Positions 1 to 64,000 of a stretch of 64,000 nt of DNA are shown piece after piece. The notes beneath the pieces are model-generated. The model was given only the letters and a program-made list of their open reading frames with translations, did not search any database and was not told the DNA's origin. Numbering within the stretch: position 1 is the first letter of the stretch; each line of letters opens with the position of its first letter. The stretch is taken from NCBI RefSeq assembly GCF_015732155.1, contig NZ_WIQK01000001.1, positions 2,428,001 through 2,492,000 on the forward strand, written 5' to 3'. A program made the translations under genes and the position numbers. The stretch comes from Pectinatus sottacetonis. Lineage in GTDB: Bacteria > Bacillota > Negativicutes > Selenomonadales > Selenomonadaceae.

Positions 1-2
1 CT

Positions 3-545
3 CCACAGCAAGGTGCCTGCAAATTAACTTTAAATGTTAAGGATGGTATTATTCAGGAAGCATTAGTAGAAACTATCGGTTGTTCCGGTATGACTCATTC
101 AGCTGCTATGGCTTCAGAAATTTTACCGGGTAAAACAATATTAGAAGCATTAAATACTGACCTTGTGTGTGATGCAATAAATACTGCTATGCGTGAACTG
201 TTCCTGCAAATTGTTTACGGCAGATCTCAAACAGCTTTTTCTGAAGGTGGACTTCCTGTTGGTGCTGGTCTGGAAGATTTAGGCAAAGGTCTCAGAAGCC
301 AGATTGGTACAATGTATGGAACACTGAAAAAGGGTTCCCGTTATTTGGAAATGACTGAAGGCTATGTCACAAGAATCGCATTAGATAAGAAAGATGCTAT
401 TATCGGTTATGAATTTGTTAATCTTGGGAAAATGATGGAAATGATCCGCAAAGGAACACCAGCCCAAGAAGCCATGGATAAGGCAAAAGGTTCTTATGGC
501 AGATTTGATGAAGCTGTAAAATATGTTGATCCACGTAAAGAATAA
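3..545 (+). CDS. Iron-sulfur cluster assembly scaffold-like protein (C-terminal part)
   Basis: The gene enters from the left edge; the frame is open from base 3, ahead of the first internal ATG at 90, so the start lies outside the window. The visible 180 residues contain a Cys in GACKLTL and a second in TIGCSGMTHSAAMAS, the style of NifU/IscU-like scaffold domains. I recognise the protein mainly as the usual upstream partner of GGGtGRT proteins, where it is annotated as an Fe-S assembly scaffold. The stop is followed after 29 bp by the GGGtGRT gene, so the two are probably co-transcribed. A role in cluster assembly is inferred from family and neighbour only. Confidence 0.7.
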   Translation, partial: PQQGACKLTLNVKDGIIQEALVETIGCSGMTHSAAMASEILPGKTILEALNTDLVCDAINTAMRELFLQIVYGRSQTAFSEGGLPVGAGLEDLGKGLRSQIGTMYGTLKKGSRYLEMTEGYVTRIALDKKDAIIGYEFVNLGKMMEMIRKGTPAQEAMDKAKGSYGRFDEAVKYVDPRKE

Positions 546-574
546 TACAAGAGAACAGGAAGGAATGAAAGAGT

Positions 575-1573
575 ATGGCATTATTTGAAAGTTACGAACG
601 TCGTATTGATAAAATAAATAAAGTCTTAAATGGATACAACATTTCCTCTATTGAAGAAGCTAAAAAAATCTGTGATGAAAAAGGTATAGATGTTGCCAAG
701 ATAGTAAAGGAAATACAGCCTATTTGTTTTGACAATGCCTGCTGGGCATATACAGTGGGTGCTGCTATTGCAATCAAAAAAGGCTGTACTAAGGCGGCTG
801 ATGCGGCTAAGGCTATTGGTGAAGGATTACAATCATTTTGTATTCCCGGTTCTGTTGCCGATCATCGAAAAGTAGGTTTAGGCCACGGTAATCTTGCATC
901 AATGCTTTTATCAGAAGATGCAAAGTGTTTTGCTTTTCTTGCTGGACATGAATCATTTGCAGCAGCAGAAGGTGCTATCGGTATCGCCGGTAAGGCAAAT
1001 CGAGTAAGGAAACAGCCGCTGCGTGTTATCTTGAATGGCCTTGGTAAAGATGCAGCACAGATAATTTCCCGTATTAATGGATTTACTTATGTACAAACAC
1101 AATATGACTATGCATCAGGTAAATTGAAGGTTGTTCAAGAAATTGCTTATTCTGACGGTGTACGCAGTGAAATAAAATGTTACGGTGCAGATAGTGTTCA
1201 AGAAGGTGTTGCTATTATGCATAAAGAAGATGTTGATATATCAATCACAGGTAATTCAACAAATCCTACTAGATTTCAGCATCCAGTTGCCGGCTGCTAC
1301 AAAAAAGAATGTGTGGAAAACGGGAAGAAATACTTCTCCGTAGCTTCTGGCGGTGGTACAGGACGTACCCTGCATCCTGATAACATGGCTGCAGGTCCTG
1401 CTTCATATGGTATGACCGATACTATGGGACGTATGCATTCTGATGCTCAATTTGCGGGTTCCTCATCTGTTCCAGCTCATGTTGAAATGATGGGCTTGAT
1501 CGGAATGGGAAATAACCCAATGGTTGGTGCTAGTGTTGCAGTTGCTGTCGCTGTAGAAGAACATATGAAATGA
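575..1573 (+). CDS. GGGtGRT family protein
   Basis: A 332-residue protein whose motif SGGGTGRTLHPDN, near residue 262, gives the family its name. ATG at 575 follows a purine-rich AGGAAGGAATGAAAG stretch. Several Cys residues occur (near 27, 49, 55, 68 and 88), and glycine- and alanine-rich segments recur, but no textbook catalytic motif is visible. It follows an Fe-S scaffold-like gene in what looks like a two-gene operon, a pairing known in anaerobic Firmicutes and other anaerobes. The biochemical function is not established; an Fe-S or redox link is inferred from the partner gene. No strong terminator is seen after the stop. Confidence 0.75.
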   Translation: MALFESYERRIDKINKVLNGYNISSIEEAKKICDEKGIDVAKIVKEIQPICFDNACWAYTVGAAIAIKKGCTKAADAAKAIGEGLQSFCIPGSVADHRKVGLGHGNLASMLLSEDAKCFAFLAGHESFAAAEGAIGIAGKANRVRKQPLRVILNGLGKDAAQIISRINGFTYVQTQYDYASGKLKVVQEIAYSDGVRSEIKCYGADSVQEGVAIMHKEDVDISITGNSTNPTRFQHPVAGCYKKECVENGKKYFSVASGGGTGRTLHPDNMAAGPASYGMTDTMGRMHSDAQFAGSSSVPAHVEMMGLIGMGNNPMVGASVAVAVAVEEHMK

Positions 1574-1710
1574 TTCAGATGAGGTGTATGGGAATTCCTA
1601 TGCATCTCTTTTAAATTTATTTTGCTGTATATGCGTTGAGTCTGCTCTATTTGTTATTTTGGTAAACAGGATTAGCTGATAAATCTTAATTATGTATATT
1701 ACTTATGTAC

Positions 1711-1739
1711 TTTATATGTATTTTGATTTATGCTACAAT
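1711..1739 (+). promoter_or_regulatory. Possible pyk promoter
   Basis: TTTATA at 1711-1716 and TACAAT at 1734-1739 are separated by 17 bp, about 55 bp before the pyruvate kinase start. The -35 match is weak. Confidence 0.4.
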
Positions 1740-1794
1740 ATAAATGCAACATTATAAAAATGGGAAGAAATATTTTAATTTAGGTGGGGTTTTT

Positions 1795-3210
1795 ATGTTG
1801 AAAAAAACAAAAATCGTTTGTACTATGGGTCCTAATGTTGATAAGGATCCACAAATTCTTGAAGATATGATAAAAAATGGGATGAATGTAGCCCGTTTTA
1901 ATTTTTCACATGGTGATTATGCAGAACATGAAAAACGTATTAATCTTGTAAAACAGACTGCTAAAAAAATGGATAAAACAATTTCTTTTGTCCTTGATAC
2001 AAAAGGACCAGAAATGCGCTTAGGAAATTTTGCTGATGGTAAGGTATTTTTGAAAAAAGGTAATAAATTTACCTTAACTAATTCTGATGAACCTGGTGAT
2101 GCAACACATGTGTCAATTAATCACAAAAATCTTTATACTGAAGTAAAACCAGGTAATATCCTGCTTCTTTCCGATGGTCTGGTAGCACTTCGCGTTGATG
2201 AGATTTCCGGCAAGGATATTATCACCACTATTCTTAATGATGGACCAATGAGTACACGTAAACGTGCTGCTGCCCCGGGTGTATCACTTGGGCTGCCTGC
2301 TATATCACAGCAGGATAGAAATGATATTATTTTCGGTATTAAACATGATATGGATTTTGTTGCTGCTTCTTTTATACAGCGTGCTGATGATGTTGAAGCA
2401 ATTCGTACACTGATAAAAGAAAATGGTGGACATATGGAAATTATTCCTAAGATTGAATGTGCTGAAGGCGTAAAAAACATTGATTCTATTATTGCAGCAT
2501 CAGACGGAATCATGGTTGCACGTGGTGACTTGGGAATAGAAATACCAGCAGAAGATGTTCCTTTGATCCAGAAGGAAATCATTAGAAAATGTAATAAGTT
2601 AGGGAAACCGGTTATCGTTGCTACACAGATGTTGGAAACAATGACTACAAATCCTCGTCCTACACGTGCTGAAGCATCCGATGTTGCTAATGCTATTTTT
2701 GACGGAACAGATGCTATTATGCTTAGTGGCGAATCTGCTAATGGTGATTATCCGGTTGAAGCTGTTAAAGTAATGGATTCTATTGCTAAACGTGTTGAAA
2801 CAGCACTTGAATACAAACATATATTTATTAATAAGGGTTTTGAACGTCAGGATGAAGTCACTGATGTTATAGCGCACGCTACTGTACAGATGGCTTATGA
2901 GCTTGATGCATCTGCCATTATTACACCTACTGAAAGTGGGTATACTGCCAAAGTAGTATCTAAATATCGTCCTGAAGCTACTATTGTTGCTTATACTCCC
3001 AATGAAAAAGTTGCCCGTCATTTAAATTTACGCTGGGGTGTAATCCCGATTGAAGGTACAGACTGGGATGACATTGATGAAATGATAGCAACAGCAACAG
3101 CTGCAGCTGCTGAAAAAGGTATTGTAAAACAAGGTGATAAAACAATTGTTACTTCTGGTATGAAATTTGGTGAAGGCAATACAAGTACAATTCGTGTTCA
3201 TACCATTTGA
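1795..3210 (+). CDS. pyk: Pyruvate kinase
   Basis: Catalyses phosphoenolpyruvate + ADP to pyruvate + ATP, the last step of glycolysis. The protein starts MLKKTKIVCTMGP and carries NVARFNFSHGD, DTKGPEMR, the active-site Lys segment IIPKIECAEG, the metal-binding ARGDLGIE and the ATQMLETM region. At 471 residues it is the standard form without the extra C-terminal PEP-utiliser domain found in bacilli. A longer frame opens at 1744, but ATG 1795 sits 8-9 bp after an AGGTGGGG ribosome site and begins at the conserved N-terminus, so I chose it. The gene is monocistronic, with terminators downstream. Confidence 0.97.
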   Translation: MLKKTKIVCTMGPNVDKDPQILEDMIKNGMNVARFNFSHGDYAEHEKRINLVKQTAKKMDKTISFVLDTKGPEMRLGNFADGKVFLKKGNKFTLTNSDEPGDATHVSINHKNLYTEVKPGNILLLSDGLVALRVDEISGKDIITTILNDGPMSTRKRAAAPGVSLGLPAISQQDRNDIIFGIKHDMDFVAASFIQRADDVEAIRTLIKENGGHMEIIPKIECAEGVKNIDSIIAASDGIMVARGDLGIEIPAEDVPLIQKEIIRKCNKLGKPVIVATQMLETMTTNPRPTRAEASDVANAIFDGTDAIMLSGESANGDYPVEAVKVMDSIAKRVETALEYKHIFINKGFERQDEVTDVIAHATVQMAYELDASAIITPTESGYTAKVVSKYRPEATIVAYTPNEKVARHLNLRWGVIPIEGTDWDDIDEMIATATAAAAEKGIVKQGDKTIVTSGMKFGEGNTSTIRVHTI

Positions 3211-3242
3211 TTTACTAGGTATTAACAATAATTGCTCCTTAG

Positions 3243-3274
3243 ACGCTGAGATAATAAATCTTGGCGTTTTATTT
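3243..3274 (+). terminator. Terminator after pyk
   Basis: ACGCTGAGAT pairs with ATCTTGGCGT (two G-U pairs) around a 5-nt loop, followed by TTTATTTTATT. Confidence 0.7.
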
Positions 3275-3290
3275 TATTACTGTTAATATA

Positions 3291-3337
3291 AAAAAATACC
3301 TCAAATTATTTATCAATAATAATTTGAGGTATTTTAT
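3291..3337. terminator. Bidirectional terminator between pyk and htpG
   Basis: Perfect 16-bp arms at 3295-3310 and 3318-3333 with a 7-nt loop, A-rich on the left and T-rich on the right. It separates the convergent pyk and htpG genes and can work on both strands. Confidence 0.85.
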
Positions 3338-3364
3338 ATAACATTTGGGAGAATGTAAAAAATA

Positions 3365-5329
3365 TTATTTTGTCTGCGACATAAGAGAGGCAATTTTATT
3401 TGCCACATCAGCTGGATTTTCTGGTAGTATACCTTCAATTAAAAGTGCTTGCGTATACAAGAGATCACAATAATCTTTAAATTGAGGATTATCCTTTCCT
3501 AAATTATGAATGGACTGCAGGCGATCAAACAATTGATGATGCGGATTAATTTCTAAAATGCGTTTTGCCTTGAACATAGGATTATTAGCTTCGGCAAAAG
3601 CTTGTTCCATGCTAAAACTTGGTCCTTTTTCATCAGCGACAAGGCAGACAGCACTTGATTTCAGACGATTACTTATTTTTACATCAGCAACTTTTTCGCC
3701 AAGAGTATCCTTGATATCTTTTATTAATGATTCATTTTTCTTTGTGATATCTTCCGTTTCCTTTTTGGTCTGTTGTGATTCAACATCATCAAGGTCAAGA
3801 TCGCCGCGGCTTATTGAATGGAATGGTTTACTGTCATATTCATGCAATGCTTCAATGGCAAATTCGTCTACGTTATCGAGCAGGTATAATACTTCAATGT
3901 TTTTATCGCGTAGAATTTCCATTTGCGGCAGACTGTCAATAGCTTTGCGGTCCTTTCCTGTTGCATAATAAATCTTTTTCTGATTTTCGGGCATACGTTC
4001 GATATATTCCTTGAGTGAAGTAAGACCTTTGCTTTCGTCAGAAGTTGCAAATAAAAGTAAATCTTTTAGTTTATTTATGGTGTCATTACCAGAATACATA
4101 TTACCATAGACGCCTATTTTTAAGGATTTACCATATTCAGCCCAGAACTTTTCATATTTTTCACGATTGTTTTTAAGTGTCTTTTCCAGTGTTTTTAAAA
4201 TACTATTTTCCAGATTACGCCCGATTATTTTCAATTCGCGACTTTGCTGAAGCAGTTCACGTGAAATATTGAGAGAAAAATCAGGAGAATCAACAAGACC
4301 TTTAACAAAACGAAGATATTCCGGTAATAAATCTTTGCAGTTATCCATTATGAATACATGGCGGGAATATAATTGTAAACCAGGTTGGTAATCTGTATGA
4401 TAGAGATTAAACGGAGCATGCGCTGGGAAGAAAAGCAAAGATGTATATTCAATAGTACCTTCTGCTTTGTTATGGAGCACTTCCATAGGATCTTCCCATT
4501 CATGGAAAAGATTTTTATAAAATTCATTATATTCTTCTGGCTTTATTTCTGACTTATTTTTTGCCCATAATGGCTGCATAGAATTTAAAGTACGAATTTC
4601 ATCACGTTTTATCTTTTCTGCATCTTTGATTTCTTTACCATCTTTATCCTTAGGTGTTTCTTCTATTACAAAGTTCATTTTTATAGGATACCTGACGTAA
4701 TCCGAATATTTTTTTACAAGACTTTGCAATTTATTGGTATCTGTGAAGTTTTCTTCGGCTTTGTCACCATAAAATTCAGGAGCAAGTGTCAATGAAATTG
4801 TAGTGCCGCGTTTATTCTTTGCACATTCTTCGATAGTATATGAGCCATCACCGGCGGATTCCCACTTATAAGCTTGTTTGTCACCTGCCCTGCGAGTGAT
4901 AACTGTTATTTTTTCTGCCACCATAAATGCTGAATAGAAACCTACCCCGAATTGCCCGATGAGTTCCTTTCCAGAAACGGCTGAATTGTTTTCTTTGGCT
5001 TCCATCATTTTTTGTAAAAATATTTTAGTACCTGATTTAGCTATTGTCCCAATATTTTCGATTAATTCTTCACGATTCATACCGATGCCGTTATCGGAAA
5101 TTGATAATGTGTGTGTGCTTTCATCAGGAATTAAAAAAATTTCATAATTACTGTCACCTTCCAGTAAATCCTTATTGGTAAGGCTTTCAAAATGAATTTT
5201 GTCGATAGCATCAGAAGCATTAGATATTAATTCACGTAAAAAAATTTCACGATTTGTGTAAATTGAATGAATCATTAAATCGAGCAACTGTTTTGTTTCT
5301 GCTTGAAACTCATGTGTTTCTTTAGCCAT
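3365..5329 (-). CDS. htpG: Molecular chaperone HtpG (Hsp90)
   Basis: A 654-residue cytosolic Hsp90 chaperone using ATP to remodel client proteins. The N-terminal GHKL ATPase shows the helix with LRELISNASDAIDK, the nucleotide-binding DNGIGMNREELIENIGTIAKS-type segment and GQFGVGFYSAF. The middle domain has the Arg-bearing SRELLQQSRELK segment. Length is normal for bacterial HtpG (about 620-650). ATG 5329 is preceded on its strand by AAAAGGAG. The gene stands alone between two terminators. A CIRCE operator and a good sigma-A promoter lie just upstream, so HrcA repression and heat induction are expected. Confidence 0.97.
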   Translation of the reverse strand: MAKETHEFQAETKQLLDLMIHSIYTNREIFLRELISNASDAIDKIHFESLTNKDLLEGDSNYEIFLIPDESTHTLSISDNGIGMNREELIENIGTIAKSGTKIFLQKMMEAKENNSAVSGKELIGQFGVGFYSAFMVAEKITVITRRAGDKQAYKWESAGDGSYTIEECAKNKRGTTISLTLAPEFYGDKAEENFTDTNKLQSLVKKYSDYVRYPIKMNFVIEETPKDKDGKEIKDAEKIKRDEIRTLNSMQPLWAKNKSEIKPEEYNEFYKNLFHEWEDPMEVLHNKAEGTIEYTSLLFFPAHAPFNLYHTDYQPGLQLYSRHVFIMDNCKDLLPEYLRFVKGLVDSPDFSLNISRELLQQSRELKIIGRNLENSILKTLEKTLKNNREKYEKFWAEYGKSLKIGVYGNMYSGNDTINKLKDLLLFATSDESKGLTSLKEYIERMPENQKKIYYATGKDRKAIDSLPQMEILRDKNIEVLYLLDNVDEFAIEALHEYDSKPFHSISRGDLDLDDVESQQTKKETEDITKKNESLIKDIKDTLGEKVADVKISNRLKSSAVCLVADEKGPSFSMEQAFAEANNPMFKAKRILEINPHHQLFDRLQSIHNLGKDNPQFKDYCDLLYTQALLIEGILPENPADVANKIASLMSQTK

Positions 5330-5360
5330 AATTCAGACTCCTTTTGATAGATTAAGTTCG

Positions 5361-5387
5361 TTAGCACTCACTTACATTGAGTGCTAA
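5361..5387. promoter_or_regulatory. CIRCE operator (HrcA site) of htpG
   Basis: TTAGCACTC - 9 bp - GAGTGCTAA, an exact match to the consensus CIRCE inverted repeat bound by HrcA. It lies 32 bp upstream of the htpG start and directly downstream of the -10 box at 5399-5404, as in groE and hrcA operons. Confidence 0.95.
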
Positions 5388-5398
5388 CAGATACATTT

Positions 5399-5427
5399 AC
5401 TATACAACGCTTTAAGAAAAAAATCAA
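5399..5427 (-). promoter_or_regulatory. Sigma-A promoter of htpG
   Basis: On the minus strand TTGATT (5427-5422), 17-bp spacer, TATAGT (5404-5399). The predicted start site falls at or beside the CIRCE repeat. Confidence 0.8.
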
Positions 5428-5529
5428 TAGTAGTTGTTAAGTATTAAAATAAATGTTTCGCTGAAATAAAGAAAAAACCTAAATGATATTCAGAGGTTAT
5501 ATTATTATATGTTATCAAAAAATAGGTAA

Positions 5530-5558
5530 TTGCTATTACTAAAATTATCAATTATAAT
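5530..5558 (+). promoter_or_regulatory. Promoter of dut-rarA
   Basis: TTGCTA (5530-5535), 17-bp spacer, TATAAT (5553-5558), 44 bp before the dut start. Confidence 0.7.
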
Positions 5559-5602
5559 AAATAGGAAAATCGTCATATATTATATTTTAGCAGGAGGAAA
5601 AG

Positions 5603-6055
5603 ATGCATAAGCGCGGATTTGAGATATTAAGTTCATACAAAGATAAAAATATTGCTCTGCCTGAAAGAAAAACAGCTAAGAGTGCCGGTTATGATATAGC
5701 AACAGCAGAAGATGTAATTTTAAAAGCAGGCAAAGTTACTATAGTATCTACCGGTCTTAAAGCATACATGAATGATGATGAATATCTGGGACTGCATATG
5801 CGTTCTGGAATGTCAATAAAAAATGCATTATCATTTATAAATGGACAAGGAATCATAGATGCTGATTATTATAATAACCATCAAAATGAGGGACATATAA
5901 TGCTGGCTATCATGAATCATAGCGAACATGATTTTTTCGTAAAAAAAGGTACACGTTTGGCGCAAGGTATTTTTTATAAGTATCTTATGATTGATGGCGA
6001 TACCATTGATAAAGGTAACCTCAGGCAGGGTGGCATAGGTTCTACAGGAGCATAA
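5603..6055 (+). CDS. dut: dUTP diphosphatase
   Basis: Hydrolyses dUTP to dUMP and pyrophosphate, keeping uracil out of DNA. The 150-residue trimeric-type protein shows motif 1 (AGYDIATAED), motif 2 (MRSGMSIKN), motif 3 (NGQGIIDADYYNN, with the catalytic Asp and Tyr), motif 4 (GTRLAQGIF) and the C-terminal motif 5 (RQGGIGSTGA), so all five are present. ATG 5603 follows AGGAGGAAAAG. The next gene, rarA, starts 1 bp after the stop, so the two are translationally close and share a promoter. Both act in genome maintenance. Confidence 0.95.
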   Translation: MHKRGFEILSSYKDKNIALPERKTAKSAGYDIATAEDVILKAGKVTIVSTGLKAYMNDDEYLGLHMRSGMSIKNALSFINGQGIIDADYYNNHQNEGHIMLAIMNHSEHDFFVKKGTRLAQGIFYKYLMIDGDTIDKGNLRQGGIGSTGA

Positions 6056-6056
6056 A

Positions 6057-7400
6057 ATGGAAAACGTTGATTTATTTTCCAGTGCAGAAAAGTACCGGGA
6101 AAAACATGAGGGAATAACAAGCAGCCGACCCTTGGCAGTGAGGATGCGCCCGCGAAATTTTGATGAATTTATCGGACAGCAGGATTATATTGGTAAGGGA
6201 CGTTTTTTACGGCTTATGATAGAAAATGATAATATACCTTCTTTGATTTTCTTTGGCCCGCCGGGTACGGGAAAAACTACCTTAGCAGAAATGATTGCCG
6301 CAGTGACTAAAAGTGATTTTAAACGGCTCAATGCTGTTTCTGCAGGTATTTCTGATATTAGAAAAATTGTAGACGAGGCACAGGAACAAAGAAAATATTA
6401 TCAAAAACGCACTATAATTTTTATTGACGAAATACATCGTTTTAATAAAAGCCAGCAGGATGTTTTACTTCCTTATGTAGAAGATGGCCGACTTATTCTT
6501 ATTGGTGCGACAACAGAAAATCCTTATTTTGAAGTAAATCATGCACTGCTGTCACGTGTGAGGGTTGTGCGGCTGCATGCTCTTACCGATAAGCAGATGA
6601 TAACTATTATTAAAAGGGCTTTAGCTGATACTGAAAAAGGCTTAGGCAATTATAATCTTAGCTGTAATAATGAAAATATGGCAATTATAGCGCAGACTGC
6701 GGCTGGAGATGCACGTGTAGCTTTAAATATTTTAGAACAGGCTGCAGTCATGGCACACAGTTGTAAAAGTAATATTACACGGGAAATTTTACAGGAAATC
6801 ATTGGCGAGAAAATGCAGTCATATGACAAGAATGGCGATGGACATTATGATACAGTATCAGCATTCATTAAAAGTATGCGTGGTAGTGATCCTGATGCGG
6901 CAGTACATTATCTGGCAAGAATGCTGGCTGCAGGTGAAGATGTGAAATTTATTGCTAGGAGAGTGGCTATTTGTGCATCTGAAGATGTAGGAAATGCTGA
7001 TCCTATGGCATTGGTGTTAGCAATGGCAACAGTGCAGGCAGTGCAGTTTATTGGACTTCCTGAAGCAAGAATTCCTTTAGCACAGGCAGTTACCTATATA
7101 GCTTCAGCACCTAAAAGCAATGCGGCATATATAGCAGTCGACAGTGCTCTTGATGATGTCAGGAAAATGAACTGTGGTAATATACCGGTTCATCTGCGTG
7201 ATGTCCATTATAAAGGAGCAGTCAAATTGGGGCATGGCAAAGGATATAAATATCCCCATGATTATGTTGGTAACTTCGTTGCGCAGCAGTATATGCCGGC
7301 GAAATTGTTAAATAAAAAATATTATAAACCAACAGATAATGGAAACGAAAAAATTTTAAAAGAATATTTATGTAAACATCAAAATTCTTTGCCAAAATAA
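6057..7400 (+). CDS. rarA: Replication-associated recombination protein A (RarA/MgsA)
   Basis: AAA+ ATPase of the clamp-loader clade acting at stalled replication forks, interacting with SSB. The 447-residue protein has Walker A FGPPGTGKTT (near residue 70), Walker B IIFIDEIHRF (near 120), sensor 1 IGATTENPYFEVN and the C-terminal RarA domain with HLRDVHYKGAVKLGHGKGYKYPHD. The N-terminal RMRPRNFDEFIGQQ is characteristic. Start ATG 6057 overlaps the end of dut almost directly, indicating one operon. Its last codons contain the promoter of the next gene. Confidence 0.95.
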   Translation: MENVDLFSSAEKYREKHEGITSSRPLAVRMRPRNFDEFIGQQDYIGKGRFLRLMIENDNIPSLIFFGPPGTGKTTLAEMIAAVTKSDFKRLNAVSAGISDIRKIVDEAQEQRKYYQKRTIIFIDEIHRFNKSQQDVLLPYVEDGRLILIGATTENPYFEVNHALLSRVRVVRLHALTDKQMITIIKRALADTEKGLGNYNLSCNNENMAIIAQTAAGDARVALNILEQAAVMAHSCKSNITREILQEIIGEKMQSYDKNGDGHYDTVSAFIKSMRGSDPDAAVHYLARMLAAGEDVKFIARRVAICASEDVGNADPMALVLAMATVQAVQFIGLPEARIPLAQAVTYIASAPKSNAAYIAVDSALDDVRKMNCGNIPVHLRDVHYKGAVKLGHGKGYKYPHDYVGNFVAQQYMPAKLLNKKYYKPTDNGNEKILKEYLCKHQNSLPK

Positions 7401-7418
7401 TGTATTAACTGTTATAAT
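7389..7418 (+). promoter_or_regulatory. Promoter of the Rrf2 regulator
   Basis: TTGCCA (7389-7394), 18-bp spacer, TATAAT (7413-7418); the -35 box overlaps the last codons of rarA. Confidence 0.65.
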
Positions 7419-7512
7419 GAGTGATAGTAAGAATACCATATTAATAAAAATTAAAATATATGATTTTAAATAGCTGCAGTATTTGGCTAATGTATGAATG
7501 GAGTGAGAAATT

Positions 7513-7971
7513 ATGAAATTATCGACAAGAGGGCGCTATGGCGTTACTGCCATGTATGAGCTGGCCTTGAATTATGGTAAAGGGCCATTGTCATTGCGTA
7601 CTATTGCCGCTAAGCAGGATATATCCGATAATTATTTGGAACAGCTTATCTGTGCCTTGAGGAATGCTGGTCTTGTAAAAAGTACACGCGGAGCACAAGG
7701 GGGATATGTTCTTACTAAAAATCCAGCGGACATTACTATTGGAGATATTATTACTATAATGGAAGGACCGATTGCATTAGTGGATTGTTTGTTAAATGAA
7801 GTAGATTCGACGAGCCAAGTATGCAAAAAGGCCGATAAATGTGTTACACGTGGGGTATGGGAACGCGTATGCCAGAGTATCAGTGAAGTCCTTGATTCTA
7901 TTACTTTGGCTGATTTGTGTGAAAACAGTGGGCAACCTGCTGTTGTAACTAAAAAGGCAGCAAAAAGATAA
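7513..7971 (+). CDS. Rrf2-family regulator, IscR-like with three cysteines
   Basis: A 152-residue dimeric winged-helix regulator. The N-terminus MKLSTRGRYGVTAMYELA and the TRGAQGGYVL wing are typical of the family. Cys92, Cys104 and Cys110 lie in the segment where IscR binds its [2Fe-2S] cluster, though the first spacing (11 residues between Cys92 and Cys104) is longer than in Escherichia coli IscR. I therefore favour an Fe-S-sensing IscR-type protein over the cysteine regulator CymR. In related bacteria this gene is followed by a cysteine desulfurase and scaffold before mnmA; here mnmA is next, after a terminator. SD GGAGTGAG precedes ATG 7513. Confidence 0.85.
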   Translation: MKLSTRGRYGVTAMYELALNYGKGPLSLRTIAAKQDISDNYLEQLICALRNAGLVKSTRGAQGGYVLTKNPADITIGDIITIMEGPIALVDCLLNEVDSTSQVCKKADKCVTRGVWERVCQSISEVLDSITLADLCENSGQPAVVTKKAAKR

Positions 7972-7994
7972 TAAATATTAACGGCTAAATTTTC

Positions 7995-8039
7995 AAGGGG
8001 TGAATGAATTCCGGAATTATACCGGCTCATCACCCTTTT
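7995..8039 (+). terminator. Terminator after the Rrf2 gene
   Basis: AAGGGGTGA pairs with TCACCCTTTT, with an inner CCGG/CCGG stem, ending in TTTTATATT. Confidence 0.65.
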
Positions 8040-8132
8040 ATATTAGTTGTTCTGTTATATCATCAGTATGACTTATATTATAACTATATTGATAATATAT
8101 AATAAATATTTTATTGTAAGGTGAGGTTTATA

Positions 8133-9218
8133 ATGCAGGAAAAGACAGTTGCCGTTGCAATGAGCGGCGGTGTAGATAGTTCTACCACGGCAGCAATACT
8201 GCTGGATGAAGGATATAAAGTGTTTGGAATTACTATGGTTTTAAGCGACGAAGGACGGGGATTTTCCAAAGAAGACAGTTATGAAAATTTAAGTTCAGTA
8301 AAAGATGCACATACTGTATGTAAAATGCTTAAAATCAAACATTATGTGGTTGATTTTAAGGATATTTTCAAAAGAGAAGTTTCTGATTATTTTATAAATG
8401 AATATATGGCTGCGCACACTCCTAATCCATGCGTGCGATGTAACCATTATATAAAATTTGGCAGGTTACTAAATGAATGTTTAAAATTAGGCGCTGATTA
8501 TATGGCAACAGGTCATTATGTTTCTATTGAACAAAATAGTGAAGGACGCTATCTTATAAAAAGAGCAGTTGATACGCATAAGGACCAATCGTATGTTTTA
8601 TATCATTTATCACAAGAGGTATTGAAACGGATTATTTTTCCTTTGAGCAAATATACTAAATCCCAAATTCGTGAAATGGCGGCAAATTATAAGCTGCCAG
8701 TTGCTAACAAAAAAGAAAGTCAGGAAATATGTTTTATTCCCAATGATGATTACAAGGCATATCTTAAAGATAATTCGCAGATGCAATTTATACCAGGTAA
8801 TATAGTTGATATAAAAGGAAATAAATTGGGGCGGCATAAGGGACTTTCCCTATATACAATTGGACAGAGAAAAGGTCTGGGAATAGCGTCTCCAGAGCCG
8901 TTGTATGTTATTCGTCTGGATAAGGAAAAAAATGAAGTTGTAGTGGGCAGTAATGACCAAATTTTTTCTCGTGGACTTATGGCAGAGAATTTAAACTGGA
9001 TACCATTTGATAGGCTTAATGAACCATTGAAGACCAAGGCACAAATCCGTTATGGTAAGAATGTTAGTGATGCATTAGTTATGCCACAGGAAAATAATAC
9101 AGCTAAGGTTATTTTTACGCAGCCGCAGCGTGCTGTTACACCGGGGCAATCAGTAGTATTTTATGATAATGATATTCTCTTGGGCGGAGGAATAATAACC
9201 GTGTCCATAAATGAATAA
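8133..9218 (+). CDS. mnmA: tRNA-specific 2-thiouridylase MnmA
   Basis: ATP-dependent thiolation of U34 in tRNA-Lys, Glu and Gln. The protein opens MQEKTVAVAMSGGVDSS with the PP-loop SGGVDSS. The catalytic Cys pair is visible: the first in NPCVRCN and the second in QEICFIPNDDY. The C-terminal SLYTIGQRKGLG segment is also present. The frame extends to a GTG at 8121, but that GTG is part of the AAGGTGAGG ribosome site, so ATG 8133 is the start (361 residues, usual length). The sulfur donor, a cysteine desulfurase, is not encoded in this window. Confidence 0.96.
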   Translation: MQEKTVAVAMSGGVDSSTTAAILLDEGYKVFGITMVLSDEGRGFSKEDSYENLSSVKDAHTVCKMLKIKHYVVDFKDIFKREVSDYFINEYMAAHTPNPCVRCNHYIKFGRLLNECLKLGADYMATGHYVSIEQNSEGRYLIKRAVDTHKDQSYVLYHLSQEVLKRIIFPLSKYTKSQIREMAANYKLPVANKKESQEICFIPNDDYKAYLKDNSQMQFIPGNIVDIKGNKLGRHKGLSLYTIGQRKGLGIASPEPLYVIRLDKEKNEVVVGSNDQIFSRGLMAENLNWIPFDRLNEPLKTKAQIRYGKNVSDALVMPQENNTAKVIFTQPQRAVTPGQSVVFYDNDILLGGGIITVSINE

Positions 9219-9283
9219 AGATTAAAAAATACAAGAAAAACAGAAAAATCTATAAACATATATCCTTTATTACTGGAATAATC

Positions 9284-9312
9284 TTGACATTTTTTTTCTT
9301 TGCTTTTATACT
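9284..9312 (+). promoter_or_regulatory. Strong sigma-A promoter
   Basis: TTGACA (9284-9289), 17-bp spacer, TATACT (9307-9312): a near-consensus promoter. It drives a transcript starting near 9319 with about 185 nt before the HutD-like gene. Confidence 0.8.
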
Positions 9313-9316
9313 TGTT

Positions 9317-9357
9317 ACAAGCAGAGGCGCTTATCAGTATGGGTAAGTGCTTCTTGT
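9317..9357 (+). other. Hairpin at the 5' end of the HutD-like transcript
   Basis: ACAAG (9317-9321) pairs with CTTGT (9353-9357), and GCGCTTA (9327-9333) with TAAGTGC (9344-9350), leaving an asymmetric internal loop CAGAG/TT. It lies exactly at the predicted transcription start, so it may be a 5' stabilising or regulatory hairpin. No U-tract follows. Confidence 0.45.
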
Positions 9358-9503
9358 AGTTTCATTTAATAATACAATAGGTGTTTTGTTTCGCATGTAC
9401 AACAATCGTTTTTATAGTTCATAAGCAAAAAATGAATAACAAAACAAGGTATTATAATGGATTATTTATATAGTAGAAAATTTGTAAATGAGGTGGGATG
9501 ATA

Positions 9504-10073
9504 ATGTCTGTAAAAGTATTTTCTGAGAAGGATTATATAACAACTGAATGGAATGGCGGTAAAACCACACAGATGTATATTTCTCCGAAAAATGAAAACT
9601 ATGGTGAGAGGAATTTTAAGCTGCGTTTGAGTTCAGCAACAATAGCCACACCTATTTCAAAATTCACTGAATTTAATAATATGGATAGAATTTTGATGAC
9701 ACTTGATAATAAAATAGAACTTGAACATGGGGAACATAAAAAAATTATGTTGAATCCATTTGAGCCGCATTATTTTGCTGGTGATAACAAAACTATCAGC
9801 CGGGGGTGTTGTGTAGATTTTAATGTGATGCTGCAAAGAAATTCTTATACAAAAGCAGAACTTTTCCATAATGGGGCGGGTCAATTTGATTTGTACGCTG
9901 ACGCCGATGATTGTTTTTTGTATGTTTATGAGGGCAGTTACAAAGTAATAACTAAGAATGGTAATTATTCATTAGATGCATCTCAACTTATGCATTTAGG
10001 TGATTTTTCTGCTGGTAAGATAATACGCAGTAATATTCATTCTAAAATGGTAGTTTGCAAAATAAACTGGTAA
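9504..10073 (+). CDS. HutD/Ves family protein
   Basis: A 189-residue cupin-like protein of the HutD/Ves family. Characteristic segments are TEWNGGKTTQMYISP near the N-terminus (family pattern W-x-G-G-x-T), MDRILMTLDN (pattern DR-x-L-x-L) and FEPHYFAGD. Some family members sit in histidine utilisation operons, but no hut genes are nearby, so the ligand is unknown. ATG 9504 is preferred to ATG 9498 because the AGGTGGG ribosome site (9491-9497) abuts the latter. An RpiR-type regulator follows after 290 bp. The gene has its own near-consensus promoter and a leader hairpin. Confidence 0.7.
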   Translation: MSVKVFSEKDYITTEWNGGKTTQMYISPKNENYGERNFKLRLSSATIATPISKFTEFNNMDRILMTLDNKIELEHGEHKKIMLNPFEPHYFAGDNKTISRGCCVDFNVMLQRNSYTKAELFHNGAGQFDLYADADDCFLYVYEGSYKVITKNGNYSLDASQLMHLGDFSAGKIIRSNIHSKMVVCKINW

Positions 10074-10363
10074 AATATTATGGTAGTTAATATGCTATAA
10101 TATTTTTAAATATAGTTATTTCGTCATAAAAAGATAGTAAGTTCATAATGTCTAAATATGAGTATGTTTGTATATAATAGATTGTCTAAACGGAGACTGC
10201 TTATGGTAATATCTTTTTGTACTTTGCTACTGGCATATTATTATAAATATGAAGAAAACGTTATAGTTTAATTGCTTTGTCAATGCAGTTTTTGTAAATA
10301 TTTTATGATACAATAAGTATTAATAGAAATATAATAATTATATTATTAATAAAGGGAGCAGGT

Positions 10364-11224
10364 ATGGGGAAAAATATAGAAACCTTTGAACAATTAACAA
10401 ATATGCTTAAATACATTGCTGATATGTCTCCAACTTATAAGAAGATTGCGATATATATAAATGATAACTATTTACAAATTGTATTTATGACGACCAATGA
10501 ATTAGCTGAGCAGGTAGGAGTAAGTCAAGGAAGTATATCTAGATTTTTTATGGCACTTGGTTACAGAGGGTATAATGATTTTTTACAAAATCTGCAAAAT
10601 ATTGTCAGTAAAGAGCTGACAGCACCTAAAAGATTACAATTTAGTGAGAAACATGGTATTAAGGATAAATATATGCATTCTATATTTGATAATGAATTGG
10701 CAAATATGGAAAAACTTGGTGGTATTATGCAAACAAATACTTACCATGAAATTGTTAATATGATTGCATCTGATAAACAGATAGTACTATTATCAGCTAG
10801 AATGTCCGCAACTATTGTTCCTTATGTTAGTTATATATTGAACAAAATGCGGGATAAAGTCTGCTATTATACACCAGCTTCACCTCAATGGGATACGCTA
10901 GAGCTTATGGATACGACGGCAGTAAATATAATGCCAGTTATGTTTCCACGTTATCCCAGAATATTAGTAGAAAAATGTCAGAGACTTAAATCTAAAGGAT
11001 TTGACCTTTATGGGATTACGGATAGTGAATTTTCACCACTAATCGAATGCAGTCGAGCTGCTGTATGTGTACCATTGACGGTATCATCTATTTTTGACAT
11101 TTATAGTACACCAATGATTTTTTTCAATATTTTATTACGTGACGCTGCTAAAAAAATGCCAAAACTTTCGCGAAGAATGGACCAAATAGAAAAAACAGAG
11201 CTAGAAAATAAAGTATACTATTAA
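10364..11224 (+). CDS. MurR/RpiR family transcriptional regulator
   Basis: A 286-residue regulator with an N-terminal HTH_6 domain (residues 1-80; TTNELAEQVGVSQGSISRF is the recognition region and LGYRGYNDF the typical end) and a C-terminal SIS sugar-phosphate-binding domain (about 120-260, with IVLLSARMSATIVPYVSYIL at its start). Such proteins sense phosphosugars. The expected sugar genes are not adjacent, so the target is unknown; the HutD-like gene upstream is the nearest candidate partner. AAAGGGAGCAGGT precedes ATG 10364. A terminator lies about 170 bp after the stop. Confidence 0.85.
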   Translation: MGKNIETFEQLTNMLKYIADMSPTYKKIAIYINDNYLQIVFMTTNELAEQVGVSQGSISRFFMALGYRGYNDFLQNLQNIVSKELTAPKRLQFSEKHGIKDKYMHSIFDNELANMEKLGGIMQTNTYHEIVNMIASDKQIVLLSARMSATIVPYVSYILNKMRDKVCYYTPASPQWDTLELMDTTAVNIMPVMFPRYPRILVEKCQRLKSKGFDLYGITDSEFSPLIECSRAAVCVPLTVSSIFDIYSTPMIFFNILLRDAAKKMPKLSRRMDQIEKTELENKVYY

Positions 11225-11281
11225 TAACTATAGTGTTTATCTATAAATTTAGATAAGATGTCACATATAATTAAAAAAATT

Positions 11282-11350
11282 TAACTTTTTGTGGACAGAA
11301 TTCTCCCACTTCAAATGCCGCAGGAGGCATTAAGTGTGGGAGCATATCAT
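11282..11350 (+). repeat. Dispersed hairpin repeat, copy A
   Basis: Begins TAACTTTTTGTGG and contains a stem of CTCCCACTTCAAATGCC against GGCATTAAGTG-TGGGAG with loop GCAGGA (hairpin 11303-11342). A second copy in opposite orientation lies at 54533-54602. The two share about 80-85% identity over about 65 bases by eye, including the flank before the hairpin. The architecture resembles the ends of IS200/IS605-type elements or the 3' end of their associated RNA; no transposase or tnpB is present. Confidence 0.7.
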
Positions 11351-11391
11351 AGTTGGATCTTTGTAAAACATCTGTTCTTATATTATTTATG

Positions 11392-11440
11392 AAGACAAAG
11401 AAGCTTGTAAATAAATTATTTCAGCTTCCTTGTCTTTTTT
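11392..11440 (+). terminator. Terminator after the RpiR gene and repeat A
   Basis: AAGACAAAGAAGC pairs with GCTTCCTTGTCTT (one mismatch) and is followed by TTTTTATT. The rest of the 11225-11617 gap holds only repeat A and AT-rich sequence. Confidence 0.7.
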
Positions 11441-11617
11441 ATTGAGTGAAATTTACTCTTAAGTGTATTTATAATCACTATGCATTTTTTTTATCTGAGT
11501 AAAGACGATAGGGAAATCATATTAACTAGCGCAACAAGAATATAATATGTTAATATATATAATATATAAGAATAATTTTATTAAACTTATAGATAATATT
11601 TATATAAGGAGACAATT

Positions 11618-11971
11618 ATGATTTGTCAGAAATGTAATAGAGAAATTGGTAATAATAGATATTGTCCATATTGTGGGCATGATAATAATATTTCAATAAT
11701 GTCAAAACGGGAAAAAGAAAATTATACTGGGATTACAATTGATGGGGCCGACAATCGGATTCATAGCGGCAGGAACAGAAGACGTGGTCGGAAAACGTTT
11801 TTTTCCCAAGCATGGAATCTGTCAACCGGTAATAATATGCTATCACGGATTATTTGGGGAATAGGGATAGTGGCGATAATATCATTTATAATATTTGTGG
11901 CATTGCCTTTTTTATCTATAGCTGTTTTGTCAATTATAGTAGTATGGATCATTTTTAAAATGCTGCGGTAA
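11618..11971 (+). CDS. Zinc-ribbon membrane protein
   Basis: A 117-residue protein opening MICQKCNREIGNNRYCPYCG, a CxxC-x10-CxxC zinc ribbon. A basic linker (RNRRRGRK near residue 55) is followed by a hydrophobic region from about residue 80 to 115 that could form two close membrane helices. The ribbon would face the cytoplasm. Proteins of this plan are common in Firmicutes and mostly uncharacterised. SD AAGGAGACAATT precedes the ATG. A second zinc-ribbon membrane protein with a different C-terminal part lies at 51705. Confidence 0.65.
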   Translation: MICQKCNREIGNNRYCPYCGHDNNISIMSKREKENYTGITIDGADNRIHSGRNRRRGRKTFFSQAWNLSTGNNMLSRIIWGIGIVAIISFIIFVALPFLSIAVLSIIVVWIIFKMLR

Positions 11972-12021
11972 TATCAGAATATGATTATTATAAATAATGA
12001 CTGGGAAACGGAGCATGGAGG

Positions 12022-12831
12022 ATGATTTATATTATTTTGCTGATATTATTTATAATATTAGTGATCTTTTTTTACCAGAAGGCACATTTATATGTGCCTA
12101 TATTAATGTATCACCGGATTGCTGAAGTAACTGGGGACAGAAATAGTCTGCCAGAGAATAAATTTATATGGCAGTTAGAATATTTGCATGCAAATGGATT
12201 TCATACTATAACACCGGAGATGTTATATGACTTTTATACTACAGGCATAAAACTCCCGCGAAAACCTATATTACTGACTTTTGATGATGGATATAAAGAT
12301 ACATTTACAGTAGCACTGCCTTTGCTGAAAAAATATAATATGACCGCGGTTGTTTTTCCTATAGGAAACTGGGTAGGCAAAAAAAATAAATGGGAAAATT
12401 TTGGCAAGCAGGAAACTACGACGATGACATGGAATGAATTGATCTTATGGCAGAAAAATGGACAGTCATCAGCGTCCCATACCATGGAACATCCATTTCT
12501 AACGAATTGTTCAGAACCGCAGCTCCTTGCAGAATTAGTTAATAGTAAAAAAATTTTAGAAGACAAGTTAAATTCCCATATGGATTTTTTGTGTTATCCC
12601 TACGGAAACTTTAATTCAGCTGTTATTTCTATGGCAAAACAGGCCGGTTATAAAGCTGCTTTTGCTATTTTTGAAGGCGTTAATTTGTCGCGACCTGATT
12701 TATTTGCCCTGCCGCGAATTCCTATTCCAGCACATCAGTCAAAGTGGGAATTTAAACTAAAAGTAAGCTGTCTGTTTTTACTTTTTGTCGCTATGCGTAA
12801 ATGGGAAAGAAAGATAAAACAATGGCGTTAA
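12022..12831 (+). CDS. Membrane-anchored polysaccharide deacetylase
   Basis: A carbohydrate esterase family 4 (NodB-like) enzyme of 269 residues that probably N-deacetylates a cell-wall or extracellular polysaccharide. An N-terminal hydrophobic segment (about 1-18) anchors it outside the membrane. The catalytic motif is LLTFDDGYKD near residue 88 (catalytic and metal Asp pair), with SHTMEHPFL as the HxxxH metal site and the later segment LCYPYGNFN. It follows the zinc-ribbon gene by 50 bp. The substrate is unknown; a related paralogue lies at 57917. Confidence 0.9.
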   Translation: MIYIILLILFIILVIFFYQKAHLYVPILMYHRIAEVTGDRNSLPENKFIWQLEYLHANGFHTITPEMLYDFYTTGIKLPRKPILLTFDDGYKDTFTVALPLLKKYNMTAVVFPIGNWVGKKNKWENFGKQETTTMTWNELILWQKNGQSSASHTMEHPFLTNCSEPQLLAELVNSKKILEDKLNSHMDFLCYPYGNFNSAVISMAKQAGYKAAFAIFEGVNLSRPDLFALPRIPIPAHQSKWEFKLKVSCLFLLFVAMRKWERKIKQWR

Positions 12832-12862
12832 AATTATCAGTATAAAGAGCAGGCAAATATTT

Positions 12863-13351
12863 TTATTTGTCATTCTCGTGGAAAACCTGTCCTTCGATTA
12901 CGAAAGTTTTCTCTTTTAGTTCATCTATCATACTTTCTATAGGAGATGTTTGATGATTTAGCCACCATAATACATCATCTTGTTTACAGAATCTGGCAAT
13001 AGTCCTGTTACGGTAATGATTAAAGGTATGTTCTTCCTGTATACTGCTGAACCCATGGACTCGGGATAATTTATCGAACATATCGTCAAGACCGGATAAT
13101 TTATCATGGCGTATTTTTTCAGCATGTTTTATGATTTTTTTATCTTGATGTACTAATGGTGGACATAATTTAGCAATAGAATCCATCCGCAGTTTTTTTG
13201 CCTCCTGTAGAGCCTGTTCTTTTTGTCGGCGGCATTTGGGACATAATTGATTTTTATAGTTTTGTATTATGGCCGCTTTTATTTTTATGTCATCCGGCAA
13301 ATTAACAAGTAGTTTATGACCGCATTTTAACTCAATAAGAGTGTTTGCCAT
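12863..13351 (-). CDS. Uncharacterised protein with CxH...CxxC motif
   Basis: I do not recognise this 162-residue protein. The N-terminus carries ELKCGHK and, about 28 residues later, LCPKCRRQK, together a possible CxH-CxxC zinc site. The middle is strongly basic and charged with probable helices (KEQALQEAKKLRMDS and KKIIKHAEKIRHDK), and the C-terminal half contains DDVLWWLNHQ. No signal peptide or membrane segment is seen, so it is probably cytosolic. ATG 13351 has a good AAAGGAG site. It lies on the opposite strand between the deacetylase and the GH18 gene. Confidence 0.6.
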   Translation of the reverse strand: MANTLIELKCGHKLLVNLPDDIKIKAAIIQNYKNQLCPKCRRQKEQALQEAKKLRMDSIAKLCPPLVHQDKKIIKHAEKIRHDKLSGLDDMFDKLSRVHGFSSIQEEHTFNHYRNRTIARFCKQDDVLWWLNHQTSPIESMIDELKEKTFVIEGQVFHENDK

Positions 13352-13534
13352 GAAAAAGGCTCCTTTATTATATAAAAAGATACTTATTTAATGCTATTAG
13401 CTGATGGAAAATTTTGTATAAGCAGTGTGCGTTTGAAAGAGATAATGAATTTATATTATCAGTTATGACAATAAAATATTTGTGGGGAGAACAGGTATAT
13501 ATCCTGATTTAATATATGATATTGCCGTACAATA

Positions 13535-14566
13535 ATGAAAATGAAAAAAATATTAATAATATGTATGATGTTTTTGGCAGTTACTTCCATAGGTTATGCT
13601 AAAAACATAAATGACAATAGTAAAATAAATTTAGTTTGGCAGCCTACCTTTGAAAAAGCAAATGATTTATCGGTTCATTCTAAAATAACAGGAGTAAATG
13701 TAGTTTCACCTTCATTTTTTACGATAGTCAATAAGAATGGCTTTATAAAAAATGATATCAATGATAAATATATAAAGGGCGTACGTAAAAGGGGATATAA
13801 GATATGGCCTTTGGTAAGTAATAATTTTGATAAAAATGTGACACATGAATTTTTACATGATGATGATGCCCGTGCATATATTATTCGCCAGCTTATATTC
13901 TATGCAGAGAAAGATAAGTTTGATGGATATAATATTGATTTTGAAAATATTTATGAAGCTGACAGGGATATTCTAGTTGACTTTATCAAGCAGCTGGCAG
14001 AAGCTATGCATAAAAATGGATTAATATTATCCATAGATGTTACAGTTCCTTCCGATGACCCTGTATGGTCTAAATGTTATGATCGAAAAAAGCTAGCAGA
14101 CTATGCTGATTATATAGTCTTGATGGCTTATGATGAACACAGCAGAGTATCAAAAGTCAGTGGGTCTGTGGCATCGATCGGATGGGTGGAAACAGGAATC
14201 AAAAATACTTTAAAGCAAGGAGTTCCTGCAGAAAAATTAATTTTGGGTGTACCTTTATATATGCGTTTATGGCAGGAAAAAAACGGAGAGCTTTTGGTAA
14301 AAACATTAACTATGCCTGATGCAGAAAAACTTATCAAGCAGAACAATATACAACCACAATGGGATAAATCTGCTGGACAATATTATTTTTCTTATCGTGA
14401 TCTGGCGAATCATCAATATTTTGTTTGGCAGGAAAATGCTGCATCTCTAAAATTAAAGCTGTTATTGATAAAAAAATATAATATGGCAGGTTTTGCAAGC
14501 TGGCGAAAGGGCTTTGAAACGAAGGATATCTGGCCGTTGTTTGCGCAGTTTATAAACGATAATTGA
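13535..14566 (+). CDS. Secreted glycoside hydrolase family 18 protein
   Basis: A 343-residue exported protein with a signal peptide (MKMKKILIICMMFLAVTSIG, likely cut after GYA) and one GH18 domain. The catalytic motif DGYNIDFENI (DxxDxDxE, near residue 129) is intact, and YIVLMAYDEH and the final FASWRKG segment match the YaaH/chitinase-like subgroup acting on N-acetylglucosamine polymers such as peptidoglycan. There is no LysM domain. The ribosome site is weak, so ATG 13541 is an alternative start. Neighbouring deacetylase and envelope genes fit a cell-wall role. Confidence 0.88.
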   Translation: MKMKKILIICMMFLAVTSIGYAKNINDNSKINLVWQPTFEKANDLSVHSKITGVNVVSPSFFTIVNKNGFIKNDINDKYIKGVRKRGYKIWPLVSNNFDKNVTHEFLHDDDARAYIIRQLIFYAEKDKFDGYNIDFENIYEADRDILVDFIKQLAEAMHKNGLILSIDVTVPSDDPVWSKCYDRKKLADYADYIVLMAYDEHSRVSKVSGSVASIGWVETGIKNTLKQGVPAEKLILGVPLYMRLWQEKNGELLVKTLTMPDAEKLIKQNNIQPQWDKSAGQYYFSYRDLANHQYFVWQENAASLKLKLLLIKKYNMAGFASWRKGFETKDIWPLFAQFINDN

Positions 14567-14671
14567 TGAGGTTGTGATTATTTATATTTGGCAGAATCAA
14601 CTATTGATTTATGGCTGATGACAAGTGTTTTTCAGGGGAAAAAGTTGCTGTAAATTCATTAATATAAATTC

Positions 14672-14700
14672 TTGCTTTTATTAATAATATCTCTTATAAT
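14672..14700 (+). promoter_or_regulatory. Possible promoter of the spe leader
   Basis: TTGCTT (14672-14677), 17-bp spacer, TATAAT (14695-14700). If used, the spe transcript would have a leader of about 480 nt. Confidence 0.6.
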
Positions 14701-14706
14701 AAAGAT

Positions 14707-15189
14707 AATTAATTGTTAATTTTATGAGAGTGTTTAAGGCATATAATTTAGTTGTAGTGCATAACATCATAAATTACAATCGTCTGAAAGATATAATAGA
14801 AAGTCCAGTGTGAGCAGAATTGTTGATGGCTTTACAAACTAAAGTCGATCACAACGGACAGTGATATATTATCACTTTATTGATTACTAATTTTATTGAT
14901 ATTAATATCATTATATTGATATGCTCAAAATATATTATAGCATATCAATAGCGCATTGATAAATGAAACCAATCGTAAGTTTTGTTTGAATTTAGGTTTG
15001 TTTATAGAGAATTTTGCGTATTAACGCGTTGCTTGTTAAATGGTCAATAAGAGTATTAAAAGTAATTTTCTGCTATATAGACTCTGGCTCATAATTGGAA
15101 TATCAAGGGTGATATTCTGAAAAAACTCAGGTAAACGGCAGTACACGCAGTTTATCTGAGTTTTATTTTGCGGAAAAGAGGTCGTTGTA
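14707..15189 (+). ncRNA. Candidate structured leader of the spe operon
   Basis: A gene-free stretch with several inverted repeats in order. A stem-loop is closed by GTCC/GGAC around 14802-14863, with an inner GGCTTT/AAAGTC stem. AGTGATA-TAT-TATCACT (near 14861-14877) is a hairpin. TGATATTAATATCA is a 14-nt perfect palindrome near 14897-14910. A 12-bp stem (14914-14925 with 14939-14950) follows, then GAATATCA-AGGG-TGATATTC (15098-15117) and a terminator hairpin just before speD. I could not match it to a known riboswitch class. No credible ORF is seen. Confidence 0.35.
15125..15169 (+). terminator. Terminator or attenuator before speD
   Basis: ACTCAGGTAAAC (15125-15136) pairs with GTTTATCTGAGT (15150-15161), one G-U, 13-nt loop, followed by TTTATTTT. 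It ends about 20 bp before the speD start, so it would stop transcripts entering the operon unless antiterminated or the promoter lies inside. Confidence 0.7.
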
Positions 15190-15475
15190 TTGAAGGAAAA
15201 ATTAAAATTATACGGCTTTAATAATTTAACGAAGGCACTTAGCTTTAACATTTATGATGTATGTTATGCCAAGACACCCCGGGAACAAAAGGACTATGTA
15301 AAATATATTGGTGAGCAGTATAATTCTGAACGATTGACGAAAATACTGACCCATGTTACTGAAATGATCGGGGCAAAGGTACTTCATATTGCTAAACAGG
15401 ATTATGATCCTCAAGGTGCTAGTGTAACGATGCTGATTGCCAATAAGAGCATGTCAAGAGAGGCTTATGTAGATG

Positions 15476-16717
15476 CACGTTCGTTTCATAAACCGGAAAA
15501 TAAATATTAACAAAAAAAGGAAATAAATGATATAATCCAAAGTAAAAAAGTATAGGTGAAAAAATGGATTATATCAAAGAAAAATTTGCAATAATAGAAG
15601 ATAACAGACATTCAAGCTATGTAGAACATAGTTTAACAGATATACTTATTATAATAATGTGTGCCGTATTGTGTGGATTAGATGAACTGGCAGATATAAC
15701 AACTTATGCACAAAGCAATGCAAAATTTTTAAAAAAGAAATTTAATATCACTAAAATCCCTTCTAAAGCTACTTTCAGCCGTATATTAAATATGATGGAC
15801 GCAGATAAAGTAGCCAGTGTAATTATTGAAATAATGCATGATGCAGCATACTGTGACTTGGGCGATGTTATTGCTGTAGACGGGAAGGCAATCCGTAGTA
15901 CCTCTAAAAAAGGTACACCGCATTCAGCACTGCAAATATTAACTGTATATTTAACACAAAGCGGCATCGTTTTAGGGCAAAAATCTATACATGAAAAGAC
16001 GAACGAGATTCCTGTATTCCAGCAGCTATTGGATAATCTAAACATTAAGGACAAGACAGTAACGGCTGATGCGATGCATTGTCAAAAAGAAACCTGCAAG
16101 AAAATTATAGCCAAGCATGGCAATTACGTTTTTGGGCTTAAGGAAAACCAAAAGACATTGCACGATGATGTTAAATTTTTCTTTGATGAAGAATTCGATA
16201 GCAAAACATTAGATTCTTATACGACAGTTGAAAAAAATGGAGGAAGAATTGAGAAACGCATCTGCAAAAAATGTTCAGATATTAAATGGCTGAATGGATA
16301 TAAAGAATGGGCAGGACTGAGTTCAATATTTGCAGTTAAGCGTATTACAACAACGAACCGTGGAACCAGTAATGAAACTGGTTATTATATAACAAGTAAG
16401 GATACAGATGCCAAAGAGCTTTTACATATTTGCCGTGAACATTGGAAAATTGAAAGCATGCATTGGCTGTTAGATGTAACCTTTTCGGAAGATGAGTGCT
16501 CTATTATATCTGAAAATGGGCAAAAAACTTTAAACAGCCTTAGAAAATTGGCATTACTGCTACATAAAAGATATTTAGCTAAGCAGCTTAAAAAATGTAG
16601 CATTAAAGCTAATCTGTTAAAATGTCTTATGAATAGCCAACTGTTATGTGAGGTCGCTGACTTATAAACTAACATTTCTTATTTAAGAACAATTATCTTG
16701 TTTATGAAACGAACGTG
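15476..16717 (+). mobile_element. ISAs1-family insertion sequence
   Basis: A 1242-bp element bounded by perfect 18-bp terminal inverted repeats (CACGTTCGTTTCATAAAC at 15476-15493 and its complement ending at 16717). It is flanked by an exact 9-bp target duplication ATGTAGATG (15467-15475 and 16718-16726). It carries one full transposase with its own promoter (TTAACA, 18 bp, TATAAT at 15531-15536). Ends, duplication and ORF are all intact, so the insertion is probably recent. Confidence 0.95.
15564..16667 (+). CDS. ISAs1 family transposase
   Basis: A 367-residue DDE transposase. The N-terminal DUF4372-like/H-repeat segment includes SSYVEHSLTDILIIIMCAVL and KATFSRIL. Catalytic region: first Asp in VIAVDGKAIRST, second in TVTADAMHCQKE, followed by YVFGLKENQKTL, and the Glu in HWKIESMHWLLDVTFSED. 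Length is normal for the family. ATG follows TAGGTGAAAAA. It occupies most of the element inside speD, with no frameshift or stop seen, so it may be active. Confidence 0.93.
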   Translation: MDYIKEKFAIIEDNRHSSYVEHSLTDILIIIMCAVLCGLDELADITTYAQSNAKFLKKKFNITKIPSKATFSRILNMMDADKVASVIIEIMHDAAYCDLGDVIAVDGKAIRSTSKKGTPHSALQILTVYLTQSGIVLGQKSIHEKTNEIPVFQQLLDNLNIKDKTVTADAMHCQKETCKKIIAKHGNYVFGLKENQKTLHDDVKFFFDEEFDSKTLDSYTTVEKNGGRIEKRICKKCSDIKWLNGYKEWAGLSSIFAVKRITTTNRGTSNETGYYITSKDTDAKELLHICREHWKIESMHWLLDVTFSEDECSIISENGQKTLNSLRKLALLLHKRYLAKQLKKCSIKANLLKCLMNSQLLCEVADL

Positions 16718-17256
16718 ATGTAGATGCAGAAGATGAGTTAGTGCGGGGTAATACCTTTGTTGCCCATTTGGATAAAAGCCATGTCACTGTGCATACCTAT
16801 CCTGAATATCATCCAGATAACTGTATAGCAACTTTTCGTGTGGATATTGATGTATCGACCTGTGGAGAAATAACACCCCTAAATACACTTAACTATTTAA
16901 TTGGTAATTTTGACTCGGATATAATTACGATGGATTACCGCGTGCGTGGGTTTACCCGGGACGTCAGCGGCAAAAAGCTGTTTATGGATCACCATATTAC
17001 ATCTATACAGGATTTTATCGATCCTAAAACACTGGAAGACTATGACGCCATTGATATAAATATATATCAGGCTAATTTGTTTCATACAAAAATGTTAATA
17101 AAAGAATGTGACTTAAGTAATTATTTGTTTAATACAGACATTTATGAAATACCGCCCAAAACACGATTATCAATAATGAACAGTCTGCGTCGGGAAATGA
17201 TAGAGATATTTAGTGGAGCCAATATTTTTTAGATAAAAAGGGGACTGATCAGAAAA

Positions 17257-18708
17257 TTGAAACAGCTCACACAGGAAAATGCACCTATTTTAGAAGCTTT
17301 GGAAAAATTAAAGCAGATGCGTATTGTTCCTTTTGATGTCCCTGGTCATAAGAGGGGCCGGGGAAATAAAGTATTAACAGATTTTTTAGGGGAAAAATGT
17401 TTATCAGTAGATGTGAATTCTATGAAACCGCTTGATAATCTTTGCCATCCTGTTTCAGTCATAAAAGATGCTGAACAGCTTGCGGCTGAGGCTTTTGGTG
17501 CTGCACATGCATTTTTTATGGTAGGAGGGACTACTTCTTCTGTGCAGGCAATGATATTGACAGTATGTAAGCGCGGCGATAAGATTATATTACCGCGTAA
17601 TGTCCATAGAAGTGTTATAAATGCTATGATTTTATGCGGAGCTGTTCCTGTTTATATAAACCCGCAAATGGATAAAACTTTGGGAATATCTTTGGGCATG
17701 AGTGTAAATGATGTAAAAAAGTCCATTGCAGCAAATCCTGATGCCAAGGCCGTATTAGTTAATAATCCTACATATTATGGTATTTGTTCAAATATAAAGG
17801 AAATAATAAAAACTGCTCATGATAATAATATGTTTGTGTTAGCCGATGAAGCCCATGGAACTCATTTTTATTTCAGTGACAGGCTGCCGACAGCAGCAAT
17901 GCATGCCGGGGCGGATATGGCAGCAGTGAGCCTGCATAAATCAGGGGGGTCACTTACCCAAAGTTCAATGCTTTTTGTAAATGATAAAATATCAGCGGGC
18001 TATGTACGTCAGATAATAAATTTAACCCAGACCACAAGCGGATCTTATTTATTAATGTCCAGTCTGGATATTTCGCGGCGAAATTTAGCATTGAAAGGAC
18101 ACCAGATAATCAATTCTGTAATAGATTTAGTAGAATATGCCCGCAGTGAAATAAATAATATAGGTGATTATTATGCCTATTCAAAAGAAAAAATAAATGG
18201 TGACTCTATATATGATTTCGACATTACCAAGCTTTCTGTATATACCCGTTCTATAGGGCTGGCAGGAATTGAAGTATATGATATCTTACGGGATGAATAT
18301 GATATTCAAACTGAATTTGGTGATTTAGCAAATATACTGGCATATGTTTCTGTTGGCGACAGACCGCGCGATGTAGAACGTCTTGTCAGTGCCATGGCAG
18401 AAATTCGCCGCATATATAAGAAAGATTCTTCTGGCATGCTGGAAGCAGAGTATATAAATCCTAAAGTTGTTTTACCGCCGCAGGAGGCGTTTTATACAAG
18501 TAAGGAAAAATCAGTATTACTTAATGATAGCGTAAATAAAGTATGCACAGAATTTGTTATGTGCTATCCACCGGGAATTCCTATCTTGGCACCGGGAGAA
18601 TTGGTTACCGAAGAAATTTTAGAATATATACATTATGCTAAAGACAAAGGCTGCCAGATGACAGGACCAGAAGATATGGGTTTGACACATCTTAATGTAA
18701 TGGATTAA
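17257..18708 (+). CDS. speA: Arginine decarboxylase (Orn/Lys/Arg decarboxylase family)
   Basis: PLP-dependent fold-type I decarboxylase of 483 residues. It opens with the family signature VPFDVPGHKRGRG (residues 24-36). The PLP Lys lies in AVSLHKSGGSLTQSS, after VLADEAHGTHF. Substrate choice between arginine, lysine and ornithine cannot be read directly, but the agmatinase two genes downstream makes arginine to agmatine most likely. The start is a TTG at 17257 with a rather distant AAGGGGA, so the N-terminus is uncertain by a few residues. It lies 24 bp after the speD remnant and may be affected by polarity of the IS. Confidence 0.88.
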   Translation: MKQLTQENAPILEALEKLKQMRIVPFDVPGHKRGRGNKVLTDFLGEKCLSVDVNSMKPLDNLCHPVSVIKDAEQLAAEAFGAAHAFFMVGGTTSSVQAMILTVCKRGDKIILPRNVHRSVINAMILCGAVPVYINPQMDKTLGISLGMSVNDVKKSIAANPDAKAVLVNNPTYYGICSNIKEIIKTAHDNNMFVLADEAHGTHFYFSDRLPTAAMHAGADMAAVSLHKSGGSLTQSSMLFVNDKISAGYVRQIINLTQTTSGSYLLMSSLDISRRNLALKGHQIINSVIDLVEYARSEINNIGDYYAYSKEKINGDSIYDFDITKLSVYTRSIGLAGIEVYDILRDEYDIQTEFGDLANILAYVSVGDRPRDVERLVSAMAEIRRIYKKDSSGMLEAEYINPKVVLPPQEAFYTSKEKSVLLNDSVNKVCTEFVMCYPPGIPILAPGELVTEEILEYIHYAKDKGCQMTGPEDMGLTHLNVMD

Positions 18709-18736
18709 TAAATGAATATAATACGAGGCGATATTT

Positions 18737-19588
18737 ATGGAATTGTGGTTTACAGAAAAACATACGCCCAATGTAAAATTTTCGATAAAAGTTGATAAGC
18801 AGCTTTATTCCGGTAAAAGTGAATTTCAACGGATAGATGTGTTTGATTCGTGTGAATTTGGGCGTATACTGGTTTTAGACGGTTATCTTATGCTGACAGA
18901 AAAAGATGAATTTATTTATCACGAAATGATTACGCATGTTCCTATGGCAGTGATGCCGCATGCGCAAAATATCCTTATAATAGGCGGTGGTGATGGAGGA
19001 ACAGCCAGGGAAATATTGCGGTATAATTATGTAAAAAATATAGATTTAGTGGATATAGATGAATTAGTAGCTGAAGTATGCCGGGAATATTTACCACAGA
19101 CAGCGAAAAGTCTTGATGATCCACGGGTTATATGCCATTTTGAGGATGGGTTGAAATATATACGTCATCACGAGAATGAATATGATCTTATAATTGTCGA
19201 CTCTACAGATCCCTTTGGACCCGGAGAAGGCTTGTTTACCAAAGAATTTTATGGTAATTGTTTTAAGGCTTTGAAGAAAGATGGGATAATGGTTAATCAG
19301 CATGAAAGCCCATTTTATCCAGCTGATTCTTACGCTATGCAGAGAGCGCATAAACGAATTTTTGATTCATTTCCAATAAGCAGAATATATCAGGCTCATA
19401 TTCCTACATATCCGTCTGGTCACTGGCTGTTTGGTTTTGCCTCAAAAAAATACCATCCTATTCTCGATGCAAACTGGGAAAAATGGCGGGCACTTAAAAT
19501 AAAGACACGGTATTATAATCCTAAATTACATGCCGGTTCATTTGCCCTGCCAAGTTATGTGGAGGAGATCGTCCGTGAAGTTGAATAG
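18737..19588 (+). CDS. speE: Spermidine synthase
   Basis: Transfers the aminopropyl group of decarboxylated SAM to putrescine. The 283-residue protein has the N-terminal beta domain with RIDVFDSCEFGRILVLDG, the nucleotide motif IIGGGDGGTAREIL and the acidic LVDIDELV. The catalytic region IVDSTDPFGPGEGLF and the C-terminal YPSGHWLFGFASKK are also visible. SD ACGAGGCG precedes ATG 18737. Its co-substrate would come from SpeD, which is interrupted three genes upstream, so this enzyme may lack substrate unless a second SpeD exists elsewhere. Confidence 0.96.
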   Translation: MELWFTEKHTPNVKFSIKVDKQLYSGKSEFQRIDVFDSCEFGRILVLDGYLMLTEKDEFIYHEMITHVPMAVMPHAQNILIIGGGDGGTAREILRYNYVKNIDLVDIDELVAEVCREYLPQTAKSLDDPRVICHFEDGLKYIRHHENEYDLIIVDSTDPFGPGEGLFTKEFYGNCFKALKKDGIMVNQHESPFYPADSYAMQRAHKRIFDSFPISRIYQAHIPTYPSGHWLFGFASKKYHPILDANWEKWRALKIKTRYYNPKLHAGSFALPSYVEEIVREVE

Positions 19589-20435
19589 AAATATAGAAAC
19601 ATTTTTGGGCTGTGAAAAAGAATACGATAATGCCAATATAGTTTTATTTGGGGCACCGTTTGATTCAACGGCTTCTTATCGACCGGGGACACGCTTTGCT
19701 GCTAAGACAATGCGCAGTGAATCTTATAATATGGAAACATATAGCCCATATCTTGATAAAGATTTGGCAGAAGACAGCGCGGTCTTTGACGGAGGTGAAT
19801 TGGAGCTTTCCCTGGGTGATACACAAAAAACACTTAGAATAATTTATGAATACACTAAAAACTTGTTGTTTGATCATAAACTGCCATTTATGATTGGCGG
19901 TGAACATTTGGTTACATTAGGAGCTTTTAAAGCTGTTGCAGAAAAGTATCCTGATGTACATATAATTCATTTTGATGCCCATGCGGATTTACGCAATGAA
20001 TTTTTAGGGACACCTTTTTCTCATGCTACAGTACTACATCGCTGTCATGATATAATTGGCGATGGAAGAATTTTTCAATTTGGGATCAGGAGCGGCGAAA
20101 AGGCAGAGATGCTTTGGGGGAACGAGCATGTATACACCCGTAAATTTGATTTTATTGGCTTAGATGAAATTATTACCAAATTAGCCGATAAACCGATATA
20201 CTTTACAGTTGATTTGGATGTGCTGGATCCAGCTGTCCTGCCGGGGACAGGAACACCGGAAGCAGGCGGCGTAAGTTTTAATGAACTGCGTACTGCTATG
20301 CAGAAAGTAGCAGCACTTAATATAGTGGGAACAGACATGGTGGAACTTAGTCCCCCTTGTGATCTCAGCGGTATGTCAACGACAGTTGCATTAAAGCTGC
20401 TGCGGGAATATTTGCTAGCATTATCAACAAAATAG
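19575..20435 (+). CDS. speB: Agmatinase
   Basis: Hydrolyses agmatine to putrescine and urea with a binuclear Mn site. Metal-binding motifs are all present: IGGEHLVTLG, HFDAHADLR and DLDVLDPAVLPGTGTPE. The GTG at 19575 lies 8 bp after GGAGGAGATC, giving MKLNRNIETFLG and 286 residues, and overlaps the end of speE by 14 bp. The frame stays open upstream, but that part lies inside speE and I reject it. It completes the arginine to putrescine route with speA. Confidence 0.95.
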   Translation: MKLNRNIETFLGCEKEYDNANIVLFGAPFDSTASYRPGTRFAAKTMRSESYNMETYSPYLDKDLAEDSAVFDGGELELSLGDTQKTLRIIYEYTKNLLFDHKLPFMIGGEHLVTLGAFKAVAEKYPDVHIIHFDAHADLRNEFLGTPFSHATVLHRCHDIIGDGRIFQFGIRSGEKAEMLWGNEHVYTRKFDFIGLDEIITKLADKPIYFTVDLDVLDPAVLPGTGTPEAGGVSFNELRTAMQKVAALNIVGTDMVELSPPCDLSGMSTTVALKLLREYLLALSTK

Positions 20436-20469
20436 GTACTGTATTTAGGCTAATATAATTAAAAAATAA

Positions 20470-20530
20470 AAAAACAGATTCTGTGCTATATACCAGTAAA
20501 GACTGACACATATAGTATAGAATCTGTTTT
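20470..20530. terminator. Bidirectional terminator between speB and dapA
   Basis: ACAGATTCT (20474-20482) pairs with AGAATCTGT (20519-20527), extended by CTATAT/ATATAG, with A-tract on the left and T-tract on the right; it serves convergent genes. Confidence 0.8.
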
Positions 20531-20544
20531 TGATTTGCATGTTT

Positions 20545-21429
20545 TTAAATTAATTTATGTTTTTTCATAAGCATTTTTAAGGTGTTATAATTTTCCGATG
20601 TTAAGTCAGTAAGCGGCATACGCAGCTGTCCCATATTGTACCCAAGTATTTTTAAAGCAGCCTTTACCGGGATCGGATTGACTTCAGAAAATAAAGCCGC
20701 AATAAGATGTTCCCAGCCTATTTGTATAGCAGCAGCGTCTTGAATATTTCCGGAAAAATAAGCACAGCACATATCATGTACCTTTTGTGGTGCTATATTC
20801 GATAAAACAGAAATTACGCCCTTGCCTCCTAAGGACAGAATAGGGATTACCTGGTCATCATTACCAGAGTAAATATTAAGTTCATCGCCGCATAAAGCTC
20901 GTGTCTTCAATACGGAAGTCAAATCACCATTAGCTTCTTTTACTGCGGTGATACGAGGATGCTTAGATAATTCAAAATATGTTTCTGGTTTTATATTTAC
21001 ACCAGTACGTGAAGGAACATTGTATAAAACAACGGGAATGCTGACACTGTCAGCTATATGTGTGAAATGCTGAATTAAACCCTGTTGAGTACATTTGTTA
21101 TAATAAGGAGTTACTGATAAAATGGCATCGGCACCTGCTGATTCAGCAAACTGTGATAGCTGTATAGCATAAGCTGTATCATTTGAGCCGGTTCCGGCAA
21201 TTACCGGAATGCGCTTATTAACTTTGTCTACAGTGAATTTGATAATATCCTTATGTTCTTTATCGGTCATGGTAGATGATTCTCCTGAAGTACCGGCTAC
21301 AAGAATAGCATCAGTATGTTCACGGATTTGAAATTCGATTAATTTTCCTAATTCATCATAATTAATACCAGTGGCGGTAAAGGGGGTGGCAAGAGCCACA
21401 GCAGCTCCTTCAAAAATGGGTTTTTTCAT
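20545..21429 (-). CDS. dapA: 4-hydroxy-tetrahydrodipicolinate synthase
   Basis: Condenses pyruvate with aspartate semialdehyde in lysine and meso-diaminopimelate synthesis. The 294-residue protein shows GTSGESSTMTDKEH, the catalytic Tyr in LYNVPSRTGVNI, the Schiff-base Lys in ITAVKEANGD and the GGKGVISVLSNI segment. ATG 21429 has AGGAG at 8 bp; the frame runs on to a GTG nine bases upstream, which I reject. It follows the M16 peptidase by 24 bp on the same strand, so they are probably one transcript. Other dap genes are not here. Confidence 0.95.
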   Translation of the reverse strand: MKKPIFEGAAVALATPFTATGINYDELGKLIEFQIREHTDAILVAGTSGESSTMTDKEHKDIIKFTVDKVNKRIPVIAGTGSNDTAYAIQLSQFAESAGADAILSVTPYYNKCTQQGLIQHFTHIADSVSIPVVLYNVPSRTGVNIKPETYFELSKHPRITAVKEANGDLTSVLKTRALCGDELNIYSGNDDQVIPILSLGGKGVISVLSNIAPQKVHDMCCAYFSGNIQDAAAIQIGWEHLIAALFSEVNPIPVKAALKILGYNMGQLRMPLTDLTSENYNTLKMLMKKHKLI

Positions 21430-21453
21430 AGAGAACACTCCTGTTATTTAATT

Positions 21454-24381
21454 TCAGACTGTAAAAATATTGTGTAAGGACTTAAATATATCCTTATGTT
21501 TTTCTAATTTATCTTCATTGCCGATAACACAAATTGCACTATCCGCAAGACATGTTTTTATCATTGGTGCCAGGGCCTTTATATCAGCTTGTCTTATGGA
21601 TAATACTTCATCACGTGTTTTTTGCACAGCTGCATCAGTAGTGTTCCTGATATAAGCAGCGGCTGCACTTTTCCCTTTGGCTGCTGGAGTCAAAGGGGTA
21701 TCCAGATTGCTAATTGTTCCAATAATATATTTATTCATTTCACGGTCGTTTATAGAAAAACTATCCAAAAAGCTTACCATATCTTTATAAACCTGTAAAG
21801 TTTTTGTTAAGTTGGGGTCACGATATGAGCCCAAATACAGATTCCCATTTGTATCAAATTTAACAAAAGCCCCATACGCCCCACCCAATACACGTATCTT
21901 GTTCCAGAAATATGTGCAGCGCAGGATAGTGGACAATACAAGCAATGCTCCATTATAAGTATAGCCATTTCTTATGAAATTTGTGCCACAACCTACATAT
22001 TGGACCTGGCTGGAACTTTGAAATCCTTCATTTTTTTTATTTATTGAAAAAGCAAATGGAGCCTTAGCAGTGTTTTTATCACTTAATTTACGGGAGAATG
22101 CAGAAAACTCCTGGGAAAATGCAGGATAATCATCATTTTTTAAAGTAATACTTACTAATAAATTTTTACGAGAAAAAACATCTGCCATTATTTTCTTTAA
22201 GTCATTCTGTAAGGTTTCATACCGTTCATCAAAATTATCAGCAAGATCTTTTATAAACTGATAAAAAGATAAATCGCCCTGTTCATTATAAGCACCTGCT
22301 GGAGTAAAATATGATGCCAGACGTGATGCAACTATTTGATGAGCCGAGTTTAAAATATCAAGCTCCATATTGGTTTTTGACTGAACAACTAATTCTTTTA
22401 TCCTGACTTTGTCAGTAAAATCACTTTTGCAGATTATTTGTTCCAGCAGGGCGAACAGCTTAGGTATTTTTTCAATTAATACTTTATTTTTAACAATCAG
22501 TTTTGGCAGCAGGGAATCAGGTTCATTTTCCCGACTATAGGCATATAGGTCAAAAGATATGCCCCCAGTATCCAGATTGACCGCATTGGCGAGTTCTTCG
22601 TAAGAATATTTTTCTGTAGCAACTTTACGCAGGATGTCAACAAGAAAAAATGCTGTTGGCAGTTTTTCCTGTGCGATACTTCCAGCATCGAAATATAAAT
22701 CAAGATAAGCAATACCATTTGTGTTTATATTATGGGCCAGTACTTTTATATTATTGATCGTTTTTTCTTCCAGAATAAAATTTCTGGCTTTTTTATCAAT
22801 ATCAGCAAGAGCAAGCATAGGAATAGACGCTAATGCTTCCGGTGTGTCAGGTGTCTGCTGACGTTTCTTTAGTTTTTTAGTTGTTTCAATGATTTTTTTC
22901 AGTTCAGCTTCACTCATGGCAGCTTTTTTTTGCTGTAATTGTGCAGCTAGTTTCTTTTCCTTGGCTGCAGCAATTTTATCATCAGGAGCAAAAGTGAATA
23001 AAAGCTTATGTGGATTATCAATAATTATTTCCTGTAGTAATTTTTCAAAATAATTTGTAGTAATTTTTGTCTTGATATCTTTAAGAAGAGCTTCGTACTG
23101 GAGCCCGATTACTGGATCTCCATCATACAGCCAGCTTTTCATCAATTGGATATTATAAATAAGTCCCTTAGGTGCCTGTCCAAAATCGGCTTCGCGCAGT
23201 TTAAATTCAATTATATTAAAAGCTGCTTTTAATAATTTTTTGTCAATACCATCAGCAATAAGTTTTTCTACATTATCTATAAAAACTGTACGGAATTTAT
23301 TAGTTTTTTCTGGTTCAGAACCAGTAACAGTGACATTCCACCATGGCTGTAAAAGTCCATACTCAAAGGATGAAGAAACATCAGCACCTATGTCAGCTTT
23401 TAACAGGGCATTACGCAATGGTGCCGATTGTGATTTGAACAATACATAGTCCAGCAGGTTAAGAGCAAAACATTTTGTGACATCCAATGATGTTCCTGAT
23501 GAAAAATTATAACTCAAAAAGGTTTTATCGGTTTTGCTTTCAGAAGAGGCAATAGGATAAACATCGTGCATTTGTTTTTCCCCGGTAAAGGGTTTTTGTT
23601 TTTCAATATGGGATACGACAGCTATTTTATCGAAATGGCTTAAATATTCTTTATCAATAAATTCTAATTTCTGCATTATATCCATTTTACCGTATAAATA
23701 AATATAACTGTTAGATGGATGATAATATTTCTTATGGAAATTAATAAATTTTTCCTGTGTCAAAGAGGGAATGCTTTCAGGAGTTCCACCGGATTCAAAA
23801 GCATAAGTATTGTCAGGAAACATATTGTTTAATAACTTGCTTTCCAATAATCCCTCAGGAGAGGAAAGAGCCCCTTTCATTTCGTTGAAGACGACACCAC
23901 TATAGCGAAGAGGAGCATCAAGACTATCAATTTCGTAGTGCCAGCCTTCCTGCATTAAAATTTCTGGCATGGAAGTCATAAGCGGATAAAAAACGGCATC
24001 AAGATATACATCCATAAGATTTTGAAAATCTTTATCATTCTGGCTGGCAACCGGATACATTGTCTTATCAGGAAAAGTCATGGCGTTGAGAAAAGTATTT
24101 AAAGACCCCTTGAGTAATTCTACAAATGGTTCCTTGGTGCGGAATTTTCTTGAGCCGCATAAAGTGGAATGTTCGACAATATGTGCCACGCCTGTGTCAT
24201 CTGTAGGTGTAGTACGGAAAGTTATAGAAAAAACTTTATTATCGTCATCATTATCTAAATATAAAAGGCGGGCACCGCTTTTTTCATGAAGAAACTGATA
24301 GGAATCAGTGCTTAATTCTTTTATGTGAGATTGCTTTAAAAGTTTAAAGCCGTGGTAAATTTTATTATTTTCAAGATTCAA
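21454..24381 (-). CDS. M16C zinc metallopeptidase (PreP/insulinase-like)
   Basis: A 975-residue protein of the presequence-protease subgroup of M16, formed as two joined halves that enclose peptides. The inverted zinc motif is His67-x-x-Glu70-His71 (GVAHIVEHSTLCGS), followed by KGSLNTFLNAMTFPDKTMYP and the distal Glu region MQEGWHYE. The central linker near residues 480-520 is rich in Lys and Ala. The C-terminal half has the RNGYTYNGALLVLS and GGAYGAFVKFD segments. No signal peptide is present, so it is probably a cytosolic peptide-degrading enzyme. It heads a likely operon with dapA, divergent from the M48 gene. Confidence 0.92.
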   Translation of the reverse strand: MNLENNKIYHGFKLLKQSHIKELSTDSYQFLHEKSGARLLYLDNDDDNKVFSITFRTTPTDDTGVAHIVEHSTLCGSRKFRTKEPFVELLKGSLNTFLNAMTFPDKTMYPVASQNDKDFQNLMDVYLDAVFYPLMTSMPEILMQEGWHYEIDSLDAPLRYSGVVFNEMKGALSSPEGLLESKLLNNMFPDNTYAFESGGTPESIPSLTQEKFINFHKKYYHPSNSYIYLYGKMDIMQKLEFIDKEYLSHFDKIAVVSHIEKQKPFTGEKQMHDVYPIASSESKTDKTFLSYNFSSGTSLDVTKCFALNLLDYVLFKSQSAPLRNALLKADIGADVSSSFEYGLLQPWWNVTVTGSEPEKTNKFRTVFIDNVEKLIADGIDKKLLKAAFNIIEFKLREADFGQAPKGLIYNIQLMKSWLYDGDPVIGLQYEALLKDIKTKITTNYFEKLLQEIIIDNPHKLLFTFAPDDKIAAAKEKKLAAQLQQKKAAMSEAELKKIIETTKKLKKRQQTPDTPEALASIPMLALADIDKKARNFILEEKTINNIKVLAHNINTNGIAYLDLYFDAGSIAQEKLPTAFFLVDILRKVATEKYSYEELANAVNLDTGGISFDLYAYSRENEPDSLLPKLIVKNKVLIEKIPKLFALLEQIICKSDFTDKVRIKELVVQSKTNMELDILNSAHQIVASRLASYFTPAGAYNEQGDLSFYQFIKDLADNFDERYETLQNDLKKIMADVFSRKNLLVSITLKNDDYPAFSQEFSAFSRKLSDKNTAKAPFAFSINKKNEGFQSSSQVQYVGCGTNFIRNGYTYNGALLVLSTILRCTYFWNKIRVLGGAYGAFVKFDTNGNLYLGSYRDPNLTKTLQVYKDMVSFLDSFSINDREMNKYIIGTISNLDTPLTPAAKGKSAAAAYIRNTTDAAVQKTRDEVLSIRQADIKALAPMIKTCLADSAICVIGNEDKLEKHKDIFKSLHNIFTV

Positions 24382-24491
24382 ATTATTAATTCTCCTGTGT
24401 ATATTAAAATTTAAGTCAAAGAAAAACCTTTGAAATATAATATATATTATATCAGATTATATATGAAAATGCATATTCTATAGCTATATAT

Positions 24492-24520
24492 TTTACACAA
24501 GTATTATTATTGAATATAAT
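24492..24520 (+). promoter_or_regulatory. Promoter of the M48 peptidase gene
   Basis: TTTACA (24492-24497), 17-bp spacer, TATAAT (24515-24520), within the 237-bp divergent region. Confidence 0.6.
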
Positions 24521-24618
24521 AATGGAGAGCTGTATAATATTGCCAGGATTAACCATATTATTAGATTTTATCGTTAATAATCATACGAATATTTAAATTC
24601 ATCTGGAGGTAATAAAAC

Positions 24619-25719
24619 ATGAGTACTTTACGATATAAAGGCAGTGCTGTTTTAATTAAAATTATTATAGTACTTTTAGTTAATATCACCTTTGTCTTTC
24701 CTCATGCTTATGCATTTAATCTTGTTAATCTAGGTGGAGCGCTGATTGGAATCACCGCACAGTATGCTGAACTTAATAAATCAATAGATTATTGTGATAA
24801 TAAAGGGCGCAACGAGTATTTTGCAAAAATGAAAAAGCAATATGGAGTGGATACAGATCCGGTAAAAAATGAAATATTAAAAAACATAGTAACACGCTTA
24901 TCTGCAGCCATTGCACAGAATGATCCATCCATAAACGAAAAACCATATAATTATTTCGTCAATAAAGATAAAAATTTCAATGCCTTTTGTTCTTTAGGAC
25001 ACAATTTAAGCGTTAATTCCGGATTATTTGACCTACTAAAAAATAATGAAGATGAAATAGCTTTTGTAGTAGGACATGAAATGGGCCATGGACAGGAAAA
25101 TCATATAAAAAAAGGTATAAAAAAATCTCTGCCCATAAATATTATTGCCAGTGTCTGGGGATCGCAGGCAGGTAGCACTCTAGAAGTCATGGGAATTGAT
25201 GTCCTGGTCAAACAGGCTGATGCCAGCATAGTAACTAAGCCACAGGAGTGGCAGGCAGATAACTTGGGCTTCACTTATGCTGTCGGGGCAGGATATAATC
25301 CTGGTGCGGGAGCTGCTGTCTGGCAGAGATTTATTGAAAAAATGGGCCAGTATCGATCTAACTTTGTTGGAGAAATATTTTCACCATCAGATCACCCTAG
25401 TGAAATAGACAGGCGGGATAACTATGCAAATAAATTGACCAAATACAGCAATGGACATATGACTGTAAAAAATGGCATAATAAAAATAAATGGCAAGCTT
25501 TTTATGCAGGCAGCTTCCCGCCAAATAATGAGTGGCAGAGAACGGGCTTATTTGATAGCCGGAGCAGTTGCAGCAGTGTACCATAATAATAAAAATATAC
25601 CTGATGCTTATGTTGGGTCCAACGGATACATATATATGGGTGACCAGGATATATGTATCCCTATTGCAGGAGAAGAAAGTGCACAAACTTTGGTTGACAG
25701 GATTAATATGATAAAATAA
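24619..25719 (+). CDS. Exported M48 family metallopeptidase
   Basis: A 366-residue zinc peptidase with an N-terminal export signal (hydrophobic core about 12-27, cut near AYA). The zinc site is His153-Glu154-x-x-His157 in VVGHEMGHGQEN, and the third ligand region EWQADNLGFTYAVGAGY is typical of BepA/YggG-like periplasmic members. The C-terminal 100 residues have no obvious domain. GGAGGTAATAAAAC precedes ATG. In an organism with a diderm envelope it could act in outer-membrane protein quality control; that is inference. Confidence 0.88.
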   Translation: MSTLRYKGSAVLIKIIIVLLVNITFVFPHAYAFNLVNLGGALIGITAQYAELNKSIDYCDNKGRNEYFAKMKKQYGVDTDPVKNEILKNIVTRLSAAIAQNDPSINEKPYNYFVNKDKNFNAFCSLGHNLSVNSGLFDLLKNNEDEIAFVVGHEMGHGQENHIKKGIKKSLPINIIASVWGSQAGSTLEVMGIDVLVKQADASIVTKPQEWQADNLGFTYAVGAGYNPGAGAAVWQRFIEKMGQYRSNFVGEIFSPSDHPSEIDRRDNYANKLTKYSNGHMTVKNGIIKINGKLFMQAASRQIMSGRERAYLIAGAVAAVYHNNKNIPDAYVGSNGYIYMGDQDICIPIAGEESAQTLVDRINMIK

Positions 25720-25756
25720 TAATAGTAGCTAAATATAATATAAATGAGGAATAATT

Positions 25757-26470
25757 TTGCATAAAAACAAAAGGACAATTTTATTAATAGGTATTGTTAT
25801 CATAGCCGGAATATTACTGATTTCAGCTAAAGAATTTTCATTATTAGATACTAGTGCAGCAGATTCCCTGAAAATTTTTACTCAGATAAATCTGCAAAAT
25901 AATTTTACAAATGCTAATAAAATCGGTCTGGGTGATAAGTCGACTATAAGTACATGGCAGGAAAATTACTTGAAAATAAATAAACATTATTTTCAGATTG
26001 AATTTAAGAATACATTGCCAGATGAAAAACTGACTGAATTGGTAAATGCAGAACTGGCAATGAATAAGAAAAGAAAAATAGAAATAAATGATGTGAAAAT
26101 AAAAGGAGATACAGCCACTGTTAAAATTTCTATCAGTAAGACAAATTATAGTGAAATTGTCGATACTGCTGTAAAAAAAACTGCGGCAGCAAAAAAAGCT
26201 GGTAAAATTTCCACACCAAAAGAATATTCATCTGTGCTGGCTGATGAATTGATAAACGGCTATAAAACAGCAAAAATTTCTAATGAAATGTCAAGTTTTT
26301 CTATTGTCTGTAAAAAAGACCTAATAACTAACACTAAGAAAAAATATATGCAGCATTCAGATGACGATTGGGTAGCCCGGTATATATTGCCGAGATTTAC
26401 CGGACATTGCTGGTATCCGCAGAATATGGATGAATTCTTTGAAAAACTCAACAAGGCCATTGAAACGTAA
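25757..26470 (+). CDS. Uncharacterised membrane-anchored or exported protein
   Basis: A 237-residue protein from a TTG start at 25757 with GAGGAATAATT before it. The N-terminus has a basic patch (HKNKR) and a hydrophobic helix (about 8-23), so it is exported or anchored. The middle has a fold-like pattern (ALTERNATING strands around VKIKGDTATVKISISKTNY) reminiscent of small lipoproteins with DUF5105-like domains, but there is no lipobox Cys and I cannot assign a family. It follows the M48 gene by 37 bp and probably shares its transcript. Confidence 0.6.
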   Translation: MHKNKRTILLIGIVIIAGILLISAKEFSLLDTSAADSLKIFTQINLQNNFTNANKIGLGDKSTISTWQENYLKINKHYFQIEFKNTLPDEKLTELVNAELAMNKKRKIEINDVKIKGDTATVKISISKTNYSEIVDTAVKKTAAAKKAGKISTPKEYSSVLADELINGYKTAKISNEMSSFSIVCKKDLITNTKKKYMQHSDDDWVARYILPRFTGHCWYPQNMDEFFEKLNKAIET

Positions 26471-26512
26471 AATAGGCTAACTGTAGTTAGGAATATTAAA
26501 CCTATATGAAGC

Positions 26513-26612
26513 TCGCTAAGCCTTGTAATTACAACACTGGATTAATAAAAAAGCATTTCACGGTATAAGTCCATCAGATTACAATCATATCTATAAAGAA
26601 CATAAATACTAG
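26513..26612 (+). pseudogene. Remnant of an AraC-type regulator C-terminus
   Basis: The open end of one frame (26549-26612, stop TAG) reads KKAFHGISPSDYNHIYKEHK, closely matching the last turn and tail of AraC/XylS DNA-binding domains (pattern F-K-K-x-x-G-x-S-P-x-x-Y). The preceding CNYNTGLIKKHF lies in another frame, so a frameshift separates them. The rest of the gene is missing. Too short for firm family assignment. Confidence 0.4.
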
Positions 26613-26648
26613 GTTTTTTTGTTTGGTATTATTTCCCCTTGATATATA

Positions 26649-26778
26649 AAAGCCGCTGCTGTATGTAGCATTTTTATTCATAAAGATGTAATATTTTCTT
26701 GTTTGTTCTTAAATGGACAAACGGATTAATAAAACACATATCTTATGAAGTTAATACTTTTCATACAGCAGCGGCTTT
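26649..26778. repeat. 130-bp nested palindrome (long hairpin element)
   Basis: Perfect outer arms of 17 bp (26649-26665 and 26762-26778, AAAGCCGCTGCTGTATG). There is a middle stem TTCATAAAGATGT (26677-26689) with ACATATCTTATGAA (26736-26749) and an apical GTTTGTTC/GGACAAAC stem with a TTAAAT loop. The right end runs into TTTATTTTTT. It can end transcripts on the plus strand, but its size and symmetry exceed an ordinary terminator. No ORF is inside. Confidence 0.75.
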
Positions 26779-26838
26779 ATTTTTTAACAAACCTAATTAT
26801 TAAACCATTAATGTAAATTTATAATATATTACAAGAGA

Positions 26839-28206
26839 TCATCCTATTTTTTCACGTAAAAAGAAACACTTATTAGTAGCGTCAATAGCTTCCCTGAATT
26901 TAATCATGACCTTATCTATATCTTCATAACTTATAGTAGCAGACGGTTCAAAGCGTATGGTTTTGGCATTTACCAGTGTACCGGCAGTCATAACATGGCG
27001 GGCAAACAATTCCTTGGCTGTTTCATATCCTAATTCACAGGAAAAGAACTCTACCCCCATCATCAGTCCAATTCCCCGGATTTCTTGTATAACCTGCGGA
27101 TAATCATCAGCCACTTTTTGCAGTCCATCTTTGAAATAAGCACCTTTTTCTTTTGCTTGTTGCGGAATATTATGCTCCATCATATATTTTATCGTTGCCA
27201 ATGCTGCTGAACAGCAAAGAGGATTCCCCCCAAATGTAGGTGATCCGAGTATCCACGGATTATCCTGCAGCTGCTTAATCCAAAGATGCGGCCGGGCAAT
27301 AATTCCTGTAATTGGCATTATCCCACCACCAAAAGCCTTGCCATATGACATTATATCAGGTACAACGTTTTCTGCTTCACAACGAAACATAGTGCCTGTA
27401 CGTCCCATACCCGTCTGAATTTCATCAAGAATTAAAAAAACTTTATATTCATCACAGATCCTGCGTACTTCTTGCAGATACCCTTTAGGTGGGATTATTA
27501 CTCCTGCTTCTCCCTGAATCGGTTCTAAAATAACAGCAGCTACTTTCTCACCGACTTGCTGTAAATTATGAACAGCAGCCCTTATTGCATCAGCATTGCC
27601 ATATTCTACATGCTGAACCTGTTGAACCATGGGATTATATGGTACACGGTAAGTTCCCTTTCCCCCTACTGAAATAGCTCCCATTGACTTTCCATGAAAA
27701 CCATTTACTGTTGATATAAACCATTGTCCCCCCGAAGCAATTCGCGCCAGTTTTAAAGCCATTTCATTAGCTTCAGCTCCGCCATTAGTAAAAAAACAGT
27801 ATTGCAGATCCCCAGGTGTTATCGCTGCCAATATTTTTGCCAGATATCCACGCAATGGGTCTACAAGTTCCTGACTATGCAGAGCCTGATGTTCGAGCTG
27901 TGCCTTAACTACTTTTAAAATTTCTGGATTGCGGTGTCCGCACATAAAAATGCCAAAACCGCCCAGACAATCAATAAAATCTTGTCCATAAACATCATAA
28001 AAATGTTCTCCCTCATCGCGCCACTCTACAAATGCAGCGTTTGTAGAAACCGATTTCCGATACTTCAGCCAGCCCGGATTTACGTAATGATTAAAATTAA
28101 CAATAGCATCGTCAACAATCTGTTTTTTGTCCTTATTTTCTAATTCTGGTTTTAAAATATATGATATTACTCTGTCCAAGTCCTCCTTAATTAAAGATTT
28201 TTTCAT
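26839..28206 (-). CDS. patA: Putrescine aminotransferase (class III)
   Basis: PLP enzyme of 455 residues, close to the length of Escherichia coli YgjG/PatA (459). It moves the amino group of putrescine to 2-oxoglutarate, giving 4-aminobutanal. Visible are FFTNGGAEANEMALKLAR, the Asp in LILDEIQTGMGRTG, and the PLP Lys in SYGKAFGGGIMPITG. The extended N-terminus with NPGWLKYRKS is typical of YgjG. It lies downstream of an aldehyde dehydrogenase and the potABCD genes on the same strand, which supports putrescine over ornithine as substrate. Confidence 0.9.
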   Translation of the reverse strand: MKKSLIKEDLDRVISYILKPELENKDKKQIVDDAIVNFNHYVNPGWLKYRKSVSTNAAFVEWRDEGEHFYDVYGQDFIDCLGGFGIFMCGHRNPEILKVVKAQLEHQALHSQELVDPLRGYLAKILAAITPGDLQYCFFTNGGAEANEMALKLARIASGGQWFISTVNGFHGKSMGAISVGGKGTYRVPYNPMVQQVQHVEYGNADAIRAAVHNLQQVGEKVAAVILEPIQGEAGVIIPPKGYLQEVRRICDEYKVFLILDEIQTGMGRTGTMFRCEAENVVPDIMSYGKAFGGGIMPITGIIARPHLWIKQLQDNPWILGSPTFGGNPLCCSAALATIKYMMEHNIPQQAKEKGAYFKDGLQKVADDYPQVIQEIRGIGLMMGVEFFSCELGYETAKELFARHVMTAGTLVNAKTIRFEPSATISYEDIDKVMIKFREAIDATNKCFFLREKIG

Positions 28207-28277
28207 AATATCTACGTCCTTTCACGTAATGCATATAAATATATTCATCATTTCAATATGGTAATTGAAAGTGATAG

Positions 28278-29744
28278 CTATTTATTACTGAACCAACCTG
28301 TAGGTTTAACATTTAGATTCATATTTATTTGTTTTACTTCTGTATATTCATCAAAACCAAAGCTGCCCAGCTCCCGGCCAATGCCGCTTTGCTTATATCC
28401 TCCCCATGGTGCTTCATTGAAAGTTGGATTATAACAATTTATCCACGTTATTCCAGCCCGCAGCTTTTTTATTACGCGCATAGCCTTGGCTCCATCCTGT
28501 GTAAATACGCCTCCGGCTAGCCCATATACTGTATCATTGGCCAAAACAACTGCCTCTTTTTCCGTATGGAATTTCTGTACTACAAGTACTGGCCCAAAAA
28601 TTTCTTCCTGACAAATTCGCAGTTTATTATTCGTAGCAGCAAAAATAGTAGGTTCAACGAACCAGCCTTTTCGCTCAATCCGACTACCCCCGCAGAGAAG
28701 TTCTGCTCCTTCTTTTTTTCCCAGGGATATATAATTGAGAACCTTGTTCATATGCGTCTCACTTATCAACGGCCCCATTTCAATTGAGTCATCGTCGCCG
28801 TTGCCAACGACTATTTTTTTAGCTCTTTTTACTAGTTCTGTAACAAATCTATCATAAATGTCCGCTTCGACAAAAAGCCGCGATCCTGCAGCACACACTT
28901 GTCCCTGATTACAAAATATCCCAAATAATGCATAATCTACCGCGGCAGCAAAATCAGCATCACTAAAAATAATATTAGGTGATTTTCCCCCTAGTTCTAA
29001 TGACACATTTTTTATATTGCCGGCAGCTGCCGCCATAATTTTCCTTCCGGTTACAGTGCCTCCCGTAAAAGCTATTTTATCGACATCATGATGTTCAGAC
29101 AGAGTCTTCCCTACAGTATTTCCTGCACCCAACACAAGATTAGCAACACCAGCAGGAACTCCTGCGGTATCAATAAACTCAAACAATTTGATCACTGAAA
29201 GCGGGGTCAGTTCTGCCGGTTTAAATACAATAGTATTTCCAGCCGCCAATGCCGGAGCTATCTTCCATACTGCCATGAGCAAGGGATAATTCCACGGCAC
29301 AATCTGTCCGCATACACCTATAGGCTCACGTACAACTATAGACTGTATGTCAGTATCCGGGACATCATAAGTCTGTCCAACAGGCTTCGTTGTCATACCA
29401 GCATAATATTTTAAACATGCTATTGCATCTTCCACATCACAAATAGTTTCTCGCATGGGTTTACCGTTATTTTTCATTTCCAGTACTGCCATGTCCCGCA
29501 GGTTTTTCTCTAAAAGTGCAGCTGTTTTATATAAATAATCGGCTCTTTCCAGTGCTGATGATTCCTGCCAATTGTCTTCATAAAAGCTTTTCTTAGCTGC
29601 TGCCACTGCTTTATTCACATCATCAGCTGTACCTTCTGTAACCTTTGCTATACACTCTTCTGTAGCAGGATTTATGATTTTACGTATTGTCCCTGCATCT
29701 GACAGTAGCCATTTTCCATCTATATACATTCGTTGTACTTCCAT
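28278..29744 (-). CDS. Aldehyde dehydrogenase, probably 4-aminobutanal dehydrogenase
   Basis: NAD(P)-dependent ALDH of 488 residues. It shows IVPWNYPLLMAVWKIAPALAAG, the catalytic Glu in VSLELGGKSPNIIF and the catalytic Cys in NQGQVCAAGSR, then EEIFGPVLVV. I place the start at ATG 29744 (MEVQRMYIDGKW) with GAGGATATT before it; a longer frame reaches 29822 but lacks a ribosome site and conserved sequence. Sitting between potD and patA, it most likely oxidises 4-aminobutanal to 4-aminobutyrate (PatD role). No 4-aminobutyrate transaminase follows. Confidence 0.88.
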   Translation of the reverse strand: MEVQRMYIDGKWLLSDAGTIRKIINPATEECIAKVTEGTADDVNKAVAAAKKSFYEDNWQESSALERADYLYKTAALLEKNLRDMAVLEMKNNGKPMRETICDVEDAIACLKYYAGMTTKPVGQTYDVPDTDIQSIVVREPIGVCGQIVPWNYPLLMAVWKIAPALAAGNTIVFKPAELTPLSVIKLFEFIDTAGVPAGVANLVLGAGNTVGKTLSEHHDVDKIAFTGGTVTGRKIMAAAAGNIKNVSLELGGKSPNIIFSDADFAAAVDYALFGIFCNQGQVCAAGSRLFVEADIYDRFVTELVKRAKKIVVGNGDDDSIEMGPLISETHMNKVLNYISLGKKEGAELLCGGSRIERKGWFVEPTIFAATNNKLRICQEEIFGPVLVVQKFHTEKEAVVLANDTVYGLAGGVFTQDGAKAMRVIKKLRAGITWINCYNPTFNEAPWGGYKQSGIGRELGSFGFDEYTEVKQINMNLNVKPTGWFSNK

Positions 29745-29932
29745 AATATCCTCACATTCTGCTGCCTTTATATTTTGCCACAGCATGTATAAGAGATAGG
29801 GGCGTCGTGCAAACAACATCATCCAATTTGCTATTCCTCAATTTTATGCATTTATCTGCTTTTTTAACAGCAGACAGAGACGAAATAGCATAATTACAAA
29901 GAAAAATGTTTACGTGCGTCCCCGCCACTTAA

Positions 29933-30985
29933 TTATTTCTGGCTTTTTACCTCTGACCATATCTGATCAAATTTAGGTGTATTTGCTCCTACATCTTTGA
30001 CAAACTCACCTTTGTCCATCACATCTACCGGAATATTTGAAGCCTTGTTGTCTGTATAATCCTTAGGTAATAAAGTTTTAGCTGCTTCATTAACACTTGT
30101 ATAAGGATATACTTTAGTTATTTCTGCGGCTATTTTGGGTTCAAGAATAAAATTAATAAACAGTTCTGCATTAGCTTTATTCTTTGCACCTGCAGGTATC
30201 GCAAAATTATCGATAAAACGATACATCCCTTCTTTAGGATAAATTATTTTTATAGCCGGATTCTGCTTTTGGGCCAAAGCTGCCTCAGCATTATAGATTA
30301 AGCCTATGGATGTTTCTCCACTTATCATTTCTGATTTAGGTGAATCACCGTCAAATACTTTTATATTAGGCATTAATTTTTGTAAAAAAGCTTTTGCCTG
30401 TGCCAGCTTGGCATCATCTATTGTATTTATAGAATATCCCAGTGCTTTCAAAGCTATCCCGATTACAACACGCTGTTCATCAATAGAAACGATTGAATTT
30501 TTATACTGTGGTTTTATTAAATCCGCATACGAAGTAATTGGTTCTTTTATCTTGTCCGTGTTAACAGCCAGAAGAACAGTTCCTGTCTGATACGGGACTG
30601 AATATTCATTACCCGGATCATAATATTGATTAAGATATGTTTTATAAACATTTTTTATATTAGGAATTTTCTCTTTATCTAATTTTTGCAAAAGATGTTT
30701 TTCCTTCATTATTTTAATCATAAAATCGCCGGGAACTACAATATCATACGTTCCTTTAGGTGATGATTCTAATTTTGCTAAGCATTCTTCATTTGTAGTG
30801 TAATTACTTACATTTACTTTAATGCCATACTTTTCTTCAAACTGTTTAATAACTGAGTCAGGAATATATTGTGTCCAAACATATAAATTAAGCTCACCTT
30901 TGTCTGCACTGCCGCTTGTACTGCCACCACAACCTGCAGCCAGCAGGCAAAAACATAAAACTAACAAGACCACTAACTTTCTCAT
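29933..30985 (-). CDS. potD: Spermidine/putrescine-binding lipoprotein
   Basis: ABC transporter solute-binding protein of 350 residues. The signal ends in a lipobox LLAAGCGG, with the Cys near residue 19, so it is membrane-tethered. The mature part starts ELNLYVWTQYIPDSV, typical of PotD/PotF, with YDIVVPGDFMIKIM, VPYQTGTVLLAVN and MYRFIDNFAIPAGAKN regions. ATG 30985 has AGGAGGGATACG before it; an earlier in-frame start at 31009 is less likely. It is the last gene of potABCD and precedes putrescine catabolic genes. Confidence 0.92.
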   Translation of the reverse strand: MRKLVVLLVLCFCLLAAGCGGSTSGSADKGELNLYVWTQYIPDSVIKQFEEKYGIKVNVSNYTTNEECLAKLESSPKGTYDIVVPGDFMIKIMKEKHLLQKLDKEKIPNIKNVYKTYLNQYYDPGNEYSVPYQTGTVLLAVNTDKIKEPITSYADLIKPQYKNSIVSIDEQRVVIGIALKALGYSINTIDDAKLAQAKAFLQKLMPNIKVFDGDSPKSEMISGETSIGLIYNAEAALAQKQNPAIKIIYPKEGMYRFIDNFAIPAGAKNKANAELFINFILEPKIAAEITKVYPYTSVNEAAKTLLPKDYTDNKASNIPVDVMDKGEFVKDVGANTPKFDQIWSEVKSQK

Positions 30986-31020
30986 CGTATCCCTCCTGTC
31001 ATTTTTCACCGACTTTTACT

Positions 31021-31818
31021 TCATTTTACAGTCATCTTCAGCTTATTTATCTGAAAAAATGTAACCCCTCCTAAACCGATAATAGTTACAGCCATAATCA
31101 AAGTAAATAAAGCATTTACCTCTGGTGATACCCCTATCTTCATCATAGCAAATATCTTTAAAGGCAGTGTATTACTGCCTGGACCAGCAGTGAAAAACGT
31201 TATTATGACATCATCAAGTGATAACGTAAAAACAAGCATTAACCCGGATAATACTCCCGGGCGCACCAATGGCAGAGTAATATTAAAAAATGTTTTCAGT
31301 CGTGTTGCTCCCAGATCCAGCGAAGCCTCCTCCAAAAACTTATCCAATATTGCCAGTCTGGCTCTTACCGTTATAACCACAAAAGGAATAGAAAACGTAA
31401 TATGTGCCAGAATGATAGTAAATAATCCCAATTTTAGTTTCAACAGTGAAAATACTATGAGCAATGAAATTCCCAAAACAATTTCTGGTATTACCACTGG
31501 TATATATAAAAGTGCATCAATAATTTTTTTCCCACAAAAATCATATTTATGCATTCCCAGTGCTCCCATTGTTCCTATTACCCCTGAAACCAGAGTTGAG
31601 GTCGCGGCAATCAAGAGCGTGTTTGTCAATGCTTCCAAAAGAGCACTGTTTTGTAACAAAGAATAATACCATTTAACGGTAAATGACTGGAATATTATAT
31701 TCATTTTTGAACTATTAAAAGAATATGTAATAACAACAAGTATTGGCAGAAATAAAAATAAATATATCAAGACCAAATAAATATTTTCACCTATCCTGCT
31801 TTTGTCTTTAAGAGCCAA
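31021..31818 (-). CDS. potC: Spermidine/putrescine ABC transporter permease
   Basis: Inner-membrane permease of 265 residues with about six hydrophobic helices. The cytoplasmic EAA loop is LEEASLDLGATRLKTFFNITLPLVRPG, shown here only to identify its position near residue 155; its key EAxxDLGA core contacts PotA. It begins at a TTG (31818) after GGAGGGG, 17 bp after potB. The C-terminal end reads VTFFQINKLKMTVK. Together with PotB it forms the channel of the importer. Confidence 0.92.
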   Translation of the reverse strand: MALKDKSRIGENIYLVLIYLFLFLPILVVITYSFNSSKMNIIFQSFTVKWYYSLLQNSALLEALTNTLLIAATSTLVSGVIGTMGALGMHKYDFCGKKIIDALLYIPVVIPEIVLGISLLIVFSLLKLKLGLFTIILAHITFSIPFVVITVRARLAILDKFLEEASLDLGATRLKTFFNITLPLVRPGVLSGLMLVFTLSLDDVIITFFTAGPGSNTLPLKIFAMMKIGVSPEVNALFTLIMAVTIIGLGGVTFFQINKLKMTVK

Positions 31819-31835
31819 TCAACACCCCTCCTGTC

Positions 31836-32690
31836 CTAATCAACAAGCTGATTCATTTTGCCTCCGGCACGTTTATAAAGATATATTAAAACTAGTGTCA
31901 AAAATACTAAAAGCATGGATAAAGCTGCACCAAAAGGCCAGTTACGCGCTGTTAAGAATTGATTTCTAATCAGATTGCCCAGGTACATAATTTTATTGCC
32001 GCCCAGCAAATCCATTATAAAAAATAAACCAAATGATGGAATAAATACCATTATTGAACCAGCGAAGACTCCTGGTATAGTCATAGGAAATAAAACACGC
32101 CAAAAAGTCTGAAAAGGTTTTGCCCCTAAGTCAGCCGATGCTTCTAAATAAGAATTATCAAATTTATCTAATGATGCATAAATGGGTAAAATCATAAATG
32201 GCAGCAGCGTATACACTAGACCAATAAAAATAGCTGGATTAGTATATAAAAAACCATGTGCTGAAGAAAAAAGACCGATTTTTTCCATAAATTCATTCAA
32301 AATTCCATTTGTCCGCAAAATCAATATCCAGCCGTATATACGCAGCAGAGAATTCGTCAAAAATGGAATCATCAAAAGCATTATAAGTATAATTTTATAT
32401 ATACTGGTTTTTTTTACTAAAAACATTGCAAAAGGATAACTGATGATCAGGGCAATTATAGTAACAACTGCAGACATAAGAAAAGATACGCTGAAACACT
32501 GTAGATAAACAGTCTTGGTTGTCAGCAGATAATTATGCATGGTAAATGTCCACTCTATACCGCCATATATACCTCTGGTCATCAAACTAACGATAAAGAC
32601 ATACACCATGGGGATTGCTATGAAAAGTATTACCCATAAAGTTATTGGCGCTATCAAAATCAATAACGGAAAGTTTTTTCTTATTTTCAT
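31836..32690 (-). CDS. potB: Spermidine/putrescine ABC transporter permease
   Basis: Inner-membrane permease of 284 residues, six hydrophobic helices, with the EAA loop YLEASADLGAKPFQTFWRV near residue 180 followed by LFPMTIPGV. Its start codon overlaps the end of potA by 4 bp (ATGA), showing translational coupling. The C-terminus is basic (YLYKRAGGKMNQ). It pairs with PotC. Confidence 0.92.
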   Translation of the reverse strand: MKIRKNFPLLILIAPITLWVILFIAIPMVYVFIVSLMTRGIYGGIEWTFTMHNYLLTTKTVYLQCFSVSFLMSAVVTIIALIISYPFAMFLVKKTSIYKIILIMLLMIPFLTNSLLRIYGWILILRTNGILNEFMEKIGLFSSAHGFLYTNPAIFIGLVYTLLPFMILPIYASLDKFDNSYLEASADLGAKPFQTFWRVLFPMTIPGVFAGSIMVFIPSFGLFFIMDLLGGNKIMYLGNLIRNQFLTARNWPFGAALSMLLVFLTLVLIYLYKRAGGKMNQLVD

Positions 32691-33850
32691 ATTGCTTTCT
32701 CCATCATTGGTGTATTTTCATCTTTATATCCCTGAGCCGGCTTTGGCATGACCAGTAAATTAGGCTTACTTTTATCAGCAGCCTTCTCTGAAATAAGAAA
32801 AGCATCTGATGGTTCCCAATTGACATAAACTTCCTGTCCTACCCGAAAGTCATTTTTATTACTGGGAATATCTACTTTTAATCCATTATCTAAACCTTTC
32901 ACCATGATAAAAGACCGAATTGAACTGCCTCTATAAACCTGTTCATATATTTTTCCTTTTATTTTAGCTTTTTTCGTTGGCAAAGTACTCAAATATATTT
33001 TTTCCGGACGAATAGAAATACATACTGCTTCTTGCGGTAAAAAAGTGCCTGGCTGTGCGTATACTATACCACAGCTGGTTTCAAGCTCAGTAAAATCAGT
33101 TAAACATGTTTTTACCTTTCCATCAAAAATATTAGATTCTCCTATAAAATCAGCTATAAAACGCGATATCGGTTTTTCATATATATCTTTTGGGGTGCTG
33201 ATCTGTTCCATACAGCCGTCATGCATTATTGCTATACGATCACTCATGCTCAATGCTTCTTCCTGATCGTGGGTAACATAAATAAATGTAATGCCAATTT
33301 TCTTCTGGAGTTGTTTTAATTCAAACTGCATCTGTTTACGCAGCTTGAGATCCAAAGCCCCAAGTGGTTCATCGAGCAGCAAAACCTTGGGATTATTTAC
33401 GATTGCCCTTGCAATAGCTATACGCTGTTTTTGCCCACCAGAAAGTTCATCTATTTTTCTTGTACCAAAACCTTCCAATTGTACAAGCTGTAGAATATTT
33501 GTTACTTTTTCTTTTATCTGTTTCTTAGGAATTTTTTTCATTTTTAATCCGTAAGCTATATTATCAAAAACATTCATATGCGGAAATAATGCATAATTTT
33601 GAAATACAGTATTTATTTCTCTTTCATAAGGCTCCTTAGCAGCTACATTTTCTCCTTCAATGAATATTTGACCACTGTTTGCTCTTTCAAAACCTGCGAT
33701 CATCCGCAAAGTAGTTGTTTTACCACTGCCCGAAGAACCAAGGATTGTAAGGAACTCTCCTTTATATACACAAAAAGATACATCTTTTACTACTTTTGTA
33801 TTTCCATAAATTTTATTTATGTTTTTTACTTCTACCATAACATCATTCAT
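32687..33850 (-). CDS. potA: Spermidine/putrescine ABC transporter ATPase
   Basis: ATPase of 387 residues driving polyamine import. Walker A GSSGSGKTTTLRMIAGFE, Q-loop NTVFQNYALFPHM, signature LSGGQKQRIAIARA, Walker B VLLLDEPLGALD and H-loop VTHDQEEAL are all intact. The C-terminal TOBE regulatory domain (about 240-360) includes ISIRPEKIYLST. ATG 33850 lies 8 bp after GAGGAG; the GTG nine bases earlier is too close to it. It is the first gene of potABCD-aldH-patA. About 185 bp separate it from aspA, with the aspA terminator between. Confidence 0.94.
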   Translation of the reverse strand: MNDVMVEVKNINKIYGNTKVVKDVSFCVYKGEFLTILGSSGSGKTTTLRMIAGFERANSGQIFIEGENVAAKEPYEREINTVFQNYALFPHMNVFDNIAYGLKMKKIPKKQIKEKVTNILQLVQLEGFGTRKIDELSGGQKQRIAIARAIVNNPKVLLLDEPLGALDLKLRKQMQFELKQLQKKIGITFIYVTHDQEEALSMSDRIAIMHDGCMEQISTPKDIYEKPISRFIADFIGESNIFDGKVKTCLTDFTELETSCGIVYAQPGTFLPQEAVCISIRPEKIYLSTLPTKKAKIKGKIYEQVYRGSSIRSFIMVKGLDNGLKVDIPSNKNDFRVGQEVYVNWEPSDAFLISEKAADKSKPNLLVMPKPAQGYKDENTPMMEKAI

Positions 33851-33882
33851 AAAACTCACTCCTCAGATGATCAATAATAAAA

Positions 33883-33918
33883 AAAGGCGCTGAATACGTA
33901 TATCTATTCAGCACCTTT
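33883..33918 (-). terminator. Terminator of aspA
   Basis: On the minus strand GGTGCTGAATA pairs with TATTCAGCGCC around an 8-nt loop, followed by TTTTTTTATT. Confidence 0.8.
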
Positions 33919-34033
33919 GCTAATAATAAACTATTAACTTATATTTTATTATATCATGCCTCTACTTTTATTACACTATTACAGCAGCACAATATAATTA
34001 TATCTGGAATGTTCTTATAGCACAAACAATATT

Positions 34034-35422
34034 TTATCCCGTTATTCCTGGGTGGGTCATTTGTTCTGGAGATAGAATCTGCTTCATCCTTTCCTCAGTG
34101 AGCCAGCCTTTTTCCAGTATAATATCTTTTACAGATCTATTTGTTGTATATGCTTCCTTAGCCAGCAATGAAGAGTTTTCGTAACCTATATGCGGCAGAA
34201 GAGCTGTAACTATGCCTACACTTTTTTCCAGCCACTCTTCACACTGTTTTTTATTTGCTGTAACATGCAGCAACAATTTTTCATAGAAAGCATTCACCGC
34301 ATTAGTTAAATAACGCATAGAATTAAGTATATTAAATGCCATTACCGGTTCCATCACATTAAGTTCAAATTGTCCATTTTCAGCAGCAAGACTTACCGTT
34401 AAATCATTGCCTATAACTTGATAACAAGTCTGATTGAGTACTTCTGCAATAACTGGATTGACTTTTCCCGGCATAATTGACGATCCCGGCTGACGCGCTG
34501 GCAGTTTTAATTCATTAAACCCACAGCGTGGCCCCGAAGCCATTAACCGAAAATCATTTGCAATTTTTATCAAAACAAGTGCGGTAACCTTCATTGCACT
34601 TGAAACATCAACTAAAATATCGACATTATTTGTAGCATCTACAAGATTATCTGCTGTAAAATATTCTTCACCGGTAATCTTATTTAAATGCTTTATTACA
34701 TGACTTATATACTGCGGCTGTGCATTGAGTCCTGTTCCAACAGCTGTTGCCCCGAGATTAACCACTGATGCATTGCGGGCTGAACTCTCGATGCGCTTGA
34801 TCCCCCTGCGAACTGCTGCCGCATAAGCTGCCATTTCCTGTCCTAATGTAATCGGAACTGCATCCTGAAGATGCGTCCGTCCCATTTTCAGCACATCTTT
34901 AAATTCAACTGCTTTACGATCCAGTACGTCAGCCATCTGTCCAAGTGCCGTCATAAGATGTCTTGCTTTTAATTTAATACATATTTTTATGCTTGTAGGA
35001 AACACATCATTTGTTGACTGGGCCATGTTCACATGATTATTAGGAGAAATAACATCATATGTGCCTTTTTTCTCTCCCATAATTTCTAAACCACGATTAG
35101 CTAAAACCTCATTCATATTCATGTTTACAGAGGTTCCAGCCCCACCCTGTATTGGATCTACAGGAAACTCATTCACCCATTTCCCTGCGATAACTTCATC
35201 TGCTGCCTGTACAAGAACTTTACCAATTTTTTGCGGTAATCTGCCAGTATCCATATTGGCCAGGGCAGCAGCTTTTTTCACTTTAGCCATAGCAACAATA
35301 AAATCAGGGTCCAATTTTTGTTCTGTAATATGAAAATTATCTACGGCCCTCATAGTCTGCACTCCATAAAGTACATTTTCCGGAACTTCTTTTTCACCTA
35401 AAAAATCATGTTCTTCTCGCAT
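34034..35422 (-). CDS. aspA: Aspartate ammonia-lyase
   Basis: Converts L-aspartate to fumarate and ammonia, feeding anaerobic fumarate reduction. The 462-residue protein of the fumarase/aspartase superfamily has the catalytic-loop signature GSSIMPGKVNPV (near residue 317) and FPVDPIQGGAGTSVNMNMNE, SPNNHVNMAQSTND and GRTHLQDAVPIT. The N-terminus REEHDFLGEKEVPENVLYG and the VDPIQGGAGTS segment favour aspartase over fumarase. CAGGAGGACAAA precedes ATG. Its leader holds a strong hairpin, so premature termination could regulate it. Confidence 0.92.
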   Translation of the reverse strand: MREEHDFLGEKEVPENVLYGVQTMRAVDNFHITEQKLDPDFIVAMAKVKKAAALANMDTGRLPQKIGKVLVQAADEVIAGKWVNEFPVDPIQGGAGTSVNMNMNEVLANRGLEIMGEKKGTYDVISPNNHVNMAQSTNDVFPTSIKICIKLKARHLMTALGQMADVLDRKAVEFKDVLKMGRTHLQDAVPITLGQEMAAYAAAVRRGIKRIESSARNASVVNLGATAVGTGLNAQPQYISHVIKHLNKITGEEYFTADNLVDATNNVDILVDVSSAMKVTALVLIKIANDFRLMASGPRCGFNELKLPARQPGSSIMPGKVNPVIAEVLNQTCYQVIGNDLTVSLAAENGQFELNVMEPVMAFNILNSMRYLTNAVNAFYEKLLLHVTANKKQCEEWLEKSVGIVTALLPHIGYENSSLLAKEAYTTNRSVKDIILEKGWLTEERMKQILSPEQMTHPGITG

Positions 35423-35469
35423 TTTGTCCTCCTGTTTTGTATAAAAAATACATTATAATAGCCAATTAT

Positions 35470-35509
35470 ACAAAAAATGGTGCATGTATTAATAAATACA
35501 TGCACCATT
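35470..35509 (-). terminator. Strong hairpin in the aspA leader
   Basis: Perfect 15-bp arms (35476-35490 and 35495-35509) with a 4-nt AATA loop. Read on the minus strand it is followed by TTTTTTG, an intrinsic terminator about 55 bp before aspA and downstream of the candidate promoter at 35573-35600. Confidence 0.7.
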
Positions 35510-35572
35510 GCATAACAACATATTATTAAGTTATTTATAATTGGCCCTTATACATAATCATCTTGCAAACTT

Positions 35573-35600
35573 AATATATCCATAGGATAACGCAAATCAA
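35573..35600 (-). promoter_or_regulatory. Candidate aspA promoter
   Basis: Minus strand TTGATT (35600-35595), 16-bp spacer, TATATT (35578-35573). It would give a leader of about 145 nt containing the hairpin. Confidence 0.45.
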
Positions 35601-35675
35601 CTTTTTTTGCAACACAATAATAGAACAATTTTAAATAATATTTTTGTATTTCCAACCCAAAGATTATTCTGAAAC

Positions 35676-35815
35676 TTTATCTCTAATATAAATACCAGCT
35701 CGTTTATAGCGCCTGTCTATATTAAAAAATCTCTTAAGCTTATAACCCTGCTTTCTCTAAACCATGCATGCCCAAAAACGCAGCCTGTCAATCATCGCTT
35801 TATATAACTTTTTTA
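35676..35815 (-). pseudogene. Possible decayed coding fragment
   Basis: On the minus strand, GMHGLEKAGL in one frame and YKLKRFFNIDRRYKRAGIYI in the next join across a frameshift and end at a TAA near 35676. Charge pattern and codon use look coding, but I do not recognise the family. The remainder of the 35423-35822 gap holds the aspA promoter and hairpin. Confidence 0.25.
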
Positions 35816-35822
35816 CAATTAA

Positions 35823-36356
35823 TCACATTTTAATCCATGTTTTTAATGCCGGAATTATATCTTTCCATTTTAACAAAAAAATGCCTATTGCCACTCCATA
35901 ACAAATCAGATATTCTTTTCGGGACCCTACATAAAATAAATGCATAAATTCTATCTGTTTATTAGGCAGCAAGACAGGTATTTTCCCACACAAAGCATCT
36001 TCCAAAATATGAAAAATACAGCCAATAACATACCAAAAAATAAAATTTGCCAAAACTATTACTACAAATTTTTCTAAAGAAGTAATTTCAGCCATATTTT
36101 TTAAATCAGCCATATTTTTTATAAAAAATCCGTAAACAGTTAATGTCATATACAGCAAAAAATCAATTGCCGCATATATCACAAACCAATGTGAAATAGT
36201 TCTGTGTCTAGCCTGCCATTCATCCCGGGAAAAAATTATATATTCAATTTTATCGGGAAAAATACTTCCTAATCCTGCTATCAGGGCAAATAAAATATTA
36301 TTTGTCAAGGCAAATACTGCTGCTGTAGTTAAAACTTTATGGCTTTTCCATGTCAT
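35823..36356 (-). CDS. YdjM/DUF457-type membrane-bound metal-dependent hydrolase-like protein
   Basis: A 177-residue membrane protein. Near the N-terminus HKVLTTAAVF and FPDKIEY, followed by HRTISHWFVIY, supply the His and Asp residues of the DUF457/YdjM pattern; HILEDALCGK adds another His and Asp set. Four to five hydrophobic segments are visible. Such proteins are described as membrane-bound metal-dependent hydrolases, but no activity is proven. The ribosome site is weak (distant AAGG). It stands alone. Confidence 0.65.
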   Translation of the reverse strand: MTWKSHKVLTTAAVFALTNNILFALIAGLGSIFPDKIEYIIFSRDEWQARHRTISHWFVIYAAIDFLLYMTLTVYGFFIKNMADLKNMAEITSLEKFVVIVLANFIFWYVIGCIFHILEDALCGKIPVLLPNKQIEFMHLFYVGSRKEYLICYGVAIGIFLLKWKDIIPALKTWIKM

Positions 36357-36490
36357 CTAATCAAACAACCTTTTCATATTAATTATCTATATATTATACT
36401 AAATTTTTCTAATCGACAAATATAATATGTACGGTATATTACATTTATGCATGACATTTATGAATTAATCTATATTAGCTATTAAATTTA

Positions 36491-36519
36491 TTGTAAATAC
36501 AAATAATTCGTGTTAGTAT
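36491..36519 (+). promoter_or_regulatory. Promoter of the 36552 gene
   Basis: TTGTAA (36491-36496), 17-bp spacer, TAGTAT (36514-36519), 33 bp before the start codon. Confidence 0.5.
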
Positions 36520-36551
36520 GAATTTATATAATATAAATAAGGTGATTATAA

Positions 36552-36950
36552 ATGACAATATCTATACGCAAAAAACATTATTTGCAGCGCGTCGCTGCTA
36601 CCGCAATTATCTTTCTGAACACTTCAGCTGTATGTTTTGCCGCTGCTTCAGCTGTTCCTGCTGCTCCTGCGCAGACAGATCCTAATGCCAGTAATATGTC
36701 TGGGAAATACAAATTATTTGCCCAGTCCATACCAGCACTTCCTGTCCCACCAAAATCACTAAGTGACATTGCTGCTTTCAAAAAATATATTGCAGCTGTT
36801 AACGCTTATCTTGATGCTGCTCAAAAGTACATTGATGCTTCTACCAATGACTTAAATGTAATCATAATACAGCGAAATCTGGCGATAAAAAGTGCCAATA
36901 GTGTGACAAATACTTATAATGCTTTCCTTGATGCCAATAAAACAAAATAA
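36552..36950 (+). CDS. Small exported protein of unknown function
   Basis: A 132-residue secreted protein. A signal peptide (basic RKKHYLQR, hydrophobic AATAIIFLNTSAVCF, cut near CFA-A) leads to an Ala/Pro-rich linker (ASAVPAAPAQTDP). A helical region follows with LSDIAAFKKYIAAVNAYLDA and repeated Tyr-Ile-Asp/Ala patterns. No family recognised. SD AAGGTGATTATAA precedes ATG. The AP-rich linker and amphipathic helices would suit a periplasmic or surface location. Confidence 0.6.
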   Translation: MTISIRKKHYLQRVAATAIIFLNTSAVCFAAASAVPAAPAQTDPNASNMSGKYKLFAQSIPALPVPPKSLSDIAAFKKYIAAVNAYLDAAQKYIDASTNDLNVIIIQRNLAIKSANSVTNTYNAFLDANKTK

Positions 36951-37076
36951 ACTTCATTAGTCTTCTATGAAAAACATATGATTAACATAGTAAACTATTG
37001 CTATCAGTTCAATAATTTGCTATTATGACATTGTGTTAAACTTAATTATTTTGTAAGATTTTATAGGAGAATAAAC

Positions 37077-37646
37077 ATGCGCCAAACAGTATTAAAATCA
37101 ATATGGATAACATTTATTTTATTACTTATCTTTGTTACAACGACAGCAGCTGCCAGCAAAGAAAAACAACGAGCAGAACTACGTCAAAAAACAACATCAA
37201 CCTTAAAAATGCTCTATGAAAAACAACCCAGTGCAAAATATGCCATTGAACATGCAGCCGGCTATGCTGTATTTAATAACACGGGTTTTAAGTTAGGAAT
37301 TCTCGGCGGTTCACATGGTAGAGGAATGGCTGTCAATAACAGGACCGGCCAGGAAATATTTATGAAAATGCAGGAATATCAGGCAGGATTGGGATTGGGT
37401 ATAAAAGAATATGCTGTTGTCTTTGTATTTGCAAACGAAAATGCATGGACTTCATTTGTAGAAAAAGGCTGGTCTTTTGGTGCTCAGGCAACAGCCGCAG
37501 CTAGTGACGGAGTAACCGGAGATTCTCTGGATGGCGCCGTAATGGTGTCACCAGGTGTATGGGTATATCAAATGACTACAAAAGGATTAGCCGCAGAATT
37601 AGCCGTGAAGGGAACAAATTATTACAAAGACAAAGAATTAAATTAA
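37077..37646 (+). CDS. Exported YSC84/SYLF-domain protein
   Basis: A 189-residue protein with a signal peptide (hydrophobic core IWITFILLLIFVTTTAAA) followed by a SYLF (YSC84-like, lipid-binding) domain. Recognisable are AIEHAAGYAVFNNTG near residue 60, LGILGGSHGRGMAVNN and the AQATAAASDGVTGDS segment. Bacterial members are secreted or periplasmic and of unclear role. TAGGAGAATAAAC precedes ATG 37077. It follows another small exported gene by 126 bp and ends before a strong terminator. Confidence 0.8.
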   Translation: MRQTVLKSIWITFILLLIFVTTTAAASKEKQRAELRQKTTSTLKMLYEKQPSAKYAIEHAAGYAVFNNTGFKLGILGGSHGRGMAVNNRTGQEIFMKMQEYQAGLGLGIKEYAVVFVFANENAWTSFVEKGWSFGAQATAAASDGVTGDSLDGAVMVSPGVWVYQMTTKGLAAELAVKGTNYYKDKELN

Positions 37647-37659
37647 AAAACAACTGATA

Positions 37660-37700
37660 TTTACAGCGTCTGCCTTAATCGGCAGGCGCTGATTTAATTT
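37660..37700. terminator. Bidirectional terminator
   Basis: CAGCGTCTGCC (37664-37674) pairs with GGCAGGCGCTG (37681-37691), 6-nt loop, with ATTTAATTTTTATTT after it; placed between convergent genes. Confidence 0.8.
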
Positions 37701-37743
37701 TTATTTATTCTGTTTATCTAAAAAGTTCTGTATTATATAAGTT

Positions 37744-38907
37744 TTATATGACCGGACCAAGACAATGAATATCAATAGCGCTAAAATACTGTACGGCCTC
37801 ATTTTTAGTTAATTCACCATTAAGGACACGGAGCATTTTTTTAAAAACTTCTTCCCCGACCTGCTCAATAGTTTTTGCCCCGGTAATTATCCGTCCGGCA
37901 TTAATATCCATATCATTCTTCATTCTTTCATAAGTATTAGGATTACCACATATTTTTATTACCGGCATACTAGGAAATCCCTGCGGCGCACCACGCCCTG
38001 TAGAAAAAAGCATAAACTGCGCTCCGGTAGCAGCCATTCCTGTAAGTATTTCCGGTTCACGTCCCGGTGTATCCTTTATCCACAGGCCCTTTTGTGTAGT
38101 AATATATTCTGGATATTCTAAAACCCCTTGAATTGGGCGGGTGCCACTTTTTACAATTGCCCCCAAGCTTTTTTCTTCAATACTAGATAATCCTCCGGCA
38201 ATATTTCCAGGTGTAGGCTGTCCTTTGCGCATATCACAACCAATACTTTTCGCTCTCGCTTCCATCTCGTTTACCTTTTGAATTATTTTATCACCAACAG
38301 TCTTATTCACCGCACGTTTAGCTAATAAATGTTCTCCGCCAATAAATTCCGTAGTTTCGCCAAAAACGATTGTTGCCCCAAGATCAATAATCTTATCAGC
38401 TATATAGCCAATCACACAATTTGATGCCATTCCACTGGTCGCATCGGATGCCCCGCATTTTATTGACATAACAACATTTGCTATATCTACCGGTTCCCTT
38501 TGCAGCCCAGATATTTTGATAGCCAAATTACGCGCAATATCGGTTCCTTTCTGAATAGAATTACTGACACCCCCTAATTCCTGTATGTGAATAATCTCTA
38601 TAGGTTTTCCTGTTTTTTTTAATTCTTCATAGATCCGCTGGTGATTTGTTCCTTCACAGCCAAGACTGACTAATAATACTGCACCTACATTAGGACTTTT
38701 GCCAATACTTATCAGTGTATCAGTCACACGCGTTAAATCCGGCGGCATTTGGCAGCACCCTTGGTGATGCAGATAAACAACTGTCCCTTGCACTTGTCGG
38801 CAAATTGCCTGTGCAACATCATTTGCACAAGTTACGGTTGGAATTATACCCACAAAATTTCTTGCTCCGGCTTTACCGTCTGGTCTTAAATATCCCATAA
38901 ACTGCAT
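37744..38907 (-). CDS. UxaA family dehydratase, large subunit
   Basis: A 387-residue protein matching the C-terminal part of altronate/galactarate dehydratases. Visible are YLRPDGKAGARNF at the start, HHQGCCQM, SLGCEGTN, IKCGASDATSG, FGETTEF and IKICGNPNTYE; the Cys residues and metal site are family features. It overlaps the small subunit gene by 1 nt (TAATG). The same two-subunit plan occurs in sulfolactate sulfo-lyase and sugar-acid dehydratases, so the substrate is not resolved. No sugar-acid pathway genes are adjacent. Confidence 0.85.
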   Translation of the reverse strand: MQFMGYLRPDGKAGARNFVGIIPTVTCANDVAQAICRQVQGTVVYLHHQGCCQMPPDLTRVTDTLISIGKSPNVGAVLLVSLGCEGTNHQRIYEELKKTGKPIEIIHIQELGGVSNSIQKGTDIARNLAIKISGLQREPVDIANVVMSIKCGASDATSGMASNCVIGYIADKIIDLGATIVFGETTEFIGGEHLLAKRAVNKTVGDKIIQKVNEMEARAKSIGCDMRKGQPTPGNIAGGLSSIEEKSLGAIVKSGTRPIQGVLEYPEYITTQKGLWIKDTPGREPEILTGMAATGAQFMLFSTGRGAPQGFPSMPVIKICGNPNTYERMKNDMDINAGRIITGAKTIEQVGEEVFKKMLRVLNGELTKNEAVQYFSAIDIHCLGPVI

Positions 38908-39218
38908 TATTTTTCACCTGCCTGTAAATCTCCACGGCCGCGCATACTTTCCAAGTTATGCACATGCACATAATCGCCCTTTTTTATAGCTTGGCTTGCC
39001 ATCCCGATTTCTTCGCCATATTTTATAATTAATTCACCTTTATTAATATCCTGCAAGGCAATTTTATGTCCATACGGAATATCCGAATTAACCGTCAATA
39101 GCACATCTGCCCCCTTTTTGTCATGTACATCCACCTGCATATGTGCCTTGATATCATTAGCAAAAATCGTAGCTACATTATCCTTATCATTTACTTTCAA
39201 TGCCAGTTTTAAATCCAT
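38907..39218 (-). CDS. UxaA family dehydratase, small subunit (SAF domain)
   Basis: A 103-residue SAF-domain protein equal to the N-terminal domain of UxaA-type dehydratases, with DIPYGHKIALQDINKGELIIKYG in its middle third (only its HK and GE positions are noted as typical). TAGGAGGGAAATC precedes ATG 39218. It is coupled to the large subunit by a 1-nt overlap. A fragment of a DeoR-type regulator lies just upstream on the other strand and may once have controlled the pair. Confidence 0.85.
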   Translation of the reverse strand: MDLKLALKVNDKDNVATIFANDIKAHMQVDVHDKKGADVLLTVNSDIPYGHKIALQDINKGELIIKYGEEIGMASQAIKKGDYVHVHNLESMRGRGDLQAGEK

Positions 39219-39345
39219 GATTTCCCTCCTAGGTTATTCTCGGAAAATTAATAATTTTTTCCAAAACATTCTCTGATATTATTCTTACTTATTTTCTGGT
39301 ATTCCCATAAATAAGGATACCACTTGTTGTCATTCCTTTCAATAA

Positions 39346-39650
39346 ATTCAGATTTTTCTTATTGCAAAGACAGATATAAAAACTCATGACATTTTTTTAG
39401 AATCTGGCACGACTACGTTACAATTAGCAAAAATATTATCAACACGTGATGATAATATTTTTGTTTCAAATTCAGCTGTTATTGCGTCCAATTTATATAA
39501 TGCATCATGTAAGATATTGATTATGGAAGGTGAATTACGAAAAAAAGTTTATCACATATTGGTCTATAGGCACATAGCGCTATTGGGCAACTGAAAATGA
39601 ATATGGCATTTTTATCATGTAGCGGTTTTCAAGAAAAAGTACCATCAATT
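39346..39650 (+). pseudogene. Decayed DeoR-family regulator (C-terminal sensor domain)
   Basis: An open stretch 39346-39594 without a start reads IFLESGTTTLQLAKIL, then NIFVSNSAVIASNLY and IMEGELRKK, the sugar-phosphate sensor signature of DeoR regulators (D/E-S-G-T-T and G-E-L-R-K). After the stop TGA at 39592 another frame continues with NMAFLSCSGFQEK, the next conserved block. The N-terminal HTH is missing and a frameshift is present, so it is a remnant. It fills most of the 39219-39674 gap. Confidence 0.7.
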
Positions 39651-39674
39651 CATTATGCTGTGTGGTTCGCTTAT

Positions 39675-40424
39675 TTATAATGTTTTACAGGCCAATTTGT
39701 TTATCTGGGCAGATAGATAACCGGCTCCATAGCCATTATCTATATTAACAACAGCTACACCATTGGAACAAGAGTTTATCATGGTAAGTAAGGCAGATAG
39801 GCCGTGCATATTGGCACCATAGCCTATAGAAGTCGGTACAGCTATAACAGGTTTGTCAACCAGTCCACCGAGAACACTAGCTAATGCTCCTTCCATACCG
39901 GCTACGGCAACTACACAATTGGCTGACTGGATTGTTTCCAGCCGGGCCAGCAGTCTATGTAGTCCTGATACACCGATATCATAGATTCGTTCGACTGATG
40001 ATTTAAAAAATTCGGCAGTCTGGGCGGCTTCTTCAGCTACACTTATATCTGCGGTCCCAGCGGTGCATACAACGATTCGGCCATATCTTTTTTTCGCTTT
40101 TTTTTCTATTTTAATAGTACGGGCTGCCGGATCATATTCTACCTGAGAATATTTTTTGCTGATCAGTTCATATTGCTGAGGCGTGGCTCTTGTTCCTAAC
40201 ACTTCACCCTCAGTCTCATATAATTTTGTAAATATGTTTAATAGATGTTCATCAGATTTACCGCTGCAGAAAATGACTTCGGCAAAGCCGGAGCGTAGTT
40301 TCCTGTGGGTATCAAGCTTGGCATAGCCCATATCTTCAAAAGGTTGGCGGCGTAAGAATTGTTCAGCTTCGTTTAGGGATATTTCGCCAGATTTTACTTT
40401 AAGTAATAATTCATGTGTATTCAT
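39675..40424 (-). CDS. larB: Nickel pincer cofactor biosynthesis protein LarB
   Basis: A 249-residue protein related to PurE. LarB carboxylates and hydrolyses nicotinic acid adenine dinucleotide in the first step of the nickel-pincer nucleotide used by lactate racemase and relatives. Visible are the N-terminal EISLNEAEQFLRR, GKSDEHLLNIF, and the PurE-like VVAVAGMEGALASVLGGLVD with VPTSIGYGANM. The usual partners larC and larE are absent from this window. AGGAGCATAAAACACC precedes ATG. It is divergent from miaB. Confidence 0.92.
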   Translation of the reverse strand: MNTHELLLKVKSGEISLNEAEQFLRRQPFEDMGYAKLDTHRKLRSGFAEVIFCSGKSDEHLLNIFTKLYETEGEVLGTRATPQQYELISKKYSQVEYDPAARTIKIEKKAKKRYGRIVVCTAGTADISVAEEAAQTAEFFKSSVERIYDIGVSGLHRLLARLETIQSANCVVAVAGMEGALASVLGGLVDKPVIAVPTSIGYGANMHGLSALLTMINSCSNGVAVVNIDNGYGAGYLSAQINKLACKTL

Positions 40425-40508
40425 GGTGTTTTATGCTCCTCAGATAATAAAAAATTTCATAATAAAAATGATAGCTGTGATAATTGTACATTTAGTAGAA
40501 CAGTCCCA

Positions 40509-40538
40509 TTGCGTGAAATATAATATTTACGCTATAAT
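40509..40538 (+). promoter_or_regulatory. miaB promoter with an overlapping inverted repeat
   Basis: TTGCGT (40509-40514), 18-bp spacer, TATAAT (40533-40538). A 22-bp quasi-palindrome, GCGTGAAAT (40511-40519) with ATTTACGC (40525-40532), fills the spacer, a good place for a repressor. Confidence 0.5.
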
Positions 40539-40624
40539 GATTGTTAGAAGCTGTTTTTTGTCTATTACACAATATGGTAATTTATAGCAATTAAATAAAA
40601 CTTTTGTAGGAGTAATTATTTTTA

Positions 40625-41953
40625 ATGAAACATAATAAATATAAGATTTTAACTTATGGTTGTCAAATGAATGAAAGTGATTCTATGCGAATGGGAACCC
40701 AGCTTGAGCAGCTTGGTTTTAAAGAATGTTCATCTATGGAACAGGCGGATATAATTTTATTGAATACATGCTGTGTGCGCGAAAGTGCGGAAAATAAGAT
40801 TTATGGTAAAATAGGAGAAATAAAACATTTAAAACAGGATAATCCGGAGATTATTTTTGGCGTTGTCGGCTGTATGGCACAAAAGGAAGGTGAAAAGCTG
40901 TTCAAAAGAGCACCGCATATTGATTTTGTATTGGGAACGAATAAAATACATGAATTAAATAATGTTATCAATGAAATAAAAATGTCACGGCATCATTTGA
41001 CGGAATTGGCACCATCAGATGGAGGAACGCCGGAAGAGGTACTGCCGCCTGACCGTGGTGATCTATCTGTATGGGTACCGATTACATATGGTTGTAATAA
41101 TTTTTGCACATATTGCATAGTACCTTATGTGCGTGGTAGGGAACACAGCCGTCCGATGCAGGCTGTAATTGACGAGGTCAAAAATTATAGTAAAAATGGT
41201 GTTAAAGAAATAACTTTGTTGGGACAAAATGTAAACTCATATGGTAAAGATTTGGTAAATGTAGATTTTGCCGATCTTTTATACAATCTTGATAAAATAG
41301 ATGGTATAGAACGGATACGCTATATGACATCACATCCGCGTGATTTGAATGATAAAGTAATTGATACGATTAAAAATAGCCGTCATGTTTGTACTCATTT
41401 TCATCTGCCGGTACAGCATGGCAGTGACCGTATTTTAAAGGCGATGAACCGTGGTTATACAATTGAGTATTATCGGGAATTAGTGGAAAAAGTACGGACA
41501 GCAGTACCTGATTGCAGTTTGACTACAGATATTATAGTTGGTTTCCCCGGAGAAACAGAGGAAGATTTTTCCCAGATGCTTAATTTTATCAAGGATATTC
41601 GTTACGATGCGGCTTATACTTTTTTATATTCCAAGCGGTCAGGTACTCCGGCGGCTACTATGGATAATCAGGTGGCTGAGGATGTCAAAAAGCAGCGTTT
41701 GAACAAACTTATGTCTGTTCAGAATAATATTAGCCTGTCCATAAATGAAACATTTGTGGGTAAATGTGTTGAAGTCATGGTAGAAGGACCCAGCCGTACT
41801 GATGCGAATGTCTATACAGGGCGGACATCAACCAATAAAATTGTTCTGTGGCAAAAAGAAGGACAGGAAAAGCAGGGTGATTTGCTGACAGTTAAAATTA
41901 CCCATCCGCAGACATGGATATTAAAGGGTGAAGCGCAATATGACAAGCAATAA
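40625..41953 (+). CDS. miaB: tRNA-2-methylthio-N6-dimethylallyladenosine synthase
   Basis: Radical-SAM methylthiotransferase modifying A37 of tRNAs reading UNN codons. It has 442 residues. The N-terminal MTTase domain has cysteines in YGCQMN, LNTCCVRE and VGCMAQ for the auxiliary cluster. The radical-SAM motif is CNNFCTYCIVPYVRGRE, and the C-terminal TRAM domain ends near HPQTWILKGEA. SD TAGGAGTAATTATTTTTA is slightly distant from ATG 40625. The end overlaps the start of mutS by 14 nt, so miaB-mutS-mutL form one operon, a common Firmicute arrangement. Confidence 0.96.
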   Translation: MKHNKYKILTYGCQMNESDSMRMGTQLEQLGFKECSSMEQADIILLNTCCVRESAENKIYGKIGEIKHLKQDNPEIIFGVVGCMAQKEGEKLFKRAPHIDFVLGTNKIHELNNVINEIKMSRHHLTELAPSDGGTPEEVLPPDRGDLSVWVPITYGCNNFCTYCIVPYVRGREHSRPMQAVIDEVKNYSKNGVKEITLLGQNVNSYGKDLVNVDFADLLYNLDKIDGIERIRYMTSHPRDLNDKVIDTIKNSRHVCTHFHLPVQHGSDRILKAMNRGYTIEYYRELVEKVRTAVPDCSLTTDIIVGFPGETEEDFSQMLNFIKDIRYDAAYTFLYSKRSGTPAATMDNQVAEDVKKQRLNKLMSVQNNISLSINETFVGKCVEVMVEGPSRTDANVYTGRTSTNKIVLWQKEGQEKQGDLLTVKITHPQTWILKGEAQYDKQ

Positions 41954-44570
41954 AGGAGCCGAAGAAAACAAGAAAACATTGGAAACTACACCAATGATGC
42001 AGCAGTATTATGAAATGAAAAAACAATCGGGGGAAGCTATATTGTTTTTTCGTCTGGGCGATTTTTATGAAATGTTTAATGATGATGCCCAGACTGCATC
42101 GAGGGAATTAGAGTTAACACTGACTTCACGCAGTAAAATGCCAATGTGCGGCATTCCCTATCATGCGGCGGAAAATTATATAAATAAATTAATAAATAAA
42201 GGCTATAAGGTCGCTATATGTGAACAGATAGGTGATCCGAAGGCAAAGGGCCTTACTAAGCGGGAAATTATAAAAATAGTTACACCGGGAACGGTAATGA
42301 ATGAATCGGCATTGCCTGGAGTGCTGAATAACTATATTGCATTGATATATGAAGAAGATAATATATTGATTTTAGCAGGGGCTGATATTTCAACAGGTGA
42401 ATGTTTTTATGGTATTTATAAAGGGGCAGATCGGGTTCAGATATTATGTGATGAACTATACCGTTTAATGATGTCAGAACTTTTACTGACAGAAAGTTTA
42501 TCATGCCGGGAAAAATTATTGGAATTTTTGACATTGCGTATGCCTAAATGTGTAATTACGGATATTAAACATTTATCGGATACTGTAGAGGACCGGATAA
42601 TAGAGCATTTTGATGCGGATAATCGTCCCCGGCAAGAAGGTGCTAAAAAAGCTATAGCGACATTACTGGATTATCTGCATGAAACAGTAAAAAGCGATCT
42701 GAGTCATTTGAATCATCTATCATATATTGATGCGGATTCAAACCTTGTTATTGATACGTATACGCTGCGAAATTTAGAAATAACACATAATTTGCGTGAT
42801 GGAGGGAAAAAGGGAACGCTGTTTTCAGTACTTGATTTCACGCGGACAGCTATGGGAAGCCGCAAGCTTTCAAAATGGTTGGAATATCCGCTGCTTGACA
42901 GATATAAAATTGAACAGAGATTGGATGCAGTGGATGAACTTGTAAATGACTTTTCGCGCCGTACGCAGATTCATGAGCTGCTAAAAGATATTTATGATTT
43001 TGAACGTTTATTGACAAGGGTAGAAGTCGGCAGTGCCAATGCACGTGATATGCTGGCTTTAAAAAAGTCGTTATATACGCTGCCGGCAATAAAGAAATCG
43101 CTTATAAATGTGAAAACTACTTTGCTGCAGGAAATAGATAGTAATATAAATACGTATGAATCGCTGGTAGATTTATTGGAAAGAGCAATAGCTGATAATC
43201 CTGGTTTTTTGTTGCGGGATGGCGGTATAATAAAGGATGGTTTTGATAAAGAGCTTGATGAATATCGCACGCTCGCTTCTGACAGCCGGTCCTTACTGCA
43301 GAAAATGGAAGAAGAACAGCGGCAGTCTACAGGAATAAAATCACTTAAAATTAGCTATAATAAAGTTTTTGGGTATTTTATTGAAATAAGGAAAAGCAAT
43401 ATTAGTCAGGTACCGGAAAATTATATACGCAAACAGACGCTGGTAAATACAGAAAGATATATTACACCTGAATTAAAAGAATTTGAAACTAAAATATTGG
43501 GGGCACAGGAAAAAACTTTACAAATAGAATATCGTCTGTTTATCGAAGTAAGGGAAAAAGTAAAAAAACATATAGAAAGTATCCAGAAAACAGCGCAGAG
43601 TATTGCTGTCCTTGATGTTATTACTTCCTTTGCTGAAGCTGCCGTGCAGTATAATTATATACGACCCTCTATTAGCGGTGATGGAAAGATAATAATTTAT
43701 GATGGACGGCATCCACTGATTGAAAGAATATTGAAGAAAGATCTTTTTGTGCCTAATGATACGCTTCTTGATAATTATAAAAATGAAATATTGATAATAA
43801 CAGGGCCTAATATGGCGGGCAAATCAACCTATATGCGGCAGACGGCATTGCTTACGCTGATGGCACAAGCGGGCAGTTTTATACCTGCGCGAAAAGCGAT
43901 TATTTCACCTGTTGACAGGATATTTACCCGTATAGGGGCTAGTGATGATCTGGCTAGCGGGCAGAGTACTTTTATGGTTGAAATGAACGAGGTAGCACAT
44001 ATTCTAAAGTATGCAACTAAAAACAGCTTGATTATTCTTGATGAAATAGGGCGGGGAACAAGTACGTTTGATGGAATGAGTATTGCTCGGGCAGTAATTG
44101 AATATATACGTGACAAAACGGCAGCAAAAACATTGTTTGCTACTCATTATCATGAACTTACTGATTTGGCAGATGATAAGCATATAAAAAATTATTGTGT
44201 TGCTGTTAAAGAAAAGGGCAGTAAGGTTGTATTTCTAAGGCGCATAGTGAGCGGCAGTGCTGATAAATCTTATGGTATACATGTGGCGAAGCTTGCAGGC
44301 CTGCCGAAAAGTGTGACGGAACGGGCGGATAAAATATTAGCAGGTTTGGAAACGAATGATTTATCAATGTATCAAGCTAATAGTAAAACAAAAGCAAAAA
44401 GCAATAGTCAAAATAAGTCGAGTGATAATGTTGAAATGGACAATTTGTTTGCTTCGACATTAAGTGGTGAATTGTTAAAGCTCGATGTAACGACAATGAC
44501 CCCATTGGAAGCGATGAATACTTTATATAAGTTACAACAGCAGGCGAAGAAGGAGGCTGGACAATTATGA
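41940..44570 (+). CDS. mutS: DNA mismatch repair protein MutS
   Basis: Recognises mismatches and recruits MutL. The 876-residue protein has the mismatch-probing FYE motif in FRLGDFYEMF, the connector and lever domains, and the ABC-type ATPase with Walker A GPNMAGKSTYMRQ, FMVEMNEVAHIL, the Walker B/signature region LILDEIGRGTSTFDG and the His switch ATHYHEL. I use ATG 41940; a GTG at 41928 is possible. The C-terminus has a Lys/Asn/Ser-rich linker. It overlaps mutL by 4 bp (ATGA). Confidence 0.97.
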   Translation: MTSNKGAEENKKTLETTPMMQQYYEMKKQSGEAILFFRLGDFYEMFNDDAQTASRELELTLTSRSKMPMCGIPYHAAENYINKLINKGYKVAICEQIGDPKAKGLTKREIIKIVTPGTVMNESALPGVLNNYIALIYEEDNILILAGADISTGECFYGIYKGADRVQILCDELYRLMMSELLLTESLSCREKLLEFLTLRMPKCVITDIKHLSDTVEDRIIEHFDADNRPRQEGAKKAIATLLDYLHETVKSDLSHLNHLSYIDADSNLVIDTYTLRNLEITHNLRDGGKKGTLFSVLDFTRTAMGSRKLSKWLEYPLLDRYKIEQRLDAVDELVNDFSRRTQIHELLKDIYDFERLLTRVEVGSANARDMLALKKSLYTLPAIKKSLINVKTTLLQEIDSNINTYESLVDLLERAIADNPGFLLRDGGIIKDGFDKELDEYRTLASDSRSLLQKMEEEQRQSTGIKSLKISYNKVFGYFIEIRKSNISQVPENYIRKQTLVNTERYITPELKEFETKILGAQEKTLQIEYRLFIEVREKVKKHIESIQKTAQSIAVLDVITSFAEAAVQYNYIRPSISGDGKIIIYDGRHPLIERILKKDLFVPNDTLLDNYKNEILIITGPNMAGKSTYMRQTALLTLMAQAGSFIPARKAIISPVDRIFTRIGASDDLASGQSTFMVEMNEVAHILKYATKNSLIILDEIGRGTSTFDGMSIARAVIEYIRDKTAAKTLFATHYHELTDLADDKHIKNYCVAVKEKGSKVVFLRRIVSGSADKSYGIHVAKLAGLPKSVTERADKILAGLETNDLSMYQANSKTKAKSNSQNKSSDNVEMDNLFASTLSGELLKLDVTTMTPLEAMNTLYKLQQQAKKEAGQL

Positions 44571-46441
44571 GTAACATCCATGTGCTTGATGAAAATACGA
44601 TAAATAAAATTGCGGCCGGTGAAGTGGTAGAACGGCCGTCTTCTGTAGTAAAAGAGCTCATGGAAAATGCCATTGATGCGCAGTCGGATAAAATAGAAGT
44701 TGAAATTATGGCTGGCGGAACCAGCTTCATACGTATCAGTGATAATGGTATCGGAATGAGTAGGGAAGATGTGCAGGTTGCGATACTGCGGCACGCTACG
44801 AGTAAGATAGCAGCAGTCAATGACTTGGAAAAAATTTCCACATTAGGGTTCAGGGGTGAAGCACTGCCTTCAATTGCGGCAGTATCAAGGTTTTCTATAC
44901 TGACTAGACAGGCGCATAGTGAACTTGGCACCAGCGTAAAAATAGTTGGCGGTCATCTTGATAATATTGAGGATGCTGGTTGTAATATAGGAACAAACAT
45001 CAAGGTAGAAGATTTATTTTTTAATACTCCGGCCAGAAAGAAATTTTTAAAGACAAATAATACTGAGTCGAACCGGATAAATGATTATGTGATAAAACTA
45101 GCTTTTTCTAATCCGCAGATCGCGGTAAAATTTATTAACAATAGTAAGTTTACCTTGACTACGCCAGGAAATGGCTCTTTGAAAGATGCCATTACCAGTG
45201 TTTATGGCAGAACTGTTGGGGAGCAGCTTTTACCATTGGACCTGGATAATAGCAGTGTAAAAGTCAGCGGTTTTATTACGAAGCCAGCAGTAATAAGAAG
45301 CAGCCGTACATGGCAGACTTTTATAGTAAATGGACGTATTATTAATAATAGGATGATAAGTAAGGCTATTGATAATGCGTATCATTCATTGCTGCCAAAA
45401 TCGGGTTATCCATTGGTTGTGCTGTGCTTAGAAGTACCTTCTGATAGTATAGATATAAATGTACATCCCCAGAAAATAGAAATAAAATTCGCTGATGAGG
45501 GTCATATATTTAAGGCTGTGTATAAGGCTATTATTGATGCGGTGCGTCCTTCCGGTACAGAAAATAATCTTAATACATTTGCTGCTCCGGCTAATTATAT
45601 AAAACCACATTATGAAGAAACTCCATTAAACAACGGTTCTTTTTCCAGGCAGGGAGAAAAGTCATCAGTCCCCGTACAATTTAAGAAAAGTATGGATTAT
45701 GGCAAAATACGTAGCTCTTATAATAATATGAATGTAAAAGAAAATACAGCTGATTTTACTATAGCGAAGGAACAAGTCTATGCTATAAAAAATGCTGCTA
45801 CTTTGTCGCAGAATATGAATGAGGAAAATATTTTGAGTGAAAGGGCAGTGGATAATGAAGCTGTTCCGGCAGGAAATCTGGTGCCGATGGGACAGATCGA
45901 TTTATGCTATATAATTGCCCAAGGGGAAGATGGTATGTATATCATTGATCAGCATGCTGCCCATGAGCGGATATTATATGATAAGTTTGGATTGGCGAAA
46001 GATCGTGTAGTTTCACAGCCGCTTTTGGTTCATTTACTTTTAGATCTAGCACCATTTGAATATGAGCTTTTAGAAAAGAATCAAAAGATATTATATGATT
46101 TAGGATTCCGTGTAGAAGCTGCCGGGCCACAGCAATTCCGATTGAGTGAAATACCGGCGGATATTCCAACTAAGGATGCCGAAAATACCATAAGGGAAAT
46201 TTTGGCTTCACTCAATGAAATGCATACACCTACGCCTCAGGAAATACGGCATTCTTGTCTGGCTACAGCAGCATGTCGTGCAGCAATAAAGGCCGGTGAT
46301 AAATTGACAGTTCAGCAAATGAAAATTATTTTGGATGAACTGGCTAATACTAGATTGCCTTATACATGTCCGCATGGTCGGCCGACAATTATAAAATTCA
46401 CTCATCGGGATCTGGCAAAAATGTTTAAGCGAATACAATAA
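44567..46441 (+). CDS. mutL: DNA mismatch repair protein MutL
   Basis: A 624-residue GHKL ATPase linking MutS to strand incision. The N-terminal domain shows GEVVERPSSVVKELMENAID, DNGIGMSRED and GFRGEALPSIA. The C-terminal endonuclease domain has DQHAAHERILYD, ACRAAIKAG and CPHGRPTI. In nicking MutL proteins the first motif usually ends in Glu (DQHAxxExxxxE); here the last position is Asp, a conservative change. The central linker (about 335-430) is poorly conserved. The start overlaps the mutS stop. Confidence 0.96.
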   Translation: MSNIHVLDENTINKIAAGEVVERPSSVVKELMENAIDAQSDKIEVEIMAGGTSFIRISDNGIGMSREDVQVAILRHATSKIAAVNDLEKISTLGFRGEALPSIAAVSRFSILTRQAHSELGTSVKIVGGHLDNIEDAGCNIGTNIKVEDLFFNTPARKKFLKTNNTESNRINDYVIKLAFSNPQIAVKFINNSKFTLTTPGNGSLKDAITSVYGRTVGEQLLPLDLDNSSVKVSGFITKPAVIRSSRTWQTFIVNGRIINNRMISKAIDNAYHSLLPKSGYPLVVLCLEVPSDSIDINVHPQKIEIKFADEGHIFKAVYKAIIDAVRPSGTENNLNTFAAPANYIKPHYEETPLNNGSFSRQGEKSSVPVQFKKSMDYGKIRSSYNNMNVKENTADFTIAKEQVYAIKNAATLSQNMNEENILSERAVDNEAVPAGNLVPMGQIDLCYIIAQGEDGMYIIDQHAAHERILYDKFGLAKDRVVSQPLLVHLLLDLAPFEYELLEKNQKILYDLGFRVEAAGPQQFRLSEIPADIPTKDAENTIREILASLNEMHTPTPQEIRHSCLATAACRAAIKAGDKLTVQQMKIILDELANTRLPYTCPHGRPTIIKFTHRDLAKMFKRIQ

Positions 46442-46468
46442 TGGTTATTGTTAGTGGTAAAGAGGATT

Positions 46469-47251
46469 ATGAAGAATATTTTTATAACGACAGGACGAAA
46501 GACGGATGAAGTTTGTTTTAAAAAGGCAAAAGAAATAGCAGCGGAGAAACATATAGATTTTGTTTCACGGACGGGTAAGTCTTTGGATAAATTGTCAGCA
46601 GAAAAGAATTGTGATATGGTACTCCTGGTGAAAAAAGATAGATTAACTATAAAAACACCGGGCGGAGAGTTGTTTTTCCATCCCAGTATGGCACAATTAA
46701 GGCTAAAAAGGTTGCTGAAACATGAACCTGATCATATGGTTGAAGCTATGGGATTAAGAATGGGAATGACAGTACTGGACTGTACATTGGGATTTGCTTC
46801 GGATGCGGTGATAAGTGCGTTTATCAGTGGAACAAAAGTAATTGGGTTGGAAAGTAATCTTGCTGTATCAATAGTAGTGGCAGATGGATTAAAACACTAT
46901 AAATCTGATATAGAGGATTTACAAAATGCTATGCATAATATTGAGGTTATAAATACTGATTGTAAAGAATATTTGGCGGCAATGCCGGATAAAAGTGTAG
47001 ATGTTGTATATTTTGATCCGATGTTTCGCTATCCGTTAAAAAAAAGTGTTAGTTTACAGCCGTTGCGTGGTTTGGCGAATAGGGAAGCTGTTGATATTGG
47101 AAGTATACGTCAGGCGTGTCGTGTTGCTCGCTGTCGGGTGGTTATGAAAGAAAACAGTAAAAGCAGCGAATTTAAAAGATTAGGATTTAATAAAACCTGT
47201 GGCGGCCGTTACAGCAGTGTCCGCTATGGGATAATTGATTTACTAAAATAA
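46469..47251 (+). CDS. RsmJ-like class I SAM-dependent methyltransferase
   Basis: A 260-residue methyltransferase. After an N-terminal region with FITTGRKTDEVCFKKA, the SAM site lies in MTVLDCTLGFASDAVISA and VIGLESN, and the catalytic-type segment is VVYFDPMFRYPLKKS, close to the DPMFP motif of the 16S rRNA guanine methyltransferase RsmJ. I therefore infer an RNA or related target; a substrate is not proven. ATG 46469 after AGAGG is preferred to the open frame from 46448. It ends the miaB-mutS-mutL operon just before a strong terminator. Confidence 0.8.
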   Translation: MKNIFITTGRKTDEVCFKKAKEIAAEKHIDFVSRTGKSLDKLSAEKNCDMVLLVKKDRLTIKTPGGELFFHPSMAQLRLKRLLKHEPDHMVEAMGLRMGMTVLDCTLGFASDAVISAFISGTKVIGLESNLAVSIVVADGLKHYKSDIEDLQNAMHNIEVINTDCKEYLAAMPDKSVDVVYFDPMFRYPLKKSVSLQPLRGLANREAVDIGSIRQACRVARCRVVMKENSKSSEFKRLGFNKTCGGRYSSVRYGIIDLLK

Positions 47252-47262
47252 ATCAATTATCC

Positions 47263-47315
47263 AAAAACTGCCCCCATGAGCTGGATTAAAATCCAGCTTA
47301 TGGGGGCAGTTTATT
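47263..47315. terminator. Bidirectional terminator
   Basis: AAACTGCCCCCAT pairs with ATGGGGGCAGTTT, continuing through AGCTGGAT/ATCCAGCT to an AAAA-rich loop; one G-U mismatch region. It separates convergent operons. Confidence 0.9.
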
Positions 47316-47316
47316 A

Positions 47317-47571
47317 TTAGCGTATCAGGTAGTAAATGATGACCAATAATACTCCCGGAATACCCAGAATACCTGCTATGAGGGCAGTAACAAATTTTAT
47401 AGGAATTGCTAATCCAAAAACGAAATTGACCAGCCAGAGGCAAACTGCCCCAAAAATGCTGTTATAGATAAGTTTCCATAAAACCTTGATAGACAACGAA
47501 AAAACTTTTGTTATCAGACATAATATTAATAGTCCGATACAAAAAGCTATTATCAAATTTGCATTTAACAT
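47317..47571 (-). CDS. BofA-family membrane protein
   Basis: An 84-residue protein with two or three hydrophobic helices and the late segment IPIKFVTALIAGILGIPGV, the signature end of the pro-sigma-K processing inhibitor BofA family. In Bacillus subtilis bofA lies immediately downstream of recR, as here. In non-sporulating members its role is unknown. It lies 30 bp after recR on the same strand, after a short AGGAAGGTTATT-type site. Confidence 0.85.
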   Translation of the reverse strand: MLNANLIIAFCIGLLILCLITKVFSLSIKVLWKLIYNSIFGAVCLWLVNFVFGLAIPIKFVTALIAGILGIPGVLLVIIYYLIR

Positions 47572-47601
47572 TAATTAATAACCTTCCTAAAAATAAACAA
47601 C

Positions 47602-48198
47602 CTAAATTTCATGGCGGTTTTCTAGAGCTTTAGATAATGTTACTTCGTCAGCATATTCTAAATCCCCGCCTATGGGAAGTCCATGAGCAATACGGGAAAC
47701 TTTTATGCCTGAAGGTTTTACAAGCTTAGCAATATACATGGCTGTGGCTTCTCCTTCAACATTAGGATTAGTTGCCATTATTAATTCTTTTACCTTGGTC
47801 GTTTGTAAACGTAATAAAAGCTCACGTACTTTTATATTTTCCGGTCCAATGCCTTCAAGAGGGGATAAGACACCATGGAGAACATGGTAGACTCCCTTAT
47901 AATCACGCATTCTTTCCATCGCCGCAACATCACGTGGCTGCTCTACGACACAGATTACAGAATGATCCCGGTTGGGGGAAGAACAGATCCGGCAGGGATT
48001 AACATCGCTTATATTAAAGCAAGTGTTGCAAAAACCTATCTTTTCCTTTGCTTCGATTATGGCGTTAGCCAAAGCTTTAGCCTTGGACGGTTCCATATCT
48101 ATTATATGGTAAGCCAGACGGGTAGCTGTTTTTGCCCCTATCCCCGGCAAAGTACGAAGATGCTCGATCAATTTAGCCAGTGGTTCAATATACTGCAT
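47602..48198 (-). CDS. recR: Recombination protein RecR
   Basis: Part of the RecFOR system loading RecA at gaps. The 198-residue protein has the N-terminal HhH region [17 protein letters not shown], the zinc finger [16 protein letters not shown] and the Toprim domain with [14 protein letters not shown] and [16 protein letters not shown]. It starts 1 nt into the end of ybaB (TAATG), so the two are coupled. The order ybaB-recR-bofA is conserved in Firmicutes. Confidence 0.96.
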
Positions 48199-48527
48199 TA
48201 AAACATCCCTGGGGGAAGATTGAGACCGTTGGTTAATTTACCCATTTCTGATGACATCATTTCATCGACTTTTTTTACAGCTTCATTTATTGCCGCTGAA
48301 ATAAGATCCTGCAGCATTTCAACATCTTCAGGATCTACTGCTGAAGGGTCTATTGTGAGGGAAACAACCTGTTTTTCCCCATTCATAATAACTTTTACAA
48401 CACCGCCGCCACTTGATACGTCAACGGTTTTTTTCTTTAATTCATTCTGCATTTGGGCCATTTCCTGCTGCAGCTTTTGGACCTTTTTCATCATACCGGC
48501 CATGTTGCCGCCCATAGGATTGAACAT
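48198..48527 (-). CDS. YbaB/EbfC nucleoid-associated protein
   Basis: A 109-residue DNA-binding protein of the YbaB/EbfC family. It has the Met-rich N-terminus [20 protein letters not shown], the core [18 protein letters not shown] and the C-terminal [32 protein letters not shown] precedes ATG 48527. It is coupled to recR. Usually dnaX lies directly upstream; here dnaX is about 15 kb away (63.6 kb) with many genes between. Confidence 0.93.
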
Positions 48528-48769
48528 AGAATTATTCCTCCTGTGATTTTATTAAAATTACCTATAGATATTTCAAAAATATTTTGGCAGATTAGTCATT
48601 ATAAAAATTAAGTAATAATGACTGTAAAATAAATATAAATATATCTATTATAATTTCATAATTGCTTTACGCATAATAATCTATTATACATTTCTTAAGT
48701 ATATAATATAGAAATGATTGATGCAAGTAAATCATGCGTTTTCTTGCTGATTGATAGTGAGTTAAGCTG

Positions 48770-50329
48770 TCATTGTTCGGATTGTTCACCTGTATATAAT
48801 TTGACGTTGTTACGGCCAAGTTTTTTAGCTTCATATAATGCTGTATCAGCTTGTTTTATCAAGGTGTTTATGTCAGAGAATGGTTCTTGTATATTAGTCA
48901 CTGTGATACCGATGCTCACAGTTATTTTTATATTGTTATGGGAATTAATGATGATTTTTTTAGCGGCGGTGACAGACCGGATTTTTTCTGCAGTTTTAAA
49001 AGCTGCCGAAGGGTCAGAGGGCGATAGAATAATTATAAATTCATCACCGCCATAGCGGCCTAAAATGTCGTTTTTACGCAAATTATTTTTACAAGTGGAG
49101 GAAAATATTTTTAAGATAGTATCTCCAACTGTATGACCAAAGGTATCATTGATAGTTTTAAAATGATCAATGTCAATGATAAGAAGTGCTATACTGATAT
49201 TTTCTTCGGTGGTTTTTGCCAATAATTTTGCGATATCTTCATTTAGTTTTGCTCTGTTGGAAATTCCTGTCAGGGGGTCAGTAGAGGCTTTTATTTGCAG
49301 TGAATTAAGTTTGTCAGAAAAATATGTGATATCGTGTAGGATTAGCATAAATCCAACTGATTTATCATAATTTATTAAGTTAGTGCGTTTTATATGGTAG
49401 GTTTTATCGTTTATATCAGTAATAAGGACTTTGTCGGAGTCTTTTTGGATCAGTTGACAAATTTGTGGGTTATTATAAAATATAGTAAGTCCCAGTGCGT
49501 TGATATGTTTTTTTGTCAGGTACAAAAATAATTTTTTACAGGAAAAGTTGAAAGTGGCCAAGTGACCCTTTGCGTCGAAAACCAATATAGCATCAGATAA
49601 AGTTTGGAATATTACTTTTTGGGCAAGGGGCGCAATTTCAAAAAGATTAAGACTAAATATAGCCCAGCCGTATAATATGCCTGGTACAATAAAAGTGGCG
49701 GGGGAGGGATCAAGTCCCCAGGGAATATAGCCACAAATATAAATTATTTCAACGATCCAGGGAAATAAAGAGCCTAAAAGAAATATTAAAGCCTGTTGGT
49801 TTTGTGGATAAGCAGATTTTCTCCAAAATATTATATAAATAATATTTCCTGTTAAAATTGCCAGATTATTAAAAATATCATGGACATGATACCATATTCC
49901 TGGAATTATCAATGCGGTAGAAAAAGGGGCAGCGGGATTTAAATATACAGCCTTGTAATAAAGGTGGTGTATTTCGGTAGTGCTACCCAATATAAAAGTG
50001 ATTGAAGACATGGTCAGCAGAAAGGCGTTTAACATTTTATCATATTTGAAATTTAAGTTTGTGTGCTGGAGTGCTAGAATTACCCATGCAGTTGGAATAA
50101 AAGGGGCACCTATGTTTTCAATGTGCAGCCAAAATTTTATAGCATTTAAAGTATTACTGGAAAGTTCACATGTATAACCAAAGGAATATATAGCAGCTGA
50201 TAAAGATAGGAAGAAAATACTTTTGGCTAATTTGATATTTTTTTTATTCCAGGCCATTATACAGACACTGGCAAGGATTAAAAAACTCATTGTACATAAA
50301 GTTATTAAAATTATTTTTGACGGATACAT
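48770..50329 (-). CDS. Membrane-bound diguanylate cyclase (7TM-PAS-GGDEF)
   Basis: A 519-residue protein predicted to make cyclic di-GMP. The first 220 residues form about seven hydrophobic helices typical of the histidine-kinase N-terminal 7TM sensor region. A PAS-like segment (about 230-340, with ILVFDAKGHLATFN and VGFMLILHDIT) leads into a GGDEF domain. Its active site RYGGDEFIIIL is intact and preceded by DPLTGISNRAKL. The RxxD inhibitory site is unclear. AGCGAGGTGATTT precedes ATG. No EAL domain is present. The ligand of the sensor is unknown. Confidence 0.9.
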   Translation of the reverse strand: MYPSKIILITLCTMSFLILASVCIMAWNKKNIKLAKSIFFLSLSAAIYSFGYTCELSSNTLNAIKFWLHIENIGAPFIPTAWVILALQHTNLNFKYDKMLNAFLLTMSSITFILGSTTEIHHLYYKAVYLNPAAPFSTALIIPGIWYHVHDIFNNLAILTGNIIYIIFWRKSAYPQNQQALIFLLGSLFPWIVEIIYICGYIPWGLDPSPATFIVPGILYGWAIFSLNLFEIAPLAQKVIFQTLSDAILVFDAKGHLATFNFSCKKLFLYLTKKHINALGLTIFYNNPQICQLIQKDSDKVLITDINDKTYHIKRTNLINYDKSVGFMLILHDITYFSDKLNSLQIKASTDPLTGISNRAKLNEDIAKLLAKTTEENISIALLIIDIDHFKTINDTFGHTVGDTILKIFSSTCKNNLRKNDILGRYGGDEFIIILSPSDPSAAFKTAEKIRSVTAAKKIIINSHNNIKITVSIGITVTNIQEPFSDINTLIKQADTALYEAKKLGRNNVKLYTGEQSEQ

Positions 50330-50564
50330 AAATCACCTCGCTGGAATGATAAGAGTTACTGGTACGATCTTCCTGTCCGGTAAAAGTAAAATAATGACCA
50401 GATTATAAACTTCGGGGTAAAATATTTAAAAGCATAGTTTGTTAACCTCTTTTTGTAGGAAACGATTTTATTATATTAATTGGCACGATGAAAATATATT
50501 ATTATATTATGTGTTTTAATTTGTAAAGTCAATATTACTGGTGGTCAAGAAAATACAGATAAAA

Positions 50565-50594
50565 TTGTTAGTAATATTATTATCATGGTATAAT
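50565..50594 (+). promoter_or_regulatory. Possible promoter of the VIT1-like gene
   Basis: TTGTTA (50565-50570), 18-bp spacer, TATAAT (50589-50594), about 160 bp before the gene. The remainder of the 50330-50757 gap is AT-rich with nothing else recognised. Confidence 0.5.
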
Positions 50595-50757
50595 AATATA
50601 TTAGTGTGGATTATGTATTTCGAACATGAGCACAGGATCTTATGATATTTACGAAAGGCAGGGAAAGTGAAACTGTTATATATGTTATTTTATAATGTGC
50701 AGTGGCATAAGAGTTTACTGTATCTCTGATAAGAAAGACAAGTGCATGTATTAAATT

Positions 50758-51660
50758 ATGCAATATAACAGGATCATGAAATATATGAATTTATCAAAAG
50801 AAAATTTTAAACGTATTTTAAAGTTCCAAAAAGCAGAAATTACGGCAAGTATTTTGTATAAAAAAGTTGCCGTAATGACAAAAAATACAAAAAATAAACA
50901 GGTTTTGCTGGAAATATCCCAAGCGGAATATGAACATTATAAAACATGGCGGCAGTTTACGCAGCAGGAAACAAAGCCAGATTGGTTTACCATTTATTTA
51001 TATACAGCATTGTTTTTTGTTTTGGGGCAGACTTTTATCATAAAATATTTGGAAAAGGGGGAAGAGTTTACACAGCAGGAATTAAAAAGTATTAGCGCCC
51101 AGGTACCAATTGCGGAAACAATAATGCAGCAGGAAGAAAAGCATGAAGATAAATTAATCGCGATGATTGATGAGGAACGAGTTAAGTATGTAGGTGCGGT
51201 TGTATTGGGCTTGAATGATGCTTTAGTGGAATTAACAGGAACGATTGCTGGTATCACATTTGCTATGATGAATACAAAGTTGGTGGCACTGGCAGCAATC
51301 ATTACCGGAGGAGCAGCTACATTATCTATGGCAGCTTCAAATTATTTGGCACAACGGGCTGATAGAAGTGAAGACGCAATTAAATCGAGTGTATATACTG
51401 GCGTGGCGTATTTAATAACTGTCATATTATTGGTTTTGCCTTATTTATGTTTGCCGGACCAATATTATACGGCAGCTTTTGCAATAATGATTATTTTAGT
51501 TGTGCTGATAATATATTCATTTAACTTTTATATAGCGGTAGTACAGTCTACACCTTTCTGGCCAAGATTTATAGAAATGTCAGTGATAAGCTTAGGTGTT
51601 GCTGTCTTATCATTTTTAATAGGTATAGCCGCAAAGTATTTTTTGGGGATAAATATGTAG
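50758..51660 (+). CDS. Ferritin-like/VIT1 (CCC1) family membrane transporter
   Basis: A 300-residue fusion. The N-terminal half (about 10-145) is a rubrerythrin/ferritin-like helical domain with metal-ligand pattern E-x-x-H in SQAEYEHYKTW and QQEEKHEDKL. The C-terminal half is a VIT1/CCC1 iron or manganese transporter domain with VVLGLNDALVELTG, AASNYLAQRA and four to five helices. Such fusions export Fe or Mn from the cytosol or sequester it. Three in-frame ATGs (50758, 50776, 50785) are close; no clear ribosome site decides, so the N-terminus is uncertain by 9 residues. Confidence 0.85.
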   Translation: MQYNRIMKYMNLSKENFKRILKFQKAEITASILYKKVAVMTKNTKNKQVLLEISQAEYEHYKTWRQFTQQETKPDWFTIYLYTALFFVLGQTFIIKYLEKGEEFTQQELKSISAQVPIAETIMQQEEKHEDKLIAMIDEERVKYVGAVVLGLNDALVELTGTIAGITFAMMNTKLVALAAIITGGAATLSMAASNYLAQRADRSEDAIKSSVYTGVAYLITVILLVLPYLCLPDQYYTAAFAIMIILVVLIIYSFNFYIAVVQSTPFWPRFIEMSVISLGVAVLSFLIGIAAKYFLGINM

Positions 51661-51704
51661 TATAATATAAGCAGACAGTGTTTTAATGAAAGGATGGGTT
51701 TTTT

Positions 51705-52286
51705 ATGTATTGTCCAAATTGCGGCAGCAAAAATAATGATAATGCTAGATTCTGCTATAAATGCGGGCAGTTGCTTAGCGGCACTGCTTTTAAGAGAAAT
51801 ATTAAAGAGCCGTCTGAAAAATTATTTACATTTAAACGTCTGATTATAGCAATATTGATAGTTTTTGTTTTGTTGTCAATAGGATTATTTTTTAGAAATG
51901 GTGATAAACCACAGTTACAGGCAGTAAAAAATAATATAATTGAACAGAAAAAAGAGGATAATAATCCACAAAAGAACATAAAACTTAGTTATAGTTCCTT
52001 CAATAAACTGGAAATAGGCATGAATTATCAGAATGTAGTTAAAATCATCGGCAGTAAGGGTAAATTAACTAAACAAAAAAAAGAACATGACAGTGATGTG
52101 AAGACTTATGAATGGCAGAATAAAACCACTCATCTGACATGTTCTTTTCAAAATGAAAAATTAGTAGCTAAATCAATGGAAAGTTCATCAAATGGTTTTT
52201 CAAAATCAGATGAAAAAAATTTCCTACATGATGGTTTACAGCCGTTTCCGGGTAATTTACCAGACAATGCTGCAGTAAAAATTTGA
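51705..52286 (+). CDS. Zinc-ribbon membrane protein with C-terminal BLIP/SmpA-like domain
   Basis: A 193-residue protein opening MYCPNCGSKNNDNARFCYKC, a CxxC-x12-CxxC zinc ribbon. One membrane helix follows (about 48-64), then an external charged linker and a small domain with FNKLEIGMNYQNVVKIIGS (G-M-x-x-x-V pattern) like the repeats of SmpA/BLIP folds, also found in DUF3862 proteins. Function unknown; such proteins may sense or scaffold at the membrane. SD AAAGGATGGG. It follows the transporter by 44 bp. Confidence 0.65.
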   Translation: MYCPNCGSKNNDNARFCYKCGQLLSGTAFKRNIKEPSEKLFTFKRLIIAILIVFVLLSIGLFFRNGDKPQLQAVKNNIIEQKKEDNNPQKNIKLSYSSFNKLEIGMNYQNVVKIIGSKGKLTKQKKEHDSDVKTYEWQNKTTHLTCSFQNEKLVAKSMESSSNGFSKSDEKNFLHDGLQPFPGNLPDNAAVKI

Positions 52287-52360
52287 TAGAATTTTTTTAG
52301 ATTATTAGTCAAAAAGTCATATAAATGTCATAGTAAAAACACATATTATGTTTGAGATAA

Positions 52361-52369
52361 TGCTATAAT
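52361..52369 (+). promoter_or_regulatory. Extended -10 promoter
   Basis: TGCTATAAT at 52361-52369 (TG-n-TATAAT), 50 bp before the His-rich gene; no good -35 seen, consistent with extended -10 use. Confidence 0.5.
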
Positions 52370-52419
52370 ATACAAATAGATAGTAAATAAATATTTACAG
52401 ATTAAGGAGAGGATAGCGC

Positions 52420-52662
52420 ATGTTTAAGAATCATATAAAAAAATTAACTGCTTTTGTGTTAACTGCATTCATGTTCATAAGCGTGATGGGGACTACACTT
52501 GTAGAGGCGCATCCACATGATAACTGGCCGAATCATGAGTATCATCATAGGTATCATCATGAACCGCAAAAAAATGATGATAAGGGACATTCTACTGGTG
52601 AAGTAACAACTGCGGCTATAGCAGGAGCAATAATTGGAGCAATTGTTGCTAAAAATACCTAA
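52420..52662 (+). CDS. Small His-rich exported protein
   Basis: An 80-residue protein with a clear signal peptide (KKLTAFVLTAFMFISVMGTTL, cut near VEA). A His-rich stretch HPHDNWPNHEYHHRYHH follows, about eight His within 25 residues. A glycine-zipper-like hydrophobic tail ends it (AAIAGAIIGAIVAK). The His cluster suggests metal binding outside the membrane. AAGGAGAGGATAGCGC precedes ATG. It lies next to a putative metal transporter, which may be meaningful. No known family recognised. Confidence 0.65.
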   Translation: MFKNHIKKLTAFVLTAFMFISVMGTTLVEAHPHDNWPNHEYHHRYHHEPQKNDDKGHSTGEVTTAAIAGAIIGAIVAKNT

Positions 52663-52684
52663 TAAATTTTTAAATATAATTAAT

Positions 52685-52725
52685 TAAAAAACGCTTACCA
52701 CTATTGTGATGATAAGCGTTTTTTT
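52685..52725. terminator. Bidirectional terminator
   Basis: AAAACGCTTA pairs with TAAGCGTTTT, with an inner CCAC/GTG stem; T8 tract on the plus strand. Between the His-rich gene and fda. Confidence 0.85.
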
Positions 52726-52746
52726 TAATAAGTTTTTTAATAAGTT

Positions 52747-53637
52747 TCAGGTAATAGAAGCCGCATAAATTTTTTTAATACTGGCTGCAAGTGTGGAATT
52801 AAATTCTTTATCACTTTGATGTGCGGATAGTCCTTGGGCAAGGGCACGAGAAAAACTAGCTATAAGTCCTTTGTTGCGGGCAAGTTTTTCATCGGCAACT
52901 TCCTGACTGAATCCGCCGGAAAGAGCTACTACACGAATAACATTAGGCTGGTCATTTATTAAATCACTATAGAAATTGTCTACTTCAGGAATAGATAATT
53001 TTATCATTATTTTTGTATCTTTTGGCAGCAAAGCTAATTCCTTAAGTATTTCTTCTTTCAAAACTCTTTCTGATTCAGCTCTGTTTTTGCTGTTGATGTC
53101 CACTTCTGGTTCAAGAATAGGAACAAGACCTGCAGCAGCAATTTGTTTGCCTATTTCGAACTGCTGTTTAACAATTTTCTTTATGCCGACAGGATTAAAT
53201 TCCTTTATGACAGAACGCATTTTTGTTCCGAAAATATTGCGCTTTAAAGCGCGTTTTAACAAATCATCTAACTGGGGAATAGATTTCATGACCTGCACGC
53301 CATCAGCTAGTTCAGCAAGTCCCTTATCAACTTTTAAAAAGGGAACTATCCGTTTTTTATTCCATAAATAATCAGCGGTAAGATCTCCGTCAATAGTTCG
53401 ATCCATTGTATTTTCAAATAATATAGCACCTAAAATATACTTAGAGTTGAAAGCAGGACTCTTGATGATCCGCGTTCTCATTTCGTGGACTTTGGCAAAC
53501 ATTTCATCATTGCCATTATATTCATTTTCTTTTACACCGTAAGCCGCTAATGCTTTTGGTGTACTGCCGCCACTTTGATCTAATGCAGCAATAAAAGCCG
53601 TATCTTTACAAATTCTTTGTAATTGATCTTGATTCAT
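52747..53637 (-). CDS. fda: Fructose-bisphosphate aldolase class I
   Basis: Schiff-base aldolase of 296 residues, very like the staphylococcal Fda. It begins with GFIAALDQSGGSTPKAL-like sequence and contains ILGAILFENTMDR, VPFLKVDKGLAELADG, LVPILEPEVDI and the Schiff-base Lys in KIMIKLSIPE, then VVALSGGFS. It cleaves fructose 1,6-bisphosphate in glycolysis. AGGGAGGGCTAATTA-type ribosome site precedes ATG. It is monocistronic. The presence of a metal-free aldolase is usual in this branch of Firmicutes. Confidence 0.94.
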   Translation of the reverse strand: MNQDQLQRICKDTAFIAALDQSGGSTPKALAAYGVKENEYNGNDEMFAKVHEMRTRIIKSPAFNSKYILGAILFENTMDRTIDGDLTADYLWNKKRIVPFLKVDKGLAELADGVQVMKSIPQLDDLLKRALKRNIFGTKMRSVIKEFNPVGIKKIVKQQFEIGKQIAAAGLVPILEPEVDINSKNRAESERVLKEEILKELALLPKDTKIMIKLSIPEVDNFYSDLINDQPNVIRVVALSGGFSQEVADEKLARNKGLIASFSRALAQGLSAHQSDKEFNSTLAASIKKIYAASIT

Positions 53638-53759
53638 TAATTAGCCCTCCCTGATGAAAATTGACCAGATGATGTATTTCTTACCATCTAAGTCTTATTA
53701 TAATCCTTTTGTTTTTTTTTGCAATATAGTAAGCTAGATCATTGTAATCGGTGGCTGAA

Positions 53760-54197
53760 TTACCCGGTAGCAAATGCAGATGGTTGTTTGTGGGAATAAT
53801 ATTTGCGAGCAAAATAACTGATAATTTCCCGTCGCCTTATTATGCCGATAAATATATTACGATCATCGACAACAGGAACAAAATTCTGATTCATTGTTAG
53901 ACCAATTAAATCTTCAATTTCTGCATCAATATGGACGGCCTTATTTTTTATGTGTTTGTGGATTGTTTTTAAATTTATGTGTTCTAAATCTTTATCTTCA
54001 ATGCTGATTTTTTTATCTGTTAGAGTCCATAGAATATCGCCTTCTGTAAGTGTTCCTGCATATTTCCCTTTTTTATTTATTAAGGGAACAGCAGTATATC
54101 TGTGGTATTTCATTTTTTCCATAGCCTGACGAAGTGTGGAATCAGAGCGTAAATAAATTACTTTATCTTTGGGAAGTAAAAAAAAGGTTATTTTCAT
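53760..54197 (-). CDS. CBS-domain protein
   Basis: A 145-residue protein that is essentially one Bateman module. CBS1 (about 8-60) contains DSTLRQAMEKMKYHRYTAVP and KGKYAGTLTEGDIL; CBS2 (80-135) contains IEDLIGLTMNQNFVPVV and IGIIRRREII. Such stand-alone pairs bind adenine nucleotides or SAM and regulate partners. The start ATG 54197 follows GGAGAAAATT; the frame extends to 54245 without a ribosome site. It lies downstream of nothing obvious on its strand; partner unknown. Confidence 0.85.
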   Translation of the reverse strand: MKITFFLLPKDKVIYLRSDSTLRQAMEKMKYHRYTAVPLINKKGKYAGTLTEGDILWTLTDKKISIEDKDLEHINLKTIHKHIKNKAVHIDAEIEDLIGLTMNQNFVPVVDDRNIFIGIIRRREIISYFARKYYSHKQPSAFATG

Positions 54198-54532
54198 AAT
54201 TTTCTCCGTTAGTAACAAAAATAGATTACGCAAAATTACATACATCTGCTAAAATAAATCATTTATTTATCTGTGTATGTGTAGACATAAAAATAAAACT
54301 ATGCATTTATCCGTCTGTCCAGAAAGTGGTTGTGTATTATGCATGGTTAGGAATTATTGAGGATAAATTGAAAATCACTAGATAATATCTACTATTATAT
54401 TTTATATCAGATTTGGTCTTTAATTCAAGATAATAGTTTCAGAAAAATTAGTCAATAATAAAAATCTAAGTGATTTATCTTTAGCATGGTCTAATATTTA
54501 TATATTTTCCATAATTATTAAGTGTAATAAGT

Positions 54533-54602
54533 GACATACTCCCATCACTTAATGCCTTCTACGGCATTTGAAGTGGGGAAATTTTCGCCACAAAAAGTTG
54601 AA
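54533..54602 (-). repeat. Dispersed hairpin repeat, copy B
   Basis: Read on the minus strand it starts CAACTTTTTGTGG and folds CCCCACTTCAAATGCC against GGCATTAAGTG-TGGGAG with loop GTAGAA. It matches copy A (11282-11350). Differences fall mostly in the loop and in the spacer before the hairpin. The surrounding 54246-54861 gap is otherwise AT-rich, with no supportable gene. Confidence 0.7.
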
Positions 54603-54861
54603 TAAAAAGAATATTGTGTATATTTATCTGAATAAAATACTATCGCATTTCAATTTTTCTGTATTATGATATGCTGTTTCCCTATTCGTATATGTAAGTG
54701 TGGGAATTGTTATAGTTTGTTTGCATAAAAATAAGATTAATATTGATGCGGTAGTATGATAAAATTCATCGGTATTTTTTATAATTAGTATTTGCAGGCA
54801 GTAAAATGACAGAGGATTTTTAGTGTTTAAGTAAAATATGGGATGTGAGATGGATTTAATC

Positions 54862-55815
54862 TTATATTTTAGCAAGAATCCGCAGAAAATCATCTCTTGT
54901 TTCTGCCAAATTGAATAGACGTCTTAATTCAGCACCACCACTTAGTCCACGAGTGTACCATGTAGCATGTTTACGCATTTCACGTGGCCCGATATAATTG
55001 CCTTTCTTTTTTAAAAGCATGTCAAGATGTTCGATAATTATTTGTTTTCGTTCAATTAAGGTTGGTGGGGGAGTTTCCTGTCCGGTTTTTAGAAATTGGG
55101 AAAAATGACGGAAAATCCATGGATTGCCCTGAGCAGCTCGTCCGATCATTACAGCATCACAATGTGTACGGGTAAAGATATTTTTTAAGTCGGTACATGT
55201 TCTGATATCACCATTGCCTATGACGGGAATGGTGACGGTTTCTTTTACTTTAGCAATTATATCCCAGTCAGCCTGCCCACTGTAGAATTGCTCACGTGTT
55301 CGCCCATGTATGGCAATAGCATCTATTCCCGCAGTTTCAGCTAATTTGGCCATTTCAATAATATTTACATGGGCATCGTCCCAGCCTTTACGCATTTTCA
55401 CGGTAACTGGAAGGGATACAGCCTTTTTAACTGCATGCATTATAGCAAAAGCACGTTCAGGGTCAAGCATTAGGGCCGCTCCAGCATGATTTTTGACAAT
55501 CTTCGGCGCCGGACAGCCCATGTTTATGTCAATAATATCAGCACAGCCGAGATCTTCTATATATTTGGCTGCTTCAGAGATACTTTCTGGTGTGTCACCA
55601 AATAACTGCATTGCTAGCGGACGTTCTTTTTTTTCCGTTTGAAGCATTAGTAAAGTGTGCTTATTCCTAAAATGAATACCTTTGTCACTGACCATTTCAG
55701 AATAAACAAGACCGCAACCCATGCGCCGCGCTAGAATACGGTAAGCTGTATCAGTTACGCCGGCCATAGGGGCTAAAAATACAGGGATATCTATTTTTAA
55801 ATTTCCAATGAACAT
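54862..55815 (-). CDS. dusB: tRNA-dihydrouridine synthase (DusB-like)
   Basis: FMN enzyme of 317 residues reducing uridine in the tRNA D-loop. It starts with LKIDIPVFLAPMAGVTDTAY, has the catalytic Cys in DINMGCPAPKIV and the TIM-barrel FMN site residues in VKMRKGWDD, IHGRTREQFYSG and VIGNGDIRT. The C-terminal helical domain contains REMRKHATWYTRGL. The NifR3/DusB group is usual in Firmicutes. It follows coaX by about 40 bp, in a likely operon birA-coaX-dusB. Confidence 0.93.
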   Translation of the reverse strand: MFIGNLKIDIPVFLAPMAGVTDTAYRILARRMGCGLVYSEMVSDKGIHFRNKHTLLMLQTEKKERPLAMQLFGDTPESISEAAKYIEDLGCADIIDINMGCPAPKIVKNHAGAALMLDPERAFAIMHAVKKAVSLPVTVKMRKGWDDAHVNIIEMAKLAETAGIDAIAIHGRTREQFYSGQADWDIIAKVKETVTIPVIGNGDIRTCTDLKNIFTRTHCDAVMIGRAAQGNPWIFRHFSQFLKTGQETPPPTLIERKQIIIEHLDMLLKKKGNYIGPREMRKHATWYTRGLSGGAELRRLFNLAETRDDFLRILAKI

Positions 55816-55857
55816 ATATTTTTAATATACACATCCTTTATGAGCGGTAAATTATTG

Positions 55858-56622
55858 TTATTTATTTCGTTCATATAATACTCGCAGTCCGGTTAGAGTT
55901 AAAAAGTGGTCAGTCTTATTTATCGTTTTCGATTCACGAGAGATCATATTGGCCAGACCACCGGTGGCAACGACTTTCATATTCATGTTCATTTCCTGTT
56001 TCATACGGTTTACAATGCCGTCGATTTGTCCTACTGCACCTAAAATTATGCCTGCCTGAATACCATTTATAGTATTATGACATATTACTGATTTAGGGGT
56101 GACAAGTTCAATTCGGGGCAGTTTTGCAGCACGCTGGAATAATGCTTCAGTAGAAATACCAATTCCAGGGGCAATGGCACCGCCCAGAAAATCACCATTA
56201 TCGGCGACTACATCCAGCGTGGTAGCTGTACCAATATCTATTACTATTATGGGACCGCCATATTGTTCATAAGCACCAATGACATTTACGATTCTATCAG
56301 CACCAATATCGCGGGGATTTTCATATTTTAATTTTATACCTGTTTTGATACCAGGACCAACGACAAGTGGTTTTACTTTGAAATAACGCTGGCACATTTT
56401 TATTATGGGAACTACAAGGGGTGGTACTACGGAAGATATTATAATATCAGTAATATCAGACATTGAGATCCCATGAAAACGGAACAGTTCATTTATCAAC
56501 ATGCCATATTCATCACCTGTTTTTTGCCTGTCCGTAGATATACGCCAATGTCTTAAGAGTTTTTTCCCTTCATAAGTTCCTAATACGATATTACTATTTC
56601 CAATATCAAATACTAGCAGCAT
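55858..56622 (-). CDS. coaX: Type III pantothenate kinase
   Basis: Phosphorylates pantothenate, first step of coenzyme A synthesis. The 254-residue ASKHA-fold protein shows [39 protein letters not shown]-like (here [11 protein letters not shown]) and [14 protein letters not shown] 56622 is used, with GGAGG 11 bp upstream; a TTG at 56640 lies inside that ribosome site. It lies 27 bp after birA, forming birA-coaX-dusB. No type I kinase is seen in the window. Confidence 0.94.
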
Positions 56623-56648
56623 TTGTTTATGATCCTCCAACTTATTAA

Positions 56649-57626
56649 TTATTTTGCGGGTCGAATAGAAACATCACCAGCTAATACTCGTTCAATTTTT
56701 TCACCTGTATCAACTAATAATGCACCAAAATTGTCAATGTCTACAGCCTTGCCATAAAAGGTTTCGTTGACACTAATTACTTTGATATTTTTTCCTAATG
56801 TTATGGAATATTTTTTCCAATCCTGTATAATGGGAGAAAAACCATGTTTTTTTATTGTCGTATACAAATTTTCTAATTCAACTAATAACTGCTGTAAAAG
56901 AGCGAGGCGAGAAATTTTTTTACCGGTTATCTGCATGAGTGAAGTTGCAATATCTTTTACTTCTTCAGGCATATCCTGTGAAAGAATATTTACATTTATT
57001 CCCATACCGATAACGATATAGTTTATTCTATCCATTTCAGCATTCATTTCTGTTAAAATACCTACAAGCTTTTTTCCATCATAAAGAATATCATTTGGCC
57101 ATTTTATGCCTACTTTTAAACCAGTTATAGTATAAATAGCTTTGGCAATGGCTACAGCAGCCATCAGAGTGCATTTTGGTGCTTCCTGTGGGAGAAAATC
57201 CGGCCGTAAAATAATGGAAAACCATATGCCTTTTTGGGCTGGGGAATACCAGCCGCGTGATAAACGGCCACGGCCGTCACCTTGAGATTCACTGATAACT
57301 ATGGTGCCTTCGGGAGCTTTTTCATCAAGAGCTATTTTTTTTGCTTCATTATTTGTTGAGTCAATTTTTTTATAGTATTTTATTGTACGACCAAAAGTCT
57401 TTGTAGTAAGGACAGCATTTATTTCTCCTGGAGTTAATAAATCAGGGGAATCAATGATTCGGTAGCCGTTTTTTGATTTACTGTCAATATTATAACCGTC
57501 ATTTTTTAAAATACAAATATGTTTCCATATGGCAGTACGTGACACAGATAGCTTATTCGCTAGATATGTGCCGGAGACATATTTCCCTTTTGCCTTATGC
57601 AAAATTGTTAAAATTTCTGAACGCAT
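56649..57626 (-). CDS. birA: Bifunctional biotin--[acetyl-CoA-carboxylase] ligase and repressor
   Basis: A 325-residue protein. An N-terminal winged helix (1-65, [20 protein letters not shown]) gives DNA binding. The catalytic biotin ligase core (85-270) has [20 protein letters not shown] and [15 protein letters not shown], and the C-terminal SH3-like domain ends with GDVSIRPAK. It attaches biotin to carboxylases and represses biotin genes. It is the first gene of birA-coaX-dusB. I saw no clear BirA operator in the 57627-57916 gap. Confidence 0.94.
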
Positions 57627-57916
57627 ATGATAAATGCCCTTCTTTTATATAATATTAGTCGGTGTAATATACCAAGAGCCGCTGCTTTTCTCTTAAGGAC
57701 GATATTAAAATTCACCATTGAGAGAAACACGACTGTTTTTATTAATGTTTATGTAAACACAATAATAGTGTGTCTTAATATCTGTTAAAATAAACATCCT
57801 AATTATAATACCCTATGATATTTGTTTTCGCAAGAAAAATACACTGGCAAATTTAAAATAAGCTTGTTATAATTAATTTTGCAATAGTATATTTGAAAGG
57901 GGCAATAGAAAGATAA

Positions 57917-58729
57917 ATGAAATACTCTTTGATCAAAAAAATGAGTTTGATTGTTCTTTTATGTCTAATACCTGTGGTTTTATCAAGTCCTCATGCCATT
58001 TCCAAAAATAATGATTTAAATAATAATACCGGACAGGAAGGAGTTATTGTTTTAAATTATCATAAAATAGATAATAAAAATATTTCTTTATCAGTTCTGC
58101 CAGCAGATTTTGACAGACAAATGAACTATTTAAAAAACAATAATTATCATGTGATTACACCGGATGAACTTTATGACCATTTGGAATATGGTAAAAAATT
58201 ACCAATGAATCCTGTACTTATAACTTTCGATGATGGATATGAGGACAATTATAAAAATGCCTATCCTATTCTAAAAAAGTATGGATTTACGGCAATGATT
58301 TTTGTTATAACTGATTTTGTCAGTAAGTATCCTAATTATCTTACATGGCAGCAATGTGAAGAATTAAAGCAAAATGGAATATATATAGAATCACATACGG
58401 TAAATCATAAATCCTTGACAGAGCTGACCAGTGAACAAATAAAAAATGAACTTGTTGAATCAAAAAAAGTTCTTGACAGAAGGCTTAAACAAAATACAGT
58501 TTATTTTGCTTATCCGACGGGGACATACAATCTTTATATAGCAAAAATGCTGAAGGATGCAGGCTATCATGCTGCTTTTACCATAAAATACGGGACTGTT
58601 ACTGATGCGAGTAATGTTTTTGCTTTGGAAAGAATACCGATCTTTCATACTTCTAATACTTTTCGATCTTTTTATAGACGATTGCATTATCTTCCTTTTT
58701 TTGAAAAATTAGGTTGGATCAAGAATTAA
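57917..58729 (+). CDS. Exported polysaccharide deacetylase
   Basis: A second CE4 deacetylase, 270 residues, with a signal peptide (LIKKMSLIVLLCLIPVVLSS). The NodB motif is LITFDDGYEDN near residue 103, with the HxxxH site SHTVNHKSL and the FAYPTGTYN segment. It differs from the 12022 protein but shares layout (MLYH/LNYHK start, ITPDELYD, NAYPILKKYG). The GAAAGGGGCAATAG site precedes ATG. Substrate probably peptidoglycan or another surface N-acetylated glycan; not resolved. Confidence 0.9.
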   Translation: MKYSLIKKMSLIVLLCLIPVVLSSPHAISKNNDLNNNTGQEGVIVLNYHKIDNKNISLSVLPADFDRQMNYLKNNNYHVITPDELYDHLEYGKKLPMNPVLITFDDGYEDNYKNAYPILKKYGFTAMIFVITDFVSKYPNYLTWQQCEELKQNGIYIESHTVNHKSLTELTSEQIKNELVESKKVLDRRLKQNTVYFAYPTGTYNLYIAKMLKDAGYHAAFTIKYGTVTDASNVFALERIPIFHTSNTFRSFYRRLHYLPFFEKLGWIKN

Positions 58730-58785
58730 TATAAGGTTTATGGTATTTCATTGTGAATTTTGCAGGTTTAATATTTTCCTTTATA

Positions 58786-58850
58786 ATTTAAAATGCCTGT
58801 TTATCTATCTAAACCTATCAAGGACAGATAGATAAACAGGCATTTTAAAT
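58786..58850. terminator. Long perfect hairpin terminator
   Basis: 25-bp perfect arms (58786-58810 and 58826-58850) with a 15-nt loop, between convergent genes. Confidence 0.85.
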
Positions 58851-58894
58851 TAAGTAAATGATATTTACGTGGCAGTTATATTATTGATGCATAT

Positions 58895-59593
58895 TTATAT
58901 ATTGTCATGCCATGTTTTAACTAAGCTGAAAGCGGCTTGACGTGGATCTGCAGCATGTGTTACTGCTGATACGACAAAGAATCCGGCGGCCTTTGTCTGG
59001 GCAAGTTGAGGAATATCATTTATTTTTACGCCGCCGCCAACAACAACGGGAATAGGACTTATTTCGACTAGCTTGGCAATATCAGCAAAACTTCTTGTGA
59101 TTATTTGTCCGTGTTTATCTAAACCGCAATCTAGTTTAGTAGGGGTTTTGTGCAGTGGTCCTGCGCCAAAATAGTCAATTTGGCTTACATCAGCTGTTTT
59201 TACATAAGAAAATAATTCATCTGTTTTAGCAGATAAGCCTATTATAGAGTTTTCTCCCAGATATTTTCGGCAGACAGAAACAGGAATATCTGTTTGTCCA
59301 ACATGGATGCCATCAACTTTGGTACCGGCTTCTCGTGCGGCCAGGACAACATCAAGCCGATCATCTACGAGAAGAGAAATGTTATTTTGCTTATGGGCAG
59401 CAGCAATAACAGCAGCGGCTTGGGCGGTTATTGCAATAAGTTCACGGGCTGATGCTGTCTTGGAACGTATTTGAATACAAGTAAAACCGGCACTGACAGC
59501 AGCTGCTATGATATTTTGAACAGGCCGATTTTTGGTGTTTTCGGGACCTATTACCAGATAAGCAGAAATATTTAAATTCTTTCTTATATTCAT
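58895..59593 (-). CDS. thiE: Thiamine-phosphate synthase
   Basis: Joins hydroxymethylpyrimidine diphosphate and thiazole phosphate to thiamine phosphate. The 232-residue TIM-barrel protein has CIQIRSKTASARE, LLVDDRLDVVLAA, GIHVGQTDIP, IGLSAKT, DYFGAGPLHKTPTK and VVVGGGVKIND. It is the last gene of the operon and overlaps the thiamine-binding gene by 4 bp (ATGA). ThiD, which supplies the pyrimidine diphosphate, is not in the window. Confidence 0.95.
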   Translation of the reverse strand: MNIRKNLNISAYLVIGPENTKNRPVQNIIAAAVSAGFTCIQIRSKTASARELIAITAQAAAVIAAAHKQNNISLLVDDRLDVVLAAREAGTKVDGIHVGQTDIPVSVCRKYLGENSIIGLSAKTDELFSYVKTADVSQIDYFGAGPLHKTPTKLDCGLDKHGQIITRSFADIAKLVEISPIPVVVGGGVKINDIPQLAQTKAAGFFVVSAVTHAADPRQAAFSLVKTWHDNI

Positions 59594-59895
59594 TTTTGTG
59601 CTCCTAAGATATGATTTACTTTTGCTGGTTTTTCCTGCATCATATTTTTAAAACCAGGGCGTATATCTGCTTTTAAAACTACTTCGGTGCGTATTCCTTT
59701 TTCAGCTAATATAAATGTAGCTTCTTTAACTACTTGCATGACTTCATCCCATTCGCCTTCGATTTCGGTAAACATGGAGTTAGTACGATTGGGAAGACCG
59801 GAATTGCGAATGACTTTTACTACTTTGGCAACATCTGATGATAGTTCATCTCCCACACCACAGGGAGCTATGGCAACAGCAATTAATGTATTCAT
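59590..59895 (-). CDS. Thiamine-binding protein (MTH1187/YkoF-like family)
   Basis: A 101-residue protein of the MTH1187/YqgV family (DUF77), two-layer alpha/beta small protein. It opens with IAVAIAPCGVGDELS, then TNSMFTEIEGEWDEVMQVV and the late KADIRPGF. Related proteins bind thiamine, and placement between thiM and thiE supports that. It is coupled to thiE by overlap and lies 4 bp after thiM. A precise role is unproven. Confidence 0.85.
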   Translation of the reverse strand: MNTLIAVAIAPCGVGDELSSDVAKVVKVIRNSGLPNRTNSMFTEIEGEWDEVMQVVKEATFILAEKGIRTEVVLKADIRPGFKNMMQEKPAKVNHILGAQK

Positions 59896-59899
59896 TATT

Positions 59900-60736
59900 T
59901 TATATCTCCTCTATAGTAAATAAATTGGCAGCTATATCTTCAGCAGTGGCTTTATATAATTCATCAAGAAATTGAGCCTGAAAATGTCCTGGACCATGTA
60001 CGATCTTTTCAGCGCGTTTTCCAGCTAAATTATATATTGATACAGCGGTAAGCGCAGCAATGAATGGACTAGTGACGGTCGCATATATAGCAGCAACACC
60101 GCCTAAAGAACAGCCTGAACCAGTAATCATTTTTAAGAAATGGGAACCGCCGTAAGAAAAAATGATTTCTCGGCCATTTGTTATTAAATCTGTTTCACCT
60201 GATACAGCTACAGTACCATTGGTCCATTTTGCCAAGGAAATTGCTGATTGTCTGGCAGAAATTACTTTATCTGTGGAATCTACTCCACGTATGCCTGAAT
60301 GTGTTCTGCCACTTGGTAGTTCCCATAGGTTAGCCAAGGCAATAATTTCTGAAGCATTGCCGCGGATTATGCTGGGTCTATAGCCTTTTAATAGTTTAAG
60401 AAGTTTTTTTCTTAGGCTGCCCGCACCTATACCTACAGGATCTAATACCCATGATTTATGGGAATCGTATAAGATTTTTGCAGTTCGGGGAATTGATTCT
60501 TCATAAATCGGTAGCAATGTGCCAAAATTGATATACATGGCATTACCAGCTTTGGCTAAAGTCTCAGCCTCATCTGGTAAATAAATCATAGCTGCTGAGC
60601 CGCCAACGGCAAGCTGGGCATTAGCTACAAAATTTATGGTGACAGTATTTGTTATAGAAGCTACCATTGGATTTTCTTTCTTTACAGTATTTACTGCGTG
60701 AATAATTTCTTTTTGTATATTTTCTTGGGAAATCAA
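59900..60736 (-). CDS. thiM: Hydroxyethylthiazole kinase
   Basis: Phosphorylates the thiazole moiety in thiamine salvage. The 278-residue ribokinase-like protein has ASITNTVTINFVANAQLAVG, VLDPVGIGAGSLRK, IRGNASEI, VAVSGETDLI and the ATP/anion-hole Cys in MITGSGCSLGGV. It starts at a TTG (60736) after GAGGTAAATTTTA. It is the first gene under the TPP riboswitch, so expression should fall when thiamine pyrophosphate is high. Confidence 0.95.
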   Translation of the reverse strand: MISQENIQKEIIHAVNTVKKENPMVASITNTVTINFVANAQLAVGGSAAMIYLPDEAETLAKAGNAMYINFGTLLPIYEESIPRTAKILYDSHKSWVLDPVGIGAGSLRKKLLKLLKGYRPSIIRGNASEIIALANLWELPSGRTHSGIRGVDSTDKVISARQSAISLAKWTNGTVAVSGETDLITNGREIIFSYGGSHFLKMITGSGCSLGGVAAIYATVTSPFIAALTAVSIYNLAGKRAEKIVHGPGHFQAQFLDELYKATAEDIAANLFTIEEI

Positions 60737-60806
60737 TAAAATTTACCTCATTTCTTTAGTTAGATACTGAAAATTAATTATTTTAGTACCAACATAAGTT
60801 TATAAT

Positions 60807-60840
60807 AAAAAACTGCCTGTCCATTGGCAAGCAGTTTTTT
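60807..60840 (-). terminator. Expression-platform terminator of the TPP riboswitch
   Basis: On the minus strand AAAAAACTGCTTGCC pairs with GGACAGGCAGTTTTTT around a short loop, directly after the aptamer and about 70 bp before thiM. Confidence 0.85.
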
Positions 60841-60844
60841 ATTC

Positions 60845-60922
60845 AGCTCCCTGCGTTAGTATTAACTAACAGGTTCAAAGGGTCAGGTTTAACCTTCTCA
60901 ACTCATTTGAGTACCCCTGCAT
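60845..60922 (-). promoter_or_regulatory. TPP (THI-box) riboswitch
   Basis: Read on the minus strand: GCAGGGGTACT, GTTGAGAAGG (the CTGAGA-type block with a C to T change), ACCCTTTGAACCTG (exact conserved block) and ACGCAGGGA at the closing stem. It lies just before a terminator and the thiM operon. Confidence 0.93.
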
Positions 60923-60940
60923 ATTATATGACGGATGCTT

Positions 60941-62845
60941 TTATTTTTCTACTCCGTATTTTTTTATGTAGCGATAAAGTGTTACACGGCTTACGCCGAG
61001 AAGATTGGCAAGACGACTGACATTTCCCCCGGCTGATTGCCAAGCTCTTACGAATATATCTTTATCCTCTTTCCATTTACTGCTAGGTTTTATATTGCCC
61101 ATGAGATTGATATTTTCTGCCTTTATAATATTACCCTGAGTATTGAGAACAGCATTTTCTATTACTCCCTGCAGTTGTTTTATATTTCCCGGCCAATCAT
61201 ATTCAGATAATATTTTCAAAGCAGCATTATCCAGCTGTTTTGGTGATATTTTATGTTGAGTGGTCAATTCATTTAAAATACTTTTAGAAAGAAGTGAAAT
61301 ATCCTCACGTCGGCTTCTGAGTGGAGGTAAGTGGATAATACTGCGGGACACGATCTCGAATAATTTTTTATCAAATAGATCTTTTTCACATAAACGGCGC
61401 AAATTACCATCTGATGAAGCGATGATTCTTACATTGATACTTCTTTCAATTTCTTCACCTATGCGATATATTTTTTTATCATGCAGAGCTTCTGCTAATT
61501 TTTCTGCTATTGAAATGGGCAGTTTTTCTATTTCATCCATAAGCAGAGTACCACCACTGGCTAATTCTAGTTTACCAGGATGACTTACTTCTTTTCCTGT
61601 TTTTGCACCGAATAATTCTTGCTCCAAAAGTTCTGGCGGAACATCACCACAGTTGAGGGAAATAAGAGGACCATTAGATCTGGCTCCGGCCATATGGATT
61701 CCATGAGCTAGCCGTTGTTTACCGGTACCTGGTTCTCCTTGTAGTAAAATATGATTATTCTTTTTTGCTGCTCGTAGTGCACGTTCTTTCATTAGTTTAC
61801 AGGCCGGACTGATCCCGACAATTGTGTCAAGACTGTATTTAGCTGTATATCCGGCTGCATGTGCGACAAGCATGCGCAGATCCTCAATAGGCATTGTTAC
61901 TGTAACGACACTGTTTATTTCATTATCAAGCTCATCTTTTATTGGCACAACTGTTGTTATATCTTCATAAGTCTTGACTTGTGTTGTCCATGTAACTTCC
62001 TGGTTGGTACAGGCTGCGCCGCTGAATCCCTTGTAAATAGGAGTGTGTTTATAGTTTAATACGACTTCATTAAGATTGAGGGTTTTATCTTTATCAATAG
62101 CGCCTATACCGGCAAGACGACTTATGCCAAGCTTATTGGCGTAAGCAACATCACCATTTTTTAAGATGTGATATACAGCAAAAGGAGTCGCATCAAGTAT
62201 AGCTTCCTGTGCCTGAAGCGACATTTTTTGTTTTAAGTGAATCTCCATAGCTGTTTTCATTGACATGAGAAGTGAAATAGTTGCATCTTGGGGCAGCTTG
62301 TCATAGTCCCTGCTTAAAATGGTTATAATATATCCGGTTTCACCGCAGACAGATACAGGAGCAGCTCCTGAGTCACAGTCGTGATGGGCCTTTAGCCATA
62401 TTTCTGGCCCAAAAGCCCAGAATAAACTTTTGTATTTGGCAGCTATATTGGCGCTGAAGGTGCCTACATTTTCAAGTTTGAGACTTACGCCCTCAATTTT
62501 TTTTGAAAGCAAGCGATTATAAGGGGAGGAATAATTTTTTAGAACAGTACATTCACTATCTAGCAGCAGTAAACATAGATCATATTCCTGAAGAAAATCT
62601 TTAATACCATCAGTAAAATCCTGCATATATTCTATGGCGGCACGATGGCGTTTTTGTAATAATTTTAAAGAATCTTTATCAAGGCTTTTTAAATCATTGA
62701 ATTTTTTAATTGATATGTTAAGTTCCCGACTTTTTTTCCACGATTCAGCAATCCACGGATGAACATTAGGATCAATTATTCCTGTTTCTGTAAACATATT
62801 ATAATAAGTCGCTAATTTATTTCTATTGCGATTTTGTCTAATCAT
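60941..62845 (-). CDS. GAF/PAS-AAA+-Fis regulator lacking GAFTGA (AcoR/TyrR-like)
   Basis: A 634-residue regulator from ATG 62845. The N-terminal region has the AcoR-like HPWIAESWKKSRE and a GAF-like part, a PAS domain (about 220-330), then an AAA+ domain with Walker A GEPGTGKQ and Walker B GGTLLMDEIEKL. The C-terminal Fis HTH reads RLANLLGVSRVTLYRYIKKY. The place of the sigma-54-contacting GAFTGA loop reads GAKTGKEVSH and is shorter, so activation through sigma-54 is doubtful. The frame extends to a TTG at 62890, but that part contains an inverted repeat and no ribosome site fits. Targets unknown. Confidence 0.85.
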   Translation of the reverse strand: MIRQNRNRNKLATYYNMFTETGIIDPNVHPWIAESWKKSRELNISIKKFNDLKSLDKDSLKLLQKRHRAAIEYMQDFTDGIKDFLQEYDLCLLLLDSECTVLKNYSSPYNRLLSKKIEGVSLKLENVGTFSANIAAKYKSLFWAFGPEIWLKAHHDCDSGAAPVSVCGETGYIITILSRDYDKLPQDATISLLMSMKTAMEIHLKQKMSLQAQEAILDATPFAVYHILKNGDVAYANKLGISRLAGIGAIDKDKTLNLNEVVLNYKHTPIYKGFSGAACTNQEVTWTTQVKTYEDITTVVPIKDELDNEINSVVTVTMPIEDLRMLVAHAAGYTAKYSLDTIVGISPACKLMKERALRAAKKNNHILLQGEPGTGKQRLAHGIHMAGARSNGPLISLNCGDVPPELLEQELFGAKTGKEVSHPGKLELASGGTLLMDEIEKLPISIAEKLAEALHDKKIYRIGEEIERSINVRIIASSDGNLRRLCEKDLFDKKLFEIVSRSIIHLPPLRSRREDISLLSKSILNELTTQHKISPKQLDNAALKILSEYDWPGNIKQLQGVIENAVLNTQGNIIKAENINLMGNIKPSSKWKEDKDIFVRAWQSAGGNVSRLANLLGVSRVTLYRYIKKYGVEK

Positions 62846-62852
62846 TAGTATT

Positions 62853-62878
62853 TTTGCGCTGTATATATTTAGCGCAAA
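62853..62878. promoter_or_regulatory. Inverted repeat at the start of the Fis-type regulator gene
   Basis: TTTGCGCT (62853-62860) and AGCGCAAA (62871-62878), 10 bp apart, just upstream of ATG 62845. A candidate operator, perhaps for autoregulation, or a 5' hairpin. Confidence 0.5.
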
Positions 62879-63121
62879 TGTACACCTCAATTCTATATTT
62901 TTGTAAAGTTAAAACTAATATGTTATATTGTATCAAGCATTATGAAAAGTATCAATCTATATTTACAAAAAAAGGTAATTTTATCATAATAAAAAATATT
63001 TAGTTTGATTTTAAAGTATATCAGCATATATAAAATATTTATTGAGATGCTTAAAATCATCCTGAAATAAGTATCTATTTATGCTATAATAAAAAAAATA
63101 GAACAAAAAGGAATGGTGCCG

Positions 63122-63451
63122 ATGTCACGATACTCCAAACGTATCAGTGAAAAAATTGAAAGGACTAAAAAATCTGCTGATCCCCCTGTAAAAAAACCAG
63201 GCCGTGATATTGTATTAATAATACTTATATGCATTAATTTTATTTTTTTACTTATTGGTTGGCCGCAGTTGGCAGTTGTTGATAGAGCTATATATATATT
63301 ACTTGAAGGAGCTTTATTGTCAATTTATGCACAGCGGCACGCAAAAATCAGTGATGCTGCTATTGATAAGGTAAAATATTTAAGCTTCATTTTTATGGGG
63401 TTAGCACTTTTATTGTTTATATATAGTTGCTATGTACGTTATATTAAGTAA
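63122..63451 (+). CDS. Small membrane protein of unknown function
   Basis: A 109-residue protein. A basic cytosolic N-terminus (SKRISEKIERTKKSADPP, about 30 residues) is followed by three hydrophobic helices (about 31-50, 54-72, 85-104). ATG 63122 is 9 bp after AAGGA; the ATG at 63113 abuts it. No family recognised. It stands alone between the divergent regulator and a terminator next to dnaX. Confidence 0.55.
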   Translation: MSRYSKRISEKIERTKKSADPPVKKPGRDIVLIILICINFIFLLIGWPQLAVVDRAIYILLEGALLSIYAQRHAKISDAAIDKVKYLSFIFMGLALLLFIYSCYVRYIK

Positions 63452-63555
63452 TTTTATAGAGGATATAAAGGAATATTTTATTTGTAATAGGCAGTATTTC
63501 GTTTTTATGAAGCTGGTGTTTGATAGACGTTAGTTCATTATGGGGTGTTAATAAA

Positions 63556-63595
63556 AAACTAAGCAGCTATTCTAGTGGATAGCTGCTTAGTCTTT
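63556..63595. terminator. Bidirectional terminator overlapping the dnaX stop
   Basis: ACTAAGCAGCTAT (63558-63570) pairs with ATAGCTGCTTAGT (63579-63591), 8-nt loop, T/A tracts on both sides. The stop codon of dnaX (63587-63589) lies in the stem. Confidence 0.8.
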
Positions 63596-64000
63596 ATTTT
63601 TTTCATCAATAATATTATTGCCAAAAATATTGACAGCAGCCTGCAGGCGTTTTTTTTCTTCAGCGTTTAAAGTATTACCAGTTTCGTTTAGTGGCGAGGG
63701 TATTACTTTTTTCTTTTCAGCAGGAGCTGTTGTTTTGGGAACAGATGGAATAACGCTGCTATCCATCATACAAACAAGCTTGATATTTTTACCGGTTTTA
63801 GCAAATAATATTTTTTCAATTAAACTGCTATAGTCAGCACGTTCTGTACGTGCTTTTAAGAAAGGAGCTTTAAATGATAAAATAAGCTGATTGTTTTCTA
63901 TACTCTGCGGCTGTGCCTTTTCGATGCAGGCTAATGTGGGAATTTTATGTTGTACTCTGAGTTCATTAATTACCATCTGCCATATAGATGCTGTATCAGC
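63587..64000 (-). CDS. dnaX: DNA polymerase III subunit gamma/tau (C-terminal part)
   Basis: The gene runs off the right edge; the frame is open beyond the internal ATG at 63976 (preceding residues ADTASIWQ). The visible 137 residues are the variable tau tail: an alpha/beta part with VINELRVQHKIPTLACIEKAQ and LILSFKAPFLKARTE, then a Pro/Lys-rich linker and a short C-terminal helix AEEKKRLQAAVNIFGNNII. This matches the tail of Firmicute DnaX with moderate certainty; the ATPase core is outside. ybaB and recR, its usual neighbours, are at 47.6-48.5 kb. Confidence 0.75.
   Translation of the reverse strand, partial: ADTASIWQMVINELRVQHKIPTLACIEKAQPQSIENNQLILSFKAPFLKARTERADYSSLIEKILFAKTGKNIKLVCMMDSSVIPSVPKTTAPAEKKKVIPSPLNETGNTLNAEEKKRLQAAVNIFGNNIIDEKNKD

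Follow-up and report, generated by a model that had tools for sequence, protein, structure and literature searches.

The closest described systems to the locus reported here are insertion sequences of the IS605 type that have been shortened or that lie at inversion breakpoints. In Haloquadratum walsbyi, deletions between palindromes close to the termini have reduced such elements (HqIRS46, ISHwa23) to about 52 bp (PMC3119063), and a PATE-like sequence consisting of IS605 ends only is known from Halanaerobium hydrogeniformans (PMC7290912). In Helicobacter pylori, inverted copies of IS605 have been found at the breakpoints of inversions (PMC8002640).

In this paper we describe two hairpin-forming blocks, copies A and B, in the 2.69-Mb genome of a Pectinatus species (Negativicutes). 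We consider it very probable that A and B are PATE-like stubs of one IS605-type family, and that recombination between them, or between longer ancestral forms, flipped the 43-kb segment that they enclose. The finding is one of ordinary genome decay and rearrangement and involves no new system.

Results

The analysis started from a window, the whole stretch of 64 kb to which all positions refer unless genome coordinates are named. An initial annotation, made from the sequence of the window, had noted a hairpin block at 11282-11350 that recurs on the other strand at 54533-54602. Both copies are present: the block of about 70 nt lies at 11280-11350 (+) and its second copy at 54532-54602 (-), and a BLAST search with A of all 2.69 Mb aligns the two at 85% identity over 71 nt (E = 8.7e-16). 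A repeat search recovered the same pair as the inverted repeat I1 (11279-11336 / 54546-54603, 58 nt, 86%), which is the longest inverted repeat in the window; A and B now share no identical run longer than 16 nt. The complete block with both halves is found at exactly two sites genome-wide, by BLAST with A as well as by a covariance model of A and B. The right half alone occurs at two further sites, 1,128,773 and 1,195,851 of the genome, and the left half alone at two others, 2,506,533 and 719 kb (719,902-719,959 in the covariance model). Each copy is positioned just 3' of a gene and has no coding content, and about 65 nt leave no room for a transposase gene. The hairpins of A (11303-11342, +; -11.3 kcal/mol, z -3.3) and B (54540-54579, -; -10.7 kcal/mol, z -2.6) fold better as DNA than shuffled sequence. 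Conservation was said to cover the hairpin together with its flank, and this is borne out by the TTTTTGTGG flank, which does not differ between A and B, and by mismatches that fall mostly outside the stem.

Both copies are chimeric, with the left end of an IS605-type transposon fused to the right end. The left half is composed of TTYAA and CTTTTTGTGG..AATT..CCCACTTC and matches the left end upstream of an IS200-type tnpA, while the right half, CCCACTTCAAATGCC..GGCATTAAGTG.TGGGAG.AT.TCA, matches the right end just 3' of tnpB remnants. In the alignment, A and B agree through CCCACTTC with the left ends at 28-30 of 33 nt and with the right ends at the same place at 6-8 of 22. From CCCACTTC on they agree with the right ends at 27-30 of 30 nt, and past CCCACTTC with the left ends at 9-11 of 22. 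The switch from left-end to right-end similarity falls at CCCACTTC in both copies. With refined limits, copy A spans 11285-11349/50 (+). Its left-end half, CTTTTTGTGGACAGAATTCTCCCACTTC, covers 11285-11312 (+) and shares 28-29 of 33 nt with the left ends upstream of tnpA and 8 of 22 with the right ends at that position. Its right-end half covers 11305-11349 (+), overlaps the left half at CCCACTTC, ends in ATCA and shares 29-30 of the first 30 nt with the right ends 3' of tnpB; by BLAST it is 93% identical to the site at 1,128,773 and 91% to that at 1,195,851. At their termini the right ends read TATGTCA or TATGTCAC and copy A reads ATATCAT, so the final base of A is uncertain by one. Copy B contains the same fusion at 54532-54597 (-), its left part sharing 28-30 of 33 nt with the left ends and its right part 27-28 of 30 with the right ends.

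A TTYAA motif precedes every left end, namely A, B, the tnpA copies at 2,506 kb and 719 kb and that of P. brassicae. The presumed target is TTTAA in the left flank of copy A (11280-11284, +) and TTCAA beside copy B (54598-54602, -), and both have it on the left side only, which means that there is no target duplication. The two parental hairpins each contain the CCCACTTC motif (one mismatch in the 2,506-kb left end), and a deletion from one occurrence to the other therefore yields A and B precisely. An outer stem, predicted as GGCGA...TCGCC in the 2,506-kb copy, is also present in the left ends; A and B retain its 5' side only, as expected of a truncated left end. Because the left half corresponds to left ends and the right half to right ends, A and B can be understood as terminal-only, PATE-like deletion stubs; as in PATEs, both termini match an IS605-type element. 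The initial annotation had compared the block with an IS200/IS605 end hairpin left without its enzyme, possibly a solo end. The origin is right, since the left half recurs 5' of a Y1 tnpA and the right half is found again immediately after tnpB, but the block is not a single end.

The ends of the parent element lie beside tnpA and tnpB. The left-only sites are directly 5' of a Y1 tnpA (PF01797), which is truncated at 2,506 kb and intact at 719 kb, where the 134-aa TnpA belongs to the same family and has the HVH and tyrosine motifs. The right-only sites are directly 3' of tnpB remnants ending ...HDRDINAAINIREEGRRILSA. At 719 kb the left end, tnpA and the start of tnpB follow each other on one continuous stretch. 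In Pectinatus brassicae DSM 24661, one contig end has a left end 5' of tnpA, and two other contig ends have right ends 3' of tnpB (PF07282/PF01385). Taken together with the order at 719 kb, these positions identify the parent as an IS605-type element that runs from the left end through tnpA and tnpB to the right end, so that the family carries both genes next to its ends, as the parent of a PATE should. All parent copies in this genome are broken, and those of P. brassicae run off contig ends. An IS605 origin was to be given up if the copies numbered just two and nothing related adjoined a transposase; there are indeed only two full copies, but related sequence does lie beside transposases.

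A pattern scan of genome contigs matched only P. brassicae, a pattern scan of viral contigs and a similarity search of plasmid records gave no match, and the covariance model of A and B detected no additional fusion; what it matched in two other Selenomonadaceae genomes resembles left or right ends of other IS605-type elements. A BLAST match in genome G051 lies in coding sequence and was rejected as a chance hit. An empty site for A or B was not found in the four relatives, where divergence and rearrangement of the intergenic sequence are too great.

Ten long tnpB genes of this genome were rejected as parents of A and B because their right end differs. These genes (L040-L049, for instance at 592800-597200 of the genome) belong to another family, and the right ends read among them all finish in GGGAGGTTCAG; L040 also has a tnpA. 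In the upstream DNA of L040, L042, L043 and L045 we read group I intron-like sequence 5' of tnpB. That of L043 matches Rfam RF00028 with 67.7 bits, and the others look near-identical and were below the Rfam cut-off or outside the scan. Judged by sequence, these loci resemble IStrons, which are known from other Negativicutes (PMC4227781). The surroundings of the 2,506-kb left end (2506300-2508800 of the genome) contain, by eye, a serine-recombinase fragment, the truncated tnpA, a gene for a Tpt1/KptA-like RNA phosphotransferase and a second recombinase fragment, a mosaic that has the look of a graveyard of mobile elements.

The investigation of gene order in four other Pectinatus genomes shows that A and B coincide with both breakpoint intervals of an inversion. 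In all four, dus (here 54862-55815) is directly followed by a small gene (here 11618-11971), and in this genome the two are 43 kb apart. In G001, G002 and G004 the rpiR-family gene (here 10364-11224) is on one contig and co-oriented with the CBS gene (here 53760-54245) or the aldolase gene (here 52747-53637), whereas here they are opposed. Turning round the stretch from A to B brings back both ancestral arrangements. The interior of the segment is otherwise in order, being collinear from 11618 to 39675 in G002 and from 20545 to 53760 in G003 (partial comparisons). From gene places and orientations in the four species, the inverted segment is 11351-54531. The first breakpoint interval (11225-11540), between the rpiR-family gene and gene 11618, contains A; it is defined by gene order and by the rpiR-downstream sequence of the relatives, which now lies at 1.81 Mb, and to its right similarity to the relatives resumes at about 11541. 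The second interval (54246-54861), between the CBS-domain gene and dus, contains B, and is defined by dus being joined to gene 11618, and not to the CBS gene, in 4/4 relatives. A and B are the sole inverted repeat linking the two intervals, and the chance that two random positions would fall one into each is about 7e-8. Since the four relatives agree, the inversion arose in the lineage of this genome. Recombination between the inverted A and B, or longer ancestors of them, is its likely cause. An identical run of at most 16 nt is short for homologous recombination, so this probably took place when the copies were longer or more alike.

A single unaccompanied inversion would be too simple an account, since the cluster downstream of rpiR has moved as well. 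In 4/4 relatives a catabolic gene cluster is found 3' of rpiR; here it is at 1.81 Mb, where it starts with the sequence that comes after the rpiR stop codon in the relatives. The left side of A is therefore also a breakpoint of another rearrangement, at the other end of which the stub is absent. The moved cluster (1810800-1822000 of the genome, 0.6 Mb away) contains, by eye, urocanase-like, imidazolonepropionase-like, amidohydrolase and aconitase-X-like genes. A promoter-like TTGACA-17-TATAAT stands there at the old rpiR stop, and the rpiR regulator has been left without its neighbour.

Two further features of the window were observed. An insertion sequence at 15476-16717 encodes a DDE transposase (PF01609 + PF13808, 367 aa) and has terminal inverted repeats that match each other and what looks like a ATGTAGATG target duplication. 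The gene interrupted by this insertion is a single open frame in P. brassicae, and from the gene's sequence we take it to be speD (S-adenosylmethionine decarboxylase). A TPP riboswitch at 60831-60928 (-) lies 5' of apparent thiamine synthesis genes (58895-60736).

Discussion

We suggest that the stubs derive from a parent with the order left end, Y1 tnpA, tnpB, right end. Deletion between the CCCACTTC motifs of the left-end and right-end hairpins would remove the whole interior, and we infer such a repeat-mediated loss from the position of the join. What is left, about 65 nt, would be the left terminus next to the target, a single hairpin and the right terminus. Inverted copies of it, or longer ancestors, would then recombine and, in this Pectinatus lineage, flip the 43 kb that they enclose, although deletion and inversion can be ordered in time only by inference.

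The identical join in A and B raises the question whether the fusion was formed only once and then copied by a TnpA in trans, which would make A and B a mobile non-autonomous element. The intact 134-aa TnpA at 719 kb is of the same family and could have served, and a 52-bp terminal-only PATE is suspected to be mobile in Haloquadratum (PMC3119063). Given the shared motif, however, the same join is likely to arise twice, the copies are only two and 85% identical, and a single hairpin is left, whereas TnpA is described as binding one hairpin per end (PMC7290912). We regard copying in trans as possible but doubtful. It is very unlikely that the stubs still recombine or that a resident TnpA still acts on them, so that the 43-kb segment would be a reversible switch or the one-hairpin 65-nt element mobile today. 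Another possibility is that the stubs are found at the breakpoints by coincidence and that the inversion came about via another mechanism. As substrates for recombination A and B now have low identity, and there are other rearrangements nearby, but the sole two fusion copies in 2.69 Mb are inverted and lie one per interval, against a chance of about 7e-8, and a coincidence seems improbable to us.

The right half corresponds to the 3' end of the region in which TnpB systems encode their omega RNA. A and B might thus be free-standing guide-type (omega-RNA-like) RNAs, as the initial annotation had proposed, or RNA regulators, kept for other TnpB proteins. We find this extremely unlikely: of the region 3' of tnpB just the final ~45 nt are retained; the ~70 nt upstream of these, which four copies conserve 3' of tnpB, are missing; the right end of the ten long tnpB genes in this genome is a different one; and the blocks have no Rfam match. 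Just as unlikely is a role as transcription terminators or REP-like host sequences, for which the hairpins and the location of both blocks just 3' of a gene would be suitable. Neither hairpin is followed by a T-run, the terminator scan was empty there, and the suggestion of a REP-like family domesticated by a host TnpA does not fit two copies and no multi-copy array.

Read as PATE-like stubs at the ends of an inverted segment, A and B account for a previously unexplained hairpin repeat. A decay route of IS605-type elements, interior loss through a shared hairpin motif, known mainly from a haloarchaeon, is now found in Negativicutes. Such stubs are missed by ordinary annotation, and they can mark and probably cause chromosome inversions.

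The comparison with known systems shows the closest likeness to the terminal-only PATEs of Haloquadratum walsbyi, which are IS605-type, have undergone the same core deletion and have no transposase left. They belong to another domain of life, are unrelated in sequence and are found in many copies as opposed to two here, and the motif at their join is 19-22 bp long, compared with 8-9 nt in A and B. In the ends-only IS605 sequence of Halanaerobium hydrogeniformans a left end is likewise joined to a right end and the genes are gone, but it measures 271 nt and keeps 58 nt of tnpB, whereas A and B have about 65 nt and no coding sequence. REP and REPIN sequences with their TnpA-REP (PMC8266576, PMC3116915) are also short hairpin repeats related to Y1 transposases, but they have a high copy number and a dedicated transposase, neither of which is found for the two copies here. 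In TnpB omega RNA a complete scaffold is found 5' of the guide, and here there are only the last ~45 nt of the region. For the inversion, the parallel is Helicobacter pylori, where inverted IS605 copies are likewise found at both inversion ends; there they are near-complete elements within genomic islands, and here they are 65-nt stubs.
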